A program made the position numbers and the translations under genes. The notes below the pieces were generated by a model. The model saw only the letters and a program-made list of their open reading frames with translations. It was not told where the DNA came from and did no database searches. 64,000 bases of DNA from Actinomycetota bacterium (GTDB lineage Bacteria; Actinomycetota; Acidimicrobiia; Acidimicrobiales; AC-14): the NCBI GenBank assembly GCA_040754375.1, contig JBFMCT010000016.1, positions 1 to 64,000 on the forward strand, written 5' to 3'. Of the stretch, positions 1 through 64,000 are shown piece after piece; position 1 is the first letter of the stretch; each line of letters begins with the position of its first letter.

Positions 1-1
1 T

Positions 2-487
2 CCGGCGCCTGGCCCGCCCGCCGCCCCGCCGCCCGGCGCGGGCCCCGCGCCCCAGCCAGGGCCGGCCTCCACCCCCCCGAAACCCCCCCTGCCGGCTGCC
101 GCGCCGGGACCCGCCGGCCCGGGGCGGGCGGGACCGGTGGAGACGTTCGGGCCCGAGGAGCTGTGGTTCGACGAGGAGCCGGTCGGGCAACCGGGGGCTT
201 TCGACGACCTGCTCGACGAGGACCTGGTCATCCCGAGAGAGGCGCTGGCCGCGGCCGCCGACGAGTCGGTCTGGCTGAAGGAGCTCATCGACGAGGAGTT
301 CTCGACCCCGCCACCGCCGGAGCCGGCGGTGACCCGAGCCCCCTCGGACGACTTCCTCCCGCCGCCTCCTAAGCGCTTGCTGTCCAAGCTGTTCGAGCCC
401 GATCCCGACGACCCGATGGTGCAGTCACTGCGGGCGGCCGAGGCCGAGCGGGCGGCGGCCACCGAACCCGACCGGGATGGCGAATAA
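2..487 (+). CDS. C-terminal part of a Pro/Ala-rich acidic protein (5' end outside window)
   Basis: The frame is open from the first bases of the window to TAA at 485-487, so the gene probably begins upstream; a GTG at 137 is the first start codon in view. Residues before that GTG are almost only Pro, Ala and Gly. The part after it is acidic, with a second Pro run (STPPPPEP, LPPPPKR) and an end rich in Asp/Glu/Ala. No catalytic motif or membrane segment is visible and I do not recognise the family. The Pro-rich stretch looks like a flexible linker behind a domain outside the window. It lies 72 bp before clpB on the same strand. Function unknown. Confidence 0.5.
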   Translation, partial: PAPGPPAAPPPGAGPAPQPGPASTPPKPPLPAAAPGPAGPGRAGPVETFGPEELWFDEEPVGQPGAFDDLLDEDLVIPREALAAAADESVWLKELIDEEFSTPPPPEPAVTRAPSDDFLPPPPKRLLSKLFEPDPDDPMVQSLRAAEAERAAATEPDRDGE

Positions 488-559
488 CGGGGAAGCATTA
501 GGACCCGGCCAAAGTTGATTCCGGTGTTGGCAAGTTTCCTAAGAGCGAGGGCAACGTAG

Positions 560-3049
<2,490 letters not shown>

Positions 3050-3080
3050 CCGGCGTGCCCGGTCCGCCGAGCCGCCGGCG

Positions 3081-3129
3081 AACCGGTGTGTGCGAAACGG
3101 GCCGTTGCTGGCACGTTAGGACACCGGTT
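3081..3129. terminator. possible convergent terminator between clpB and the next gene
   Basis: AACCGGTGT at 3081-3089 pairs perfectly with ACACCGGTT at 3121-3129 around a 31-base loop. It lies between two convergent genes, just after clpB and touching the last codon of the leftward gene. There is no T run. The long loop makes this a modest call. Confidence 0.35.
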
Positions 3130-3653
3130 CAGTGTGAGGTGTACCGGCTCACCCGGGCCAGGGTGGCCTCGACGAACGCGGGGTGCACGTTGGTGAGCGT
3201 GACCCAGCGGCGGGAGGCGTCGAGGTCCAGGCGGGGGTCGTCGAAGCGCCGGCCGATCTCGATGGCGGCCGCTATGGCGAGGGCGGCCAACCCGGTGGCC
3301 AGCCAGCCGGTCCCCTGCCCGAGGGGGACGAAACCGAAGCTGGCCACCAGGGCGGCTACCCCGATGACCCCGACCGTCAGCGACGCGCCCCGCAGCCGGC
3401 GGTCGAGCCGCCAGGCCTGAGGGGCGTAGGGCAGGCGGACGGTGAGCGTTTCCGTGCGGGAGAACAGGGCGAAGCCCACGAGCACGACCCAGCCGACCGG
3501 GCCGAGGAAGACGAGCAGCAGCATGGCCGGGCTGATGCCGCCCATCTGGCGCCGGAAGATCACGATCTGGTCGGTGGGCTGGCCGGACCGGGCGCAGACC
3601 CTCGGGAAGTCGCCTCTCACCGCGTCATCGACGAAAACCGTCACGGCCGCCAT
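3129..3653 (-). CDS. small integral membrane protein, unknown function
   Basis: A 174-residue protein starting at the ATG at 3653 (MAAVTVFVDDAV). The frame is open further upstream, but that part is repeat-like, low-complexity sequence and probably not translated. The N-terminal 40 residues contain CARSG, reminiscent of a zinc-ribbon remnant. Two hydrophobic segments follow (about 45-65 and 90-135, the second possibly two helices), then a charged C-terminal region with R/D pairs. It resembles the many actinobacterial membrane proteins with a short cytosolic head that have no assigned role. It is convergent with clpB. Confidence 0.6.
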   Translation of the reverse strand: MAAVTVFVDDAVRGDFPRVCARSGQPTDQIVIFRRQMGGISPAMLLLVFLGPVGWVVLVGFALFSRTETLTVRLPYAPQAWRLDRRLRGASLTVGVIGVAALVASFGFVPLGQGTGWLATGLAALAIAAAIEIGRRFDDPRLDLDASRRWVTLTNVHPAFVEATLARVSRYTSH

Positions 3654-3670
3654 GAGACCAAGGTACCGGA

Positions 3671-3746
3671 AGGCGGGGCCGAGCGGCGGGGACGTCACCC
3701 GAGGGGCTGTCCTGGCCTTGAGCTCGGGCCCCTGCCTTCCGTGCGG
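3671..3746. repeat. hairpin-forming intergenic repeat, copy 1
   Basis: An imperfect direct repeat shared with 3862-3944. Both copies run AGGCGGGG(G)CCGAGC, then GCGGGGACG, then TGGCCTT(G)AGCTCGG and end CCTGCGG or CGTGCGG. Within this copy GGGGCCGAGC can pair with GCTCGGGCCCC about 40 bases downstream. The region 3654-4011 has no convincing gene. Confidence 0.6.
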
Positions 3747-3861
3747 CCACGGGGCCGCGTTGAAGATCATCGACGGGAGGCGGGCCGGACTTGAGGGCGA
3801 CTTTCGCTCGGGCGCGGCCCTGCGGCGGGGGGACACCGAGGGCCGCCGGGGAGAAAGTGGG

Positions 3862-3944
3862 AGGCGGGGGCCGAGCAGCGGGGACGGTCGCCCGGCGGAA
3901 AGCGCCGTCCCTGGCCTTAGCTCGGCCCCCCGCTCTCCCTGCGG
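3862..3944. repeat. hairpin-forming intergenic repeat, copy 2
   Basis: Second, diverged copy of the repeat at 3671-3746. It keeps the outer arms GGGGGCCGAGC and GCTCGGCCCCC and has an extra inner complementary pair (GGACGG with CCGTCC). Between the copies another short stem (CGGCCCT with AGGGCCG, about 3818-3844) is present. The arrangement resembles a REP-type cluster. Confidence 0.6.
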
Positions 3945-4011
3945 CGGGCGGGAGCCGCATACCTATCTATCGGCCGCACCACGCGCCGACTTGAGGGTTT
4001 AGAGTCAGAAA

Positions 4012-4320
4012 ATGACGGACATCATCACCGGCCTGACCGATGACGACATCGAGGCCGTCGGGGGGCCGTCCCCGACGCTCTCGGCTGACCCCGACGCCAC
4101 CGACAGCGACGCCGACGGCACCGACAGCGACGCCGACGGCACCGACGCAGGCACGACCGACGCGACGGACACCACCGACGCGACCGACACCACCGACGCG
4201 GCTGACACCGCTGACTCGGACGACCGCGACAGTGACTCCGACGGCACCGACTCGGACTCGGACGACAGCGACAGCGACTCCGACGGCACCGACGCCGACT
4301 CGGACGGCACCGACAGCTGA
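4012..4320 (+). CDS. Asp/Ser/Thr-rich repeat peptide with GG-type leader (candidate modified-peptide precursor)
   Basis: A 102-residue peptide. The first 18 residues (MTDIITGLTDDDIEAVGG) resemble the LTxxELxxVxGG end of double-glycine peptide leaders. The rest is almost only Asp, Thr, Ser, Gly and Ala in short repeats such as DSDADGT, TDATDT and DSDSDGT, with one Arg, no Lys and no Cys. At the DNA level a 21-base unit is repeated in tandem from about 4098. The JmjC gene follows after 29 bp on the same strand, suggesting the peptide is its substrate. Alternatives are a calcium-binding or spacer protein, or a drifting repeat ORF. The pairing with an Asp/Asn/His-type hydroxylase is an inference from context. 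There is no strong Shine-Dalgarno. Confidence 0.6.
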   Translation: MTDIITGLTDDDIEAVGGPSPTLSADPDATDSDADGTDSDADGTDAGTTDATDTTDATDTTDAADTADSDDRDSDSDGTDSDSDDSDSDSDGTDADSDGTDS

Positions 4321-4349
4321 CAGGGCGATGGCCGGCGCTGAGCCGGTGC

Positions 4350-5525
4350 GTGGGCGACACCCAGGCGTTCCTCGACCACCACTGGGCCCAGTCGCCGCTG
4401 CATGTCGAGGGCGCTGACCAGGCGGCGTTCGCCGACCTGTTGTCCCTCGACGACGTCGACCGGCTGGTGTCGTCGTCCTTTGCCCGGTCCCCGACCTTCC
4501 GGCTGGTCCGCGACGGCAAGCCGGTCGACCCGGCGCGCTACTCCCGCTCGGCCCGGGTGGGCGGCCGGGACGTGCCGGGCGTGGGCGACCCCCGCCTCGT
4601 GCTCCAGGAGTTCGCGGCCGGGGCCACCATCGTCCTCCAGGGGCTCCAGCGGTCCTGGCCCCCGCTGGCCAGCTTCTGCCGCTCCCTCGAGCACGAGCTG
4701 ACCTTCCCCGTCCAGGTCAACGCCTACGTCACCCCTGCGGGGTCGCGGGGCCTGGATGTGCACTACGACACCCACGACGTGTTCGTCCTGCAACTGGCGG
4801 GGACCAAGTCGTGGTCCGTCCACCCGCCGGTGTGGCCCGACCCGCTGCCCAGCCAACCCTGGTCCACGCGCCGCCAGGCCGCGGGCCCGGCCATCGCCGC
4901 CCCCCACGTGGCCGCCGGGGACTGCCTCTACGTGCCGCGCGGCTTCCTGCACTCGGCCACCGCCCAGGAGGGCGTGTCGGCCCACCTCACGGTGGGGGTG
5001 CACGCCCAGACGTGGCACGACGTCGTCCACGCCGCCCTGGCGGCCACGGCCGACGAACCCGAACTGCGGCGGTCGCTGCCGCCGGGCTGGGCCCACGACG
5101 AGCGGGCGCTGGCCGCCGGGGCCCGCGAGGCCCTGGACGCCGTGGCCAAGAGCCTCGCTTCCTTCGACACCGACGCGGTGGCCGCCCGCACGGTCCAGCG
5201 CTTCTGGGCGGGGCGCCCACCGGTGCTCACCGGCCAGCTCGCCCAGGTCCTCGCCCTCGACGGCCTCGACGACACCACCCGCCTGCGCCCGCGCCCGACC
5301 GCCGTCTGCCACCTCTCGACCGGCCCGGAGAAGGTCGAGATGAGGGTCGGGCAACGGACGCTGCGCATGCCCGCCGCCCTGTCCCCGGTGCTGGCCCGGG
5401 TGACCGCGGGGGACACGTTCGCCCTCGGCGACCTGGCTGACATGGTGGACGAAGCCAGCCGCCGCGTGCTGGTCCGCCGCCTCGTGCTCGAAGGGGTACT
5501 GGAGATCGTCCCCGGCGGTGGCTGA
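4350..5525 (+). CDS. JmjC/cupin-4 type Fe(II)/2-oxoglutarate oxygenase
   Basis: A 391-residue member of the bacterial JmjC-like cupin family (ROXA/NO66 relatives), whose known members hydroxylate protein side chains. The double-stranded beta-helix carries the metal motif HYD (H138, D140) in DVHYDTHDVF, a 2-oxoglutarate-contacting Lys in GTKSW (K153) and the distal His in PRGFLHSA (H201). The C-terminal 170 residues are helical, as in the ribosomal oxygenases. The GTG at 4350 fits the usual N-terminus (FLDHHWAQSPLHV). The gene lies 29 bp after the Asp-rich peptide gene and its stop overlaps the next gene by 8 bp, indicating one transcript. Most likely substrate: the neighbouring peptide or a ribosomal protein; the sequence cannot decide. 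Confidence 0.82.
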   Translation: MGDTQAFLDHHWAQSPLHVEGADQAAFADLLSLDDVDRLVSSSFARSPTFRLVRDGKPVDPARYSRSARVGGRDVPGVGDPRLVLQEFAAGATIVLQGLQRSWPPLASFCRSLEHELTFPVQVNAYVTPAGSRGLDVHYDTHDVFVLQLAGTKSWSVHPPVWPDPLPSQPWSTRRQAAGPAIAAPHVAAGDCLYVPRGFLHSATAQEGVSAHLTVGVHAQTWHDVVHAALAATADEPELRRSLPPGWAHDERALAAGAREALDAVAKSLASFDTDAVAARTVQRFWAGRPPVLTGQLAQVLALDGLDDTTRLRPRPTAVCHLSTGPEKVEMRVGQRTLRMPAALSPVLARVTAGDTFALGDLADMVDEASRRVLVRRLVLEGVLEIVPGGG

Positions 5526-6444
5526 CCCCTGCGCCGACACCTCGGCGGCCCTGGACGAGCCGGTGGCGGGGACGGCTTCGCTGGTCCGAGGCTGGCTGCT
5601 GGTCGAACAGCCCGGAGCCTGGGGCCCAGACGCCCTGTTCGAGAGCCGGTTCCCCCGGAGGCTGGCCCGCGCCCTGGTGCCCGCGGCCCGCGCCCACGGG
5701 GCCCGCATCGTCCTGCTCCGCCGTACCGACCGCCACCTGGAGGAGGGACGGCACGCCTTCGCCTGCCACTCAGGGCGCGCCCGCCCGTGGACCGAGCACC
5801 GCGTGCTCGACCATCCCCGGGACTTGGCGGGCGTCGACCTGGCCGCCTTCACCCGCCCCGAGCCCGCGGGCTTCGGCCGGCCCTGGCCACGGCCCCTCTA
5901 TCTGGTGTGCACCAACGGCCGCCACGACCCCTGCTGTGCGCGCCTGGGCCGCCCGGTGGCCCGTTCCCTCTCGGCCGCCGGGCGCCCGGGGCAGGTCTGG
6001 GAGTGCTCCCACATCGGCGGCGACCGCTTCGCGGCCAACCTCATCTGCCTGCCCCACGGCCTCTACTTCGGGAGGCTGGGCCCCGAGGAGGCGGCCGCCG
6101 CCGTGGCCGCCTACGAGGCCGGGCGCATCGACCTGGACCACTACCGGGGCCGGGCCGGCGACCCGTTCGCCGTGCAGGCGGCCGAGGCGTTCCTGCGCCG
6201 GGAGACGGGCGAAATGGGTGTCGAAGCCGTGGCCCTCCAGGGGTGGCACCGGGAGGGGGGCACCGGCGAAGTCCACGCCCGGTTCACCGTGGGCGGCGGG
6301 CCCGAGGAGGTGGAGGTTCGCGTGGCCGTCGACGCCGGTGCGCCCCGGCTGCTCACGTGCACGGCCGGAGCCCAAGGCCGTCCCCCCATCTACCGGCTGG
6401 TGGACGTAATTCCCCGTCCCCCGGTCCCGCCGGAGCTACACTGA
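5518..6444 (+). CDS. sucrase/ferredoxin-like (Suc_Fer) family protein
   Basis: A 308-residue protein of the sucrase-ferredoxin-like family, thioredoxin-fold proteins predicted to bind [2Fe-2S]. The diagnostic segments are CTNGRHDPCC (C131, C139, C140) and CSHIGGDRFAAN (C163), followed by LICLPHG (C177). The GTG start overlaps the stop of the JmjC gene, so the two are probably translationally coupled. A redox or iron-sulfur role supplying electrons to, or protecting, the Fe(II) oxygenase is plausible but inferred; the family has no firmly known reaction. It ends 36 bp before purA. Confidence 0.8.
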   Translation: MADPCADTSAALDEPVAGTASLVRGWLLVEQPGAWGPDALFESRFPRRLARALVPAARAHGARIVLLRRTDRHLEEGRHAFACHSGRARPWTEHRVLDHPRDLAGVDLAAFTRPEPAGFGRPWPRPLYLVCTNGRHDPCCARLGRPVARSLSAAGRPGQVWECSHIGGDRFAANLICLPHGLYFGRLGPEEAAAAVAAYEAGRIDLDHYRGRAGDPFAVQAAEAFLRRETGEMGVEAVALQGWHREGGTGEVHARFTVGGGPEEVEVRVAVDAGAPRLLTCTAGAQGRPPIYRLVDVIPRPPVPPELH

Positions 6445-6480
6445 CCGGACCGCAGCAGTGCACGTCTGGAGGAGTCGCGC

Positions 6481-7860
6481 GTGCCCGGAACAGTGGTAGT
6501 GGGCACCCAATGGGGCGACGAGGGCAAGGGCAAGGTCACTGACCTACTAGCCAAAGAGATGCAGATGGTCGTCCGCTACCAGGGCGGCCACAATGCCGGT
6601 CACACCATCGTCGTGGGCGAGGAGCGCTTCGCCCTCCAGCTTGTGCCCAGCGGCATCCTCTACCCGTGGGTGACGGCCGTGATCGGCAACGGGGTCGTCG
6701 TCGAGCCCGGGGTCCTTCTCGAAGAGCTCGACATGCTCGCCTCCCGGGGTGTCGACACCAGCCGGTTGCGGGTGAGCGGCAACGCCCACCTGATCATGCC
6801 CTACCACCTCGAGCTCGACCGCCTCACCGAGCGTCACCTGGGCAAGAACAAGCTGGGCACGACCAAGCGGGGCATCGGCCCGGCCTACGCCGACAAGGCG
6901 GCCCGGGTCGGGCTGCGGGTACAGGACCTGCTCGACCCCAAGATCTTCCGCGAGAAGCTCGAGGTGGTCCTCAAAGAGAAGAACCTCGTCTTGGCCAAGG
7001 TCTACAACCGCCTGGCCCTGTCGGCCGACGAGATCGCCGACCGCTACCTGGGCGAGCTGGCCCCCCGGCTGGCGCCCATGATCGACGACACCGTGGGCCT
7101 CGTCCACGACGCCCTCGACGCCGGGGCCAACGTGCTCTTCGAGGGGGCTCAGGCCACCTTCTTGGACCTCGACCACGGCACCTATCCATTTGTCACGTCG
7201 TCCAACCCGGTGGCCGGGGGGGCGTGCATCGGGGCGGGCGTGGGCCCGGGCGCCATCGACCGGGTGATCGGCATCGCCAAGGCTTACGTAACCCGGGTCG
7301 GGTCGGGACCGTTCCCCACCGAGCTCGACGGCGAGCTGGCCGACACGTTCGTCGACCGGGGACGCGAGTTCGGCACGGTCACCGGGCGCCAGCGCCGTCC
7401 CGGGTGGTTCGACGCGGTGATGCTTCGCCAGGCGGCCCGGCTCAACTCGCTGACCGAGATCTCGCTGACCAAGCTCGACGTGCTCGACTCCTTCGACACC
7501 GTGCGGGTGTGCGTCGGCTACGAGGCCGACGGCCAGCGCTTCGACCACATGCCCTACCACCAGTCAGTCCTGCACAAGGTCAAGCCCATCTACGAGGAAC
7601 TGCCGGGGTGGAACGTCGACCTCACGGCTTTCACCGACTGGGACCAGCTCCCGGCCCCGGCCCAGGACTACGTCTACTTCCTGGCCCGCCAGGTGGGCGT
7701 GCCCATCACGATGGTGGGTGTCGGGCCCGAGCGCGACCAGTTCATCCGCACGCCCATGGTCCCGCTCAGCCACGACGGCCACGGCCACGGCCACGGCGAC
7801 TTCGACGACGACGAGGGGGAGGACGGCTGGGGCGTGGGCCCCGGCGTCCTGGTGCTCTGA
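6481..7860 (+). CDS. purA: adenylosuccinate synthetase
   Basis: Joins IMP and aspartate with GTP to give adenylosuccinate, first step from IMP to AMP. The P-loop WGDEGKGK with catalytic Asp is at residues 11-18, GGHNAGHT follows near 36-43, and the [14 protein letters not shown] and GTGxTGRxRRPGWFD-type segments are present. The GTG has a good GGAGGAG nine bases upstream. At 459 aa it is about 30 residues longer than usual: after [11 protein letters not shown] there is a His/Gly/Asp-rich tail ([14 protein letters not shown]). Its last base is the first base of purD (ATGA-type overlap). It heads the purine cluster. Confidence 0.95.
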
Positions 7861-9140
7861 TGCGAGTGTGCGTGGTCGGCGGGGGCGGCCGGGAGCACGC
7901 TCTGGCCGGCGCCCTGGCCCGCCCTGGCCACCACGTCGTGGTCACGCCCGGCAACGCCGGCATACCGGGATCGACCCCCCGGCCGCCCACCGAGATCGAT
8001 GCCGACCTGTTCGTCATCGGCCCTGAGGTGCCCCTGGTCGACGGCCTGGCCGACCGCCTGCGGGCCCAGGGCAAGGCGGTGTTCGGGCCGGGGGCCGACG
8101 GCGCCCGGCTGGAGGGGTCCAAGGCGTGGATGAAGCAGCTCCTGGCATCGGCGGGGGTACCGACGGCCCGCTACGGGGTGTTCACCGAGGCCGGCCCGGC
8201 CATCGAGCTCCTGCGCTCTCTCCCGCCGCCCTGGGTCGTCAAGACCGACGGCCTGGCCGCCGGCAAGGGCGTGCTGGTGACCTCGTCGCTCGCCGAGGCC
8301 GAGGCCGACATCGAGGCCAAGCTGAGCGGCGCGGCCTTCGGCGAGGCCGGCCGGCGGGTGGTCGTCGAGGAGGGACTGTCGGGGCCCGAGGTCTCCCTGT
8401 TGTGCGTGTGCGACGGGCAGCGGGCCGTCCCCCTCGAGCCGGCGCAAGACTTCAAGCGCCTGCTCGACGGCGATGCCGGGCCCAACACCGGCGGCATGGG
8501 GGCCTACTCGCCCGTCCCGGGAGCGGGCAAGGACCTGGTCGACGAGGTCATGGAACGGGCCGTCGGGCCCACCCTGGCCGCGCTCGGGGCCCAGGGGACC
8601 GACTACCGGGGTGTGCTGTACTGCGGGCTCATGCTCACGCCCGACGGCCCCAAGGTGCTGGAGTACAACGTGCGCTTCGGCGACCCCGAGACCCAGGTCG
8701 TGCTGCCCCGCTACACCGGCGACCTCGCCGAACTTCTGGCCGAGGCGGCTCACGGTGACCTGCGCACGGCGCCGGTGTGGGACGAGCGGGCAGCCGTGAC
8801 CGTCGTGCTGGCCGCCGGTGGTTACCCGTCGGCGCCCCGCACCGGTGACCCCATCGCCGGCCTGGAGGCCGCCGCGGCCGTGCCCGGCGTGAGCGTGTTC
8901 TACGCCGGGGTCACCCGTGCCGGGACCGGGGGGGCTACCGGTGGCGGCCCAGGCGGCCCGGCCGACGGGGGCGAGGGCTTGGTCACGGCTGGGGGGCGGG
9001 TGTTGAACGTCACCGCCCTGGGCCGGGACCTGACCGAGGCCCGGGCCCGGGCCTACGAAGCGGCCGGGCTCATCTCGTGGCCCGGTGTCCAGTTCCGCCG
9101 CGACATCGCCGCCGCGGCCGCCACAGGGGAGGTCGGTTAG
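7860..9140 (+). CDS. purD: phosphoribosylamine-glycine ligase (GAR synthetase)
   Basis: ATP-grasp enzyme making GAR from phosphoribosylamine and glycine, second step of de novo purine synthesis. The ATG at 7860 overlaps the purA stop and gives the expected N-terminus [16 protein letters not shown]. Further motifs: KTDGLAAGKGV (ATP grasp), VEEGLSGPEVSLL, GPNTGGMGAYSPVP and EYNVRFGDPETQ. Length 426 aa is normal. A Gly/Pro-rich insertion (about residues 358-375, GTGGATGGGPGGPADGG) lies in the C-terminal domain. The frame is open far upstream, antisense to nothing but overlapping purA, so the start is fixed by homology and the overlap. Confidence 0.96.
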   Translation: MRVCVVGGGGREHALAGALARPGHHVVVTPGNAGIPGSTPRPPTEIDADLFVIGPEVPLVDGLADRLRAQGKAVFGPGADGARLEGSKAWMKQLLASAGVPTARYGVFTEAGPAIELLRSLPPPWVVKTDGLAAGKGVLVTSSLAEAEADIEAKLSGAAFGEAGRRVVVEEGLSGPEVSLLCVCDGQRAVPLEPAQDFKRLLDGDAGPNTGGMGAYSPVPGAGKDLVDEVMERAVGPTLAALGAQGTDYRGVLYCGLMLTPDGPKVLEYNVRFGDPETQVVLPRYTGDLAELLAEAAHGDLRTAPVWDERAAVTVVLAAGGYPSAPRTGDPIAGLEAAAAVPGVSVFYAGVTRAGTGGATGGGPGGPADGGEGLVTAGGRVLNVTALGRDLTEARARAYEAAGLISWPGVQFRRDIAAAAATGEVG

Positions 9141-9584
9141 TTGAAGGTCGCCGTGCTGATGGGTTCGCCCAACGACCGCGACAAGATGGCCGGAGCGGTG
9201 GCCACCCTGGCCGAGATGGGGATCGAGGCCACCGAGCACGTCATGTCGGCCCACCGCACCCCGGCCCAGGTGGCCGAGTTCGCCCGGTCGGCCCGGGCCA
9301 ACGGCTACGGCGCTCTCATCTGCGGGGCGGGCATGGCCGCCCACCTGGCCGGAGCGGTGGCCGCTAATACGACCCTGCCGGTCGTCGGCGTACCGCTGTC
9401 CGGCAGCGCCCTGAACGGTGTCGACGCCCTCTACGCCACCGTGCAGATGCCCCGGGGCATCCCGGTGGCCACGGTGGCCATCGACGGCTCGGTCAACGCC
9501 GCTCTCCTGGTGGCCCAGATGATGGCCATCACCGACCCCGAGATCGCCACCCGCCTCGACGAACGGCGGGCGGCCGGCCGTTGA
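9141..9584 (+). CDS. purE: N5-carboxyaminoimidazole ribonucleotide mutase
   Basis: Moves the carboxyl group of N5-CAIR to C4 to give CAIR. 147 residues with GSPNDRDKM at the N-terminus, the SAHRTP signature (class I) and CGAGMAAHLAGAVAA, slightly different from the usual GAGGAAHLPGM. The TTG start directly follows the purD stop with no gap, so translation is coupled. The usual partner PurK is not in the window; either it is elsewhere or N5-CAIR forms otherwise. Confidence 0.93.
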   Translation: MKVAVLMGSPNDRDKMAGAVATLAEMGIEATEHVMSAHRTPAQVAEFARSARANGYGALICGAGMAAHLAGAVAANTTLPVVGVPLSGSALNGVDALYATVQMPRGIPVATVAIDGSVNAALLVAQMMAITDPEIATRLDERRAAGR

Positions 9585-9618
9585 CCGTACTTGTCGCCCG
9601 GGACCACGGGCCCCGCCC

Positions 9619-11127
9619 GTGAGCGCGACAGGTCCGGGCGGGGGGACCGTTCCCGACATCGTCCCCGACGTCCTAGCGGCCCGGTACGCCTCGGCCGAGA
9701 TGGCCCTGCTGTGGTCGCCCCGGCACAAGGTCGTGCTCGAACGGCGGCTGTGGCTGGCTGTGCTCCGGGCTCAGCGCGACCTCGGGGTGGACGTCCCCGA
9801 CGGGGTGGTGGAGGACTACGAGGCCGTCGTCGACCATGTCGACCTGGCTTCGATCGAGGCCCGGGAGCGGGTCACCCGCCATGACGTGAAGGCCCGGATC
9901 GACGAGTTCTGCGCCCTGGCCGGCCACGAGCACGTCCACAAGGCCATGACGTCGCGCGACCTGACCGAGAACGTCGAGCAGCTCCAGGTGCGCAGCGCCC
10001 TGGTGCTGGTACGCGACCGGATGGTCTCGGCCCTCGTGCGCCTGGGCGAGCTGGCCGCCGAGCACGCCACCCTGGCCGTCGTCGGGCGGACCCACAACGT
10101 GGCCGCCCAGGTCACGACTCTCGGAAAACGGTGGGCCACGGCCGGGGACGAACTGCTGGTGGCCTTCGACCGTCTCCAGGACCTGATCGACCGCTACCCG
10201 CTCCGGGGCCTCACCGGCCCGGTGGGCACCGCCCAGGACCAGTTGGCCCTGCTGGGCGGGAGCCCTGAACGGCTCCGGGCCCTGCAGGAGGCCGTGGCCC
10301 GCCACTTGGGGTTCGAGCGTTCGTTCCTGTCGACCGGCCAGGTCTATCCCCGGTCGCTCGACTTCGACGCGGTGTCGGCCCTCGTCCAGGCGACCTCCGC
10401 CCCGGCGTCGCTGGCCACCACCCTGCGCCTCATGGCCGGCCTCGACCTCGTCACCGAGGGCTTCTCGGCTGGCCAGGTGGGCTCGTCGGCCATGCCCCAC
10501 AAGATGAACGCCCGTACGTGTGAGCGCATCTGCGGCCTGGCCGCGGTGGTCGGCGGCCACCTGGCCATGGTCACGGCCATCAGCGGCCACCAGTGGAACG
10601 AGGGCGACGTGTCCGACTCGGTCGTCCGCCGCGTGGCCCTGCCGGGCGCTTTCATGGCCGTCGACGGCCTCTACCAGGCGTTCCTCACGGTGCTCGACGA
10701 GCTGGCTCCCTTCCCGGCCGTGATCGAGCGCGACCTGGCCCGCGAGCTGCCCTTCCTGGCCACCACCACCGCCCTGGTGGCGGCCGTGCGCGCCGGGGTG
10801 GGCCGCGAGGAGGCCCACCGGGTGATCAAGGAGCACGCGGTGGCCGCCGCCCTGGCCCGCCGCGGAGCCGCCGGGCCGCCCACCGCCACCGCCGCGGCCG
10901 CGGCCGCCGCCGGGCCGTCCTCGTCCGGTGGGGCCGACCTGTTCGAGCGGCTGGCGGGCGACGAGCGGTTGCGGCTGACGCGGGCCGACCTCGACGCCAT
11001 CGTGGCCGACCCGCTGGCTTTCACCGGGGCGGCTCGTGACCAGGTGGCGGCCTTCGTCGAACGCACCCGCGACCTGGCCGCCCGCCACCCCGAGGCCGCG
11101 GCCTACCGCCCCGCCCCCATCCTGTGA
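9619..11127 (+). CDS. purB: adenylosuccinate lyase
   Basis: Cleaves SAICAR to AICAR and adenylosuccinate to AMP, both with release of fumarate. Conserved parts: RVTRHDVKARIDEF, HKAMTSRDLTEN, VGRTHNVAAQVTTLGKR with catalytic His, and the fumarase/ASL signature GSSAMPHKMNA carrying the catalytic Ser loop. 502 aa starting at GTG 9619. Near residue 415-440 there is a low-complexity Ala/Pro/Ser insertion (alanine run encoded by repeated GCC/GCG at about 10860-10935) that I do not expect in the family. It lies 34 bp after purE. Confidence 0.94.
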   Translation: MSATGPGGGTVPDIVPDVLAARYASAEMALLWSPRHKVVLERRLWLAVLRAQRDLGVDVPDGVVEDYEAVVDHVDLASIEARERVTRHDVKARIDEFCALAGHEHVHKAMTSRDLTENVEQLQVRSALVLVRDRMVSALVRLGELAAEHATLAVVGRTHNVAAQVTTLGKRWATAGDELLVAFDRLQDLIDRYPLRGLTGPVGTAQDQLALLGGSPERLRALQEAVARHLGFERSFLSTGQVYPRSLDFDAVSALVQATSAPASLATTLRLMAGLDLVTEGFSAGQVGSSAMPHKMNARTCERICGLAAVVGGHLAMVTAISGHQWNEGDVSDSVVRRVALPGAFMAVDGLYQAFLTVLDELAPFPAVIERDLARELPFLATTTALVAAVRAGVGREEAHRVIKEHAVAAALARRGAAGPPTATAAAAAAAGPSSSGGADLFERLAGDERLRLTRADLDAIVADPLAFTGAARDQVAAFVERTRDLAARHPEAAAYRPAPIL

Positions 11128-11179
11128 CAGCTCTGGTCCCACCCGACCCCCGGCCCGCCCGCCGCTAACGTTCGGACCG

Positions 11180-12061
11180 ATGACGCTCCCTCTGGTTCAC
11201 CGTGGCAAGGTCCGGGACATCTACGACCTGGGCGACGACCGCCTGCTGATGGTCACGTCCGACCGGATCTCGGCGTTCGACGTGGTCATGCACGAGCCGA
11301 TCACCGACAAGGGCCGGGTGCTGACGGCCATGACCGTCTACTGGCTCGATCAGGTACGCGACATCGTGCCTAACCACCTGGTCTCGACGGTCCCCCCCGA
11401 GCAGGCCGTGGCCGAGCTGGGTGCCGACCTCGACGGCCGGGTCATGGTCGTACGCCGGGCCGAGATGCTGGCCATCGAGTGCATCGTGCGGGGGTACGTC
11501 GCCGGGTCGGCGTGGAAGGAGTACCGCGAGCAGGGGACTGTGCACGGGATCGCCGTCCCGGCCGGCCTGGCCGAGGCGGCCAAGCTGCCCGAACCGCTGT
11601 TCACCCCGTCCACCAAGGCCGAGGGGGGCGCCCACGACGAGAACCTCTCGCCCGACGAGGCGGCCAAGCTGGTGGGTGACGAGGTCTACGAGCAGGCCCG
11701 GTCCATATCCCTGGCCGTCTACCAGCGGGCCGCCGACCTGGCCGCCGAGCGGGGGATCATCGTGGCCGACACCAAGTTCGAGCTGGGCTTCATCGACGGC
11801 CGCCTCAGCCTGTGCGACGAGGTGCTGACCCCCGACTCGTCCCGCTTCTGGGACGCGGACACCTGGGAGCCGGGTTCGACCCCTCCGTCGTTCGACAAGC
11901 AGCCCCTGCGCGACTGGCTGGAGACGAGCGGGTGGGACAAGTCGCCGCCCCCGCCCTTCCTGCCCTTCGACGTGGTGCGGGCCACCCGGGACCGTTACCG
12001 GGCTTCCTACGAGAGGGTGACCGGGCGCTCGCTGGCCGAGTGGCCGGGAGCGTCGGCGTGA
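11180..12061 (+). CDS. purC: SAICAR synthetase
   Basis: Joins CAIR and aspartate with ATP. 293 residues, the length of the longer actinobacterial PurC type. The start is the ATG at 11180, giving MTLPLVHRGKVRDIYDLG; the longer open frame upstream overlaps purB and is not needed. Motifs: SDRISAFDVVM, ECIVRGYVAGSAWKEY, AKLPEPLFTPSTKAE, HDENLS and DTKFELGF. The last bases overlap the start of purS (GTGA). Confidence 0.95.
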   Translation: MTLPLVHRGKVRDIYDLGDDRLLMVTSDRISAFDVVMHEPITDKGRVLTAMTVYWLDQVRDIVPNHLVSTVPPEQAVAELGADLDGRVMVVRRAEMLAIECIVRGYVAGSAWKEYREQGTVHGIAVPAGLAEAAKLPEPLFTPSTKAEGGAHDENLSPDEAAKLVGDEVYEQARSISLAVYQRAADLAAERGIIVADTKFELGFIDGRLSLCDEVLTPDSSRFWDADTWEPGSTPPSFDKQPLRDWLETSGWDKSPPPPFLPFDVVRATRDRYRASYERVTGRSLAEWPGASA

Positions 12062-12327
12062 GGTACTCGGTGATGGTCGAAGTCAAGCCCCGGGAGGGCA
12101 TTGCCGACCCCGAAGGGGCGACGGTCCAAAGGGCCCTGGCCGGGCTGGGTTACGAGGGCGTGGGCGACGTGCGGATCGGCAAGGCCGTGCGCTTCACGAT
12201 CGAGGCCGCGAGTGAGGCCGAGGCCCGCGCCCAGGTCGACGAACTGTGCCAGCGCCTGCTCACCAACCCGGTGATCGAGGACGCCGACATCGCCGTCGAG
12301 GCCCTTGACGAGGCGGCCCGGGCGTGA
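12058..12327 (+). CDS. purS: FGAM synthase subunit PurS
   Basis: Small subunit (89 aa) of the three-part FGAM synthase PurLQS, bridging the glutaminase and synthetase subunits. The sequence MRYSVMVEVKPREGIADPEG and the segment VGDVRIGKAVRFTIEA are typical. The GTG start overlaps the purC stop, and its own stop overlaps the purQ start, so C-S-Q are translationally coupled. Confidence 0.94.
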   Translation: MRYSVMVEVKPREGIADPEGATVQRALAGLGYEGVGDVRIGKAVRFTIEAASEAEARAQVDELCQRLLTNPVIEDADIAVEALDEAARA

Positions 12328-13040
12328 AGACGGTCGGGGTGGTCGTCTTCCCCGGCTCCAACTGCGAACACGACGTAGTCGAGGCCGCGGCCGCCGCCGG
12401 TATGGACGCCCGCCTGCTCTGGCACGGCGACCCCACGTTGGCTGCCGGTCTCGACGCCGTGGTGCTGCCTGGTGGGTTTGCCCACGGCGACTACCTGCGA
12501 CCGGGGGCCATCGCCCGGTTCAGCCCGGTGATGGACGCAGTGGCCGCCTTCGCACGCGATGGCGGGCCGGTGGTCGGGATCTGCAACGGCTTCCAGGTGC
12601 TGACCGAGGCCGGGCTGCTACCTGGGGCCCTGCGCCAGAACCAGGGCCTGAAGTTCCTGTGTACGACGGTCACGACCGAGGTCGTGACCAGCCGCTCGGC
12701 CCTTACTCGGTCGGTCGCGCCGGGGACACGGCTCGATCTGCCCATAAACCACTTCTCGGGCTCCTACACATGTGGTCGGGAGGTCCTCGCCCAACTACGG
12801 GACCTCGACGCCATCGTGCTGCGCTACACGGACAATCCCAATGGGTCGGTGGCCGACATCGCCGGGATCTGCAATGAGGGGGGCAACGTCGTCGGGCTGA
12901 TGCCCCATCCGGAGCGGGCCTGTGACCCGCTCGGATCGCTCGACGGGCTCCGCCTGTGGGAGAGCCTGGCTGGTTGGGTGGCCGGCGAAGGCCCAGCCTC
13001 AACGGTCGTCGCCCGAACGGCTGACTCCCGCCCGGCGTAG
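12324..13040 (+). CDS. purQ: FGAM synthase glutaminase subunit PurQ
   Basis: Class I glutamine amidotransferase supplying ammonia to PurL. Catalytic Cys in VGICNGFQVL, His and Glu in LMPHPERA. N-terminus VGVVVFPGSNCEHDV is typical. The loop usually reading PIAHGEG is PINHFSGSY here. 238 aa from GTG 12324, which overlaps the purS stop. The last 42 bp overlap the 3' end of the small opposite-strand gene. Confidence 0.95.
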   Translation: MKTVGVVVFPGSNCEHDVVEAAAAAGMDARLLWHGDPTLAAGLDAVVLPGGFAHGDYLRPGAIARFSPVMDAVAAFARDGGPVVGICNGFQVLTEAGLLPGALRQNQGLKFLCTTVTTEVVTSRSALTRSVAPGTRLDLPINHFSGSYTCGREVLAQLRDLDAIVLRYTDNPNGSVADIAGICNEGGNVVGLMPHPERACDPLGSLDGLRLWESLAGWVAGEGPASTVVARTADSRPA

Positions 13041-13427
13041 CACCGCCGGGTTGACGCCCGCGGCCCGCCACGCGCTGTAGGTGATGCCCTTGCGCCGCCC
13101 GTAGGGCCCGGCCGCGGCTACGAAGGCTTCTTCGAGGACTTCCAGGTCGACGCCGGCTGGGCCGGCTTCCAACGCCCGCTGGATGTCGATCCGCTCCTGG
13201 GTGAGGAGGACTCGGCTCAGGGGGTCGGCCGTGGCCATCTTCTCCTCGATGGCGAGAAGCCGCTTCTGCATGGATTGCGGGGTGCGCTTGCGGCCCCGCT
13301 TGGGTTTGTTGCTCTCCAAGGCTTCGAGGTAGTTGCGCACCGCCCGGCCCTGCTCACGTCCCTCGGCCAAAGCCGCCTTGTGGGAATCCGACATAGGGGT
13401 ACGGACCTTCTTGTGTGCCGCTGGCAT
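12999..13427 (-). CDS. conserved small basic helical protein inside the purine cluster
   Basis: A 142-residue protein read against the purine genes. The ATG at 13427 (MPAAHKKVRTPMSDSHKAAL) is preferred over an upstream in-frame ATG at 13481. The N-terminal half has a basic patch (NKPKRGRKRTP) like a nucleic-acid-binding helix with an AT-hook-like RGRKR, then a helical segment with many Ala/Glu; the C-terminal part GRRKGITYSAWRAAGVNPAVLRRAG resembles a SpoVT- or Lsr2-like helix-turn. The type (basic helical core plus WR/GV end) recurs in actinobacteria as an uncharacterised protein. Its 3' end overlaps purQ by 42 bp. Role unknown; DNA binding is a guess. Confidence 0.75.
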   Translation of the reverse strand: MPAAHKKVRTPMSDSHKAALAEGREQGRAVRNYLEALESNKPKRGRKRTPQSMQKRLLAIEEKMATADPLSRVLLTQERIDIQRALEAGPAGVDLEVLEEAFVAAAGPYGRRKGITYSAWRAAGVNPAVLRRAGVSRSGDDR

Positions 13428-13536
13428 ACTCCAATTCTGCCGTGTGCCGCCTGGGATTTCAAGGATCTGCCAGCGGGCCATTTTGGCGTTCGTACGCGGC
13501 GGGCCGCCCGGGCCCGTTCCGGTACGGTGAGAGGCC

Positions 13537-15765
13537 GTGGCCGTCTCAACGGGGCCCGCGGCCCCTCTTCACCTCGCCCTCGGGCTGACCGACGACGAAC
13601 TGGCCGCCATCGAGTCCATCCTGGGGCGCAGCCCCAACGAGCTCGAGCTGGCCATGTACGCCGTCATGTGGTCGGAGCACTGCTCCTACAAGTCGTCGCG
13701 GCGCCACCTGGGCCGGCTCCCGACCAAGGCCCCGTGGGTGCTGGTCGGCCCCGGGGAGAACGCCGGGGTCATCGACGCCGGCGACGGCATCGCCGTGGCC
13801 GTGCGCATCGAGAGCCACAACCACCCGTCGGCCATCGAACCCGCCCAGGGTGCGGCCACGGGAGTGGGGGGCATCCTGCGGGACATCTTCACCATGGGGG
13901 CGCGGCCCATGGCCGTGCTCGACTCCCTCCACGTCGGCCCCCTCGACCACCCCCGCAGCCGGTGGCACCTCGAAGGGATAGTCGACGGGGTGTCGGGCTA
14001 CGGCAACTCCGTCGGTGTCCCCACGGTGGGCGGGGAGGTGGCGGTGGGCGAGTGCTTCGCCGACAACCCCCTGGTCAACGTGATGTGCCTGGGCCTGCTG
14101 CGAACCGACCGGGTCCTGCTGGCCCAGGCCACGGGCGAGGGCAACCTGGCCGTCCTGCTGGGTTCCTCCACCGGGCGCGACGGCATCGGCGGGGTCAGTG
14201 TCCTGGCCTCGGCCGGCTTCAGCGACGACGGTGACGCGTCCAAGCGGCCGAGCGTCCAGGTGGGCGACCCGTTCGAGGAGAAGCGGCTGATCGAGGCCTG
14301 CCTGGAGCTGTACGAGGCCGGCCTGGTGACGGGCATCCAGGACCTGGGAGGCGCGGGCCTGAGCTGTGCCACCAGCGAGACGGCCTCGCGCGGGGGGATG
14401 GGCATGAATGTCGACCTGTCGGCCGTTCACCTGCGGGAGCGGGGGATGGTGCCGGCCGAGGTCATGACCAGCGAGTCCCAAGAGCGCATGCTGGCCATCG
14501 TCGAGCCGTCCTCGCTCGACGCCGTCTTGGCCGTATGCCGGCGCTGGGAGGTCAACGCCGCAGTGGTGGGCCGGGTCACCGAAGGGGGCCGGTTGCGGGT
14601 CCTCTCGGGGCCCGAAGCCGGGGCTGACGTGCTGGCCGACGTGCCCGCGGCCTCGCTGCACGAGGACGCCCCCAACTACAACCGCCCGCTGGCTCCCCCC
14701 GCTGACCTGGCGGCCCGCCGGGCCGACGACCCGTCGGGCCTGGCGGCCCCGGCCGACTGCGGGCCCGACCTGCTGGCCATGGTGGCCGATACCCGGTGGG
14801 TGTGGTCCCAGTACGACCACCAGCTCTTCCTCAACACCGTCGAGGGCCCGGGGGGCGACGCCGCCGTCCTGCGCCTGAAGGCCCCGGGCCTGCCCCGGTC
14901 GGAGAGGGCGCTGGCCGTGACGACCGACAGCAACAGCCGGTGGTGCGCGGTCGACCCGCGCGCCGGCACGGCCCTGCTGGTGGCCGAGGCGGCCATGAAC
15001 GTCTCGTGCGTGGGTGCGCGGCCCATGGCCGTCGTGAACTGCCTGAACTTCGGCAACCCCGAGCACCCTGAGGTCATGTGGCAGCTCTCGGAGGCCATCG
15101 ACGGCATGGCCGAGGCGTGCCAGGCGCTGGAGGTCCCCGTGGTGGGCGGCAACGTGAGCCTCTACAACGAGTCGGGTGGGCGGGACATCGACCCCACCCC
15201 CGTGATCGGGATGGTCGGGACCATCGACCGGCTCGACCGCCGCCCCCCGGGCGTGGGCCTGACCGAGGGCGCCACCATCGTGATAATCGGCGAACGCACC
15301 GGCGAGCTGGCCGGGTCACGGTGGGCGGACATGGTGCACGGGCATCGGGGGGGCGAGCTACCTGCCCTCGACTATGCGCGCCATCTGGCGGTGTGCGGGC
15401 TCCTGCGGCAGTTGGCGTCCGAAGGGCTGGTGGACGGCCTGCACGACGTGGCCGACGGGGGACTGGGCCTGGCCCTGGCCGAGATGGCGGTGCGTTCCGG
15501 CGTCGGGTTCGAGGTGGCGGGCGTCGACGGCCACGGTGAGCTCTTCAGCGAGGCTCCTTCGCGGGCGGTGGCGTGCGTTGCCCCCGGCCGGCTGGGCGCG
15601 GTGGAGGCCGCGGCCGAGCCCACGGGTGTCCCCGTGGCCCAGATCGGCGTGGCGGGCGGCGATCGCCTGGTCGTCGACGGCCTCGTCGACCTAGCGCTGG
15701 CCGCCGCCCAGGACCGCTGGCGCCACCACCTCCCCACCGTCATGGCCGCCCCTACCGGCCACTGA
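13537..15765 (+). CDS. purL: FGAM synthase synthetase subunit PurL
   Basis: Converts FGAR to FGAM with ATP and ammonia from PurQ. 742 aa, the length of the small (PurLQS-type) PurL. Motifs: MYAVMWSEHCSYKSSR, RIESHNHPSAIEPAQGAATG, GIGGVSVLASAGF, IQDLGGAGLSCATSE, SQERMLAIVEP, VVGGNVSLYNES and LHDVADGGLGLALAEMA. GTG start at 13537 preceded by GTGAGAGG. It follows purQ after a 496-bp gap that carries the opposite-strand gene. Confidence 0.96.
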   Translation: MAVSTGPAAPLHLALGLTDDELAAIESILGRSPNELELAMYAVMWSEHCSYKSSRRHLGRLPTKAPWVLVGPGENAGVIDAGDGIAVAVRIESHNHPSAIEPAQGAATGVGGILRDIFTMGARPMAVLDSLHVGPLDHPRSRWHLEGIVDGVSGYGNSVGVPTVGGEVAVGECFADNPLVNVMCLGLLRTDRVLLAQATGEGNLAVLLGSSTGRDGIGGVSVLASAGFSDDGDASKRPSVQVGDPFEEKRLIEACLELYEAGLVTGIQDLGGAGLSCATSETASRGGMGMNVDLSAVHLRERGMVPAEVMTSESQERMLAIVEPSSLDAVLAVCRRWEVNAAVVGRVTEGGRLRVLSGPEAGADVLADVPAASLHEDAPNYNRPLAPPADLAARRADDPSGLAAPADCGPDLLAMVADTRWVWSQYDHQLFLNTVEGPGGDAAVLRLKAPGLPRSERALAVTTDSNSRWCAVDPRAGTALLVAEAAMNVSCVGARPMAVVNCLNFGNPEHPEVMWQLSEAIDGMAEACQALEVPVVGGNVSLYNESGGRDIDPTPVIGMVGTIDRLDRRPPGVGLTEGATIVIIGERTGELAGSRWADMVHGHRGGELPALDYARHLAVCGLLRQLASEGLVDGLHDVADGGLGLALAEMAVRSGVGFEVAGVDGHGELFSEAPSRAVACVAPGRLGAVEAAAEPTGVPVAQIGVAGGDRLVVDGLVDLALAAAQDRWRHHLPTVMAAPTGH

Positions 15766-15779
15766 CTGACCCCTCGACG

Positions 15780-15830
15780 AAACCTGCGCGGGAACCGTGG
15801 GCAAAACGCCCACGGTTCCCGCGCAGGTTT
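15780..15830. terminator. perfect 23-bp inverted repeat between purL and purF
   Basis: Arms 15780-15802 and 15808-15830 are perfectly complementary (starting AAACCTGCGCGGG), with a five-base loop AAAAC. The right arm ends with TTT. It begins 14 bp after the purL stop, so it is probably the terminator of the purA-L transcript, with purF transcribed separately or by readthrough. Confidence 0.75.
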
Positions 15831-15902
15831 GCGGGCGATGGGCCGGGGCCCCCTCCCCCGGGTCCCCCGGCGATGGGGTGGGGCTGTGGGAGAATCGGGG
15901 GC

Positions 15903-17378
15903 GTGCCCCCGGTGCCCGAGCCTGCCAAGCCGCGGGAGGCGTGCGGGGTCTTCGGGGTGTACGCCCCCGACCAGCCGGTCGCCCAGCTCGTCTACGCCGG
16001 GCTGTACGCCCTCCAGCACCGCGGCCAGGAGTCGGCGGGCATGGCCGTCAGCGACGGCGAGGAGATCACCGTCATCAAAGACATGGGGCTGGTCACCCAC
16101 GTGTTCGACGAGCGCAAGCTGGCCCCCATGCAGGGTTTCTTGGCCATGGGCCACGTCCGCTACTCGACGACCGGGTCGAGCACCTGGGGCAACGCCCAGC
16201 CCATCTACCGGCCCTCCGGCGGTGCCGGGTTCGCCCTGGGCCACAACGGCAACCTGGTCAACACGGCCGAGCTGGCCGACGAGGCGGGTGTGCTCCCGGG
16301 CATGCTGACCAGCGACAGCGACCTGGTCGCCGAGCTGCTGCACGCCGAGATGGTGGCCCAGGACCAGAGCCTCGAGGAGGCCCTGCCCACCGTTCTGCCC
16401 CGCCTCCAGGGGGCGTTCTCGCTGGTCATGCTCGACCAGCACCGGCTGATCGGCGTGCGAGACCCCAACGGGTTCCGGCCGCTGTGCCTGGGCCGGCTGG
16501 AGAGCGGGTGGGTGCTGGCCTCGGAGACGACGGCCCTCGACATCATCGGTGCCCACTTCGTCCGCGAGCTCGACCCGGGCGAGATGGTCGTGGTCGACGA
16601 GGAAGGTACGCGCTCGACCCGCCCGTTCCCCCCCGAGCGCGTCGACCCCAAGCTGTGCCTGTTCGAGTTCGTCTACTTCGCCCGCCTCGACAGCAAGCTC
16701 TACGGCCAGACCGTCCACTCCGCCCGCCAGCGCATGGGCGAGCTGCTGGCCGACCAGGCCCCGCTGCCGCCTGACACCCAACTGGTGCCGCGCGAGGCCA
16801 TGGTCATGCCCGTGCCCGAGTCGGGTATCCCCGCGGCCGAGGGTTACGCCCGCCGCAGCGGGATCCCGTTCGGCCACGGCCTGGTCCGCAACCGCTACAT
16901 CGGGCGCACGTTCATCGCCCCCAGCCAGGAGAAGCGGGCCCAGGGGGTGCGCATCAAGCTCAACCCCATGCCCGACAACATCGCCGGCAAGCGCCTAGTC
17001 GTGGTGGAGGACTCGATCGTGCGGGGTACGACCATGCGGGCCCTGGTGGCCATGTTGCGGGAGGCGGGGGCGGCCGAGGTCCACCTGCGGATCGCCTCCC
17101 CGCCTTACCGGTGGCCGTGTTTCTTCGGGATGGACACCGGCACCCGCACCCAGCTCCTGGCTGCCGACCTCACGGTCTCGGAGGTGGGCGACTACATCGG
17201 CTGCGACACCCTCGCCTACCTCGACCTCGACCGCCTGCTGGCAGCCACGGGCGCGGCCGGGTCGGGGTTCTGCGCGGCCTGCCTGACCGGCGACTACCCG
17301 GTGGACGTACCCCTGGCCCGGGCGGCCGAGAGCGCCGGCTTCCTGCCGAGCGTCGACCTCGTCCACCCCGCGGGCTGA
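15903..17378 (+). CDS. purF: amidophosphoribosyltransferase
   Basis: First committed step of purine synthesis: PRPP and glutamine to phosphoribosylamine. GTG at 15903 gives a short propeptide ending before the nucleophile Cys in EACGVFGVY (Cys14), as in the Bacillus type. N-terminal glutaminase: LQHRGQESAGM, GHVRYSTTG, NGNLVN. C-terminal PRTase: VVVEDSIVRGTT. The Fe-S cysteines of the Bacillus-type enzyme are present: CLFEFVYF, YRWPCFFGMD and GFCAACLTGDYP. Upstream GGGAG near 15890. 491 aa. It ends 12 bp before the convergent tadC stop. Confidence 0.95.
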   Translation: MPPVPEPAKPREACGVFGVYAPDQPVAQLVYAGLYALQHRGQESAGMAVSDGEEITVIKDMGLVTHVFDERKLAPMQGFLAMGHVRYSTTGSSTWGNAQPIYRPSGGAGFALGHNGNLVNTAELADEAGVLPGMLTSDSDLVAELLHAEMVAQDQSLEEALPTVLPRLQGAFSLVMLDQHRLIGVRDPNGFRPLCLGRLESGWVLASETTALDIIGAHFVRELDPGEMVVVDEEGTRSTRPFPPERVDPKLCLFEFVYFARLDSKLYGQTVHSARQRMGELLADQAPLPPDTQLVPREAMVMPVPESGIPAAEGYARRSGIPFGHGLVRNRYIGRTFIAPSQEKRAQGVRIKLNPMPDNIAGKRLVVVEDSIVRGTTMRALVAMLREAGAAEVHLRIASPPYRWPCFFGMDTGTRTQLLAADLTVSEVGDYIGCDTLAYLDLDRLLAATGAAGSGFCAACLTGDYPVDVPLARAAESAGFLPSVDLVHPAG

Positions 17379-17390
17379 CCCGGTTGACCC

Positions 17391-18299
17391 TCAGCCCCCG
17401 CCCAGGCGGCTGAACCCGGCGGCCGCCGGCCCCATGGCGATGGCCATGATGGGCGGGAAGATGAACAGCACGAGCGGGAACAGGATCTTCACCGGGAGCT
17501 TGGCCGCCTTCTCTCGGGCCCAGGCCCGCCGCCGCGCCCTCACCTCGTTGGCCTGGGTCTTGAGGACCCGACCGATGGGGATGCCCAGCGCGTCGGCTTG
17601 GACCATGGCGAGGACGAAAGTGCGCACGACGTCGATGTCCATGCGGCGCTTGAGGTCCTGGAGGGCCTCCTTGCGGGGCATGCCCAGCTCCATCTCCCGC
17701 AGCGACAAGGCCAGTTCGTCGGCCAGAGGGGAGCGGAAGTGCTGGCACACGATGCTCAGGGCGGCTTCGAAGCCACTACCGGCCTCCACGGCGACGGCCA
17801 GCATGTCGATGATGTCGGGGAGGTCCTTGAAGATCTGGTCCGACCGCTGGCGGATGGCCCGCTTCAGCCGGGCCGCCGGCAGCATCCAGCCCATTACCGG
17901 CAACATGAAGATGGCGAGGGCGGTCGTGGCCGATTGCTCGAACGGACGCAGGAGGAAGGCGACCGCCGCCCCCACCACGGTGAGGCCCATCTGGGCCGCG
18001 ATCTGCTCGGCGGGCGTGCGCTGGCCGGCCAGGCCGGCCTGGGTCAACTGGTGCTCGATGTTGTCGAGGTAGGGCCCCGGCAGCAGCCGTTCCACCCGCC
18101 GGCCCACCCCGCGGCGCACCATCTCCAGTAGGCGAGGCACGAGTGGTTCCTCGAGCTTGGTGGCCCGGGGGTCGGGCAGGGCGCCCTCGAGGAAGTCCCC
18201 GAACTCGGGCGCCACCCGGCGGGCCTGGGCCAACGCCTGGCCGACGGTGATCAGCCCGGCGAGGGCGACGCACAGCAGCACCGCGACCTCGGCACTCAT
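17391..18299 (-). CDS. tadC: Tad pilus membrane protein TadC (T2SSF domain)
   Basis: Inner-membrane platform protein of the Flp/Tad pilus assembly system. 302 residues: an N-terminal helix, a hydrophobic pair in the middle (GLTVVGAAVAFLL, LAIFMLPVMGWML), the cytosolic T2SSF segment with LPDIIDMLAVAVEAGSGFEAAL, ELGMPRKEALQDLKRR and IPIGRVLKTQANEVR, and a final helix (LPVKILFPLVLFIFPPIMA). The ATG at 18299 overlaps the tadB stop (ATGA). TadB and TadC are expected to form the platform that the TadA ATPase drives. Confidence 0.9.
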   Translation of the reverse strand: MSAEVAVLLCVALAGLITVGQALAQARRVAPEFGDFLEGALPDPRATKLEEPLVPRLLEMVRRGVGRRVERLLPGPYLDNIEHQLTQAGLAGQRTPAEQIAAQMGLTVVGAAVAFLLRPFEQSATTALAIFMLPVMGWMLPAARLKRAIRQRSDQIFKDLPDIIDMLAVAVEAGSGFEAALSIVCQHFRSPLADELALSLREMELGMPRKEALQDLKRRMDIDVVRTFVLAMVQADALGIPIGRVLKTQANEVRARRRAWAREKAAKLPVKILFPLVLFIFPPIMAIAMGPAAAGFSRLGGG

Positions 18300-19243
18300 A
18301 TGTCGATCCTCACCATGCGCAGGATCAGGGCGACGCCGCCGACGACCGACGCCACGCAGTAGCCGAGCACGACCAGGCCCCACCCCGAGTAGAGCGGGTC
18401 CAGGTAGCCGGGGTTGAGGCTGCGCATCACCAGGAAGAGGAAGGGAACCAGGGCGGCCAGCACCCAGGCCGACATCCGGCCCTCGGCGGTGAGGACCCTG
18501 ACCTCGCGCCGGAGCTCGTCCCGGAGGCGGATGAAGTCGGCCAGGGTGTGGAGCAGGTCGGCCAGCCGGCCGCCGACCGTCTGCTGGATCCGGATGGCCT
18601 GCACGACGATGTCCATGTCCCGGATCCCCAGTCGCTGGGCCATGCGATCGAGGGCGTCGACGACGGGGTCGCCCAGCCGCGTCTCGGCCACCACCCGGCC
18701 GAACTCCTCGGACAGGGGCGGTCCCGACTCCTCGCACATCATCTGGATCGCCCGCAGGAAGGTGTGACCAGCCGAGAGCGACGAGGCGATCAGGCTGAGG
18801 GCGTCGGGCAACTGGGCCTCGAACGCCCGTGTGCGCTTGGAGATCCTCCGCTTGACCACCTGGCTGGCGACCGCGGCGGCCAGGAGGGGGCCCCCGGCGG
18901 CGGCCGCCGTCACCCCCGTGACGGCCGCCAGCACAGCGGCCAGGGCCAGGCCACCGGCCACCGTCACGACGACGAACTCGCCGGGGCGCAGGGGGATGGA
19001 GGCCCGCTCCAGAGAACTGCTCAGCGAGCGCTTCTGGTCGACCTTGTCGACCATCTGGGTGGCCAGGTCGGTGGCGCGCGACGCCAGGGCGCTCACCGCC
19101 GCGCCGTCCTTCCCTTCCTCGAGCGGGAAGGGCAACAGCCCCAGCAGTTCGTCCATCTCGTGTTGGCGGGACGACCGGTGGAGCAGGGCGCTGAGCCCGA
19201 TGAGGGCGACTCCCGTCGAGAGGGCGAGCAGGGCGATGGTCAC
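18296..19243 (-). CDS. tadB: Tad pilus membrane protein TadB (T2SSF domain)
   Basis: Second platform protein of the Tad system, 315 residues. A lone N-terminal helix, two central helices (about 85-130), the T2SSF core with LPDALSLIASSLSAGHTFLRAI and VQAIRIQQTVGGRLADLL, and two C-terminal helices. GTG start at 19243, 12 bp downstream of the tadZ stop. The ATPase gene normally found here between tadZ and tadB is absent. Confidence 0.9.
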   Translation of the reverse strand: MTIALLALSTGVALIGLSALLHRSSRQHEMDELLGLLPFPLEEGKDGAAVSALASRATDLATQMVDKVDQKRSLSSSLERASIPLRPGEFVVVTVAGGLALAAVLAAVTGVTAAAAGGPLLAAAVASQVVKRRISKRTRAFEAQLPDALSLIASSLSAGHTFLRAIQMMCEESGPPLSEEFGRVVAETRLGDPVVDALDRMAQRLGIRDMDIVVQAIRIQQTVGGRLADLLHTLADFIRLRDELRREVRVLTAEGRMSAWVLAALVPFLFLVMRSLNPGYLDPLYSGWGLVVLGYCVASVVGGVALILRMVRIDI

Positions 19244-19255
19244 GTCCGGGCCGCC

Positions 19256-20494
19256 CTATGAGGCCTTCTTGGCCCGCCGCCCGAGCAACCGCCGCCGCTC
19301 GGGGGTGGTGGCCGGGGCAGTGCTCTCCTCACTGGTCCGCTCCCCGTTCTCGATGGTGACCGCCAGCCCCGTGGCCACCGCCTTGGAGACCTCGCTGCGA
19401 GGGGCGTAGGCGAGCATCGGCATGCCCATGTTCAGAGCCCGGTTGGCCTCCCGGCCGTAGGGGATGACGACCGAGAAACCCTGGGGGAAGTAGCGGCTCA
19501 CCTGGTTGACGTCGATGCCGACGTCGGGCTCCACCTTGTTGAGCACGAGCTTGACCTGCTCCTCAGGGACCTTCAGCGCGTCCAGCGTCTTGAGCAGCAG
19601 CCCCAGGTTGCGAATGCTGGGCAGGTCGAGGGTGGCCAGTACGAACAACTGGTCGGCGTACTCGATGGCCCCCAGCACCACCTCGGTCAGGCTGGCGGGA
19701 GTGTCGATGACAACGGCGTCGAACTGGGAGCGCGCCGCTTCGATGACGCGGCCGACGTCGGCTGAGTCGATGTTGTCGGCCGCGGCCGGTTCGTCCGGGG
19801 CGGCCAGCACGGCGATGCCCGTGTCGTGGGCGACGGCGTACTCCCCGAGGCGGGCGGCCAGCTCCTCGTCGTCGTTGTGGCCCACGAGGTCGGCGATGGT
19901 GTACCGGGGGCGCAGCCGTAGGGCGGTGGAGAGCTCGCCGAACTGGAGGTCGAGGTCGACCAGGCAGGTTCGTTCTCCGAGGCGGGTCTGGAGGTCGTAG
20001 GCCAAGTTGGTGGCGAAGAACGTCTTGCCGCACCCGCCCGTCGCCGACATGACGGCGACGACCCGGCCCCGGCCCTCGGGCCGTCCGCTCCTGACGGCGG
20101 GCGCCGGGCTCAGGACGGGCCTCAGTTGCAGCGCCTGCTCGATGGCGTCGGCCACCACCTCGTCCTTGGCCGGCAGGCGCAGGATGTCCAGGGCACCGGT
20201 CCGGACCGTCTCGCGCAGGCTCCGGCTCCGCCATTGGTCGAAGGCCAGGATCAGGACGGTGTCGGGCATGCGCCGCTTGAGGTTGCGCAGCTCGCGCAGA
20301 CCGGCTTCGTCGCCCAGCGTCGCCCCGGCGATGAGCAGGTCCCAGTGCTCGCCGCCAGCCCGGGCCTTCTCCACGCTGTCGAGGCTGCGGTGATGGGTCA
20401 CCTCGGGGTGGGGCCGCAGGGCGCGGCTGGCCCGCTCCACCTGTCCGGCGAGGTCGTTCCCGGTGTCGAGGACGAGAAGTCTGGGGGCGCGCAT
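19256..20494 (-). CDS. tadZ: Tad pilus polar-localisation ATPase TadZ/CpaE
   Basis: 412 residues. N-terminal receiver-like domain without a clear phosphorylation site (1-125) followed by a ParA/MinD-type ATPase domain with deviant Walker A SATGGCGKT (150-158) and switch motifs VDLDLQFG and VVIDTPASLTE. In Tad systems this protein places the assembly machine in the cell. The C-terminal 40 residues are charged and Ser/Thr/Glu-rich. The ATG lies 8 bp after the cpaB stop, so the leftward genes form one operon cpaB-tadZ-tadB-tadC. Confidence 0.9.
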   Translation of the reverse strand: MRAPRLLVLDTGNDLAGQVERASRALRPHPEVTHHRSLDSVEKARAGGEHWDLLIAGATLGDEAGLRELRNLKRRMPDTVLILAFDQWRSRSLRETVRTGALDILRLPAKDEVVADAIEQALQLRPVLSPAPAVRSGRPEGRGRVVAVMSATGGCGKTFFATNLAYDLQTRLGERTCLVDLDLQFGELSTALRLRPRYTIADLVGHNDDEELAARLGEYAVAHDTGIAVLAAPDEPAAADNIDSADVGRVIEAARSQFDAVVIDTPASLTEVVLGAIEYADQLFVLATLDLPSIRNLGLLLKTLDALKVPEEQVKLVLNKVEPDVGIDVNQVSRYFPQGFSVVIPYGREANRALNMGMPMLAYAPRSEVSKAVATGLAVTIENGERTSEESTAPATTPERRRLLGRRAKKAS

Positions 20495-20502
20495 GGAGGC
20501 GT

Positions 20503-21234
20503 CTAGATGGCCTGGAGGGCCTGGCCCGGGCCCGCCCCGGGAGTCACCACGGGCGGCTCGCCCCGGGGGACGAGGTCGAAGTAGAGCTCTTCGAACTTGG
20601 TCAGGTAGATGAGCCTCTCCGCTTCGGCGGGGGTGACCGCCAGCAGGTACACGAGGTTGGGCCCGTTGGGCTGTCCCTGGGCGGACGGGAGCCCGGCGCC
20701 GTTGACGTTGAGCACCTCCACGGCCTGGAGGACGAGCTGGACCCCGGCGGGACCGTTCTGGCCGCGGGCCACGCCGTAGATGTCGATCAGGTCCCCGGCG
20801 CCCACGAAGCCGGCCACGCCGGCCACCGGCTCGAGCTCGACGGCCAGGGCCCGCTTGCCGGGGGGGATCACGACCGTCCCGATCCGGGTCTGGGGGGCGG
20901 GGAACATCTCGGCCAGCACCACGGAGCCGGCGGGGATGGTGGAGGCCGCCACCCGCCCTGCGAGCTGGCCCTCCGAGGTCACCGCGCCGTCGGGCACCTC
21001 AGCGGCGGCGACGTTGCGGGGCCTCACCAGGCCCTGGGCCAGGGCGACCGACCCGGCCGTGCCGGTGTTGACGTTCTGGGTCGTGTAGTAGACGGTGGCC
21101 TGGGGGGCGCCTCCCCCCTGGGGGGCGGGCTCCGGCCGGGCCGCCATGTAGGCGGCCCCCACGCCGCCGCCCACGAAGACGAGCACGCCAGCCGCGAGTG
21201 TCACCTTCGTCCTCCGCGCCATCGGAGCTCGCAT
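20503..21234 (-). CDS. cpaB: Tad pilus assembly protein CpaB/RcpC
   Basis: 243 residues from the ATG at 21234, chosen because AGGAGG sits seven bases upstream. An N-terminal signal anchor (VTLAAGVLVFVGGGVGAAYM), then a SAF-like beta-clip domain (VYYTTQNVNTGT...LAGRVAASTIPAGSVV) and the RcpC domain with GKRALAVELEPVAGVAGFVGAGD-type sequence (DLIDIYG). The family acts in the periplasm or cell wall space at the pilus base. First gene of the leftward Tad operon, divergent from the TadE gene. Confidence 0.88.
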   Translation of the reverse strand: MRAPMARRTKVTLAAGVLVFVGGGVGAAYMAARPEPAPQGGGAPQATVYYTTQNVNTGTAGSVALAQGLVRPRNVAAAEVPDGAVTSEGQLAGRVAASTIPAGSVVLAEMFPAPQTRIGTVVIPPGKRALAVELEPVAGVAGFVGAGDLIDIYGVARGQNGPAGVQLVLQAVEVLNVNGAGLPSAQGQPNGPNLVYLLAVTPAEAERLIYLTKFEELYFDLVPRGEPPVVTPGAGPGQALQAI

Positions 21235-21289
21235 GTCAGTTCCTCCTGGGGCCCGACGGTTGTCGGGTATCCCGGGATGATCGGCACCC

Positions 21290-21309
21290 GGGCTCAAGGA
21301 GTTGAGCCC
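21290..21309. promoter_or_regulatory. perfect 8-bp inverted repeat between the divergent Tad operons
   Basis: GGGCTCAA (21290-21297), four-base loop GGAG, TTGAGCCC (21302-21309). It lies in the 94-bp region between cpaB and the TadE gene, 20 bp before the TadE start. It could be an operator shared by both operons or an RNA hairpin in the TadE leader. Confidence 0.45.
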
Positions 21310-21328
21310 TGATGACGACAAGGGACCT

Positions 21329-21799
21329 ATGGCAGTGGGCCGCGTCCATCCCCGAGAAGCCGGAGCGGTGCTGGTCGAGACGGTCGTCGTCCTGCCCGTG
21401 CTGCTGGCCCTGGTGCTGGGGACCGTGTCGGGCGGCTTCGCCTACGCCCAGAAGATCGCCGTGGTGGACGCCGTGCGCGAAGGGGCCCGCTATGGGGCCA
21501 GCCTGCAGCTCGGCAGCGGCCCGACGGCCGTCGCCGACTTCGAGGCAGCCGTCAAGAACAGGGTGGTGAGCCTGTCGGGGGGTTCCCTCACCGCTCCTCA
21601 GGTCTGTGCCCGGCTCGTCCTGCCCAACGGGGGCAATGACTGCGGGGTGAACGACCCTGCGGGTGCGTCGGCCGAGCCGACAGTCCAGCTCGTCAAGGTC
21701 TCGGCCGCCACCCAGGCCACCCTCCAGTTCTTCTTCGCCAGCATGGACCTCACGCTCGACGGCCGGGCCGCGGCCCGCTACGAGAGGGACACGGGGTGA
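21329..21799 (+). CDS. TadE-like pseudopilin
   Basis: 156 residues from ATG 21329 (AAGGGA eight bases upstream; a TTG at 21302 is in frame but lies in the inverted repeat). N-terminal pseudopilin-type segment: REAGAVLVETVVVLPVLLALVLGTV, with the VE before the hydrophobic helix. The remainder is a small extracellular domain with two Cys (VCARLV, NDCGV). TadE proteins are minor subunits processed by a prepilin peptidase. The stop overlaps the next start (GTGA). Confidence 0.8.
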   Translation: MAVGRVHPREAGAVLVETVVVLPVLLALVLGTVSGGFAYAQKIAVVDAVREGARYGASLQLGSGPTAVADFEAAVKNRVVSLSGGSLTAPQVCARLVLPNGGNDCGVNDPAGASAEPTVQLVKVSAATQATLQFFFASMDLTLDGRAAARYERDTG

Positions 21800-23799
21800 G
21801 CGGCCGGGCCCGGGAGTTGTTGGCCGCCCGCCGAGGCGACGAGCGGGGCCTGGCCATCGTGATCGTGTCGCTGATGGTCACGGGGATCGCCCTGATCGTG
21901 GCCTTGGTGGTCGACCTGGGCCAGGTGCGGACCGACCGGCGGATGAACAAGAGCGTCACCGACCTGGCGGCGCGCGCCGGGATCTCCCGGCTCCCCTTCG
22001 GTCCCTGGGCCGGGGTGTGCCGGGCACGGGGCTACCTGCTGGAGAACGCCTCGTTCTCGGTGTTCGACCCCGGCAGCGAGACGTGGTCCAACGCCGCCGC
22101 CCCCCCGACCGTGTACCCCTCCAACCCCTGCCCGGCCAACCCCCTCCAGCCCGACAGCACACCGTGCGCCCCCGACAACCCGGCCACGTGGGCCAAGCTC
22201 CAGGCGACGGCCGGCGGCGGGCGCTTCACCGTCGAGATCCAGAGCGGCTACTACCTACCCGACCCCCGGTTCCCCGAGGACGCGGGGCGGGGTGACACCG
22301 GCGACCCGGCCCAGGGGGGCTGTGACAACCTCTCGGTAGTCGTCACCCAGCTACGGCCCACCACCTTCGGCCAGGTCGCCGGCGCCGGCTCGATCACGTC
22401 GGTCATCCGCTCGGTCGGCCGGCTCAACGCCATCGAGACGATCGAGTTCGTGGCTGCCCTCCAGCTCCTGGAACGCAATGCCTGCAACGTCCTGCAGACC
22501 GGTGGTTCGAACACCCGCGTGATCTCCCAGGCCTTCGGCGAGTACCCGGGGACCATCCAGATCGACTCGGCGGCCGATTCCGGGAGTTGCCCCTCGCCCA
22601 TCCTGAACTCCCAGTCGACCTCAGGCGGGCCGTCGGTGGTGGCCTGCAGTACCAACTCCACCAACCCGGCCTGCTCGGGCGGCACGGGAGTGCACAAGTC
22701 GCGAATCGGGATCTACGCCCTCAACTTCAACCGGCCACCGGGCAACATCACCAACGGCTTCCCGGCCACCTACGGCGACACCGTGGCCATCGCCTCGCCC
22801 CGCACCGGGCGCAAGTTCGCCGACCGCCGCTACCGCCAGAACGTCGTCGACCTCGACGCCGAGGTCCAGTCGGTGCTCACGGGCAACGGCGGGCTGCCCC
22901 CGGGGTGTACGTCGGTGTCCAACAATTCGTGTACCGGCAATGGGGTGACGTGGCTCGTGCTCAGCCAGAGCGACTGCAACAGCTTCGCCACCTTCTTCCT
23001 CATACCGGGGCGCTCCACGGCCCAGCACATCTGGTTCAACTGCGACATCACGGTCAACTCCGCGCTCACGTTGTCCGCCCCCAACTCCTACATCGTGATC
23101 AACGGAGCGCTCACGATCAGCGGCGCATTCACGATCTCCGACCCCCGCAAGGTCTACGTCTGGGGCCGGCCCAGTGGGAACCGGGTGGGCATCGACGTGG
23201 GCGGGTCGACGAGCATCCTCACCGTCAACAACGGCCTCAGCCCCACGTGCAGCCTGCGGACGGGCCCGGGCAACGCCAACCGGCTGGTCCTGGCCAACGG
23301 CCAGCTCAAGGTCGGCTCCGGGGCCACCCTGCGCCTGTGCCAGACCTTCGTGTACCTGGCCAGCGGTTTCGGCAAGGTGCCGGCCACCGACGGCACGGTC
23401 CCGTGCAAGACGTCGGCGTGCACCAGCTACACCGGGACGGTCAGCATCTCCAGCGGCGGCTTCGTCGACTGGTCGGCGCCCAACGAGATCACCGGCCGGC
23501 TCCCGACGGCCTCGGAGCTGGCCACCACCAACCGCTACGAGGACCTGGCCCTGTGGACCGAGGCCGGTGGCAACTCCAACGGGATGGCCGGGGGGGCCAC
23601 GACCAGCATGGCCGGGTCGTTCTTCATGCCCAACGCCGACTCGTTCAACCTGACGGGCGGGGGTGCGCTGCCCGTCTACCTGAGTGCGCAGTTCATCGCC
23701 ACCAGCCTCAAGGTCAGCGGTGGGGCCACCATCAACCTCGTCCCCAACCCCGAGGACTCCATCCCCACCGCCATCTACAACACGCTCCTGGTGCGGTAG
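21796..23799 (+). CDS. TadG-like secreted pilus-associated protein
   Basis: 667 residues. N-terminal TadG-like segment: DERGLAIVIVSLMVTGIALIVALVVDLG, one anchor helix followed by the QVRTDRRMNKSVTDLAARAGI region typical of the family. The long outer part is Cys-containing and poor in Lys; from about residue 390 it alternates short beta-like strands (INGALTISGAFTIS, NNGLSPTC, SGATLRLCQTFVYL, GTVSISSGGFVDW), suggestive of a right-handed beta-helix or adhesin-like domain. Coupled to the TadE gene by GTGA overlap. Function beyond pilus assembly or adhesion is inferred. Confidence 0.78.
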   Translation: MSGRARELLAARRGDERGLAIVIVSLMVTGIALIVALVVDLGQVRTDRRMNKSVTDLAARAGISRLPFGPWAGVCRARGYLLENASFSVFDPGSETWSNAAAPPTVYPSNPCPANPLQPDSTPCAPDNPATWAKLQATAGGGRFTVEIQSGYYLPDPRFPEDAGRGDTGDPAQGGCDNLSVVVTQLRPTTFGQVAGAGSITSVIRSVGRLNAIETIEFVAALQLLERNACNVLQTGGSNTRVISQAFGEYPGTIQIDSAADSGSCPSPILNSQSTSGGPSVVACSTNSTNPACSGGTGVHKSRIGIYALNFNRPPGNITNGFPATYGDTVAIASPRTGRKFADRRYRQNVVDLDAEVQSVLTGNGGLPPGCTSVSNNSCTGNGVTWLVLSQSDCNSFATFFLIPGRSTAQHIWFNCDITVNSALTLSAPNSYIVINGALTISGAFTISDPRKVYVWGRPSGNRVGIDVGGSTSILTVNNGLSPTCSLRTGPGNANRLVLANGQLKVGSGATLRLCQTFVYLASGFGKVPATDGTVPCKTSACTSYTGTVSISSGGFVDWSAPNEITGRLPTASELATTNRYEDLALWTEAGGNSNGMAGGATTSMAGSFFMPNADSFNLTGGGALPVYLSAQFIATSLKVSGGATINLVPNPEDSIPTAIYNTLLVR

Positions 23800-23822
23800 G
23801 CGCTCGCGCCACCCGAGAGCGC
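23800..23822. terminator. weak convergent hairpin after the TadG-like gene
   Basis: GCGCTC at 23800-23805 pairs with GAGCGC at 23817-23822 in the 22-bp gap between convergent genes. Short stem and no T run. Confidence 0.3.
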
Positions 23823-25894
23823 TACTCGCCGAGCAGGGCGCGGGCGGCCGCCACGATGTGGTCGGGCTCGATGAGCAGGGCGGTTTCCTGGGCCCGGTTG
23901 TAGGGCATGGCCGGCACGTCGGGCATGGCCAGGCGGCGTACGGGGGCATCGAGGTCGTAGAAGGCCTCCTCGGCGGCCAGGGCGGCCACCTCGGCCCCCA
24001 CCCCGAAGCTGACGTTGTCCTCGTGGACGACCAGCAGGCGGCCGGTGCGGCACACCGACGCCAGGACCGTGTCGCGGTCCAGCGGGGAGATCGTGCGCAG
24101 GTCGACGACCTCGACCGAGAACCCCTCGCCGGCCAGCGTTTCGGCCGCCGCCAGGGAGAGGTGGCGGTGGCGGCCGTAGGTGACGATGGTCATGTCGTCG
24201 CCCGCCCGGGCCACGTCGGCCACCCCGAGGGGGACCCGCCAGTCGCCCTCGGGCACCAGGCCCTTGACCCGCCGGTAAGTCAGCTTGTGCTCCAGGAAGA
24301 GCACGGGGTCGGGGTCGTCGACCGCCTCCCGCAACATCCCGGCCACGTCCCAGGGCGTGGACGGGCACACGACCTTGAGCCCGGCTACGTGGGCGTACAC
24401 GGCCTCCACCGCCTGGGAGTGGTAGAGCGCCCGGTGGGTGCCCCCGCCCCAGGGCGCCCGCACCACCATGGGCACCGAGAAGTCGCCGTTGGACCGGTAG
24501 TGGACCTTGGCCGCCTCGTTGACCAACTGGTCGACGCACGAGTGCAGGAAGTCGGCGAACTGGATCTCGGCCACCGGGCGCAGGCCGGCCATGGCCAGGC
24601 CTATGGCGATGCCCACGATCGAGGACTCGGCCAGTGGGGTGTCGATCACCCGGGCCGGCCCGTAGCGGTCGAGCAGGCCGTCGGTGGCCCTGAACACCCC
24701 GCCCATGATCCCCACGTCCTCGCCCAGCACCACCACCCGCTCGTCGGCCGCCATCAGGTCGTCGAGGGTCTGGCGCACGGTGTCGAGGACGCTGCGCTCG
24801 GTGCCGGTTCCCGGGTGGGCAGGGCGGGGTCGGACCTCGACGTGTTGGACCACCTCGGCCGGCACCCGCGGGATGGGCCGCAGGGGCCGGGCCCACACCC
24901 GTGCGTAGGCCATGTCGGCGGTGGCGTCGGGCGCGGCCTCGGCCTGTTCGGCAGCCTCGTTTACCTCGTCGCGCACGTGTTCGGCCAGCTTCTCCTCGTC
25001 CTCAGCCGATAGCAAGGCGTGCTCGAACAGGTAGTCGCGCAGGCGGACCAGGGGGTCGCGCCGGCGCCAGGACTCGATCTCCGCCTCCGTGCGGTAGCGG
25101 CGGTCGTCGTCGTCGGAGGTGTGCGGCAGGAGCCGGTAGGTCTTGCACTCGACCAGGGTCGGGCCCCCGCCGGCCCGGGCCTTGGCCATGGCCGCGGCCG
25201 TCGCCCCGTAGACCTCGAGGGCGTCGTTGCCGTCGACGATGACCCCCTCGAAGCCGTAGGCCACCGCCTGGTCGGCCACGTTGGGCACGGCCGCCTGCAT
25301 GGAGTGGGGGACCGAGATGGCATATCCGTTGTTCTCGCACACCAGGACGAGGGGCAGCTTGTGGATGCCGGCGTAGTTCAGGGCCTCGTGGTAGTCACCC
25401 CGCGACGACGTGGCTTCGCCGAACCAGCACACGGTCACCCGGTCCTCGCCGGCGATGGTGGCCGCGTTGGCCAGCCCGGCGGCGTGGGGGAGCTGGGTGG
25501 CGATGGGTGACGAGCCGGTGATGATGTTGAGCCGCCGGCACCCCCAGTGGCTGGGCATCTGGCGGCCGCCCGAGTTGGGGTCGCCGGGCCGGGCAAACCC
25601 GTTGAGGAACACCTCGGTGGGTGTCATGCCCAGGGTCAGCACGACGCCGTAGTCGCGGTAATAGGGGACGGCCACGTCGTAACCCCGGCGCAGAGTCCAC
25701 GCCGAACCGACCTGGCACGCCTCCTGGCCGGCGCCCGGGATGATGAACGGGATCTTGCCGATGCGCTGGAGGTTCCACAGCTTCTGGTCGACCGTGCGGG
25801 TCAGCACCATCAGCCGGTACATGGCGACGAGGTCGTCGCCCGACAGGCCGAGCTCGGTGTGGCGCCCATCCCGCTTCATGTCCGCCTGCGTCAT
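23822..25894 (-). CDS. branched-chain 2-oxoacid dehydrogenase E1, fused alpha and beta subunits
   Basis: 690 residues. The alpha half (about 1-335) has the thiamine diphosphate motif FGEATSSRGDYHEALNYA ending ENNGYAIS (159-194). The beta half (about 365-690) has VVVLGEDVG, TPLAESSIVGIAIGLAMAG and PLDRDTVLASV. Pyruvate and branched-chain E1 enzymes usually have separate subunits; here they are one chain. The adjacent Leu/Val dehydrogenase gene (31 bp upstream) suggests branched-chain 2-oxoacids as substrate rather than pyruvate. E2 and E3 genes are not in the window. GDGATSEGD of the classic motif is altered to GEATSSRGD. Confidence 0.88.
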   Translation of the reverse strand: MTQADMKRDGRHTELGLSGDDLVAMYRLMVLTRTVDQKLWNLQRIGKIPFIIPGAGQEACQVGSAWTLRRGYDVAVPYYRDYGVVLTLGMTPTEVFLNGFARPGDPNSGGRQMPSHWGCRRLNIITGSSPIATQLPHAAGLANAATIAGEDRVTVCWFGEATSSRGDYHEALNYAGIHKLPLVLVCENNGYAISVPHSMQAAVPNVADQAVAYGFEGVIVDGNDALEVYGATAAAMAKARAGGGPTLVECKTYRLLPHTSDDDDRRYRTEAEIESWRRRDPLVRLRDYLFEHALLSAEDEEKLAEHVRDEVNEAAEQAEAAPDATADMAYARVWARPLRPIPRVPAEVVQHVEVRPRPAHPGTGTERSVLDTVRQTLDDLMAADERVVVLGEDVGIMGGVFRATDGLLDRYGPARVIDTPLAESSIVGIAIGLAMAGLRPVAEIQFADFLHSCVDQLVNEAAKVHYRSNGDFSVPMVVRAPWGGGTHRALYHSQAVEAVYAHVAGLKVVCPSTPWDVAGMLREAVDDPDPVLFLEHKLTYRRVKGLVPEGDWRVPLGVADVARAGDDMTIVTYGRHRHLSLAAAETLAGEGFSVEVVDLRTISPLDRDTVLASVCRTGRLLVVHEDNVSFGVGAEVAALAAEEAFYDLDAPVRRLAMPDVPAMPYNRAQETALLIEPDHIVAAARALLGE

Positions 25895-25925
25895 CTCCCT
25901 CCGACCGGAGCAGGGCCCATCGTGG

Positions 25926-27002
25926 TTACCCGTGGGCCCGGATCTGCTGGACGTGGGCCATCTCCTCCATGCGCCGTTCGGCCAGCCGGTCGGCGGCGTC
26001 GACGGTGGTGACGCCCTCGGCCTCGGCTGTGCGCAGGACCAGCGCGGTGGTGTCGAACACCCGGGTCACGGCCTTCAAGGCTCTCTCGGGGTGGTAGCCC
26101 CGGGGCGAGAGCTCCTCGGCGATGTTGATCAACCCGCCCGCGTTCACCACGTAGTCCGGCCCGTAGAGCACACCCGCCTCGGCCAGGAGCTTGGCGCCTG
26201 CGGGCTCGGCCAGCTGGTTGTTGGCCGAGCCGACGACGGCCGCGCACCGCAGTCGGGGGATGGTAACGGCGTCGAGCAGGCCGCCCAAGGCGCACGGGGC
26301 GAAGATGTCGCAGGCCATGGTGTGGGCGTCGGGCACGTCGGTGGCCTCGACCCCGAAGCGCTCCACCATGCGGGCCACGGCCCTGTCGTTGACGTCCGCC
26401 ACGGTCACCTTGGCCCGCTCCTCGACCAAGAGGCGGACCAGGCCGCTGCCCACCTTGCCAACGCCCGACACCACGACGTGGCGGCCGGTGAGGGCGGTGT
26501 CGTGCCACAGGTGACGGGCCGTCGCCTTCATGGCGTGGAGAACGCCGAGGGCGGTGGCCACCGACGGGTCCCCTGACCCGCCCAGCTCGACGCTGGAGCC
26601 CGAGACCCAGGCCGTCTCCCGGCGGACCAGGTCCATGTCAGCCTGGGTGGTGCCCACGTCCTCGGCCGTGATGTACCGGCCCCCCAGGGAGCCCACGAAC
26701 CGGCCGTAGGCCCGCAGCAGGCCCTCGGTCTTGTCGACCGCGGGGTCACCGATGATCACCGCCTTGCCGCCGCCCAGGTCGAGGCCGGCCACGGCCGCCT
26801 TGTAGGTCATGCCCTTGGCCAGGCGCAGGACGTCCTCCAGGGCGGCGTCCTCACTGGGGTAGGGGTAGAAGCGGGTGCCCCCCAGGGAGGGGCCCAGCCG
26901 GGTGGAGTGGACCGCCACTATCGCCCGCAGCCCGGTCGCCCGGTCCTGGCAGAAGACCACCTGCTCGTAGCCGTCCGCCCCGATGCGGTCGAACACGTTC
27001 AC
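25926..27002 (-). CDS. leucine/valine dehydrogenase
   Basis: 358-residue Glu/Leu/Phe/Val dehydrogenase family enzyme: oxidative deamination of branched-chain amino acids to the 2-oxoacids used by the neighbouring E1. Substrate Lys in GMTYKAAVAG (K68) and catalytic Lys in LDLGGGKAV (K80), at the same positions as in the Bacillus leucine dehydrogenase. Also GGRYITAEDVGTTQADM and a Rossmann motif VSGVGKVGSGLV. Same strand, 31 bp before the E1 gene, so a catabolic operon for Leu, Ile and Val. Confidence 0.92.
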   Translation of the reverse strand: MNVFDRIGADGYEQVVFCQDRATGLRAIVAVHSTRLGPSLGGTRFYPYPSEDAALEDVLRLAKGMTYKAAVAGLDLGGGKAVIIGDPAVDKTEGLLRAYGRFVGSLGGRYITAEDVGTTQADMDLVRRETAWVSGSSVELGGSGDPSVATALGVLHAMKATARHLWHDTALTGRHVVVSGVGKVGSGLVRLLVEERAKVTVADVNDRAVARMVERFGVEATDVPDAHTMACDIFAPCALGGLLDAVTIPRLRCAAVVGSANNQLAEPAGAKLLAEAGVLYGPDYVVNAGGLINIAEELSPRGYHPERALKAVTRVFDTTALVLRTAEAEGVTTVDAADRLAERRMEEMAHVQQIRAHG

Positions 27003-27027
27003 GCGCCGCTCAGGCTATATGCCTTCG

Positions 27028-27390
27028 TCAGCGGACGATCAGCGTGGCGGTCTGGTGGGCCGGGTGGAGCTGGCAGTAGATCTTGAACGTGCCGCCCCGG
27101 GTCGCCCTGAACTCGATCTCGACCGTCTGGTTGGGCCCGACGACCTCGCTGATGCGGTAGCCCACGATCGAGAAGCCGTGCTCGCGGTCGGTGCCGTTGC
27201 CCACCCGCAGCACGACGGGCTGCTCCTGGTCGACGGTGATGGTCTGGGGGGTGAACCCGGGGGCGCCGTCGACGACGGCGGCCGCGATGGACCGGGTGGC
27301 GGTGTCGCGCCCGCAGGCGGCGGTGGTGAGGGCAAGGGCGGCGGCCGCGGCCACCGCCACAGCCCGCCGGCGGAGGAGTTCGGTTCTCAC
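27028..27390 (-). CDS. cupredoxin-like lipoprotein
   Basis: 120 residues from the GTG at 27390. N-terminal lipoprotein signal with lipobox ALTTAAC. The mature part is a small cupredoxin-like beta domain: REHGFSI with a candidate copper His and IYCQLHPAHQ with the Cys-x2-His pair; the usual axial Met is not evident, a second His follows instead. Probably an extracytoplasmic copper-binding or electron-transfer protein. The frame continues upstream but without a signal sequence. Confidence 0.7.
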   Translation of the reverse strand: MRTELLRRRAVAVAAAAALALTTAACGRDTATRSIAAAVVDGAPGFTPQTITVDQEQPVVLRVGNGTDREHGFSIVGYRISEVVGPNQTVEIEFRATRGGTFKIYCQLHPAHQTATLIVR

Positions 27391-27461
27391 AGGTCCCGTA
27401 CCGTACAAGTTCGGGCTTGGGCGGCGACAACCCGGGCGGCTGCGGGCACCGGTCAGGCTGC

Positions 27462-28109
27462 TCACCAGTCGGGGGCCAGGCCGTCCACGGCCCGCCAGCA
27501 GTACCAGGCGGCCACGCTCCTCCAGGGCCGGTAGAGCTCACCCAGCGGGGCCAGCTCCCGGGCCGAGGGAGCCTGGGCCAGGGCGTGCATGCGGGCGTAG
27601 CCGGCCCGGACCCCGAAGTCCCCGGTGGGCCACACGTCGGGCCGGCCCAGGTGGAACATCAGGAACATGTGGGCCGTCCACGGCCCGATGCCCCGCACCG
27701 CGGTGAGGCGTTCGACGACCTCGTCGTCGCCCTGGCGGTGCCACTGGCCCAGGCGCACCGTGCCGTCGCCGACCTTGGCGGCCAAGTCCTTGATGGACGC
27801 CACCTTGGCGGAGGACAGGCCCACCGACCGCAGGACGGCGTCGTCGGTGGCGGCCACCGCCCCGGCCGTGGGCCGCCCGCCGTAGACGGCCACGAACCGC
27901 CCGTGGATGGCAGCCGCCGCCTGGCCCGCCAGTTGCTGGTAGCAGACGGCCCGGGCCAGCGCCCCGAAGGCCCCGCCCGCCACCCTTCCCGGGCCCAGGC
28001 GGCAGGGGCCGGCCCAGGCCATCACCGCCGCCAGGGCGGGGTCGGCGGCGGCCAGGGTGGCCTCGGCCTCCGACCACCGTCGCGGGGAACCGGCTGGGGC
28101 CGTGGGCAC
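27462..28109 (-). CDS. HhH-GPD DNA glycosylase (AlkA/3-methyladenine type)
   Basis: 215 residues. The HhH-GPD motif is clear: helix-hairpin-helix AVRGIGPWTAHMFLMF, then WPTGDFGVRAGY with the catalytic Asp. ARAVCYQQLAGQAAAAIHGRF matches the DNA-glycosylase superfamily segment ahead of the hairpin. It excises alkylated bases from DNA. The GTG at 28109 lies two bases after the glnS stop, so it is downstream in the same transcript; the longer open frame before it runs antisense-like through glnS and is discarded. Confidence 0.85.
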   Translation of the reverse strand: MPTAPAGSPRRWSEAEATLAAADPALAAVMAWAGPCRLGPGRVAGGAFGALARAVCYQQLAGQAAAAIHGRFVAVYGGRPTAGAVAATDDAVLRSVGLSSAKVASIKDLAAKVGDGTVRLGQWHRQGDDEVVERLTAVRGIGPWTAHMFLMFHLGRPDVWPTGDFGVRAGYARMHALAQAPSARELAPLGELYRPWRSVAAWYCWRAVDGLAPDW

Positions 28110-28111
28110 CT

Positions 28112-30463
<2,352 letters not shown>

Positions 30464-30571
30464 GGTCGGCAACTCTACCGGTGCGTCCTCTCCCGCCCGC
30501 TGTGCAGCCGCTGGCCCCGCCCGCCTACTGTCGGCCGCCGGGCGGTGACACCACCGGAAGCGAGGAGGGCG

Positions 30572-31414
30572 ATGAGCGGGGACGCGAAGGTGGGGGCGGC
30601 GGGCGTGCTGGAGGACGAGGGGAGCCGGCCCGGCGACCGCTGGCGGGCCGGGATCGAGGCGGCGGCCCTGCCCGAGGAGCTGCGCCGCAAGTCGTCCGAC
30701 GCCCGGGTGGGCCTGACCCCCGACCGGTTCCGCTTCCGGCCCGAGGAGGACGCCACCAAACCCGTACGGCCGTCTCGCCGGCGGGCGCTGGAGGCCCTGC
30801 CCGAGGGGGGCACCGTGCTCGACGTCGGCTGCGGGGCGGGGGCGTCGAGCCTCGGCCTGGCGGCCAAGGCCGGCCTGATCATCGGCTTCGACCGCATCGA
30901 AGCCATGCTCGAGGCCTTCGCCGAGACGGCGGCCGAGCTGGGCGTCGAGGTGCGGGCCGTGCTCGGCACCTGGCCCGAGGTGGCCACCGAGGCCGGGACC
31001 GCCGACGTGGTCGTCTGCCACCACGCCATGTACGGGGTGGCCGAGGTCGAGGACTTCGTCATGGCTCTGACGGCCGCGGCCCGCCACCGGGTGGTGCTCG
31101 AGCTGTCCGAACACCCGCCCCAGTCAGGCCTCGAACCGCTGTGGAAGGCGATCCACGGGATCGACCGGCCCCGGCGTCTGGTGGCCGACGAGGCCCAGGC
31201 CGTCCTCTCGGCCCTCGGTCTCGCGGTGGAGCGGGAGGACTTCGTGGTCCCGCCCCAGCCCACCGAGGTGACCGAGGAGGTGGTGGCCATCGTCCGTGGC
31301 CGCCTCATGGTCGGCCCCGAGCGCGACGCCGAGATCGCGGACCTCCTGCGGGCCCGCGTACCCAGCGAGCACCGGGTAGCCGCCCTCTGGTGGCCCGGCG
31401 CGGCCCTGGCTTGA
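30572..31414 (+). CDS. class I SAM-dependent methyltransferase
   Basis: 280 residues from ATG 30572, seven bases after GAGGAGGG. Rossmann motif I: VLDVGCGAGASSLGLA; then GFDRIEAMLE, post-II VVVCHHAMYGVAEVEDF. Substrate not evident; the N-terminal 60 residues (with EELRRKSSDARVGLTPDRFRFRP) look like a helical cap that may bind it. Divergent from glnS with a 108-bp gap. Convergent with the DUF4389 gene. Confidence 0.82.
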   Translation: MSGDAKVGAAGVLEDEGSRPGDRWRAGIEAAALPEELRRKSSDARVGLTPDRFRFRPEEDATKPVRPSRRRALEALPEGGTVLDVGCGAGASSLGLAAKAGLIIGFDRIEAMLEAFAETAAELGVEVRAVLGTWPEVATEAGTADVVVCHHAMYGVAEVEDFVMALTAAARHRVVLELSEHPPQSGLEPLWKAIHGIDRPRRLVADEAQAVLSALGLAVEREDFVVPPQPTEVTEEVVAIVRGRLMVGPERDAEIADLLRARVPSEHRVAALWWPGAALA

Positions 31415-31415
31415 A

Positions 31416-32000
31416 TCAGGTCACGGCGAACGGGGGGTAGTCGTCGACCAAGAGGTAGCCGTAGGCGCTGACCCGGATGCTGAGGCGGCCGGTGGCGACC
31501 AGGAAGCGGCGCATGCCCTCGGGCCAGCGCCCGGTGAACAGCACGGCGAAGAAGCCGGCGAAGGCCACCACCATGGCCGCCAGGCTCACGAACGCGAGGT
31601 AGATGGCGATGGGGATGATCCAGATGAAGCGCAGGCCCACGGTGAGCCGGTTGCGGTCCTCGAGGCGGGGGGCGAGGTCGACCCGTAGCGGGTCGCCCCC
31701 GGGGTCGGCCGGGGTCATCGAGAAGTCGAAGGCCGGGTAGGGCTCGCGCAGCCACAGCGCGTAGCTGTAAGCCCGGGCCGTATAACGCAGGACCAGGCAC
31801 TGGAAGTTGGCCAGCGACTCCGGCAACCTTCCCGTGAACACGATGATGAACCAGCTGACGAAGCCGATCACCCCGCCGACCTGGCCCAGCACGCTGGCGA
31901 TCATCAAGTGGGGGACCGCCAGCAGCCAGTGGACCAGCGGGCGCCAGTTGGCCACCTCCACCGGGGCGTCGAGATCGAGATCGGCCGGGTAATCGTCCAT
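31416..32000 (-). CDS. DUF4389-type membrane protein
   Basis: 194 residues from ATG 32000 (AAGGAGGGGG upstream). Two similar halves each contain a hydrophobic helix with F(T)GR(L/W)PE: FIIVFTGRLPES and FFAVLFTGRWPEG, the hallmark of DUF4389 proteins, plus LRYTARAYSYALWL and YGYLLVDDYPPF. Predicted four membrane segments. The family often sits near lipid or wall genes; role unknown. The ATG is chosen because the Shine-Dalgarno is strong. Confidence 0.8.
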   Translation of the reverse strand: MDDYPADLDLDAPVEVANWRPLVHWLLAVPHLMIASVLGQVGGVIGFVSWFIIVFTGRLPESLANFQCLVLRYTARAYSYALWLREPYPAFDFSMTPADPGGDPLRVDLAPRLEDRNRLTVGLRFIWIIPIAIYLAFVSLAAMVVAFAGFFAVLFTGRWPEGMRRFLVATGRLSIRVSAYGYLLVDDYPPFAVT

Positions 32001-32146
32001 GCGGCCCCCTCCTTGTGCTTGAGCCTGAACCGAGAGTACGGGGTGGCCGCGGTCTTCGCTCGGCCCGGCGGTAGGGCCGCGTGCCCGGTGGGTAGCGTCT
32101 CTGGGAGACCAACGGCGGCTGGAGCCGCCCAGAGGAGGCGAGGCGT

Positions 32147-32899
32147 ATGGCGAGGCTCGACGGCCGGGTGGCAATGGTCACCGGAGCGGCCAGTGGGATA
32201 GGGCGGGCGACGGCCGAGCGGCTGGCGGAGGAGGGGGCCGCCGTCCTGGTGACCGACATCCAGGACGACGCCGGCGTGAAGGTGGCCGCCGGGATCCGCG
32301 ACCGGGGGGGCCGGGCGGCGTACGTCCACCACGACGTGACCGACGAGGAGCAGTGGCGCCAGGCCGTGGCCCGGGCCGAGTCGGAACTGGGCGGGCTCGG
32401 CATCCTGGTCAACAACGCCGGCGTGGGCGACCTGGCCCCCATCGAGGAGGCCACCACCGAGCAGTACGACCGGACCATCGCCATCACCCAGACGAGCGTC
32501 TTCTACGGGATGAAGCTGGCGGCCGACCTGCTCAAGGCCTCCGGGCACGGCTCGGTCGTGAACATCAGCTCGATATTCGGGGCCAGCGGCGGGTTCGGCA
32601 CCTCGCCCGCCTACCACTCGGCCAAGGGTGCCGTTCGCACCCTGACCAAGAACGTGGCCCTGCACTGGGCCACCAGCGGCGTGCGGGTCAACTCCGTGCA
32701 CCCTGGCTTCATCGACACGCCCATCCTCGATCAGGCCAAGGGCACCGAGTTCGAGGTGGCCATGATCGCCCTCACCCCCATGGGCCGCCTGGGGCTGCCT
32801 TCGGAGGTGGCTGCCATGGTCGCCTTCCTGGCCAGCGACGACGCCTCGTTCGTCACCGGGGCCGAGTTCTACGTCGACGGCGGTTACCTGGCCCGCTAG
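32147..32899 (+). CDS. short-chain dehydrogenase/reductase
   Basis: 250-residue classical SDR: cofactor motif TGAASGIG (12-19), NNAG, catalytic Ser/Tyr/Lys in NISSI...AYHSAKG, and the C-terminal VTGAEFYVDGGYLAR end. Oxidises or reduces an alcohol/ketone; DIQDD after beta-2 (VTDIQDD) suggests NAD(H). Close to 3-alpha/20-beta-hydroxysteroid or cyclohexanol type dehydrogenases but the substrate is unknown. ATG 32147 with GAGGCGAGG upstream. Confidence 0.88.
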   Translation: MARLDGRVAMVTGAASGIGRATAERLAEEGAAVLVTDIQDDAGVKVAAGIRDRGGRAAYVHHDVTDEEQWRQAVARAESELGGLGILVNNAGVGDLAPIEEATTEQYDRTIAITQTSVFYGMKLAADLLKASGHGSVVNISSIFGASGGFGTSPAYHSAKGAVRTLTKNVALHWATSGVRVNSVHPGFIDTPILDQAKGTEFEVAMIALTPMGRLGLPSEVAAMVAFLASDDASFVTGAEFYVDGGYLAR

Positions 32900-32908
32900 G
32901 CCGAGGGA

Positions 32909-35731
32909 CTAGCCCACGTGGGCCACCAACTGGCGGCGGGACCGGATGCCGAGCTTGGCAAAGACGTTGGCCAGGTGGTACTCGACGGTCTTCACGCTGA
33001 CCACCAGCTCGGCCGCCACCTCCTTGTTGGTCCGGCCGGCGGCTGCCAGGCGGGCCACGGCCAGCTCCTGGGGCGTGAGCGGCGGGCGAGAGGGGTACGG
33101 CCCGCGGCGCGGTGACGGGGCCAGCCCGGTACCCGCCAGCTCTCGGTCGGCTCGTTCGAGGAAGGGAACGGCCTGGACGGCCAGGAAGGTCTGCCGGGCC
33201 CCGCTCAGCTCGGCGAACGCCGCCCGCCGCTCGCCCGCCCGGCGCAGGAACCGTCCGTAGCAGTAGCGGGCCAGCGCCTCATCGAAGGGCGCGGGTACGG
33301 CGGCCGCATGCTCGACGGCCAGCGCGAAGGCTTGGCGGGCCAGTTCCGGCCGGCCCCGGGCCAGCTCCAGCGCGCCCCGGGCGCGGGAGGCGGCCGCCTG
33401 GGACGACCGGCGGCCCCGCTCGGCCGCCAGTTCTTCGTAGGGCGTGAGGACGGCGTCGGCCTCGTCCAGCCGGCCCAGCGTGACGAGAGCCTCGGCGTAG
33501 AGCTCCCGCCAGGGCATCGTGCCCGGTTCGTAGGAACCGGCCCGGTTCCGGAAGCTGAGGATGGGCTTGACCGCCTCGACCACGCCGGTGGGGTCCCCCT
33601 GTGCCCACGCCAGGTGGGCGGCCGCGCTGGCCGCGTAGCCGCGGTTGGCCTCCTCGGTCTCGGGCAGGGCGGCGGCGGCCTCGACGGCCCGGCGGGCATG
33701 GGCGCCGGCCAGCTCCCACAGACCTCGGCCGGCGGCCGGGAACACGACCATGGAGTGCGTCCCGCCCAGTAGCCAGGCCTGATCGGAGTCCTCGGCCAGC
33801 GAAGCTGCCTGGTCGGCATGGGCCAGTGCGTCGTCCCACAGGCCCAGCCGGTACTCGGCGTCGGCCAGGTGGGTCAGGAATATGGCCGCCTCCTTGAGAT
33901 GGCCCCAGCGGTTCACCTGGGTGACGGCCGCCAGCAGGTCGTCCCTCGCCCCTTCCAAGTGGTCGGTCCACAACCGAACCACGCCCCGGCCCAGCAGGCG
34001 GTCGACATCCGCGGGGCTCAGGCCAGCCGTGCCGCTGGGGGGATCGAAGCCCTCGACCAGGCCCAAGGCCTCCTCGGCCCGCCCCGAGTTGGCCAGGCCG
34101 GTCATCAGGCGACTGACGGCGGCCACCCGGGCCGAGGCCTCGGGATGGGCCTGAGCAGCCCGTCGCGCCCACTGGGCGGCCTCTGTCCCGCGGCCCTGGA
34201 TGAGCATGAGCTGGGCCAACTGAGCGGCCGTGTGGGCCGCCTCGGCCCCGTGAGACCCTCCGGCCCAGGATGCCTCCAGGAGGGCCTCGGCATCCGAGAG
34301 ACGTCCGGTCAACAGGGCCAGGTGGCCCAGCACGAGGTCTCGCCGGGAGCTGGCCGGCAGGCGGGCCAGCTCGGCGGCATAAGCGGAGGCCTCGCTGGCG
34401 TTCCCGGCCAGCACCAGCAGGCGCACCGCCTCCACCAGCCGGCGTTCGCCGACGGCGGCCGCCGGCGACAGGCGGGCGGCCGAGAGCATGTGCTCGGCGG
34501 CCGCGCCCACGGCCCCTTCGGCGGCTTCGCCGGTGGCCGCGGCCTCCAGCTCGGTCGCCAGATCTGCGTCCTCGACCAGCGCGGCGGCCACGCGGTGATC
34601 GAGCCGCGCCGCTCCGGTCGTGAGATCGGCGGCCCGGCCGTGCAGGGACGTTCGCCTGGCCGGGCCCAGGTCCTCGTAGACCGCCGCCCTCACCAGCGGG
34701 TGCGAGAACGCCAGCTCCCAGCCCGCGGCCCGGGACCGGGCCGAGAGCATCCCGGCCTCGACGGCCGCGTCGACCGCGGCGCCGGGGTCGTCCACACCGG
34801 CCACCCGGGCGGCCAGGCCGAGAGGACATCGGGGGCCCAGGCAGGCGGCGGCCACGACCAGGTCCCGGGCCGGGGCCGCCAGCGCGGCCAGGCGGGAGAG
34901 CACCAGCGACGAGTAGGCCCGGGGCGCGGGGAGAGGCCCGCCCGAGCGGAGGTCGTCGGGGCTGAGCTCCTCCAGCAGGGCGCGAGCGTGCAGCGGGCTG
35001 CCTCGGGTGTGGTCGGCCAGGCGCTCGAACGTGCGCCGGGGCAGGTCGCGCAGGCCCAGGCCGTGTGCCAGTTCGGCCAGCTCGCGGGCGTCGAGGCCCG
35101 TGAGCTCCATCCGTTCGCCGGTTTCGCCGCCCGCCAGCCGGACGAGGCCCGCGGGCAGGGGGGCTCCGCTCCGGCCCACGAGAACCCCCAGGACTGGGTC
35201 GGCCCGGAGCCGCCGGAGGGCGAAGGCCAGGGCCGACAGCGACGGCCCGTCGGCCCAGTGGACGTCGTCGACGAACACCGCCAGCGGCTGTTCGGCCCCC
35301 AGAGTGCCGAAAAGGTCGACCAGAGCCGAGCCCGCGGCCCACTGCTCGTCGGGACGGGCGCGGTGGTCCCGGCTCAGGGCGCGACCGGGGGCCAGCCCGG
35401 CGAGGAGCTGGTCGACGACGCCGTAGGCGAGGCCGGTCTCGTCCTCGGCCCCGGTGGCCGACAGCACCCGGAAGCCCTCGGCCATCTCCCGGGCCTGGCG
35501 GGCGAGGGCCGTCTTGCCTATCCCGGCCGGGCCTTCGATGAGCACGAAGGACGGGCTCCCCAAGCGTGCGGCTTCGGCGCGGGCGGCCAGCCGCCCGATC
35601 TCGGCCTCCCGCCCCACGAATAGGTTGGGTTCTGGCAGGTTGGGGTCTGGCTGGGCCAGGACGCGCCTCCACGACTCGCTCTCGACAAAGTCCCCCTGCC
35701 GGTTCGTTATACCCCGGCGGCGGCCGATCAC
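32909..35731 (-). CDS. LuxR-family large ATP-binding regulator (LAL/MalT-like)
   Basis: About 940 residues. N-terminal AAA-type ATPase with Walker A EGPAGIGKT (66-74) and Walker B FVDDVHWAD, a long alpha-helical TPR-like middle (EASAYAAELARLPASSRRDL and many similar helices), and a C-terminal LuxR HTH (LTPQELAVARLAAAGRTNKEVAAEL, ending FAKLGIRSRRQLVAHVG). Such proteins regulate catabolic or secondary-metabolite operons. The GTG at 35731 leaves 36 residues before the conserved NLFVGRE. It is divergent from the secreted hydrolase gene across 54 bp, which could be its target. Confidence 0.88.
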   Translation of the reverse strand: MIGRRRGITNRQGDFVESESWRRVLAQPDPNLPEPNLFVGREAEIGRLAARAEAARLGSPSFVLIEGPAGIGKTALARQAREMAEGFRVLSATGAEDETGLAYGVVDQLLAGLAPGRALSRDHRARPDEQWAAGSALVDLFGTLGAEQPLAVFVDDVHWADGPSLSALAFALRRLRADPVLGVLVGRSGAPLPAGLVRLAGGETGERMELTGLDARELAELAHGLGLRDLPRRTFERLADHTRGSPLHARALLEELSPDDLRSGGPLPAPRAYSSLVLSRLAALAAPARDLVVAAACLGPRCPLGLAARVAGVDDPGAAVDAAVEAGMLSARSRAAGWELAFSHPLVRAAVYEDLGPARRTSLHGRAADLTTGAARLDHRVAAALVEDADLATELEAAATGEAAEGAVGAAAEHMLSAARLSPAAAVGERRLVEAVRLLVLAGNASEASAYAAELARLPASSRRDLVLGHLALLTGRLSDAEALLEASWAGGSHGAEAAHTAAQLAQLMLIQGRGTEAAQWARRAAQAHPEASARVAAVSRLMTGLANSGRAEEALGLVEGFDPPSGTAGLSPADVDRLLGRGVVRLWTDHLEGARDDLLAAVTQVNRWGHLKEAAIFLTHLADAEYRLGLWDDALAHADQAASLAEDSDQAWLLGGTHSMVVFPAAGRGLWELAGAHARRAVEAAAALPETEEANRGYAASAAAHLAWAQGDPTGVVEAVKPILSFRNRAGSYEPGTMPWRELYAEALVTLGRLDEADAVLTPYEELAAERGRRSSQAAASRARGALELARGRPELARQAFALAVEHAAAVPAPFDEALARYCYGRFLRRAGERRAAFAELSGARQTFLAVQAVPFLERADRELAGTGLAPSPRRGPYPSRPPLTPQELAVARLAAAGRTNKEVAAELVVSVKTVEYHLANVFAKLGIRSRRQLVAHVG

Positions 35732-35785
35732 TAGGGATTTTCCCTGGGGCGAACAACGGCGCCCGGCCCTAGGTTCCAGGCCAGG

Positions 35786-38700
35786 ATGAGGGCACGGGTG
35801 GTATCGGCATTGCTGGCCACGGCGGTGTGGGTGGGAACGGTGCTGGATGCCCCACCCTCGGGTGCTCTGCCGATCGACCCCCTGGACCTGCCCGAGCTGC
35901 CGTTCGAGTTCTTCGAGGCTCCGCCCGACGGCTTCGCTTGGCAGGTCCCGTCGAACTTCGGGCCCACTCGCAACGGGATCGTCGACTATCGATGGAACGA
36001 GGAGGCCGGCAGCCGTTTCGACGGGCCGGCCTATACCTACGACCCGGCCTACGTGCGGCCCGCCAGCCGGACCGCCTACTTCGACGGGTGCCCGACCAAG
36101 GCCGAAGCCGAAGCCCCGGGCACCACCACCTACGTGTACACGTGGTCCGTCCACGACCCCGTGACCGGGGCGGCCATGGGCGCTGGTCATTCGGCCCGCA
36201 GCTGTGAGTGGTCGCGATCGTTCGACCTCGACCCTGTGACCGGGCGGTCGGCGCCCGTGACCGTCCGCCTCACGATCACCACTACCGAGGGTGCCCCTTA
36301 TCCCGGCTACCCGTCGGGCAAGACGTTCGACGAGCAGCTCGTCGAGGTCCGCGACATCCTGGTGGTGTCCCTGGGCGACTCCTACGGTTCGGGCGAGGGC
36401 GCCCCCGACGCCCCCCAGGTCATCGACGGGCTGGGCTTCGTGGCGTCCCCGGCCCGGTGGGTCGACAAGCGTTGCCACCGCTCGGCCAACGCGCCGTCGG
36501 CGGTGGCCGCCCGCCAGCTCGAGGCCGCCGACCCTCACAGCACGGTGACCTTCCTGTCGTTCGCGTGCTCGGGGGCGACGATCTCGACGCCCTATTTCGG
36601 CGACCAGGCCAAGCTCGACCCCTACCGGGCCGCCCCGGCCGGGGGTTTCGAAAAGCCCGTGGGCACGGGCGTGCTCGGTCCCTACCGGGGCGTCGACCCG
36701 CCCGACCCCGACGACTGGTCTGACGCCGGCAAGCTGCCGTCCCAGGTCGACCAGCTGCGCCGAGCGCTGACCAACGGCGACCCGGGCACCACCGCCCGCC
36801 ACATCGACGCGCTGACCATCAGCGCCGGGGGCAACGACATGGGCTTCGGGCCGGTGGCGCTGGTCTGCACCCTCTACTACGAGTGCCAGGACCACTTCGT
36901 CTCCGGGGCCCTGGGCGAGGGGCCCGTACGGCTCTCGCACCGGTTCGGGCAGTCGGTGGCCACGATGGCTGCCCGCTACGCGGCCCTGGGCGCGGCGCTG
37001 TCCGACCTGGAGATCGGCCACACCTACGTCACCCAGTACCCCGACCCGAGCCGCACGACGGGCGGGGCGTTGTGCCCCAAGATCCTCGACGACGTGATCC
37101 CGGTGTGGATGGCTCCCCTGCTGGCCCCGATCGCGGTGATCGAGTCCCAGCCCGCCCCTCTGCCTCCCTACCAGATCGACGGCGGGGACCGGCCGGGCGG
37201 GGGCGAGGTGGGCTGGGCCGGTTCGGCTGTCCTGGCTGCCATGAACGGGGCCGTCGCTTCGGGGGCGGCGGCCAACGGTTGGACGCTGGTCGACGGGATC
37301 GCCGACGGCACCGCCAACCTGTTCTCGGGCCACGGGTACTGCGCGCCCGACAACTGGATCCGGACGGCGACCGAGTCGGTGGCCATGCAGGGCCCGTGGG
37401 ACCCCCCGGCGGTGTGCAACGTGGGCCTCATGGTGCTCAACCCGATCGTCTTCCTGGCTGCCTGTGCGCCCCCGGCCACCACCGAGACGACGGGCACCCT
37501 CCACCCCACGGCCCGCGGCTACCAGGCCATCGCCGGGCGTCTGATGGCCAAGATGCGCCCCGACCTGCTTCCGGCGCCGCCGGCTGGCGATCCCCCCGGC
37601 CCCGCCTTCTCGGAGGCGCGCGCGGGCGCGCTGGTGGGCGACGACGGGTGGCTGACGGGCAACGCCGGGCCAGGGCCGTGCGCCGGTGGGGCGCCGGCCT
37701 GCGCCCCGGTCACGGTTACCGCCTCGGTGCCGGCCACCACCTCGCTGCTCGGGGTCTCGGTGGCGGTGAACGGCTCGCCTCTGGCGTGCCCGGCCGCGGG
37801 AGCCACCACCGGGGCCGTTACGTGCCGGTCGGAGCTGACCGGCACCCAGACCAATGTGTGGTCCTTGAGCTTCGGGGCCGACGGCATCTACCAGGTCGAG
37901 ACCACGGCCACCGCCCGCAACGGCACCCGGTCCGAGTCGGCCTTCCAGTACAAGGTCGACTTGAACGACCCCACAGCTGCCTCTGCCACCGCGACCTCGT
38001 CGGTCCCGGCGACCGGGGGCTGGTACCGGGTACCGGTCGACGTGCTGCTCGCCGGCCAGGACGCGCCGGGTGGGTCGGGGATCGGCGGCCTCGAGTACCG
38101 GGTGAACGGCGGCCCCCCCCAGACGGTCCCCGACGGCACGACAGTGACGTTCGACAGCGACGGGGAGCACTTGCTGGTCGTACGGCCCGTGGACCGGGCC
38201 GGCCGCCGGGGCGCTGAGGCGCCCCCGCTCATGGTGAGGATCGACCGGCAGGCGCCCACCATCGGCTGCGGGGAGCCCGACGGCGTCTGGCACGCGGCCG
38301 ACGTGGGCGTCGCCTGCACCGCCATCGACGGCGGTTCGGGGCTGGTGACGCCCGGCGACGGGTCGTTCACGCTCATGACGGCCGTGCCGGAGGGCACCGA
38401 GACGGCCGAGGCCGCGACCGGGAGCCGGGCCGTCTGTGATGTGGCGGGCAACTGCGCCACCGCCGGCCCTGTCGGTGGCCACCGGGTCGACCGCCGAGCG
38501 CCCGACGTCATGATCAGTGCGCCGGTGCCGGGGCGCTACGTCGTCAACCAAGTGGTGACCGCCGCCTACAGCTGTACCGACGGCGGCTCCGGCGTGGCGG
38601 CGTGCGAGGGCCCGGTCCCGCCCGGTGCCGCGCTCGACACGTCGACGGTGGGCCAGGCCGAGCTCGTGGTCCATGCCGCCGACCACACCGGCAACCGGTC

Positions 38701-39058
38701 CCAGGGAGCCGTCTCCTACTCGGTCGGCTACGCCACCTGCCTGCTCTACGACGCCGACCGCCCCCGGCAGGCCGGCAGCGCGGTGGTGGTCACGGTCCAG
38801 CTCTGTGACGCGGCCGGCTCCAACCTGTCTTCTTCCCAACTGAGGCCTGAGGTCGTGGGCGTGGTGGAGGTCGCGACCGGGGCGGTGGTCCCGCTGAGGT
38901 CACCGGGGCGATCGAACCCCGAGAGCAGCTTCCGGTTCGAGGACGGGGCGTACTCGTTCACCCTCTCGACCTCGGGCTACCGGCCCGGTCGCTACGAACT
39001 GAGGTTCACCGTTGCGGGCGACGCCGGCGTGCACGCCGCCCCGTTTACGGTCCGATGA
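35786..39058 (+). CDS. large secreted SGNH hydrolase with Ig-like repeats
   Basis: 1090 residues. N-terminal signal peptide (MRARVVSALLATAVWVGTVLDAPPSGA). The catalytic part spans about 190-590: GDS motif LGDSYGSGEG (Ser199), the oxyanion Asn block ISAGGNDMGFG, and the C-terminal His in LHPTARGY (H573); the Asp two residues before the His is replaced, as in some Ser-His dyad esterases. The last 400 residues are several Cys-containing Ig-like/bacterial surface repeats, such as DRQAPTIGCGEPDG and DRRAPDVMISAPVPG. Predicted extracellular lipase/esterase bound to the surface or substrate. The ATG has CCAGGCCAGG upstream. Confidence 0.85.
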   Translation: MRARVVSALLATAVWVGTVLDAPPSGALPIDPLDLPELPFEFFEAPPDGFAWQVPSNFGPTRNGIVDYRWNEEAGSRFDGPAYTYDPAYVRPASRTAYFDGCPTKAEAEAPGTTTYVYTWSVHDPVTGAAMGAGHSARSCEWSRSFDLDPVTGRSAPVTVRLTITTTEGAPYPGYPSGKTFDEQLVEVRDILVVSLGDSYGSGEGAPDAPQVIDGLGFVASPARWVDKRCHRSANAPSAVAARQLEAADPHSTVTFLSFACSGATISTPYFGDQAKLDPYRAAPAGGFEKPVGTGVLGPYRGVDPPDPDDWSDAGKLPSQVDQLRRALTNGDPGTTARHIDALTISAGGNDMGFGPVALVCTLYYECQDHFVSGALGEGPVRLSHRFGQSVATMAARYAALGAALSDLEIGHTYVTQYPDPSRTTGGALCPKILDDVIPVWMAPLLAPIAVIESQPAPLPPYQIDGGDRPGGGEVGWAGSAVLAAMNGAVASGAAANGWTLVDGIADGTANLFSGHGYCAPDNWIRTATESVAMQGPWDPPAVCNVGLMVLNPIVFLAACAPPATTETTGTLHPTARGYQAIAGRLMAKMRPDLLPAPPAGDPPGPAFSEARAGALVGDDGWLTGNAGPGPCAGGAPACAPVTVTASVPATTSLLGVSVAVNGSPLACPAAGATTGAVTCRSELTGTQTNVWSLSFGADGIYQVETTATARNGTRSESAFQYKVDLNDPTAASATATSSVPATGGWYRVPVDVLLAGQDAPGGSGIGGLEYRVNGGPPQTVPDGTTVTFDSDGEHLLVVRPVDRAGRRGAEAPPLMVRIDRQAPTIGCGEPDGVWHAADVGVACTAIDGGSGLVTPGDGSFTLMTAVPEGTETAEAATGSRAVCDVAGNCATAGPVGGHRVDRRAPDVMISAPVPGRYVVNQVVTAAYSCTDGGSGVAACEGPVPPGAALDTSTVGQAELVVHAADHTGNRSQGAVSYSVGYATCLLYDADRPRQAGSAVVVTVQLCDAAGSNLSSSQLRPEVVGVVEVATGAVVPLRSPGRSNPESSFRFEDGAYSFTLSTSGYRPGRYELRFTVAGDAGVHAAPFTVR

Positions 39059-39070
39059 AGGAGGGCAACT

Positions 39071-39589
39071 GTGAGCAGGACAGTGCTGGCACGGAGGCTC
39101 GGTCGCCTGTGCGTGGTGATGGCGCTGGTGTCCACCGCGGTGGCTGCGGCCTGGAGCCCAGCGGCGGCCGACGCCACGACGGCCAACCAGCGGGTGCGGA
39201 TCGTCTTCGCCGGTGGGTACTCGGGGGTGGCGTTGGCCTCGGGGGTCATCAACGCCGTCGGGGCCGCCCAGGAGGAGAGCACTCTGCACCCCGACGGGTC
39301 ATTCGTGGGGAGGCTCACCTTCCGATTCCCTTTGGGCACGGTCACGGCCCCCTTCGAGGGCCAGGTGACGTCGGTGACCGTCGACCCCACGACCTGCGTG
39401 GGGCGGTTCACCTCGGTGGGCAGCTTCACCATCGGTTCGGCCACCGGGCTCTACCGCGGGACCACCGGGCACGGCACCTTCACCGAGGCCGGGATGTTCA
39501 ACTCGCTTCCCACCCCCTCTGGTTGTAGCCCCGAACCCCTGCTGCGCACCCTGCTGGTCACCGAGGCCGTCGCCCACATCTCGCGCTGA
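39071..39589 (+). CDS. small secreted protein, unknown function
   Basis: 172 residues from GTG 39071, preceded by AAGGAGGGC. Signal peptide ends near AAAWSPAAADA. The mature part is beta-rich with GRLTFRFPLGTVTAPFEGQVT, VTVDPTTC and FTIGSATGLYRGTTGHGTFTEAG, which resembles an allene-oxide-cyclase-like or similar barrel; I cannot assign it. It follows the SGNH hydrolase after 12 bp, so the two are probably co-transcribed. Confidence 0.7.
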   Translation: MSRTVLARRLGRLCVVMALVSTAVAAAWSPAAADATTANQRVRIVFAGGYSGVALASGVINAVGAAQEESTLHPDGSFVGRLTFRFPLGTVTAPFEGQVTSVTVDPTTCVGRFTSVGSFTIGSATGLYRGTTGHGTFTEAGMFNSLPTPSGCSPEPLLRTLLVTEAVAHISR

Positions 39590-39714
39590 TCCCCGGGGCC
39601 ACCGTTACGGTCCGTTAACGGTCTGGTTACGGCGCGTTCGTAGATTCCCCCCCAGGCGCCTGTCCGGGCGCTGGGGCCGTGCCGGCCGCAAGCCGTCATG
39701 AGAGGGAGGGAACG

Positions 39715-41202
39715 GTGCGGGTTCGTTCGGGAAGGTGGGCGGTCGGGAGCAGGCTGCGGGTCGCCGTGGCCGGTGCCGTGCTGGTCGGCACGATGGCCGC
39801 CTGTGGTGACGACGGTCCGTCCGAGGTCAGCGGGGCCCCGGCCGAGCCCCGGGCAGGTACGTTCACGACCTGGGTGCTGGCCTCGGGCGCCGACGTGGCC
39901 GTGCCCGCGCCGCCCCAGGGCGCGCCGACCCAAGCTGACGTCGAGCGGGTGAGGCAGGAGGCCTCGTCGCGCACGCCCGAGGTGCTGGAAGCCATCGAAA
40001 AGTGGAGCGCCCCCCTGGCCGTCGAGCCGTGGATGCAGGTCGTGTTCGACCTGGTGGCCCGCAGCGAGAAGAACCCGCCGCTGTCGTCGCGCAACTACGC
40101 GCTGGTCAGCATCGCCATGAACGACGCCATCGTGTCGTCCTACTACTGGAAGTACCGCTACAACGTCGACCCGCCCAGCGGCGTCGACCGGGCCGTCCCT
40201 GCCAGCGCCGACCCCTCCTACCCCTCCGAGCACGCGGCCATGGCCGGGGCCGCCTCCCGGGTCATCGCCCACCTCTACCCCAACGAATCGGCCCTGCGGC
40301 TCGACGAGATGGCTGACAACGCAGCGTGGACGAGGGTCCAGGCCGGCACCAACACGCCCACCGACGTCGAGGCCGGGCTGGCCCTGGGCCGTGAGGTGGC
40401 CGAGAAGGTCATCGCCTACGCCAAGACAGACCGTTCCGACGCCGTGTGGGACGGCCGGCGGCCGGCCGGCATCGGGCGGGGACCGGCGTTCTGGGAACCG
40501 CCGCCGGGCTCGGTGGCCAACCCGGCTGCCCCCCTGGGTGGCACGTGGAAGACCTTCGTGCTGCGCTCACCCAGCCAGTTCCCCTCGCCGCCCCCGCCAG
40601 CCTACAACTCGGCCGAGTTCCGGGCCTCGGCCCAGAAGCTCATCGACATCAAGAACAACCTGACCCCCGAGCAGGCGGCCATCGCCAAGTTCTGGGAAGG
40701 GGCGGAGGGCACCCCCCTGCCGGCCGGCATCGTGAACGAGGTCTACTTCGAGGACCTGCGGGAGGCGGCCACCGCGGGCGAGCCGTCGCAACGGGCCACG
40801 CTGCCGTGGCTGGCCCGGGCCGTGGCCCTGCTCAACGTGGCCATGTCCGACGGGGGGATCGCGGTGTGGGCCGAGAAGTACCAGTACTGGTACCCCCGGC
40901 CCGAGAACGGCATCCGTGACATCGGTCTCGACCGCAGTTGGACGCCCCACCTGCCCACGCCGTTCTTCCCGGCCTACCCCTCGGGCAGCGCGGGCTACGC
41001 CGGGGCAGCCGAGGCGGTGATGGCCCACCTGTTCCCGTCGAAGGCGGCCGAGTTCAACCGCCGGGCCGAAGAGCAGGCCCTCTCCCGCCAGTACGCCGGC
41101 ATCCACTGGGACTTCGACGCCGTCAGCATCGACGGGGGCCGCCTGGTCGGCAAGGCCGTCGTCGATCGGGCCATGGGCGACGGGGCCGGCACCCGTCCCT
41201 GA
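39715..41202 (+). CDS. PAP2/vanadium-haloperoxidase-like lipoprotein
   Basis: 495 residues from GTG 39715, with GAGAGGGAGGG directly upstream. Lipobox TMAAC. The C-terminal half aligns with vanadium haloperoxidase/PAP2 active-site residues: K388 and R395 in EKYQYWYPRP (spacing 7, as in fungal enzymes), PSG at 422-424, R458 and H464 in RQYAGIHW (spacing 6). The position of the essential His after PSG is Ser (PSGSAGYAG). The N-terminal half has a similar motif with a His (YPSEHAAMAGAA, 169-180), so the protein looks like a tandem duplication. Catalysis may be altered; phosphatase, haloperoxidase or binding role undecided. Confidence 0.8.
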   Translation: MRVRSGRWAVGSRLRVAVAGAVLVGTMAACGDDGPSEVSGAPAEPRAGTFTTWVLASGADVAVPAPPQGAPTQADVERVRQEASSRTPEVLEAIEKWSAPLAVEPWMQVVFDLVARSEKNPPLSSRNYALVSIAMNDAIVSSYYWKYRYNVDPPSGVDRAVPASADPSYPSEHAAMAGAASRVIAHLYPNESALRLDEMADNAAWTRVQAGTNTPTDVEAGLALGREVAEKVIAYAKTDRSDAVWDGRRPAGIGRGPAFWEPPPGSVANPAAPLGGTWKTFVLRSPSQFPSPPPPAYNSAEFRASAQKLIDIKNNLTPEQAAIAKFWEGAEGTPLPAGIVNEVYFEDLREAATAGEPSQRATLPWLARAVALLNVAMSDGGIAVWAEKYQYWYPRPENGIRDIGLDRSWTPHLPTPFFPAYPSGSAGYAGAAEAVMAHLFPSKAAEFNRRAEEQALSRQYAGIHWDFDAVSIDGGRLVGKAVVDRAMGDGAGTRP

Positions 41203-41215
41203 CCCGAAGGCCGCC

Positions 41216-41259
41216 CTGCGGCTCAGGCGCATCTGCCCACCTTTGCGCCTGAGCGGCAG
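41216..41259. terminator. strong terminator hairpin after the haloperoxidase-like gene
   Basis: Arms 41216-41231 and 41244-41259 (16 bases, one mismatch) with a 12-base loop. CTGCGGCTCAGGCGCA pairs with TGCGCCTGAGCGGCAG. It starts 13 bp after the stop of the lipoprotein gene. No T run, as is common in such genomes. Confidence 0.65.
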
Positions 41260-41340
41260 GCCGTCCGCCGGCTCGACGGGTCGTTTCCGGCCATGAACGG
41301 TGAGCGGCCAGAATGGTTGCTCGTCGAGCCGGAGGCGGCC

Positions 41341-42129
41341 ATGGACAAGGTGGAGATCGGGGGCCTGGAAGTCGCCTATCGGCGCCAGGGTCACGGTGCC
41401 CCTCTCGTCCTGCTGCACGGGGCCGTGTGCGACAGCCGGGTGTGGGACGACCAGGTCGAGGCCTTCTCGGACGACTTCGAAGTGATCGCCTGGGACGCTC
41501 CCGGCTGCGGGAAGTCCGACGACCCGCCCGGATCGTTCCGGATGGGCGACTTCGCCGCCTGCCTGGCCGGGCTGCTCGACACCGTGGGCCCCGGCCCTGC
41601 CCACGTGCTGGGTCACTCGTGGGGTTCGACCTTGGCCCTCGCCCTATGCGGTCGCCGTCCCGACCTCGTGCGCAGCCTGGTGCTGGTGGGCGCCTACGCG
41701 GGCTGGGCGGGGTCGCTGCCCGCCGAGGAGGTCGAGCGCCGACTCTCGTTCGCGCTCGAAATGGCCGCCCTCGGGCCGGGCCGGTTCGACCCCCACACGA
41801 TGCCGGGGTTGTTCTCGGACCTCATTCCCCCCGACCGGGCGCAACGGCTGGGCGCGGTGATGGCCGAGGCCCGCCCGTCGGCCACGGTGACGATGGCCCG
41901 ATCCATGGCCGAGTCCGACCTGCGAGCCGACTTGGCGGCCACCGCCGCCCCGACCCTTCTCGTCTACGGCGAGGGTGACCAGCGGGCGGGCCTGGACGTG
42001 GCTGCTGATCTCCACCGCCGGCTGATGTCGTCCGAGCTGGTCGTCCTGGCTGGTCTGGGCCACGAGTGTTACCTGGAGAGCCCGGCGGCCTTCGAGGCGG
42101 CCGTACGCCCCTTCCTGGCCGCCCACTGA
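41341..42129 (+). CDS. alpha/beta-hydrolase
   Basis: 262 residues from ATG 41341 (GGAGG seven bases upstream; an in-frame ATG at 41293 has no Shine-Dalgarno). Nucleophile elbow GHSWGST, oxyanion HGAVCDS, acid in VYGEGDQR and catalytic His in GLGHECYLES. Fold and motifs fit an esterase, epoxide hydrolase or C-C hydrolase; the substrate cannot be told. It follows the terminator hairpin, so it is probably a separate unit. Confidence 0.82.
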   Translation: MDKVEIGGLEVAYRRQGHGAPLVLLHGAVCDSRVWDDQVEAFSDDFEVIAWDAPGCGKSDDPPGSFRMGDFAACLAGLLDTVGPGPAHVLGHSWGSTLALALCGRRPDLVRSLVLVGAYAGWAGSLPAEEVERRLSFALEMAALGPGRFDPHTMPGLFSDLIPPDRAQRLGAVMAEARPSATVTMARSMAESDLRADLAATAAPTLLVYGEGDQRAGLDVAADLHRRLMSSELVVLAGLGHECYLESPAAFEAAVRPFLAAH

Positions 42130-42201
42130 CTGCCCCGAACTGGCCGGGTAGGTTGGCGGCGGTGGGGAGTGCCTTCCCGGGGCCGGCCCGGGCCTGAGCG
42201 G

Positions 42202-42606
42202 ATGGTCCGGCTCGACGCAGTCGCCGAGATGGCCATGGCCCTGCCCGGGGTGACCGAAGGCGAGCGCCACGGTCACCGCACGTGGGCGGTGGGCGGCAAG
42301 GTGTTCGCGTGGGAGCGGCCCTTCAGCAAGGCCGACCTCCGGCGGTTCGGCGACGCCACGCCCCCGAGCGAGCCCGTCCTGGCCGTGCGGGTGGCCGACC
42401 TGAGCGAGAAGGAGGCCGTCCTCGCCGCCGGCCCGCCTGCCTTCTTCACCATCCCCCACTTCGACGGCTACGCGGCGGTGCTGGTGGAGCTGAAGGCCGC
42501 GACCAAGCGGCCCCTGCGTGCCCTCATCGTGGACGGCTGGCTGGCGTGCGCACCGGCCCCGTTGGCCGAGGACTACGTCAACGGGGAACGGGGCGGGCGT
42601 CGCTGA
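42202..42606 (+). CDS. MmcQ/YjbR-family protein
   Basis: 134 residues from ATG 42202 (a GTG at 42169 is in frame). Features of the MmcQ/YjbR family: MALPGVTEGERHGHRTWAVGGKVFAW near the start, and HFDGYAAVLVELKAAT followed by LIVDGWLACAPAPLAEDY. DNA-binding-like fold but no known reaction. Downstream is a 200-bp gene-free stretch with two inverted repeats. Confidence 0.78.
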   Translation: MVRLDAVAEMAMALPGVTEGERHGHRTWAVGGKVFAWERPFSKADLRRFGDATPPSEPVLAVRVADLSEKEAVLAAGPPAFFTIPHFDGYAAVLVELKAATKRPLRALIVDGWLACAPAPLAEDYVNGERGGRR

Positions 42607-42742
42607 ACTGCGGCCCGGGCTCAGCCTTAGCCTGCTGGTGGCCAGGGCCGCTCAGTCCTCGGGGGCCGAGAGCGCGAACTCGAGATCGAGGGCCGCCTCT
42701 TTCAACCGTCACCATCGGCTCGCGGTGGCGGCTCGGTGTGCA

Positions 42743-42768
42743 TGCCGAGGCACGCGCGTCCCTCGGCA
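42743..42768. repeat. inverted repeat before the toxin-antitoxin pair
   Basis: TGCCGAGG (42743-42750) and CCTCGGCA (42761-42768) around a 10-base loop. Together with the next palindrome it fills the gap between the MmcQ-like gene and the antitoxin gene; it may be a terminator of the upstream gene or a second operator. Confidence 0.45.
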
Positions 42769-42796
42769 CTTGGTGGTGACATGCTCATCACCAAGT
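42768..42796. promoter_or_regulatory. palindromic operator candidate of the VapBC-like pair
   Basis: Arms ACTTGGTGGTGA (42768-42779) and TCATCACCAAGT (42785-42796), one mismatch, five-base spacer. It ends 11 bp before the antitoxin ATG, the place where the antitoxin of such pairs binds to repress its own operon. It also contains an in-frame ATG at 42781, which would place the start inside the operator; I therefore prefer the ATG at 42808. Confidence 0.6.
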
Positions 42797-42807
42797 ATCC
42801 TGCGGGC

Positions 42808-43044
42808 ATGGGTGTTCAGGAGTACCTCGTTTCCGCATCCGGTCAGATGTCGCTGCCAGCTGTGGTTCGACACCGCTGGAACCTCGACAACGGCGGCCCG
42901 GTTGACGTCATCGACCTCGGCTTCGGCGTGTTGACGGTCCCCAACGGAGCGGGCAGGAAGCTGCTCGATGATCTCGTCACCCGCGAACAGCACGCGGAGT
43001 TCGTGCGGTCGCTGGATGGTGATCCAGACCTGGCCACCACGTGA
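42808..43044 (+). CDS. AbrB/VapB-like antitoxin
   Basis: 78 residues. Central segment EYLVSASGQMSLPAVVRHRWNLDNGGPVDVIDLGFGVLTVP is a swapped-hairpin AbrB-type DNA-binding domain, where SGQMSLPA corresponds to the usual GRVtIP. The C-terminal tail (about 30 residues) would bind the toxin. ATG 42808 is used; the alternative 42781 lies in the operator. Its stop overlaps the start of the PIN-like gene (GTGA). Confidence 0.75.
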   Translation: MGVQEYLVSASGQMSLPAVVRHRWNLDNGGPVDVIDLGFGVLTVPNGAGRKLLDDLVTREQHAEFVRSLDGDPDLATT

Positions 43045-43472
43045 GCCGTGTGATCCTCGACGACCATCTGTTGCGGGACCTTCTCGCCGACGACGTGCCC
43101 GACGAGCTGGCGCAGGTCCTCGCCAGGTACGAACCGGCAACCACCAACCTCTACCTCTACCGGCTATCCAGAAGTGTGATCTCGGCCCGCGGCGGGGCGC
43201 TCACGGGAGCGTGGAGCCCGGAACGGCGTGCCGCACTCGGGTCGAGCTTGCTGACGCTGCCCGAGAGCATCGAGATCGTGCCGATGAGGACGATCTCGTA
43301 CCGGATGGCCGAGATTGCCGCCGCACATCGTGTATCGACGCTCGGCGCTGAATGCGTGGCCGCCTCCGAGCACCTCGAGGCGCCCGTCTGCGTGTGGCGG
43401 GGCGACGACGGTCCCGCCCTTCGGGCTGCGATGGCTCACCTCGGCCGCGATTACCGCACGGTCCCCCGGTAG
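43041..43472 (+). CDS. PIN-like toxin (VapC-type), degenerate motifs
   Basis: 143 residues, directly coupled to the AbrB-like gene by GTGA overlap. PIN-domain traits: N-terminal VILDDHLLRDLL with acidic residues at the first active-site position, and the late strand-helix STLGAECVAASEHLEAPVCVWRGDDGPAL where the third acidic position would be. The second acidic residue is not clear. Order and coupling fit an antitoxin/toxin pair of the VapBC type, acting as an RNase. Motif match is weaker than usual, so the call is tentative. Confidence 0.62.
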   Translation: MSRVILDDHLLRDLLADDVPDELAQVLARYEPATTNLYLYRLSRSVISARGGALTGAWSPERRAALGSSLLTLPESIEIVPMRTISYRMAEIAAAHRVSTLGAECVAASEHLEAPVCVWRGDDGPALRAAMAHLGRDYRTVPR

Positions 43473-43628
43473 GCCCCCCAACCGCCCGGGCCCCGTGGTC
43501 GCGAGCGATCCGGGGAGCGCCCTGTTGCTCTGGACGGGCGTGTCCACCTTCGGTCTGTTCCTCGCCGACGCGCTCGCGGTCTGAGAGACGCGTCGGTCCA
43601 GATGTGGCCGGGGGAAGGACCTATCCGG

Positions 43629-43701
43629 TGGTCGGGACCGGCGTCGATCCGGTGACCTCGCGCTTTTCAGGCGCGCGCTCTGCCTACTGAGCTACCCGAC
43701 C
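43629..43701 (-). tRNA. tRNA-Phe(GAA)
   Basis: On the minus strand the acceptor stem GGTCGGG (43695-43701) pairs with CCCGACC (43630-43636), discriminator A. The anticodon loop CTGAAAA holds anticodon GAA. The T arm includes GATCGAC, a little unusual. CCA is not encoded. It is three bases downstream of tRNA-Asp. Confidence 0.92.
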
Positions 43702-43704
43702 GCG

Positions 43705-43779
43705 CGGTCCTGACGAGATTTGAACTCGCGACCTCCGCCTTGACAGGGCGGCGTGCACTCCAAGCTGCACCACAGGACC
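43705..43779 (-). tRNA. tRNA-Asp(GTC)
   Basis: On the minus strand acceptor GGTCCTG pairs with CAGGACC; anticodon loop CTGTCAA gives GTC. T loop GTTCAAAT is canonical. The genes order Asp-Phe in tandem is common in actinobacteria. CCA not encoded; discriminator G. Confidence 0.93.
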
Positions 43780-43811
43780 AGTGCGAGAGCCAAGCTTAGT
43801 GCCTGCCGGGC

Positions 43812-44954
43812 CTAGCGGACGGCGGGAAAGCAGATGACCGGTTCTACGCAGCTGACCGATACCGGCGAACCCACGGGCATGGGCTCTGAGCTGGGCAGGC
43901 GGGCCATGAGCCGGGTCCCGTCGGTCATCCGCACCCGTACCAGGGCGTCGTGGCCGAAGTACTGCCGGTCCTCCACGGTCCCGCTTTCGCCCACGGCCAG
44001 CCTGACCTGTTCGGGGCGCACGACGACCTCGACCAGCCCTTCCAGCGCCGGTCCCTCAGGCCCGACGGCCACCGGCGCCCGGCCCAGGGCGCAGTCGACG
44101 GCTTCGCCGCCCGGGACGATCTGGCCCCGCAGGACGTTGGCGCTGCCCACGAACCCGGCCACCCACAGGTCGGCCGGCCGCCGGTAGACCTGGTCGGGCG
44201 GCCCCGACTGGACGATGACCCCGTCGCGCATGACGGCCACCTCGTCGGCCATCGACAGGGCTTCCTCCTGGTCGTGGGTCACGAGCAGGGCGGTGGTGGA
44301 CGCGGCCCGCAGCACCGAGACGACCTCGGTACGGATCTCGGCCCGCAGGGCGGCGTCGAGGCTGCCGAAGGGCTCGTCGAGCAGCACGACCGACGGCTCG
44401 GGGGCCAGTGCCCGGGCCAGGGCCACCCGCTGCTGCTGGCCGCCGGACAGCTCGTAAGGCATCCGGTCGGCCAGACCGACCAGTCCCGCCAACTCCAGCA
44501 TGGCCTCGACCCTGGCCGCCTTGGCCGGTCCCCGCTTGAGCCCGTAGCCGACGTTGCGGGCCACGTTCAGGTGGGGGAACAGGGCCTGTTCCTGGGGCAC
44601 GATCGTGACCCGGCGCCGCTCGGGGGGAAGGTGCGTCCCCGGCCCGGCCACCAGCCGTCCCGAGACGTGGACCGTGCCCCCGTCGAGCCGTTCGAACCCG
44701 GCGATGACCCGCAGCAGGGTCGTCTTGCCGCACCCGGACGGGCCCAGCACGGCCGTCAGGCTGCCGGCTTTCAGAGTGAGGCCAGCCCCCCGCAAGGCGG
44801 GCACCCGTCCGTAGGACTTGGTGACCCCGGCGCACTCCACCGCCACAGTTCCAGCCACGCCCGGCCCGGCCCCGTCCGGCCCAGCTCGGTCGGCAGTCCC
44901 TCCCGGCCCTGCCGAGGATGCGGCGCCGGCCGCGGCGGCGGTCGCCGACTTCAC
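43812..44954 (-). CDS. ABC transporter ATPase, ferric (FbpC/AfuC-like) or spermidine/thiamine type
   Basis: 380 residues in the annotated frame, though the first 35 (Ala/Gly/Pro-rich) may be a wrong start; VAVECAGVTKSYG begins the conserved part. Walker A GPSGCGKTT, Q loop VPQEQALFPHL, signature LSGGQQQRVALARAL, Walker B VVLLDEPFGSLDAALR, and a TOBE-type C-terminal domain. No permease or binding-protein gene is in the window. A DtxR-like box lies about 65 bp upstream, suggesting an iron transporter. Confidence 0.85.
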   Translation of the reverse strand: MKSATAAAAGAASSAGPGGTADRAGPDGAGPGVAGTVAVECAGVTKSYGRVPALRGAGLTLKAGSLTAVLGPSGCGKTTLLRVIAGFERLDGGTVHVSGRLVAGPGTHLPPERRRVTIVPQEQALFPHLNVARNVGYGLKRGPAKAARVEAMLELAGLVGLADRMPYELSGGQQQRVALARALAPEPSVVLLDEPFGSLDAALRAEIRTEVVSVLRAASTTALLVTHDQEEALSMADEVAVMRDGVIVQSGPPDQVYRRPADLWVAGFVGSANVLRGQIVPGGEAVDCALGRAPVAVGPEGPALEGLVEVVVRPEQVRLAVGESGTVEDRQYFGHDALVRVRMTDGTRLMARLPSSEPMPVGSPVSVSCVEPVICFPAVR

Positions 44955-45018
44955 CGGGTCAGGCCCGCGCCCGGATGCAGCACGCAGCTCACCGACCGAT
45001 CAGATGGCATCCCCCGAT

Positions 45019-45034
45019 CTTAGGCAGTCCTAAG
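45019..45034. promoter_or_regulatory. DtxR/IdeR-like iron box candidate
   Basis: CTTAGG-CAGT-CCTAAG is a perfect palindrome. TTAGG, four bases, CCTAA has the same half-site spacing as the left part of the DtxR/IdeR consensus (TTAGG-N4-CCTAA). It stands in an otherwise GC-rich gap between the ABC ATPase gene and the 2-oxoadipate dioxygenase gene and would repress the ATPase gene in the presence of iron. The right part of the consensus is not present. Confidence 0.5.
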
Positions 45035-45065
45035 CCTTAAGCCCTCCGGCCCCTGCCGGCGCTGG

Positions 45066-46088
45066 TCAGAGCCTCGTGGCGTTGGTCATGGCGAATATCT
45101 GCTGGGCGTTGGCCGCGTCGAAGGCGAGGTCGAGGCCGGTGCCGTCGGGCAGGGGGTGGCGGGTGATCAGCTCGAAGAACGAGCCCGGGACGGTACGGCT
45201 CACCGTCGCACCCCGGCCGTCGGGCAGGTCGTAGGTGACTTCGGCGGCCCGGTGGGCGGTCTGGACGATGCGGCCCGAGGCCGAGACCTCGACCTTGTCC
45301 TTGATGGGCCGGCCGGCGGCCCGCTCGTGCTCGGCCACGGCCACGACGTCGTCCACCCGGTCGGTGGCGTGGTTGAACGACGTGCCTTCGGTCGAGATCC
45401 ACGCCATCTCGTCGGACTCGGCCAGCAGGGCTTCGTAGTCGGCCACCGACGGAAGGTCGTGGTGGCGGCGGAAGCAGGCCACGAGCACGGGCAGCAGTTC
45501 CTCGGCCTCGCCTGGCGCCAGCCAGCCCTGGCCGGCCAGGCGGTCGAGGTGGGCGGGGGCCGTCCCCCACAGCGGGTCGCGAGAGGTGGCCAGCACGCGG
45601 GCGGTGACCGACGCGAACCCGGGGGTGAACCGGTCGGCGTGCAGCTCGCTGACGAAGTACTGCACGACGTGCTCGGGTAGGTCGGCGTGGCACCACGACC
45701 GGCCCGTCATCCTCAGCCGGCTGAGGTCGTAGGTGTAGCGCTGGCGGTAGCCGAGCGGCTCCAGCACCCTCGTCAGGCTGGCCTGGCCCTCGGCCAAGGC
45801 ACCGCACGCCACCCCCCTCACCGTCCGCACGGCGCCGTGGTCGAGGTGGAGCCGGTGGCCGGCCCCCACCCGGTCTTGGGCGTACTCGGCCCCGCTCGGC
45901 ACCCGGGCCAGCAGGTCGTCGAGCAGCAGGACGCCCAGGGCCTGGGCCACGACGGCCCGGGGGGCGGCCTCGCCGGGGCGGGGCGCCACCAGCGCGGGGT
46001 GCAGGTCGAGGGCGGCCACCAGCCATCCCGCTCGGGGCCCGCCGAGGTGGGCGGCTACCAGGTGTTCCAGGAGCGACGGGTCTGTCAT
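45066..46088 (-). CDS. hglS: DUF1338 2-oxoadipate dioxygenase/decarboxylase (HglS-like)
   Basis: 340 residues. The enzyme of this family in Pseudomonas turns 2-oxoadipate into D-2-hydroxyglutarate with loss of CO2, using Fe(II) and O2. Metal ligand candidates: H84 in DHGAVRT, H240 in TEGTSFNHATDRV and E306 in PGSFFELITR; R88 would hold the substrate. Spacing H84-H240 (156) equals that of the HglS ligands as I recall, and H240-E306 is within two residues of it. The chain is shorter at the C-terminus than the Pseudomonas protein. Its ATG is 12 bp after the lysine-dehydrogenase-like gene, so the two form one leftward operon. Confidence 0.85.
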   Translation of the reverse strand: MTDPSLLEHLVAAHLGGPRAGWLVAALDLHPALVAPRPGEAAPRAVVAQALGVLLLDDLLARVPSGAEYAQDRVGAGHRLHLDHGAVRTVRGVACGALAEGQASLTRVLEPLGYRQRYTYDLSRLRMTGRSWCHADLPEHVVQYFVSELHADRFTPGFASVTARVLATSRDPLWGTAPAHLDRLAGQGWLAPGEAEELLPVLVACFRRHHDLPSVADYEALLAESDEMAWISTEGTSFNHATDRVDDVVAVAEHERAAGRPIKDKVEVSASGRIVQTAHRAAEVTYDLPDGRGATVSRTVPGSFFELITRHPLPDGTGLDLAFDAANAQQIFAMTNATRL

Positions 46089-46100
46089 GGTGTCCTCATT

Positions 46101-47195
46101 TCATGCCGCGACCTCCTCGGTCGCGGTGTTACCCAAGAGCCGTCCGGTGGGAGTGGCGGCGAAGTCGGCGGCGGCGACGTCCTCTTGGCGGACGAACCCC
46201 CGGGCCGGCAACCGGCCGGTGGCCACCAGTTCGACGACGGCGCACGCCGAGGCGGCCGTCGTCCACGAGATGGCCCGCCAGCGGCGGCCGTCGATGCAAA
46301 TCGGTTCGTAGGCCCTCACGACCTGGTCGCGCACCAGCCGGCCGTCCCGGCGGCCCTCGACGGCCGCGTAGAGGTAGACGACGTCGTCGTCGACCGGCGG
46401 CTTGGCCTCGACCAGGATGCGTCCGGCCAGCTCCCGCTGGTTGCGCAGGTGCAGCTCGTCGAAGAAGAACCGCATGAGCTGGCAGTGGCCCGGGTAGCGC
46501 AGCGTCTTGTAGTCGAGGCGGTCGAGGCGGCCCTCGTAGGTCGAGCACATGGTGCCCAGTCCGCCCGAGGTGGTGAACGCCTCCAGCTGGGCGCCCGCGA
46601 TCCACACCACCTCGAGCTCGCTCATCGACGGCACCTGGCGGCGGGACCCCTGGCGGATGACCTCGCAGTCGTTGAGGTACTCGTTGACGACCCCCTCCGG
46701 CGACCAGTTGAAGGCGTAGCCGAGAAGGCCGGTCGGGTGGCGGGGCAGGGCCCCGACCTTCAGCTCCATCGACGACGGCTCGTCGAAGCCGTCGGCCAGC
46801 CACGCCCCGGTCATGCAGATGAGCCCGGGGGCCAGCCCGCAGTGAGGGACGAAGGCCGACGGTGCGCCCTCGGCCAGATCCCGCACGAGGCCGGTGTTGA
46901 GCACGTCCTCGGTCAGGTCGAAGTAGTGGGTCGAGGTAGCGGCCGCGGCCCGGGCCACGTCGCCGCTGAGCTGGTAGGGCAGGCAGCAGACGACGGCGTC
47001 GACCGTCGCCAGCCGGGCCCGTAGGCCCGCCGGGTCGCTCACGTCGAGGGCCACCACCCTGAAGGGGAGGTCGTCGCGCCGGGGCGGGGCGAGGTCGGCG
47101 CCGACCACCTCGTAGCCGGAGCCGTGCAGGAGGCGGGCGACCAGCTCCCCGACCTTTCCCAGACCAGCAACCAGGACCCGATCGAAGGTTCTCAC
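46101..47195 (-). CDS. lysine 6-dehydrogenase/saccharopine-dehydrogenase family protein
   Basis: 364 residues from the GTG at 47195 (GTG 47201 also possible). NAD(P)-binding motif VLVAGLGKVGELVARLL, then VVCCLPYQLSG, THYFDLTED, HCGLAPGLI and PSMSELEVVW...LEAFTTSGGLGTMC...LDYKTLRYPGHCQLM. The last stretch matches what I recall of NAD-dependent L-lysine 6-dehydrogenases better than saccharopine reductase. It would turn lysine into 2-aminoadipate 6-semialdehyde and ammonia. It lies just upstream of the DUF1338 gene on the same strand and faces the ALDH7 gene, supporting a lysine-degradation role. Confidence 0.82.
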   Translation of the reverse strand: MRTFDRVLVAGLGKVGELVARLLHGSGYEVVGADLAPPRRDDLPFRVVALDVSDPAGLRARLATVDAVVCCLPYQLSGDVARAAAATSTHYFDLTEDVLNTGLVRDLAEGAPSAFVPHCGLAPGLICMTGAWLADGFDEPSSMELKVGALPRHPTGLLGYAFNWSPEGVVNEYLNDCEVIRQGSRRQVPSMSELEVVWIAGAQLEAFTTSGGLGTMCSTYEGRLDRLDYKTLRYPGHCQLMRFFFDELHLRNQRELAGRILVEAKPPVDDDVVYLYAAVEGRRDGRLVRDQVVRAYEPICIDGRRWRAISWTTAASACAVVELVATGRLPARGFVRQEDVAAADFAATPTGRLLGNTATEEVAA

Positions 47196-47204
47196 CCTCA
47201 CTAC

Positions 47205-47210
47205 ATCGTA
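47205..47210 (-). promoter_or_regulatory. possible -10 box for the lysine dehydrogenase-like gene
   Basis: On the minus strand TACGAT, TAnnnT-type, lies 9-10 bases before the GTG at 47195, which would give a leaderless transcript. The two divergent genes here are only 34 bp apart, so promoters must overlap. Weak, single-motif evidence. Confidence 0.3.
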
Positions 47211-47229
47211 CGTGGGGCAAGCTTGCTTT

Positions 47230-48786
47230 ATGGCTGTCCTGCCTACGACCGAGGAGATCCGCGACACGGCCCGGTCCGCCTTCGAACGGCTGGGCGGGCG
47301 CTGGCCTGACGCCCCCGGGGGCCTCGGCGGGGTGGCTGCCCGCACGCCGATCACGGGCGGACGGCTGACGGCCGTGCCCGCGGCCACGGGAGCGGACGTC
47401 GACGCCGCCGTGGCCCGGGCGGCGGCCGCCTTCGGGCAATGGCGCCTGGTGCCCGCCCCCCGGCGGGCCGAGGTCATCCGCCACCTGGGCGGCCTGCTGC
47501 GGGCCCACAAGGACGACCTGGGCCAGCTCGTCTCGGTCGAGGCCGGCAAGATCGGCTCCGAGGCCCGGGGCGAGGTCCAGGAGATGATCGACATCTGCGA
47601 CTTCGCGGTGGGGCTGTCCCGCCAGCTCTACGGCCGCACCATGGCGTCGGAGCGTCCCGACCACCGTATGAGCGAGCTCTGGCACCCCCTGGGGGTGTGC
47701 GGGGTGATCACGTCGTTCAACTTCCCGGTGGCCGTGTGGGCCTGGAACGCGGCCGTCGCCCTGGTGTGCGGGTGCCCGGTGGTGTGGAAGCCGTCGGAGA
47801 AGACCTCCCTGTCGGCCCTGGGCTGCCAGGCCCTGTTCGAACGGGCGGTAGCCGAGGCGGCCGGTGCCGGCGCGGGAGGCCTGCCCTCGGGGCTGTCCCA
47901 GGTGGTGGTGGGCGGGCCCGAGGTCGGGCAGCGGCTGGCCGCCCACCCTGACGTGGCCCTGGTCTCGGCCACCGGTTCGACGGCCATGGGCCGGGCCGTG
48001 GGCCCGGTGGTGGCCGCCCGCTTCGGTCGCGCCTTGCTGGAGCTGGGGGGCAACAACGCGGCCGCCGTGGCTCCCTCGGCCGACCTCGACCTCACGGTCA
48101 GGGCCGTGGCCTTCGCGGCAGCGGGCACGGCTGGCCAGCGGTGCACGACCCTGCGCCGGCTGATCGTGCACCGGTCGGTGAAGGACGAATTGGTCGAGCG
48201 CCTGGTGGCGGCCTACTCGTCCCTGCCCGTGGGCAACCCCTTGGGGCCCGCCACCCTGGTCGGCCCGCTGATCGACGACGGCGCCTACGGGGCCTTCACG
48301 TCCGCCCTGGCCGAGGTGGCCTCCGGAGGCCACGGCCAGGTGGTGGTGGGCGGTGGGCGAGAGCTGGCCGACGCCGCCCCGGACGCGTTCTACGTGCGGC
48401 CCGCCCTGGCGGTGATGGACGGCCAGACGCCCCTCGTGGGGCGCGAGACCTTCGCCCCCCTGCTCTACGTGATGGCCTACGACCGGTTCGAGGAGGCCGT
48501 GGCCATGAACAACGCCGCCTCCCACGGGCTGTCGTCGTCGGTGTTCACCAACGACGTGCGGGAGGCGGAGTGGTTCGTCTCGGCCCGGGGCTCGGACTGC
48601 GGGATCGCCAATGTCAACATCGGCCCGTCGGGGGCGGAGATCGGCGGCGCCTTCGGGGGCGAGAAGGAGACGGGGGGAGGCCGCGAGGCCGGTTCGGACG
48701 CCTGGAAGAACTACATGCGGCGCATGACGTGCACCGTGAGCTCGTCGACCGAGCTGCCCCTGGCCCAAGGAGTCACGTTCCTGTAG
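47230..48786 (+). CDS. aldehyde dehydrogenase, ALDH7/2-aminoadipate semialdehyde dehydrogenase type
   Basis: 518 residues from ATG 47230 (a GTG at 47212 is in frame). NAD-dependent oxidation of 2-aminoadipate 6-semialdehyde to 2-aminoadipate. Catalytic Cys in AGQRCTTLRR (C305), general-base Glu in LELGGNNA (E271), and the ALDH7 hallmark EIGGAFGGEKETGGGREAGS near the C-terminus. The C-terminus ends TELPLAQGVTFL. It is divergent from the lysine 6-dehydrogenase-like gene and convergent with the D-2-hydroxyglutarate dehydrogenase-like gene, separated from it by only 3 bp. Confidence 0.9.
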   Translation: MAVLPTTEEIRDTARSAFERLGGRWPDAPGGLGGVAARTPITGGRLTAVPAATGADVDAAVARAAAAFGQWRLVPAPRRAEVIRHLGGLLRAHKDDLGQLVSVEAGKIGSEARGEVQEMIDICDFAVGLSRQLYGRTMASERPDHRMSELWHPLGVCGVITSFNFPVAVWAWNAAVALVCGCPVVWKPSEKTSLSALGCQALFERAVAEAAGAGAGGLPSGLSQVVVGGPEVGQRLAAHPDVALVSATGSTAMGRAVGPVVAARFGRALLELGGNNAAAVAPSADLDLTVRAVAFAAAGTAGQRCTTLRRLIVHRSVKDELVERLVAAYSSLPVGNPLGPATLVGPLIDDGAYGAFTSALAEVASGGHGQVVVGGGRELADAAPDAFYVRPALAVMDGQTPLVGRETFAPLLYVMAYDRFEEAVAMNNAASHGLSSSVFTNDVREAEWFVSARGSDCGIANVNIGPSGAEIGGAFGGEKETGGGREAGSDAWKNYMRRMTCTVSSSTELPLAQGVTFL

Positions 48787-48789
48787 GCG

Positions 48790-50154
48790 TCAATCGGGGG
48801 GCAGCAAGGCGTTGGGGTTGAGAACTCCGGTGGGGTCGAGGGCCCGCTTGACAGCCCGGTAGGCGGTCAGCTCGGCCGGGCTGCGGGTGAGGGCCAGCCA
48901 GCGGCGCTTGGCCGTCCCGATGCCGTGCTCGGCGCTGATGCTGCCGCCCAGCCCCACGACCAGGCGCAGCACGGCGTCGTCGGCCCGTTCGTCGTCGGGG
49001 GCCAACCCGGTGAGGTTGACGTGGACGTTGCCCTCCCCGGCGTGGCCCCACAGCCAGGTGCGGGCGCCGGGGGCGATACCCGCCACCACGGCCGGGACCT
49101 CCTCTACGAACTGCCGGAGGCGGCCCAAGGGCAGGGCCACGTCGAGCTTGTGGGCGACGCCCAGGGTGGCCACGGCCTCGGTGTGCTTCTCCCGGTAGGC
49201 CCACAGCCGGCGGCGCTCGCCGGGACCGGTGGCCAGGGCCATCGCGCCGGTGCTGGCGCTCAGCCGCCCGGCGGCATCTTCCAGGGCCCGGCCGCTGCCC
49301 TCGGACCCGGCCACCTCGACCACCAGGTAGGCGGCGTGGTCGGCGGCCAGGGGGCGGTCGAGTGCCATCGTCTGGCACACGAGGTCGAGGCCGGCGGCCA
49401 GGACCAGTTCGACGGCTTCCACCGCGGGCAGTAGCCGGCGCAGGGCGGACGCGGCCTCCAGGGCCGCCCCCGTGGTCGGGAACCCGATCAGGGCCACGGC
49501 CCGCTCGGGGGCCTCGGCGACGAGACGCAGCCGGGCGGCGGTGATGACCCCGAGGGTGCCCTCGCTGCCGCACAGCAGCGACGGCAGGTGGAAGCCGGCG
49601 TTGTCCCGGGTGAGGCCGCCGAGGCGAGAGACGACCGAGCCGTCGGCCATCACCGCCTCGACGCCCACCACCTGGGCGCGTGTGTCGCCGTGGCGCACGA
49701 CGTGGAGCCCGCCCGCGTTGGTGGCCACCATGCCCCCGACCGTGGCCCGGTCTCGGCTGGCGAAGTCGACCCCGTAGGCCCAGCCGGCGGCCTGCGCGGC
49801 CCGACGAACGGCCGCCAGGGTGACCCCCGCCCCGGCCGTGAGCTGGCCGGCCGACGCGTCGACATCGGCGACGGTGTCGAGCCGGGCCAGGCTGACCACC
49901 ACCTCGCCCCGGGTGGGGACACCGCCCCCCACCAGCCCGGTGTTGCCCCCCTGGGGCACGAGCGGGGTGCGGTGGCGGCGGCAGGCGTCGACCACCGCGG
50001 CTACCTCGGCCACCGTCCCGGGCAGCACCACGGCCGCCGGCTCGCCCCCGAACCGGCCCGTGTAGTCGACGGCGTAGGGCCCGGCGCCGCCGTCGGCGCC
50101 GGTGAGGACCCGTCCCGGCCCGACTGCCCCGGCCAGGTCGTCGAGCAGCGTCAT
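48790..50154 (-). CDS. FAD-linked D-2-hydroxyglutarate dehydrogenase-like oxidase
   Basis: 454 residues. N-terminal FAD_binding_4: PLVPQGGNTGLVGGGVP, and the metal/FAD motif WGHAGEGNVHVNL with SAEHGIGTAKRRWL toward the C-terminus, typical of GlcD/D2HGDH/D-lactate enzymes. In the context of the DUF1338 enzyme the likely job is D-2-hydroxyglutarate to 2-oxoglutarate, completing lysine breakdown. The ATG overlaps the helicase stop (ATGA), so it is translated downstream of that gene. D-lactate or glycolate remain possible substrates. Confidence 0.85.
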   Translation of the reverse strand: MTLLDDLAGAVGPGRVLTGADGGAGPYAVDYTGRFGGEPAAVVLPGTVAEVAAVVDACRRHRTPLVPQGGNTGLVGGGVPTRGEVVVSLARLDTVADVDASAGQLTAGAGVTLAAVRRAAQAAGWAYGVDFASRDRATVGGMVATNAGGLHVVRHGDTRAQVVGVEAVMADGSVVSRLGGLTRDNAGFHLPSLLCGSEGTLGVITAARLRLVAEAPERAVALIGFPTTGAALEAASALRRLLPAVEAVELVLAAGLDLVCQTMALDRPLAADHAAYLVVEVAGSEGSGRALEDAAGRLSASTGAMALATGPGERRRLWAYREKHTEAVATLGVAHKLDVALPLGRLRQFVEEVPAVVAGIAPGARTWLWGHAGEGNVHVNLTGLAPDDERADDAVLRLVVGLGGSISAEHGIGTAKRRWLALTRSPAELTAYRAVKRALDPTGVLNPNALLPPD

Positions 50155-52832
50155 GTCACGATGCGCCGGTCGTCCTCGGCCAGCCGTTCCATGAGGGCGA
50201 GGATGTCGTCGCCGTAGAGGTCCAGCTTGGTGGGCCCGATGCCAGGCAGGGCGCGCAGCTCGGTCAGCGTGCGGGGCCGGGCGGCGGCGATGCCCTTGAG
50301 GTAGCGGTCGGGCAGCACGACGTAGGCGGGCACGCCGTCGCGCTTGGCCCGTTCTAGCCGCCACTGGCGCAGGGCCTCGGTGGCCTCGGGGTCCTCGGGC
50401 CCCTGGTAGGGGACCGGACCGGACCGGCTCGCCCGCCCGGCCAGGCCAGTCGTCCGGCCCGCGGACGCGGCCGTGGCCGGGCCCAGGTCGAGCCGGCGCC
50501 GGCGGGGGGCACTCCCGTCCAGTTCCTCGAGAAAAGGGGAAGGGCGGGTCCCATCTCCCAGCAGGGTCACCCGGTGGCGGCCGCGGGTGATGGCCACGTG
50601 CAGCACCCGCCGTTCCTCTTCGATGTCCTCGGCCAGGCGGTGGGGAACGATCCCGGCCGACACGCCGAACACCGCCACCCGGTCCCACTCCCGGCCTTTG
50701 ACCCGGTGGACGGTGGACAGGGTCACCCCCCCGGGGTCGGCCTCGCGGTGGAACACCGACCGCAGCCACGGCTCGAAGGACGCCGCCTCGGGATGGAGGG
50801 CGGCCACCTGTTCAAGGGCCTCGAGGTCGTCGAGGTGGCTGGAGCCGCCCGCCGACTGGGCCGAGTCGAGCAGTCCCATGGCGCTGCCCAGCCCGATCCG
50901 GTCCTTGACCACGGCCAGGGCCGTGCGGGTCGTGCCCGTCCTCACGGCGTCGGCCACGACCCGCAGGTCCTCCACTAGGTCGACGACCTTGAGCGAGACC
51001 TTGGGGTCGTCGATCTTGCGGGACACGGCCATGAGGCTGTCGAGGGACTGGCGGCCCCGGAGCCACTTCGGGAACCACTGCGGGAACCCCCGCGAGGGCC
51101 GGCGGTACACCTCGACCACGTCGGCCCCGTCGATGTGATCGGGGTCGGCGCCGATGCGTAGGTAAGCGAGGGCGGCCCGCACCCCGGTGCGTTCGAGGAC
51201 GTCGGGGCGCAGGACGGAGTCGACCGGCACCCCGGCCTCGACCAGGGCCACGTGGGGGGCGAGCAGCAGAGAGTTGACCCTCGTCAGGACGGCCAGCTGG
51301 CCGGGGCCCACGGCCGGCTCGTCCAGCCAGCCGGTGACCAGGCGGGCCAGGGAGGTGGCGCCTTCTTCGGGCCGGTGCAGCTCGACGGCCAAGGTGTCAC
51401 CGGGGGCGGCCGCCGGGCCCGGCCGGATCGTCTTGGGCACCCGCAGGTCGTTGTAGGACAGCAAGTGGCGGGCGGCGTCGACCACCGCCACCGGGCAGCG
51501 GTAGTTGACCTCCAAGGGGTGGTCGGCGGCCGCCGGGAACAGGTCGGCGAACCCCACCAGGAAGGCGGGGTCGGCCCCCGCGTGCCCGTAGATGACCTGG
51601 TCGTCGTCGCCCACGCCGAACACGTCGAGGGCGGGGGCGCTCAGCAGGCGCAGCATCAGCACGTGGGCCGGGGTGAGGTCCTGGAACTCGTCGACGAGCA
51701 GGTGCCGGAACCCCCCCTGGGCCCGCCGGCGGAACTGGCCGTCGGCCAGCAGCATCTCGACGGCCCCGTACACCTGGTCGTCGAAGTCGACGGCCCCCAA
51801 CTCGGACAGCCACTGGCGGTAGGGCCCGAAAGCGGCGGCCAGGCCGGGCACGTCGTCGCGCTCGTCCTCCACCACCGCGGGCCCCCGCAGGCCGAGCCGG
51901 GCCAGCGACAGGGCCTCGATGTAGGGCCCGATGGGATCGGTGTTCACCCGGCGCTGCTGGCGGGGGACCAGCTTCTCCACCATCTGGCGGACCTCGCGCT
52001 CTTCGAGGACCCGCGGTCGCCGGCCGTGGGCCTCGGTGAGCAAGGCCAACCCGAGGGCGTTGAGGGTGCGCGCCCGGGGCCGGAAGGCGGCGCAGCGCTC
52101 CTCCAGTTCCAGCTGGGCCTTCTTGTTGTAGGCGACGGCGATGGTCGTCTCCCGCTCGTAGCCCCGGTCGACGGCCAGATGGCGGAGCCGCTCGGTCAGC
52201 ACCCTGGTCTTTCCCGACCCCGCGGGGGCGATGACCCGGGCCGGCCCTGCCCCGTGGGCCACGGCCGCCAACTGGTCGGGGGCGAGCTCGGCGGCCGGGG
52301 CCGACGGCGGCGGTACCAGGGTCAGGCGGTCGAGCTCGACCGACTCGGCGTGGACGACGGCCGCGCCCACCTCGGCAGGGTCGAACGGGCCCCGGGGCCC
52401 GCCGTCGACCCAGGCGGGCGTGCCGTCGGGCAGGGCCACGTCGGCCGGGCCGGGAGGCGTGGGGACCGCCCCCAGGCGGGCCGCCTTGCGGGCCCACCAC
52501 CAAATGAGGTCGCCGTCGCGGGCGTCGTAGTTGTTGGCCCACACCAAGAAGTGCAGCCGGTCCAGCCATGGCTCGAAACGAGGGCCCAGCGTCCAGGGCT
52601 CGGCGGCCCACGACTGGGGCGACCGGAAGCAGGCCGGGTCGACGGCCAGGACGACCACCACGGGCTGGCGTCGGGCCCATGCCCGGTGAAGCTCGGCCAC
52701 TGTGAGGGCTGGGTCGTCGACGGCTGCGGCGTCGACCGTCACCACCGGGGCCTCGGCCCACGGGGCCGGCGGCGGGGTACCCGCCGTCACGATGACCCCG
52801 CGGCCGAGGGCGGCCGGACCGGGAGCGCTCAT
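50151..52832 (-). CDS. UvrD-family DNA helicase with HRDC domain
   Basis: 893 residues from ATG 52832 (GTG 52835 also possible). SF1 helicase motifs: Walker A APAGSGKT (about 202-209), Walker B LLVDEFQDLTP, GDDDQVIYG, VNYRCP, TVHRVKGREWD and HVAITRGRHRV. C-terminal HRDC domain (about 820-885: LRALPGIGPTKLDLYGD). The N-terminal 180 residues, with RLHFLVWANNYDARDGDLIWWW, precede the helicase core and are not the usual UvrD start; I do not recognise this domain. Repair helicase role. Coupled to the 2-hydroxyglutarate dehydrogenase-like gene by overlap. Confidence 0.88.
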   Translation of the reverse strand: MSAPGPAALGRGVIVTAGTPPPAPWAEAPVVTVDAAAVDDPALTVAELHRAWARRQPVVVVLAVDPACFRSPQSWAAEPWTLGPRFEPWLDRLHFLVWANNYDARDGDLIWWWARKAARLGAVPTPPGPADVALPDGTPAWVDGGPRGPFDPAEVGAAVVHAESVELDRLTLVPPPSAPAAELAPDQLAAVAHGAGPARVIAPAGSGKTRVLTERLRHLAVDRGYERETTIAVAYNKKAQLELEERCAAFRPRARTLNALGLALLTEAHGRRPRVLEEREVRQMVEKLVPRQQRRVNTDPIGPYIEALSLARLGLRGPAVVEDERDDVPGLAAAFGPYRQWLSELGAVDFDDQVYGAVEMLLADGQFRRRAQGGFRHLLVDEFQDLTPAHVLMLRLLSAPALDVFGVGDDDQVIYGHAGADPAFLVGFADLFPAAADHPLEVNYRCPVAVVDAARHLLSYNDLRVPKTIRPGPAAAPGDTLAVELHRPEEGATSLARLVTGWLDEPAVGPGQLAVLTRVNSLLLAPHVALVEAGVPVDSVLRPDVLERTGVRAALAYLRIGADPDHIDGADVVEVYRRPSRGFPQWFPKWLRGRQSLDSLMAVSRKIDDPKVSLKVVDLVEDLRVVADAVRTGTTRTALAVVKDRIGLGSAMGLLDSAQSAGGSSHLDDLEALEQVAALHPEAASFEPWLRSVFHREADPGGVTLSTVHRVKGREWDRVAVFGVSAGIVPHRLAEDIEEERRVLHVAITRGRHRVTLLGDGTRPSPFLEELDGSAPRRRRLDLGPATAASAGRTTGLAGRASRSGPVPYQGPEDPEATEALRQWRLERAKRDGVPAYVVLPDRYLKGIAAARPRTLTELRALPGIGPTKLDLYGDDILALMERLAEDDRRIVT

Positions 52833-53200
52833 CACCCGACCCTAAACCCGACCAGTGCCTCGTCAGGAAGCGGATTAGTTCAGGCACCCTCGGCGGGGAT
52901 CGCACTGCTCCCCCCGGCCACCGCCCCCGAACCCACGGCCCAGCGCTGGCCGTGGCTGCAGCCAGGAGCAGGGCTGCCCGATCCTCTGCCGGAAGCCATA
53001 GGGCTGTGGCCCGACGGCAGCAGCCAGGGCCCCCCGGGTCGTTGCTGGGGAGCTCGGGGTAGACCGAAGCCTTGCCAGGCGACCCCGGGACGGCCGCCCA
53101 CCGGGCCCAGCACTACGGGCGGTGGCACGCGCCGTGGGCCGGGCCCGCCACGTCGCCATGGCCCATGCCGGCCCGGCCCGGCCCTACAGTCGCGGCCCGG
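52833..53200. other. gene-free region between helicase and lipoprotein genes
   Basis: About 370 bp without a convincing ORF; both frames give only low-complexity translation. A short inverted repeat GTGCCT (52855-52860) and AGGCAC (52882-52887) is present, which may belong to the helicase leader. I see no clear RNA gene. Confidence 0.5.
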
Positions 53201-54187
53201 ATGGACACTCAGACTGCGGGCCGTCGGCTGGGCTTGGCCCGCCGCCAGTCGCGGACCGCGGCCGGGCTGGTGATGGCGGTCGTGCTGGCGGGCTGTTCGG
53301 GCGGGGGGAGCGAGGCGACGGGCCCCGGAGGAGCCGGCCCGGGGGCCGACGTGGGCGGCTTCGCGGTGGGTGCGTTCTCCGAGACCTATGTCGACACGTC
53401 GCGGGCGACGGCCGCCTCCGACGGCGTTACCGCCTCGCCGGCGCGGGCCCTGGTGACGACCGTCTATTACCCGGCCCAGTCGGCCGGTGAGGGTGCCGCG
53501 CCGGCCGTCGACCGGGGCCCGTTCCCGCTGGTCCTGTTCAGTCACGGCGGGGGGACGACCGGCACGTCCTACTCCAACCTGCTGAGCCGGGTGGCCGAGA
53601 GGGGATACGTGGTGGCCGCGCCGAACTACCTACCCGCCGCCGGTGACCCCGGGAGCCGCCCGGCCGACGCCCGCTTCGTCCTGTCCAGTTTGCTGGCGGC
53701 CACGGCCCAGTCGTCTCACCTCCTCCACGGGCTGGTCGACGAGGAGCGGGTGGGCGCCATGGGCCACTCGATGGGCGGCGGCATCACCCTCGGGTACGTG
53801 TTCAACTCGTGCTGTCTCGACGGACGGGTGCGGGCCGCCGTCCTGCTGGCCAGTGCCCACCCCAGCTACCCGGGCGAGGCCTTCCCGGCCCCGGGTGTGC
53901 CCGCCCTGGTCGTACACGGCGACGCCGACAGCCGGGCTTCATACGCGCAGGGCCGCCAGCTCTTCGCCGATCTACGGCCCCCGAAGTACATGGTCACGGT
54001 GCACGGCGGGGAGCACACGCCGCCCTTCAGTGGGGAGATGCAGCGCCCCGATTCCCGGATGGTGGTCGAGGCCACGGTGGCCTTCCTCGACCTGCACCTC
54101 AAGGGTGAAGCGGGAGCGGCCCAGCGGCTGCGCTCGACGGTCGCCGACCAGCCGCTGGTGGCATCCCTCGACGAGGTCCCACGGTGA
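53201..54187 (+). CDS. alpha/beta-hydrolase lipoprotein (PAF-acetylhydrolase-like)
   Basis: 328 residues from ATG 53201. Lipobox VLAGC after a basic start and hydrophobic stretch. Serine hydrolase elements: oxyanion SHGGGTTG, nucleophile GHSMGGG, acid around HGDADSRA and His HGGEHTPP. Resembles the platelet-activating factor acetylhydrolase/chlorophyllase-like family. Followed after 7 bp by the spermidine-synthase-like gene. Confidence 0.8.
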   Translation: MDTQTAGRRLGLARRQSRTAAGLVMAVVLAGCSGGGSEATGPGGAGPGADVGGFAVGAFSETYVDTSRATAASDGVTASPARALVTTVYYPAQSAGEGAAPAVDRGPFPLVLFSHGGGTTGTSYSNLLSRVAERGYVVAAPNYLPAAGDPGSRPADARFVLSSLLAATAQSSHLLHGLVDEERVGAMGHSMGGGITLGYVFNSCCLDGRVRAAVLLASAHPSYPGEAFPAPGVPALVVHGDADSRASYAQGRQLFADLRPPKYMVTVHGGEHTPPFSGEMQRPDSRMVVEATVAFLDLHLKGEAGAAQRLRSTVADQPLVASLDEVPR

Positions 54188-54194
54188 ACGGCGG

Positions 54195-55691
54195 TTGAAC
54201 CCCGTCCTGGCCGGGGGGCTGGTCTTCTTCACCTCGGGGGCGGTCCTCGTACTGGAGATCCTGGCTGTCCGCCTGGTGGCCCCCTACGTGGGGGTCACGC
54301 TCGAGACCTACACGGCCATCATCGGGACGATGCTGGCGGGTATCGCCTTCGGCACCTGGTGCGGAGGGTACGCGGCCGACCGGGCCGAGCCCCGGCGCCT
54401 GCTCGGGCCCTTGCTGGTGGCCGGGGGGGTGATGGCCATGGCCAGTGTCCCCCTCGTGCGCTACGCAGGCGAGCGCTTGTCGGGGAGCACCGGCCTGTCG
54501 GTGATCGGCCTGGCGTTCGTGGCCTTCTTCCTGCCCGCGGCCGTCCTCAGCGCGGTGTCGCCGACGGTGGTGAAGCTCCAGCTGCGCGACCTGGGTGCGA
54601 CCGGCCGGGTGGTGGGCCGGCTGTCGGCCCTGGGCACCGCGGGCGCCATCGGGGGCACCTTCCTGGCCGGGTTCGTCCTGATCGAACTGGCGCCCACGTC
54701 CACGACCGTACTGGTCGTGGGCGGGCTGTTCGTGGTGGCCGGGTTGGCCCTCGGCATAGGCCTGGCGCCGGGGACGGGCCACCGGGCCGTGAGCCCGGTG
54801 GTCGTCGTGCTCGCCCTGGTGGGCTCGGGCGTGGCCGTGGTGGCCGCGGGCGCCGGCGGGGACCGGTGCCAGACCGAGACGACCTACCACTGCGTGCGGG
54901 TCGAACCCGATCCTCGCCGGGCCGGGGGACGGCTCCTCGTTCTCGACACGCTCCACCACAGCTATGTCGACCTCGACAACCCGACCTACCTCGAGTTCCG
55001 CTACGCCCGGCTGTTCGCCGACGCCATCGGGGCCGTCGCCCCGGCCGATGGCCCCCTCGACGTGCTTCACATCGGGGGCGGTGGGTTCACGTTCCCCCGG
55101 TGGGTGCGGGCCGTGCGCCCCGGTTCGTCCAGCGTCGTGCTGGAGATCGACCCCGGCCTCGTGACGGTCGCCGTCGAACGCCTGGGGCTGGTCACCGAGC
55201 CGGGGATCGACGTGCGCACGGGCGACGCCCGCACGCTCATGGACGGCCTGGAGCCCGGTCGCTTCGACGTCGCCTTGGGGGACGCCTTCGGGGGCCTGGC
55301 CGTGCCCTGGCACCTCACGACCGTCGAGTTCGTCCGGTCGGTGAAGTCCAGGCTGCGCCCCGGCGGGGCCTACGTGCTCAACGTCATCGACTGGCCTCCG
55401 GCCCGCTTCGCCCGGGCCGAGGTCGCCACCCTGGCCGCCGTGTTCGATCACGTGGCCATGGTCGTGCCTCCGTCCTACGCCGAGGGCGATCAGGGAGGCA
55501 ACTTCGTGCTGGTGGCCAGCGACCGGCCCATCGACGGGGCGGCGATCACCCGAGCAGTCGGGGCCCGCCAGGGTGGCGAGGTAGTCGTGGAAGGCCCGCA
55601 ACTGCGGGACTTCACGGCCGGGGCCCCGGTCCTGACCGACGACCAAGCCCCCGTCGACCAGTGGCTGGCCCGGGCCCGGCGGGACGGCTGA
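54195..55691 (+). CDS. membrane fusion protein with spermidine synthase-like domain
   Basis: 498 residues from TTG 54195. About seven hydrophobic segments (1-215) as in bacterial fused MFS/spermidine-synthase proteins, then a cytosolic or outer Rossmann domain with DVLHIGGGGFTFPRW, VVLEIDPGLVTVA, VRTGDARTLM and VALGDAFGG, corresponding to the aminopropyltransferase fold. Whether it uses decarboxylated SAM cannot be read from the sequence; several such proteins have no known reaction. It starts 7 bp after the lipoprotein gene. Confidence 0.8.
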   Translation: MNPVLAGGLVFFTSGAVLVLEILAVRLVAPYVGVTLETYTAIIGTMLAGIAFGTWCGGYAADRAEPRRLLGPLLVAGGVMAMASVPLVRYAGERLSGSTGLSVIGLAFVAFFLPAAVLSAVSPTVVKLQLRDLGATGRVVGRLSALGTAGAIGGTFLAGFVLIELAPTSTTVLVVGGLFVVAGLALGIGLAPGTGHRAVSPVVVVLALVGSGVAVVAAGAGGDRCQTETTYHCVRVEPDPRRAGGRLLVLDTLHHSYVDLDNPTYLEFRYARLFADAIGAVAPADGPLDVLHIGGGGFTFPRWVRAVRPGSSSVVLEIDPGLVTVAVERLGLVTEPGIDVRTGDARTLMDGLEPGRFDVALGDAFGGLAVPWHLTTVEFVRSVKSRLRPGGAYVLNVIDWPPARFARAEVATLAAVFDHVAMVVPPSYAEGDQGGNFVLVASDRPIDGAAITRAVGARQGGEVVVEGPQLRDFTAGAPVLTDDQAPVDQWLARARRDG

Positions 55692-55862
55692 GCCCTAGGC
55701 GACGTCGGTGTTGGCGGCCACGGTCGCTGACAGGGACGGTGGTGGTGACGACGATCGGGGCCGTCGTCGATCTCGACGGCTCCTACATCGCGGCCGCCGC
55801 CTCGGGGCGGCCAACCCAGGTGGGGTTCCCCATGCTGGAGGTTGACGGACCAGCGCTTGGGG
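55692..55862. other. gene-poor stretch before the accessory island
   Basis: A short open frame (GTG at 55739, about 49 codons to 55885, VVVTTIGAVVDLDGSY) lacks features and may be a remnant. No other structure up to the palindrome. Confidence 0.4.
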
Positions 55863-55893
55863 GTCATAGATTATGGCGGTCATAATCTATGAC
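55863..55893. promoter_or_regulatory. AT-rich perfect palindrome, operator candidate
   Basis: GTCATAGATTATG (55863-55875), five-base spacer GCGGT, CATAATCTATGAC (55881-55893), 13 bp perfect arms. AT content far above its surroundings. It ends 26 bp before the ATG of a small secreted-peptide gene. It looks like the operator of a dimeric repressor; no regulator gene is adjacent. Confidence 0.6.
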
Positions 55894-55919
55894 ACCAGTT
55901 GGTTCGAGGGAGGACGAAG

Positions 55920-56206
55920 ATGACGAGTTCGATGTTCGGAGGGGCGCGACGGATCGTACGGGTCGTGGGGGTGGTCACCGCCTCGGCGGTCTGCTTGGTG
56001 TCGCCGGCACTCGCCGGCCCGGCCCACGGGCTGCCCACGGGGCGTCGCCGGCATGTGACCGGCTGGTCGAACTGCAGGCCGAGGGCCGCGCCCAGAAGGC
56101 CGCCGTCGACTGCTCCTCGAGTACTCCCGACGGCGCCATGAACCTGCCGGGTGGCTCCGAGATCACCTCGAGCGGCGCTGTCTTCGACTTGATCGACATC
56201 TTCTGA
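55920..56206 (+). pseudogene. small secreted peptide gene with frameshift
   Basis: ATG 55920 is preceded by GGGAGGA. The frame gives a clear signal peptide (MTSSMFGG...VCLVSPALAGPAHG), but then runs into Arg/Pro-rich sequence and stops at 56141. Shifting by one base within a run of G near 56038-56044 restores a sensible mature peptide, starting ASPACDRLVELQAEGR and ending SSGAVFDLIDIF at 56206. So either one G was lost (pseudogene) or the base is a sequencing error. Mature part about 55 residues with Cys-x16-Cys spacing; family not recognised. Confidence 0.55.
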
Positions 56207-56473
56207 TCCCCTGTTGAGCCGAGCTTCGCCTTGCCCGGACGGCGAGCGCTTGCTGGTCCTGCTCGACGCTGCCAACCGCGTTAGGTACGCGACGTGGGGC
56301 CGGTCGGGCCGAGAGCCAGGCCGAGGTTGGCCTCCCGGCAATGGAAGACTTGCCGGGTGATCGGCAAGGCGGTCGAGCCTGCCTGCGTCGCGCCAGCGAC
56401 TGGGCGTGGGCGGGCCGGCGGGTTCCCGCCGGAGGTTTCATGGGAACATTTCCAGCGCAGCCGGGAGGAAGCG

Positions 56474-56863
56474 TTGTTCGCCCTCGTGGAGGAGGAGACG
56501 ACCCAGATCGAACGGATGGTCGGCGACCTGCGGCGGGTGCTCGACCGCTTCGACGACCTGTCGATGCGGACCCACTACGACACCCACCCGCGGGCCGTTT
56601 ACAAGGCGATCTCGCACTCGATCATCGGCGAGCGGGTGTTCCGCAAGGTAATGTTCACCCACGACCCCGCCGACGACGGGCGCTATACGTACCTCCGGAT
56701 GCAGATCGCCTCGCCCGACGCCATCGAGCGGGTCATCGACCTGGACGACCCCGAGACAGTCGCTCGCCTGGCCGCCGTCTACGACCGGGCCGAGGAACTG
56801 CTCCAGGAGAACGCCATGCAGCGCGCGTCGGTGGAGCATCCGCCAAAGGGCGAAGGTTCGTGA
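56474..56863 (+). CDS. conserved-looking protein of unknown function
   Basis: 129 residues from TTG 56474, chosen because GGGAGGA lies six bases upstream; the frame is also open to GTG 56294. Mostly helical with EEETTQIERMVGDLRRVLDRFDDLSMRTHYDTHP and a later segment RYTYLRMQIASPDAIERVIDL. An ATG at 56440 with GGAGG upstream lies in another frame, so a frameshift near 56455 cannot be excluded. No family recognised. Followed by the DUF5678-like gene after 23 bp. Confidence 0.55.
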   Translation: MFALVEEETTQIERMVGDLRRVLDRFDDLSMRTHYDTHPRAVYKAISHSIIGERVFRKVMFTHDPADDGRYTYLRMQIASPDAIERVIDLDDPETVARLAAVYDRAEELLQENAMQRASVEHPPKGEGS

Positions 56864-56886
56864 CTGGCGCCCGGCATACTGGGGCC

Positions 56887-57138
56887 ATGCGTCAGGTGAT
56901 CCGACTACCCGAGCCGAGGGTCCGACCGGAGGTCGAGGCGCGCCAAAAGGCGCGGGCCGACCTCCTCCGGCCCTACATCGGTCGCTACGTCGCCCGTAAG
57001 GACGAGCGGATCCTGGTTGATGCCGAGACGCCGGAGGAAGTCTTTGCCTGGCTTGAGGAGAACGGCGTTGAGGGCGCCGTGATCTTCCGCGTTCCGGTCG
57101 ACCCGGCAGCCGACATGGGGATGCACGGCCAGGGTTGA
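56887..57138 (+). CDS. DUF5678-like small protein
   Basis: 83 residues from ATG 56887. Core RPYIGRYVARKDERILVDAETPEEVFAWLEENGVEGAVIFRVPVDP resembles DUF5678 proteins, which are often encoded next to retropepsin-like genes. Its stop overlaps the TTG start of the next gene (TTGA). Role unknown; a partner or inhibitor of the protease-like protein is a guess. Confidence 0.65.
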   Translation: MRQVIRLPEPRVRPEVEARQKARADLLRPYIGRYVARKDERILVDAETPEEVFAWLEENGVEGAVIFRVPVDPAADMGMHGQG

Positions 57139-57536
57139 GGTTCGCCTTCGAGCTCCTCCCCGGCGCAGGGGCCGACATTGCCCGACCGGCCCTTGAGGTG
57201 TCCGTCGTCGGTCCGCATGCAAACGTCAGCGTACTGGGGCTCCTCGACACCGGCGCTGTTCACAACCGAGTCGGCGCGTGGGTTGCCGGTCTTGCCGGCA
57301 TCGACCTCGACGGCGTCGCGGTCGAAGGAATCGCCCTCGCTGGGGTAGTCGTGGAGGCACGAATGGTCACGTGCCAGCTCGTGCTCGGCGACTTCACCTG
57401 GGAGGCGCCCGTTTCCTTCTGCGATCCCTGGCCGTTCGACTTCCAGGTGTTCGGCCATCTTGGGTTCTTCCGGTGGTTCCGTGTAGTGATCGACGCAGCC
57501 GACGAGATGCTGGAGGTCATCCCGAACCAGGCCTGA
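57135..57536 (+). CDS. retropepsin-like aspartyl protease family protein
   Basis: 133 residues from TTG 57135. Single active-site motif LLDTGAVHNRV (DTG) in a beta-rich chain with VTCQLVLGDFTWEAPVSFCDPW and a C-terminal DAADEMLEVIP, as in bacterial retropepsin-like proteases that work as dimers. Coupled to the DUF5678-like gene. The last codons overlap, on the other strand, the extended 3' part of the integrase frame, which supports decay there. Confidence 0.7.
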   Translation: MRFAFELLPGAGADIARPALEVSVVGPHANVSVLGLLDTGAVHNRVGAWVAGLAGIDLDGVAVEGIALAGVVVEARMVTCQLVLGDFTWEAPVSFCDPWPFDFQVFGHLGFFRWFRVVIDAADEMLEVIPNQA

Positions 57537-57539
57537 CCT

Positions 57540-58701
57540 CAGTGTCAGACGCGGCGGCACTGCGTCCTCGAAGATCCGACCCAGGACGTCGGCGGCGTCC
57601 CGGTCGGCTTCGGCGAGGAAGTGGCTGTAGACGTTCAGGGTCGTGGCGGCGTTGCGGTGACCGAGACGGCCGGCGACTGTGCGGACGTCAACACCGGCGG
57701 ACAGCAGGCGGGTGGCCACGTAGTGGCGAAGGTCATGGAGGCGCACGCCCTTCAGGCCCGCCTTCTTGCACAGCCGGCTGAAGCAGCGGCTCACGGAGTC
57801 CGGGAACCACGGCTTCGACCCGTCGACCTCGTAGCTGAACACGAAGGCCTCGCGTGACAGCTCGAACTCGCACAACGCGGCACGGTCCTCGGCACGACCC
57901 CGGTGAGCACGTGACGCCTCGACCGTCGTCGGGTCCAGCGACACCCGGCGGGACGCATGCGTCTTGGTGCCCTTCTCGACCAGGCCGTCGGCGCCGCTCA
58001 CGATGCCGCGGCTGATCGTCACGACGCCCTTGGCGAAGTTGATGTCGGACCAGCGCAGGGCGATCAACTCGCTCCGCCGTGCGCCTGTCGCAGCGGCCAG
58101 CAGGATGTAATCGGTCAAGTCCACGTCCGCACTCGTTGCCAGCGCGAACACGCGCGCCAGCTCGTCCGGAGCGGGCGGGTTGATCTGCGGCATGGGCACT
58201 CGGGGCGGGCTCGCCGACGACGCGGGGTTGTTCGCCAGCCAGCCCCATCGCACGCCCTGCGCCAGCGCCCGGTGCAGCACGCCGTGCGTCCGCCGGATGG
58301 TCCCGGGCGCCAACGGCCGGCCGGCGCGACCGCCCTTCTCCCGCAGCCGGCGGTAGAACCGGTCCAGGTCCGCCGCACCCAGCTTCGACAGTGGCACCGA
58401 TCCGACGAACGGCAGCAGGTTCCGATCCAAGATGCCTCGCGTCTCGTAAGCGCCCTTCGGCGAGAACCCCGGCGCAGCATGGGCGTACCACTCCTCCAGC
58501 AGCTCGCTCACGGTCGCGCTCGTCCGAGTCAACCCGCCCCGATCGGCCTCGGCCACCATCGCCGTCAGGGCCCGCTGGGCCTCACGCTTCCCACCGCGCA
58601 CCCGTCTTGTACACCCACCGCTTCCGCCCGCTCACGGCGTCCCGACCGACGTACACGCGCAGCTCCCAGGCGTCGCCGCGCTGCCTGATGAACCCCTGCA
58701 T
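57540..58701 (-). pseudogene. tyrosine-type integrase, frameshifted
   Basis: Reading leftward from ATG 58701 the start (MQGFIRQRGDAWELRVYV...VSGRKRWVYKT) is a typical arm-binding AP2-like domain of phage-type integrases; a one-base frameshift near 58590 (an extra G after AAGACG) joins it to RGGKREAQRAL and the SAM-like core-binding domain (SELLEEWYAHAAPGFSPKG). The catalytic domain is complete: Arg in TGARRSEL, HDLRHYV, LGHRNAATT and the nucleophile Tyr in NVYSH. The frame then lacks its expected stop near 57540 and runs on to 56985 antisense to the retropepsin-like gene. So the gene has a frameshift and probably a lost stop. It sits next to the 3' end of tRNA-Glu. Confidence 0.78.
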
Positions 58702-58724
58702 CCCGAGCCTTTCGCCGGACCTTG

Positions 58725-58744
58725 GATTGGCAAGAGATTGGCAA
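58725..58744. repeat. tandem GATTGGCAA repeats upstream of the integrase (arm-type sites)
   Basis: GATTGGCAA at 58725-58733 and again at 58736-58744, an 11-bp period, about one helical turn. They lie between the integrase start and tRNA-Glu, where integrases of tRNA-inserted elements bind arm sites. Confidence 0.5.
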
Positions 58745-58802
58745 AAGCGCCGTCTCAGAGGCACGCAGCCCAGGCTAGATGCGCTCCCACCTGGGCCTTT
58801 GC

Positions 58803-58878
58803 TGGCACCCCCAACGGGATTCGAACCCGTGCCGCCACCTTGAAAGGGTGGTGTCCTAGGCCGCTAGACGATGGGGGC
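58803..58878 (-). tRNA. tRNA-Glu(TTC), CCA encoded
   Basis: On the minus strand the acceptor GCCCCCA pairs with TGGGGGT (first pair G-T), the anticodon loop CTTTCAA gives TTC, and the T arm GGTTCGAATCC is canonical; the CCA end is encoded (58803-58805). The 5' 15 bases overlap the last codons and stop of the upstream S51-like gene. The 3' end faces the integrase, the usual insertion point of integrating elements. Confidence 0.93.
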
Positions 58879-60156
58879 CTGAGGGCTTGAGACTACCTGC
58901 CATTCGGTGCCTTCCGGGCCGTCGCGGACTTCGATGCCGGCGGCCAGGAGGCGGTCGCGGAGCGAGTCGGCGTCGGCCCAGCGGCGGTCGTCGCGGGCCT
59001 GGCGGCGGGCGTCGAGCAGGGCCTCGACGAACGGGGCCACGGCGGCGCGGGGGTCGCGCAGGCCGGTGGACGCGGCCTGGCCGAGGCGGACGACCATCGA
59101 GCGCAGGGCGGCCCGGGCACGGTCGAGCTCGTCGGACTCGGTGGTGTCGCTGGACCAGGCGTCGAGCAGCGAGACCAGGTCAAGGGCACAGGCCGTGGCC
59201 GCATCAGCGTCGCGGGCCTCGAGGGCCTGCGCGAACCGGGCCTCCAGTTCGGTGACCGAGGCCAGCAAAGGTGACCGGGCCGGCCTGGCGGCGGGGCCGT
59301 GGCCGGCTCCCGGCTGGGCCGCGTCGGCGGACACCCTCGCGGGCCCGCCCCCGCCGCCCACCCCGTGCGCTAGATCGCACGTGGCGACCGTCTCGCCCGC
59401 CTCCACCCGCCGCACGACCGCGCCCGCCGCCCGGATGGTCACACCGCCCAGGCCCGAGACGGTCGCCGTGCCTTCGTCGAGGTCGAGTACGCAGGCCGTG
59501 TGCTCGTCGACCCCGAGCACGAAGATGCCCTCGGGCAGCTTGTCCTCCAGCACCCGCAGCCGGCGCTCGCCCATGTAGCAGTAGCGGGTGTCGTGGTGGC
59601 CGCCCTCGGCGTTGTTCCAGTGGGGCACGACCACGGCCGGCAAGCCCACCCGGCCGGTGAGGTCGAGCCCCTCCAGCCAGAACGGCTCCTGGCCGACCTT
59701 GTAGATCTCGTAGACGGGCAGGGCGAACGGCCCGAGGGTGACGGCCGCCGCACTGGCGAAGGTGATGCACCCCCCGTCGCGCAGCTTGTCGGCCAACAGG
59801 GCCGGCACCCGGCTGGCCTTCCACAGCCGCAGGGCGTGGGACGGGCTGCCCGGTCCGGCGAAGACCCACCGGGCCTCGCCTAACTTCACGAGGGCGGCCT
59901 CGTGGGCCACCGACCCGACCTGGTCGGCCGAACGGTAGGACGCCAGCGACACCGGCCGCCCGACGGCCTTGCGGAAGTAGTCCTCGGCTTTGGCCGCGAT
60001 GTCGTCGGCGTTCTCCTGGAACCCGAAGGGGGTATCGAGCATCACGGCCGGGACTGAAGCCGGCCCCCCGAGGCGGGCGAACAGCTCACGGTGGAGCTTG
60101 CTCATGGTGGGGCTGGTCTCCCCCGACCCCATGATCACCAGCAGCCGGGCGGTCAC
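58864..60156 (-). CDS. peptidase S51/GATase-like protein with CysRS-like C-terminal domain
   Basis: 430 residues from GTG 60156 (the frame is open further upstream inside the hydrolase gene). N-terminal 300 residues: class I GATase/S51-like fold with VIMGSGETSPTMSK, the FASAAAVTLG nucleophile region (Ser in place of the GTSAGA motif), EQ-PFWLEGL, HTACVLDL. After a Gly/Ala/Pro linker the end (about 350-430) resembles the CysRS C-terminal helical domain: ARRQARDDRRWADADSLRDRLLAAGIEVRDGPEGTEWQV. This fusion is uncommon. The stop TAG lies within tRNA-Glu. Overlaps the hydrolase stop by 4 bp. Confidence 0.8.
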   Translation of the reverse strand: MTARLLVIMGSGETSPTMSKLHRELFARLGGPASVPAVMLDTPFGFQENADDIAAKAEDYFRKAVGRPVSLASYRSADQVGSVAHEAALVKLGEARWVFAGPGSPSHALRLWKASRVPALLADKLRDGGCITFASAAAVTLGPFALPVYEIYKVGQEPFWLEGLDLTGRVGLPAVVVPHWNNAEGGHHDTRYCYMGERRLRVLEDKLPEGIFVLGVDEHTACVLDLDEGTATVSGLGGVTIRAAGAVVRRVEAGETVATCDLAHGVGGGGGPARVSADAAQPGAGHGPAARPARSPLLASVTELEARFAQALEARDADAATACALDLVSLLDAWSSDTTESDELDRARAALRSMVVRLGQAASTGLRDPRAAVAPFVEALLDARRQARDDRRWADADSLRDRLLAAGIEVRDGPEGTEWQVVSSPQAPIV

Positions 60157-61004
60157 GGCGTGCGGCCCCTTTCGACCGATGAGGCGAACTCCTCGAGCAG
60201 GCGGGCCACGGTGTCGGGCTGCTGGACGTGCAAGTCGTGGTCGCCGACCAGGCTCGTCACCGTGACGTGGGGCGACGAGACGGACGCGTGCGGGGGCTTC
60301 GGGCCGCCGCCCGAGGACTGGGCGTGCACCAGCATCACCGGCACGCCGACGGCCGCCAGTAGCTTCGACGGGCGGTGCTCCCATAGGGCCCGCAGGAGCT
60401 GCATGTGGCGCTCACGGGTGAGCCAGGGCCCGACGGTGCCGTCGGCGCGCACCTCCAGGTTGGCCAGGGTGGCTTCGATGCCCCAGTCGTCCCAGTCGGG
60501 GTGGGCGCCGCGCAGCCAGGCCTCGACATCAGCCACGGGCGTGCCTTCGAGCGGGGGCGGGGCCAGCGCGGCGGCACAGTCCTCCCAGCGGGGCCAGCGT
60601 TCGGACAGTTCGATGGCCCCACCGTCGATCCCTACGGCGCCGGGCACGGTACCGGACGACGAACCGTAGGCCAGCTCGACCACCACGTTGCCGCCCGTGG
60701 ACTGGCCGGCGGCGATGGGCCGCACGAGACCGAGGGCATCTGCGGCCGTGGCCAGGTCGGCGGCCAGGGTGGCGAAGTCGTAGCCCTCGTCCGGCTTGTC
60801 CGACCGGCCGTGGCCGCGCAGGTCGACGGCCGCCACCGGGTGGCCGGCGGCGTGCAGCCGGCCGGCCACCGCGGTCCACGTCCGGCAGTTGGACGAGAGC
60901 CCGTGCACCAGCAGGAAGGGCGAGCGCTCCCCCCCGGCCCACAGCAGGGCGTGCAGGTCCACCCCGCCGCCAACCGCGACCAGGCGGACCTCGGGCTGTG
61001 TCAC
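60153..61004 (-). CDS. alpha/beta-hydrolase
   Basis: 283 residues from GTG 61004. Oxyanion VHGLSSNCRTW, nucleophile AGQSTGGN (Ser-Thr rather than Ser-x-Gly with Met), acid SLVGDHDLHVQQPDT with His, and YGSSSGTVPGAVGIDGG. Hydrolase of small esters or epoxides; substrate unknown. Its stop overlaps the S51-like gene start (GTGA), so they form an operon. Confidence 0.8.
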   Translation of the reverse strand: MTQPEVRLVAVGGGVDLHALLWAGGERSPFLLVHGLSSNCRTWTAVAGRLHAAGHPVAAVDLRGHGRSDKPDEGYDFATLAADLATAADALGLVRPIAAGQSTGGNVVVELAYGSSSGTVPGAVGIDGGAIELSERWPRWEDCAAALAPPPLEGTPVADVEAWLRGAHPDWDDWGIEATLANLEVRADGTVGPWLTRERHMQLLRALWEHRPSKLLAAVGVPVMLVHAQSSGGGPKPPHASVSSPHVTVTSLVGDHDLHVQQPDTVARLLEEFASSVERGRTP

Positions 61005-61056
61005 CGGGCCATCATGCACCCCCCGAGGGCCGCCGGCCGCCGTAGCCTCCGCCCTG

Positions 61057-61677
61057 ATGCGCCCCGCCCGCCCCCTCGCCTCGGCTCTGGCCGCCACCGC
61101 CGGGTACCTGCTCGGCAGCTTCCCGGCGGCCACCCTGGCCGCCCGCCTGGCCACCGGCGGGACCACCGACCTGCGCACGGTGGGCAGCGGCAACCCGGGG
61201 GCGGCCAACGCCATGACGGCCCTGGGCCGGCGGTGGGGGACGGCCGTGTTGGTGGCCGACATCGGCAAGGGGGCGGCCGCGTCGTGGCTCGGCCAGGCGC
61301 TGGCGGGCGGGACGGGAGCCCACCTGGGGGGGACCGCCGCGGTCGTCGGCCACTGCTTCCCGCTCTGGACCCGCTTCAAGGGCGGTGGCAAGGGGGCGGC
61401 GACCAGTTGCGGGCACTGCCTGGCCACCTTCCCGGCCTACTTCCCCGTCGACCTGGCCGTCGCGCTGGTCGTGGCCCGCTGGAAGCGCCGGGCGCTGCCG
61501 GCCACCGCGGTGGCGTCGGCCGTCTGGGTGGGGGCGGGCGTGCTGTGGTGGAGGAAGGGGTGGCCCAACGCCTGGGGGCCTCGCCCGACCCCGGCCCTTC
61601 CCTTGGCCGCAGCCGCCAGCAGCGCCGTCATCTTCTCGCGCTTCTGGGCGGCCCGGGGCTGGCAGGAGCGCGTGTGA
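61057..61677 (+). CDS. plsY: glycerol-3-phosphate acyltransferase PlsY-like protein
   Basis: 206 residues from ATG 61057. Membrane protein with the PlsY motifs GSFPAAT (first loop), GSGNPGAANAM and FKGGGKGAATS, and several hydrophobic segments. PlsY acylates glycerol-3-phosphate with acyl-phosphate. Its stop overlaps the FakB-like gene (GTGA). Together they suggest a fatty-acid uptake and phospholipid entry route. The upstream open frame (Arg/Pro-rich) is not needed. Confidence 0.85.
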   Translation: MRPARPLASALAATAGYLLGSFPAATLAARLATGGTTDLRTVGSGNPGAANAMTALGRRWGTAVLVADIGKGAAASWLGQALAGGTGAHLGGTAAVVGHCFPLWTRFKGGGKGAATSCGHCLATFPAYFPVDLAVALVVARWKRRALPATAVASAVWVGAGVLWWRKGWPNAWGPRPTPALPLAAAASSAVIFSRFWAARGWQERV

Positions 61678-62525
61678 CCGGCCTCGTCACCGACTCCAAC
61701 GCCCAGGTCCCGCGGGCCCTGGCCGACCGGTTCGGTGTGGTCGTGGTCCCCCTGACCGTCACCGTCGACGGCGCCCCGTTCGACGAGGGCGCCGACCTCG
61801 ACGCCGACGGGTTCTTCGCCCTGTTCGCGCCGGGCCGGGCCCCGGCCGTCACCACGGCCGCCCCCGGACCGGGGCGGTTCGTCGAGGCCTACAGCCGTCT
61901 GGCCGAGGCCGGGGCCACCGAGATCGTCTCGGTCCACATCGGGTCAGAGGTCTCGGCCACGGTGGGCTCGGCCCGGCTGGCGGCCGCGTCGGCCCCCGTT
62001 CCCGTCCATGTCGTCGATACCGGTACAGCCTCGTTCGGCGTGGCGCTGTGCGTGTGGGCCGCGGGCGAGGCCCTGGCCGCGGGGGCGAGCGCGGGCGAGG
62101 CGGCGGACGCCGCCCGGGAGGCCGCTGCCGGGGTAGGCAACGTGTTCGTGGTCAAGGCCCTCGACCTGGCTCGGGCCGGGGGCCGGCTGGCCCCGGGTAC
62201 CGGCGACCTGGCGGCCGCGCTGGTCCCGGTGATGACCATGGACGGCGGGGTCATGAGGGTGGTGGCCGAGGTGCCCGACGGCACGGGTGCAGCCGACGCC
62301 ATGGTCGCCCACGTGGCCGGCGTGGGGAGTGGGGCCCGGCTGCGGGTGGGCGTCGGCTATGGCGACCCGCAGATGGCGGCGCTGGCCGACGAAGTCTCCC
62401 GACGCCTGCGCGACCTGCCCACCGTGGCCGAGGTCGTCGGTTACCGCGTGGGCCCGAGCGTGGGCGCCCACACCGGGCCGGGGACCGTCGGGGTCATGTT
62501 CTCGCCCGTGGCCCCGGCCCGCTGA
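61674..62525 (+). CDS. DegV-family fatty-acid-binding protein (FakB-like)
   Basis: 283 residues. VTDSNAQVPRALADRFGVVVVPLTVTVDG at the N-terminus and the phosphate/fatty-acid loops (VSVHIGSEVSATVGSARLAA, VVDTGTASFGVALC, VKALDLARAGGRLA, GTVGVMFSP) are characteristic of DegV proteins. These hand fatty acids to FakA for phosphorylation; the product feeds PlsY/PlsX. It is translationally coupled to plsY by GTGA. FakA is not in the window. Confidence 0.9.
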   Translation: MTGLVTDSNAQVPRALADRFGVVVVPLTVTVDGAPFDEGADLDADGFFALFAPGRAPAVTTAAPGPGRFVEAYSRLAEAGATEIVSVHIGSEVSATVGSARLAAASAPVPVHVVDTGTASFGVALCVWAAGEALAAGASAGEAADAAREAAAGVGNVFVVKALDLARAGGRLAPGTGDLAAALVPVMTMDGGVMRVVAEVPDGTGAADAMVAHVAGVGSGARLRVGVGYGDPQMAALADEVSRRLRDLPTVAEVVGYRVGPSVGAHTGPGTVGVMFSPVAPAR

Positions 62526-62583
62526 ACGGGCCCGATCCGGCTCTCGGGTACCGAGGCCGAGCGGCCCGTCAGCCCCGGCCCGG

Positions 62584-62637
62584 CCGCCCCCGCCCCCGCC
62601 TCCGCCCCCGCCTCCGCCCCCGCCCCCGCCCCCGCCC
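62584..62637. repeat. CCGCCC-type hexamer repeat, nine units
   Basis: Nine guanines at exact six-base period (62586 to 62634), units CCCCCG with two CCTCCG variants. The minus strand is a run of G4-5 blocks able to form G-quadruplexes. It lies between the FakB-like gene and the DUF2017 gene (convergent), where it may serve as transcription end or be slippage-prone. Confidence 0.75.
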
Positions 62638-62673
62638 GTGAGCCCCGGCCCGCTGAGCCGAGGCGGGCGGGGC

Positions 62674-63153
62674 TCAGCCCCCGAGGGCGTCGATCAGTTC
62701 GCCCTGGAGCATGCTCAGGTAGTCGTAGGCCGCGAAGGCCGGGGCCCTGGGGTCGTCCCGGCTCGACGGGCGCTCTTGGCCCTCCTCGGTGATGTCCAAC
62801 CGGGTGCCGAGCACCAGCCTCACCTCGTTGAGGGCACGCATCCAGGCGTAGGCCTGGTCCTCGTCGAGGCGTTCTTCCTCGGCGCTGGCTTCCAGGGCGT
62901 CGAGGGCCTTGAGGTGGGAGTCGAGCAGCTCGCCCCCGGCCAGCAGGCGGTACTCGGTCTGGCGGTCCTCGTCCTCGGGGTAGGCCACGGGGAACAGGCG
63001 GCTGGCCGCGGGGTCGTCAGGCGACTCCAGCAACTCGCGCATCTGGGGTGCGAGCGTGCGCAGGAACTCCCGCTCGGGCTCGGGGATGCGCAGCTCGACA
63101 CCCCCCCTGCGCAGGCGCTTGACCCGCCGGCCGAACTGTCCCAGGGGGCTCAT
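62674..63153 (-). CDS. DUF2017 protein
   Basis: 159 residues from ATG 63153. Mostly helical, acidic C-terminal, with VELRIPEPEREFLRTLAPQMRELL and LRLDITEEGQERPSS / YDYLSMLQGELIDAL. In actinobacteria DUF2017 is regularly encoded next to clpS, as here (4 bp downstream). Likely an accessory of the ClpS/ClpCP degradation pathway; no enzyme activity is visible. Confidence 0.88.
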   Translation of the reverse strand: MSPLGQFGRRVKRLRRGGVELRIPEPEREFLRTLAPQMRELLESPDDPAASRLFPVAYPEDEDRQTEYRLLAGGELLDSHLKALDALEASAEEERLDEDQAYAWMRALNEVRLVLGTRLDITEEGQERPSSRDDPRAPAFAAYDYLSMLQGELIDALGG

Positions 63154-63157
63154 CTCG

Positions 63158-63448
63158 TCACTTGTCGTGCTCCATGGTGGCCCACAGCCCGTGCTCGTGG
63201 AGCCGGAACACGTCGAGCTCGGCTTTGTCGCGCGGGCCGCTGGACACCACCGCCTTACCCTTGTGATGCACGTCGAGCATCAGCTTGGTGGCCTTCTCCT
63301 TGCTGTAACCGAACAGCTTCTGCAGCACGAACGTGACATAGGACATGAGGTTGACGGGGTCGTTCCAGACGATGACGACCCAGGGGCGATCTTCGCCGAC
63401 CTTCTCGCCGACCTCCGGTTCGCGCACCTCGGTGGGGGCAGTGGGCAT
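63158..63448 (-). CDS. clpS: ATP-dependent Clp protease adaptor ClpS
   Basis: 96 residues from ATG 63448 (GGGAGG upstream). ClpS core: [46 protein letters not shown] and EHDK end, which bind N-degron substrates and hand them to ClpC/ClpA. The longer open frame upstream is Arg/Gly-rich and not expected. Upstream of DUF2017 by 4 bp, same operon. Confidence 0.93.
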
Positions 63449-63477
63449 CGCCGCCACAACCTCCCAGGATAGGACGT

Positions 63478-64000
63478 TCAGGGCCGGCTGAGAACTTCGG
63501 GGGCGGGCGTGGCTGCGCTGGCCGCCGGGGCCCCCGCCTGGGGGCGCACCGTGAACCGCAGGAGGAACCGGATGGCGGTGGCCCATACGGCCGCCGCCCC
63601 CGCGATGTGGATGCCCACGAGCAGGACGGGCACGCCGGTGAAGTACTGCGTGTAGCCCACGACGGCCTGGGCCGCGGAGACGGCCACCAGCACCCGTCCG
63701 GCGGCCATGAGCGGCGCCGGCGCGCCCGCCTTGTGCAGCCGCCACAACGTCACCAGCGTCAGGGTGATGAACAGCACCACGGCCACCCCGTGGACGCGGG
63801 CCACTTCGGCCAGCACGAACGGGAACCGCTCCACCTCGGGGTCGCCCCCGTGAGGCCCTGTGCCGGTGACGACCGTCCCCAAGAAGATGGCCAGCCCGGC
63901 GGCCGCCACCACGAGGCTCCCCTGATGGCGCAGGTCGGGGGGGACGGCCGGCCGGGGCCGGCTGCCGTCGGGCTCTCCCGCCCGGTGATGGAGGACCACG
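63478..64000 (-). CDS. ctaA: heme A synthase (COX15/CtaA), partial at window edge
   Basis: C-terminal part of an integral membrane enzyme that turns heme O into heme A for cytochrome c oxidase. At least 173 residues are in view: [12 protein letters not shown] (the conserved His-containing loop, [10 protein letters not shown]), [19 protein letters not shown] and [27 protein letters not shown] with the second-half heme His. Ends in an Ala/Pro-rich tail. The 5' part lies beyond 64000. Confidence 0.88.

Follow-up and report, generated by a model that had tools for sequence, protein, structure and literature searches.

Do the three genes at 4012-6444 of the window (the whole analysed stretch of 64,000 nucleotides) form a system in which an oxygenase modifies a peptide built of acidic repeats, or do they merely lie side by side? 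An earlier note on this DNA had read them as a repeat peptide, a JmjC hydroxylase and a Suc_Fer protein, and open reading frames together with Pfam matches bear out the presence of all three.

Layout of the locus

The locus comprises the following features.

4012..4320, + strand: Asp-rich repeat precursor-like peptide of 102 aa; leader MTDIITGLTDDDIEAV, then DSDADGT / TDATDT / DSDSDGT repeats
4012..4065, + strand: leader region of the peptide, the part alignable across divergent peptides
4066..4317, + strand: variable repeat tail (candidate core) of Asp, Ser, Thr, Ala and Gly; repeat number shifts in frame between close relatives
4317..5525, + strand: JmjC_2 (PF08007) Fe(II)/2-oxoglutarate oxygenase, from Pfam, HxD...H and AlphaFold; the listed ORF runs from GTG 4350 to 5525
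5518..6444, + strand: Suc_Fer (PF06999) thioredoxin-like [2Fe-2S] ferredoxin-type protein with CX8C ... HX3D, from Pfam and model

The Pfam matches have E-values of 1.4e-24 (JmjC_2) and 1.5e-17 (Suc_Fer). The Suc_Fer reading frame overlaps the JmjC stop by 8 nt, and purA starts downstream of it at 6481. Because JmjC homologues keep the N-terminal sequence ALxRCVGD, the first part of which precedes the listed GTG 4350 here, the true JmjC start very probably lies upstream of this codon. Since the frame upstream contains no ATG, GTG or TTG, CTG 4317, which overlaps the TGA stop of the peptide gene, may be the real start.

The leader DNA holds a 15-pair inverted repeat (4018-4050). It was marked as resembling a terminator for the minus strand and is probably a by-product of the leader codons. 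No Rfam match was found in 3000-7000 and an RNA element was rejected as an explanation. A defence system or phage module was rejected as well, given that PADLOC returned no hits and the PHROG matches of the oxygenase are all uncharacterised.

Conservation of the peptide-JmjC pair

JmjC relatives were sought in 198 genomes of the order and found in 23. Across sampled Actinomycetota, a profile search (E <= 1e-30) detected the JmjC subfamily in 58 of 396 genomes, about one in seven; some 85% have no member at this threshold, and presence varies even inside the family to which the window belongs.

The family set consists of 72 loci at which the JmjC protein exceeds 285 bits against the family profile, with flanks read on both strands. 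In five of them (L037, L045, L091, L100 and L118) the contig stops before the upstream ORF is complete, and Asp-rich remnants are still visible in two of these. A short Asp-rich repeat ORF adjoins the JmjC gene in 66 of the 67 readable loci, distributed over more than 20 families of Actinomycetota; at the sole exception, L102, the neighbouring ORF is acidic but not built of repeats. This count combines an automatic screen with reading of translated flanks by eye, the screen having missed divergent-strand and borderline cases. In three loci of subfamily B (L046, L047 and L050) the peptide and JmjC genes lie on different strands and point away from each other. One of the truncated loci, L118, is a second JmjC copy of its genome (G225) and shows a non-repeat acidic remnant upstream at the contig end.

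Lower-scoring and remote JmjC proteins have no Asp-rich repeat peptide beside their genes, and a scan of genome contigs yielded one distant JmjC relative, also lacking it. On the JmjC tree, presence of the peptide requires 7 changes as opposed to 20.6 for shuffled labels, with three of the "absent" labels being contig ends. One lower-scoring JmjC protein inside the clade (L107) has neither peptide nor Suc_Fer. The relation holds in the reverse direction too: a profile of the 22-mer repeat peptide gave strong matches (E < 1e-10) in 8 of 392 genomes, all 8 beside the JmjC gene of this subfamily. The pairing of peptide and JmjC is real and widespread, not a chance neighbourhood.

The earlier note had named conservation of the trio despite variable repeats as a result that would support its reading. 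The loci bear this out strongly, and the central idea of the note stands. Suc_Fer, found directly downstream in 55 of the 72 loci, is not universal. The opposite outcome it had envisaged, JmjC and Suc_Fer homologues always occurring without such a peptide, was not seen, peptide and JmjC being nearly always together. RiPP precursors are encoded with their modifying enzymes, and here a member of a peptide- and protein-hydroxylating enzyme family adjoins the peptide, on which it would act. No conserved fourth gene was found beside the trio among 20 wide loci; protease, transporter, immunity and regulator genes do not recur. Genes for leader removal and export could be encoded elsewhere.

The peptide

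Translation of the window peptide gives 102 aa with neither Lys nor Cys, as the earlier note had described, and with 36 Asp and one Arg. The window contains 342 ORFs of 40-250 aa, and no other one has at least 15% Asp; in 20 block-shuffled windows no ORF combined at least 20% Asp with few basic residues. The Ser residues of its tail use four codons (TCG, AGC, TCC and AGT).

Across the family, a conserved leader is joined to a variable tail, as in RiPP precursors. In a set of 62 automatically extracted peptides, the leader motif [LIV][ST][DE]x[DE][IM]x[ST], with some positions relaxed, lies near the N-terminus in about 55; the window instance is LTDDDIEA, its last position being relaxed. Tails switch by lineage between DGTDGDATDA-like, GEGPADGGSNPEGHDGGADGTA, PTEDDENLDAPGEHSKDTGDEA, SADGTDQGVEGGTYGPRDA and GDAAGDGAGDAG types, with the leader conserved throughout. 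Pooled tails consist of 29% Asp, 19% Ala, 19% Gly, 10% Thr and 7% Ser, and Cys, Lys and aromatic residues are rare in them. Asp is the most frequent residue, but Gly and Ala together exceed it, and the 22-mer repeat types have less of it. What did not hold is the proposed double-glycine leader. Only 26 of the 62 peptides have GG within their first 26 residues, and its position differs among them, so that a conserved cleavage site is not in evidence. Nor is there a recurrent peptidase or exporter gene in the neighbourhood, and a GG leader served by a C39 peptidase/ABC exporter was rejected on both grounds.

Close pairs of peptide genes differ chiefly at third codon positions, and dN is far below dS in most of them (dN/dS about 0.02-0.7), indicating purifying selection. 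The pair L096/L097 has 0, 2 and 28 differences at the three codon positions (dN 0.017, dS 0.62); the values are 0.015 and 0.88 for L098/L099, and 0.17 and 1.99 for L063/L067. The signal is weaker within the family of the window itself (L033/L034, dN 0.28, dS 0.38). Length changes between close relatives stay in frame. Stop codons, which the earlier note had allowed for in close relatives, were not seen; the frame is open. Judged by their substitutions, the peptide genes are translated and selected as protein.

The JmjC oxygenase

The protein combines a PF08007 profile match with the HxD...H triad of Fe(II) ligands, as expected of a JmjC_2 2-oxoglutarate (2OG) oxygenase. The ligands had been named correctly in the earlier note as H138, D140 and H201 and are invariant in 17 aligned relatives (alignment A1, in which H149, D151, H212 and K164 are all invariant); HxD...H is likewise invariant in 69 family members. 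When these 69 were compared with 20 remote relatives, Arg57, Arg112, Arg326 and Arg388 (P0002 numbering) turned out to be at least 94% conserved in the family and at most 25% in the remote proteins. Such family-specific Arg residues are what binding of an acidic partner would predict.

The AlphaFold model (pLDDT 88) has NO66 as its closest solved fold (Foldseek E 3.9e-25, TM 0.68), followed by MINA53 and YcfD. Fold, domain order, HxD...H and an invariant core Lys are common to these JmjC_2 (PF08007) proteins and ours. Identity is about 22% at best, the four Arg residues are specific to the peptide-linked family, and the JmjC gene here accompanies an acidic repeat peptide, whereas NO66, MINA53 and YcfD act on basic ribosomal protein. 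In the C-terminal part of the model (331-391), the predicted elements follow the order strand-strand-strand-helix-helix-helix, by which RREs are defined in Bregman et al. (2025, PMC12710340). The authors also mention RRE-like domains fused to PF08007 JmjC and place bacterial homologues in RiPP-like contexts, a setting that the locus here would share.

The Suc_Fer protein

Suc_Fer is missing beside 17 of the 72 loci, several of them at contig ends and the others including all of subfamily B (peptide repeat PTEDDENLDAPGEHSKDTGDEA), which has peptide and JmjC without adjacent Suc_Fer; for this reason Suc_Fer is probably accessory. Its model (pLDDT 93) pairs the PF06999 match with a thioredoxin-like ferredoxin fold, the closest being the Aquifex thioredoxin-like ferredoxin and Azotobacter FeSI, with modest fold matches (E about 0.01-0.03).

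CX8C and the fold are common to Suc_Fer, Aim32/Apd1 and the thioredoxin-like [2Fe-2S] ferredoxins. The cluster ligands of Aim32 lie in CX8C and HX3H (PMC8482512); this bis-His arrangement is not found in linked Suc_Fer proteins, which keep CX8C and the first His and replace the second by Asp (HX3D in 53 of 53 motif-readable copies). They also possess an added His (xHDxCC, 53 of 55), at a position that is occupied by Arg, Lys or Gln in those unlinked paralogues that were inspected. HX3H is kept in 13 of 15 unlinked copies, and HX3D is an imperfect marker, being present in the two others (L161 and L164). The cluster ligand of linked Suc_Fer may possibly have been relocated. In one linked copy (L140, of genome G309) the motif reads HX3C and not HX3D, so that its ligands would be three Cys and one His.

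On the Suc_Fer tree the linked copies group together on one side, on a branch that carries no support value, and Suc_Fer distances track the JmjC tree (r = 0.84), part of which is explained by shared species history. On the basis of the HX3D/xHDxCC signature, the tree and these distances, linked Suc_Fer is, as far as sequence comparison tells, a specialised branch inherited with the system.

A possible model and its alternatives

We consider it probable that the locus encodes a dedicated peptide-modification system, a candidate RiPP-like class, in which JmjC oxidises the repeat tail, most likely by beta-hydroxylation of Asp, with Suc_Fer as partner. The nearly invariable pairing in both directions and the lack of peptide beside remote JmjC genes argue for it. 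So do the conserved leader with switching, Asp-rich tails under low dN/dS, the invariant HxD...H with family-specific Arg residues, the RRE-like order of elements and the separate branch of linked Suc_Fer. The acidic leader (LTDxDIxT) would be recognised by JmjC, plausibly through its C-terminal winged-helix-like domain as modelled, and JmjC would then oxidise the tail. The position hydroxylated by NO66, by MINA53 and by YcfD is in every case the beta-carbon of a side chain in a protein. As they are the nearest characterised relatives, by analogy C-beta of Asp is the likely site, and many Asp residues might be modified. Suc_Fer, where present, could act as redox partner, for example by reducing over-oxidised iron back to Fe(II), or could itself carry out a second modification. 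The end product would possibly be an iron- or metal-binding poly-hydroxyaspartyl peptide; binding of iron or calcium would be expected of poly-beta-hydroxyaspartate, and JmjC and Suc_Fer are both predicted to be iron proteins.

Several findings do not fit this model easily. No protease, transporter, immunity or regulator gene is conserved, Suc_Fer is absent beside 17 loci and L107 has no peptide. Further, 2OG oxygenases normally need no ferredoxin, and the mirror-tree correlation is partly species history. Asp richness itself fits a plain metal-binding peptide as well. The peptide might indeed be an unmodified, acidic calcium- or metal-binding protein or iron carrier, acting as metal donor or buffer for JmjC and Suc_Fer and not as substrate. 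It is disordered-looking and free of catalytic features, its two partners in the trio are predicted iron proteins, and export and protease genes are absent beside the trio. We nevertheless regard this as improbable, since precursors recognised by an enzyme typically show this combination of a constant leader and switching tails, specific repeat units and not just acidity are kept at low dN/dS, and the oxygenase carries its own set of Arg residues. Still less credit is due to the idea that JmjC is a ribosomal-protein hydroxylase of NO66/YcfD type with the peptide as its regulator or substrate mimic. The nearest solved folds would favour it, but ribosomal substrates, besides being basic, hardly vary at all, whereas the partner here is acidic and differs by lineage, and a subfamily so patchy, both across sampled Actinomycetota and within the family of the window, is hard to reconcile with such a role.

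A variant that overlaps with our preferred model is that the oxygenase acts on the peptide by other chemistry, such as oxidation of Thr, Ser or Gly, oxidative crosslinking or cleavage of the backbone. Macrocyclisation of RiPPs by 2OG enzymes is reported in the title of a 2025 work that PMC12710340 cites, and the excess of Gly plus Ala over Asp in tails, together with the Asp-poorer 22-mer types, points in the same direction. The leading place of Asp among tail residues and the beta-carbon chemistry of NO66, MINA53 and YcfD speak against it, leaving it unlikely, yet the most serious of the competitors. As for a spurious low-complexity ORF in a chance neighbourhood, which the earlier note had listed, GAC repeats in high-GC DNA can produce Asp-rich repeats; conserved pairing refutes the chance neighbourhood, and with in-frame repeat changes, synonymous bias and uniqueness in the window the probability of this explanation is next to nil, and we rejected it.

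Peptide modification being our preferred reading, a more far-reaching form of it is a new, widespread RiPP class of Actinomycetota: poly-aspartyl repeat peptides beta-hydroxylated at multiple sites by a JmjC with an RRE-like domain, with a [2Fe-2S] Suc_Fer of unusual site (Cys2-His-Asp or relocated His) and a product that possibly binds iron. We propose this tentatively, with rather less than even confidence.

Relation to known systems

CinX of cinnamycin converts a precursor Asp into 3-hydroxyaspartate. PesHI forms the same residue from one Asp at a fixed position of its precursor by an enzyme of different fold (PMC13060819), while dozens of repeat Asp and a JmjC enzyme would be involved here. 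A precedent for JmjC acting on a precursor, as we predict, is BipG, a JmjC 2OG oxygenase that hydroxylates ornithine during biosynthesis of the RiPP biphenomycin (PMC12707348). Its substrate is likewise a ribosomal precursor peptide, but the ornithine lies in a short core and the gene accompanies MNIO, radical SAM, arginase-type and protease genes, partners that the Asp-repeat locus does not have. The nearest prior notice found is the remark on PF08007 JmjC in PMC12710340, in a passage that names neither an Asp-repeat peptide nor Suc_Fer.

A description of the peptide, JmjC and Suc_Fer system was not found in open literature, and no NCBIfam model exists for any of the three proteins, even though the subfamily occurs in about one in seven sampled Actinomycetota and is almost invariably accompanied by the peptide. 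Modification of the peptide, if it takes place, would establish a new class of RiPPs in a phylum that is central to research on natural products and give a JmjC oxygenase family known peptide substrates. With its two or three genes the system would be simple and readily rebuilt in E. coli, and the changed cluster motif in linked Suc_Fer offers a way to test what this poorly understood ferredoxin family does.

Plasmid records contained remote cupins of Streptomyces and cyanobacteria but no trio belonging to the family. On the Streptomyces clavuligerus plasmid NZ_CP065235.1 (L125:3269-4664), the gene for the remote JmjC WP_009999494.1 is immediately preceded by that for a hypothetical Asp/Pro-repeat protein of 48 aa (WP_009999493.1, MDDKKTSLEPDEIEVIPPVSTPDFVIADNDPSDPPIAIADPDPFDPVI), whose acidic stretch LEPDEIEVI resembles the family leader. 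Peptide-JmjC pairs may therefore reach beyond the peptide-linked family. An S9 peptidase and an ABC transporter are encoded near this pair. On the Dolichospermum plasmid NZ_CP043057.1 (L129:1424-3909), the neighbourhood of a remote JmjC of this fold includes a precursor-like peptide of GG type (71 aa) that contains MSDEDIKSI and has a tail of repeated RSSAQL, and in Pseudanabaena (L130) a JmjC relative is found near a LanM gene.
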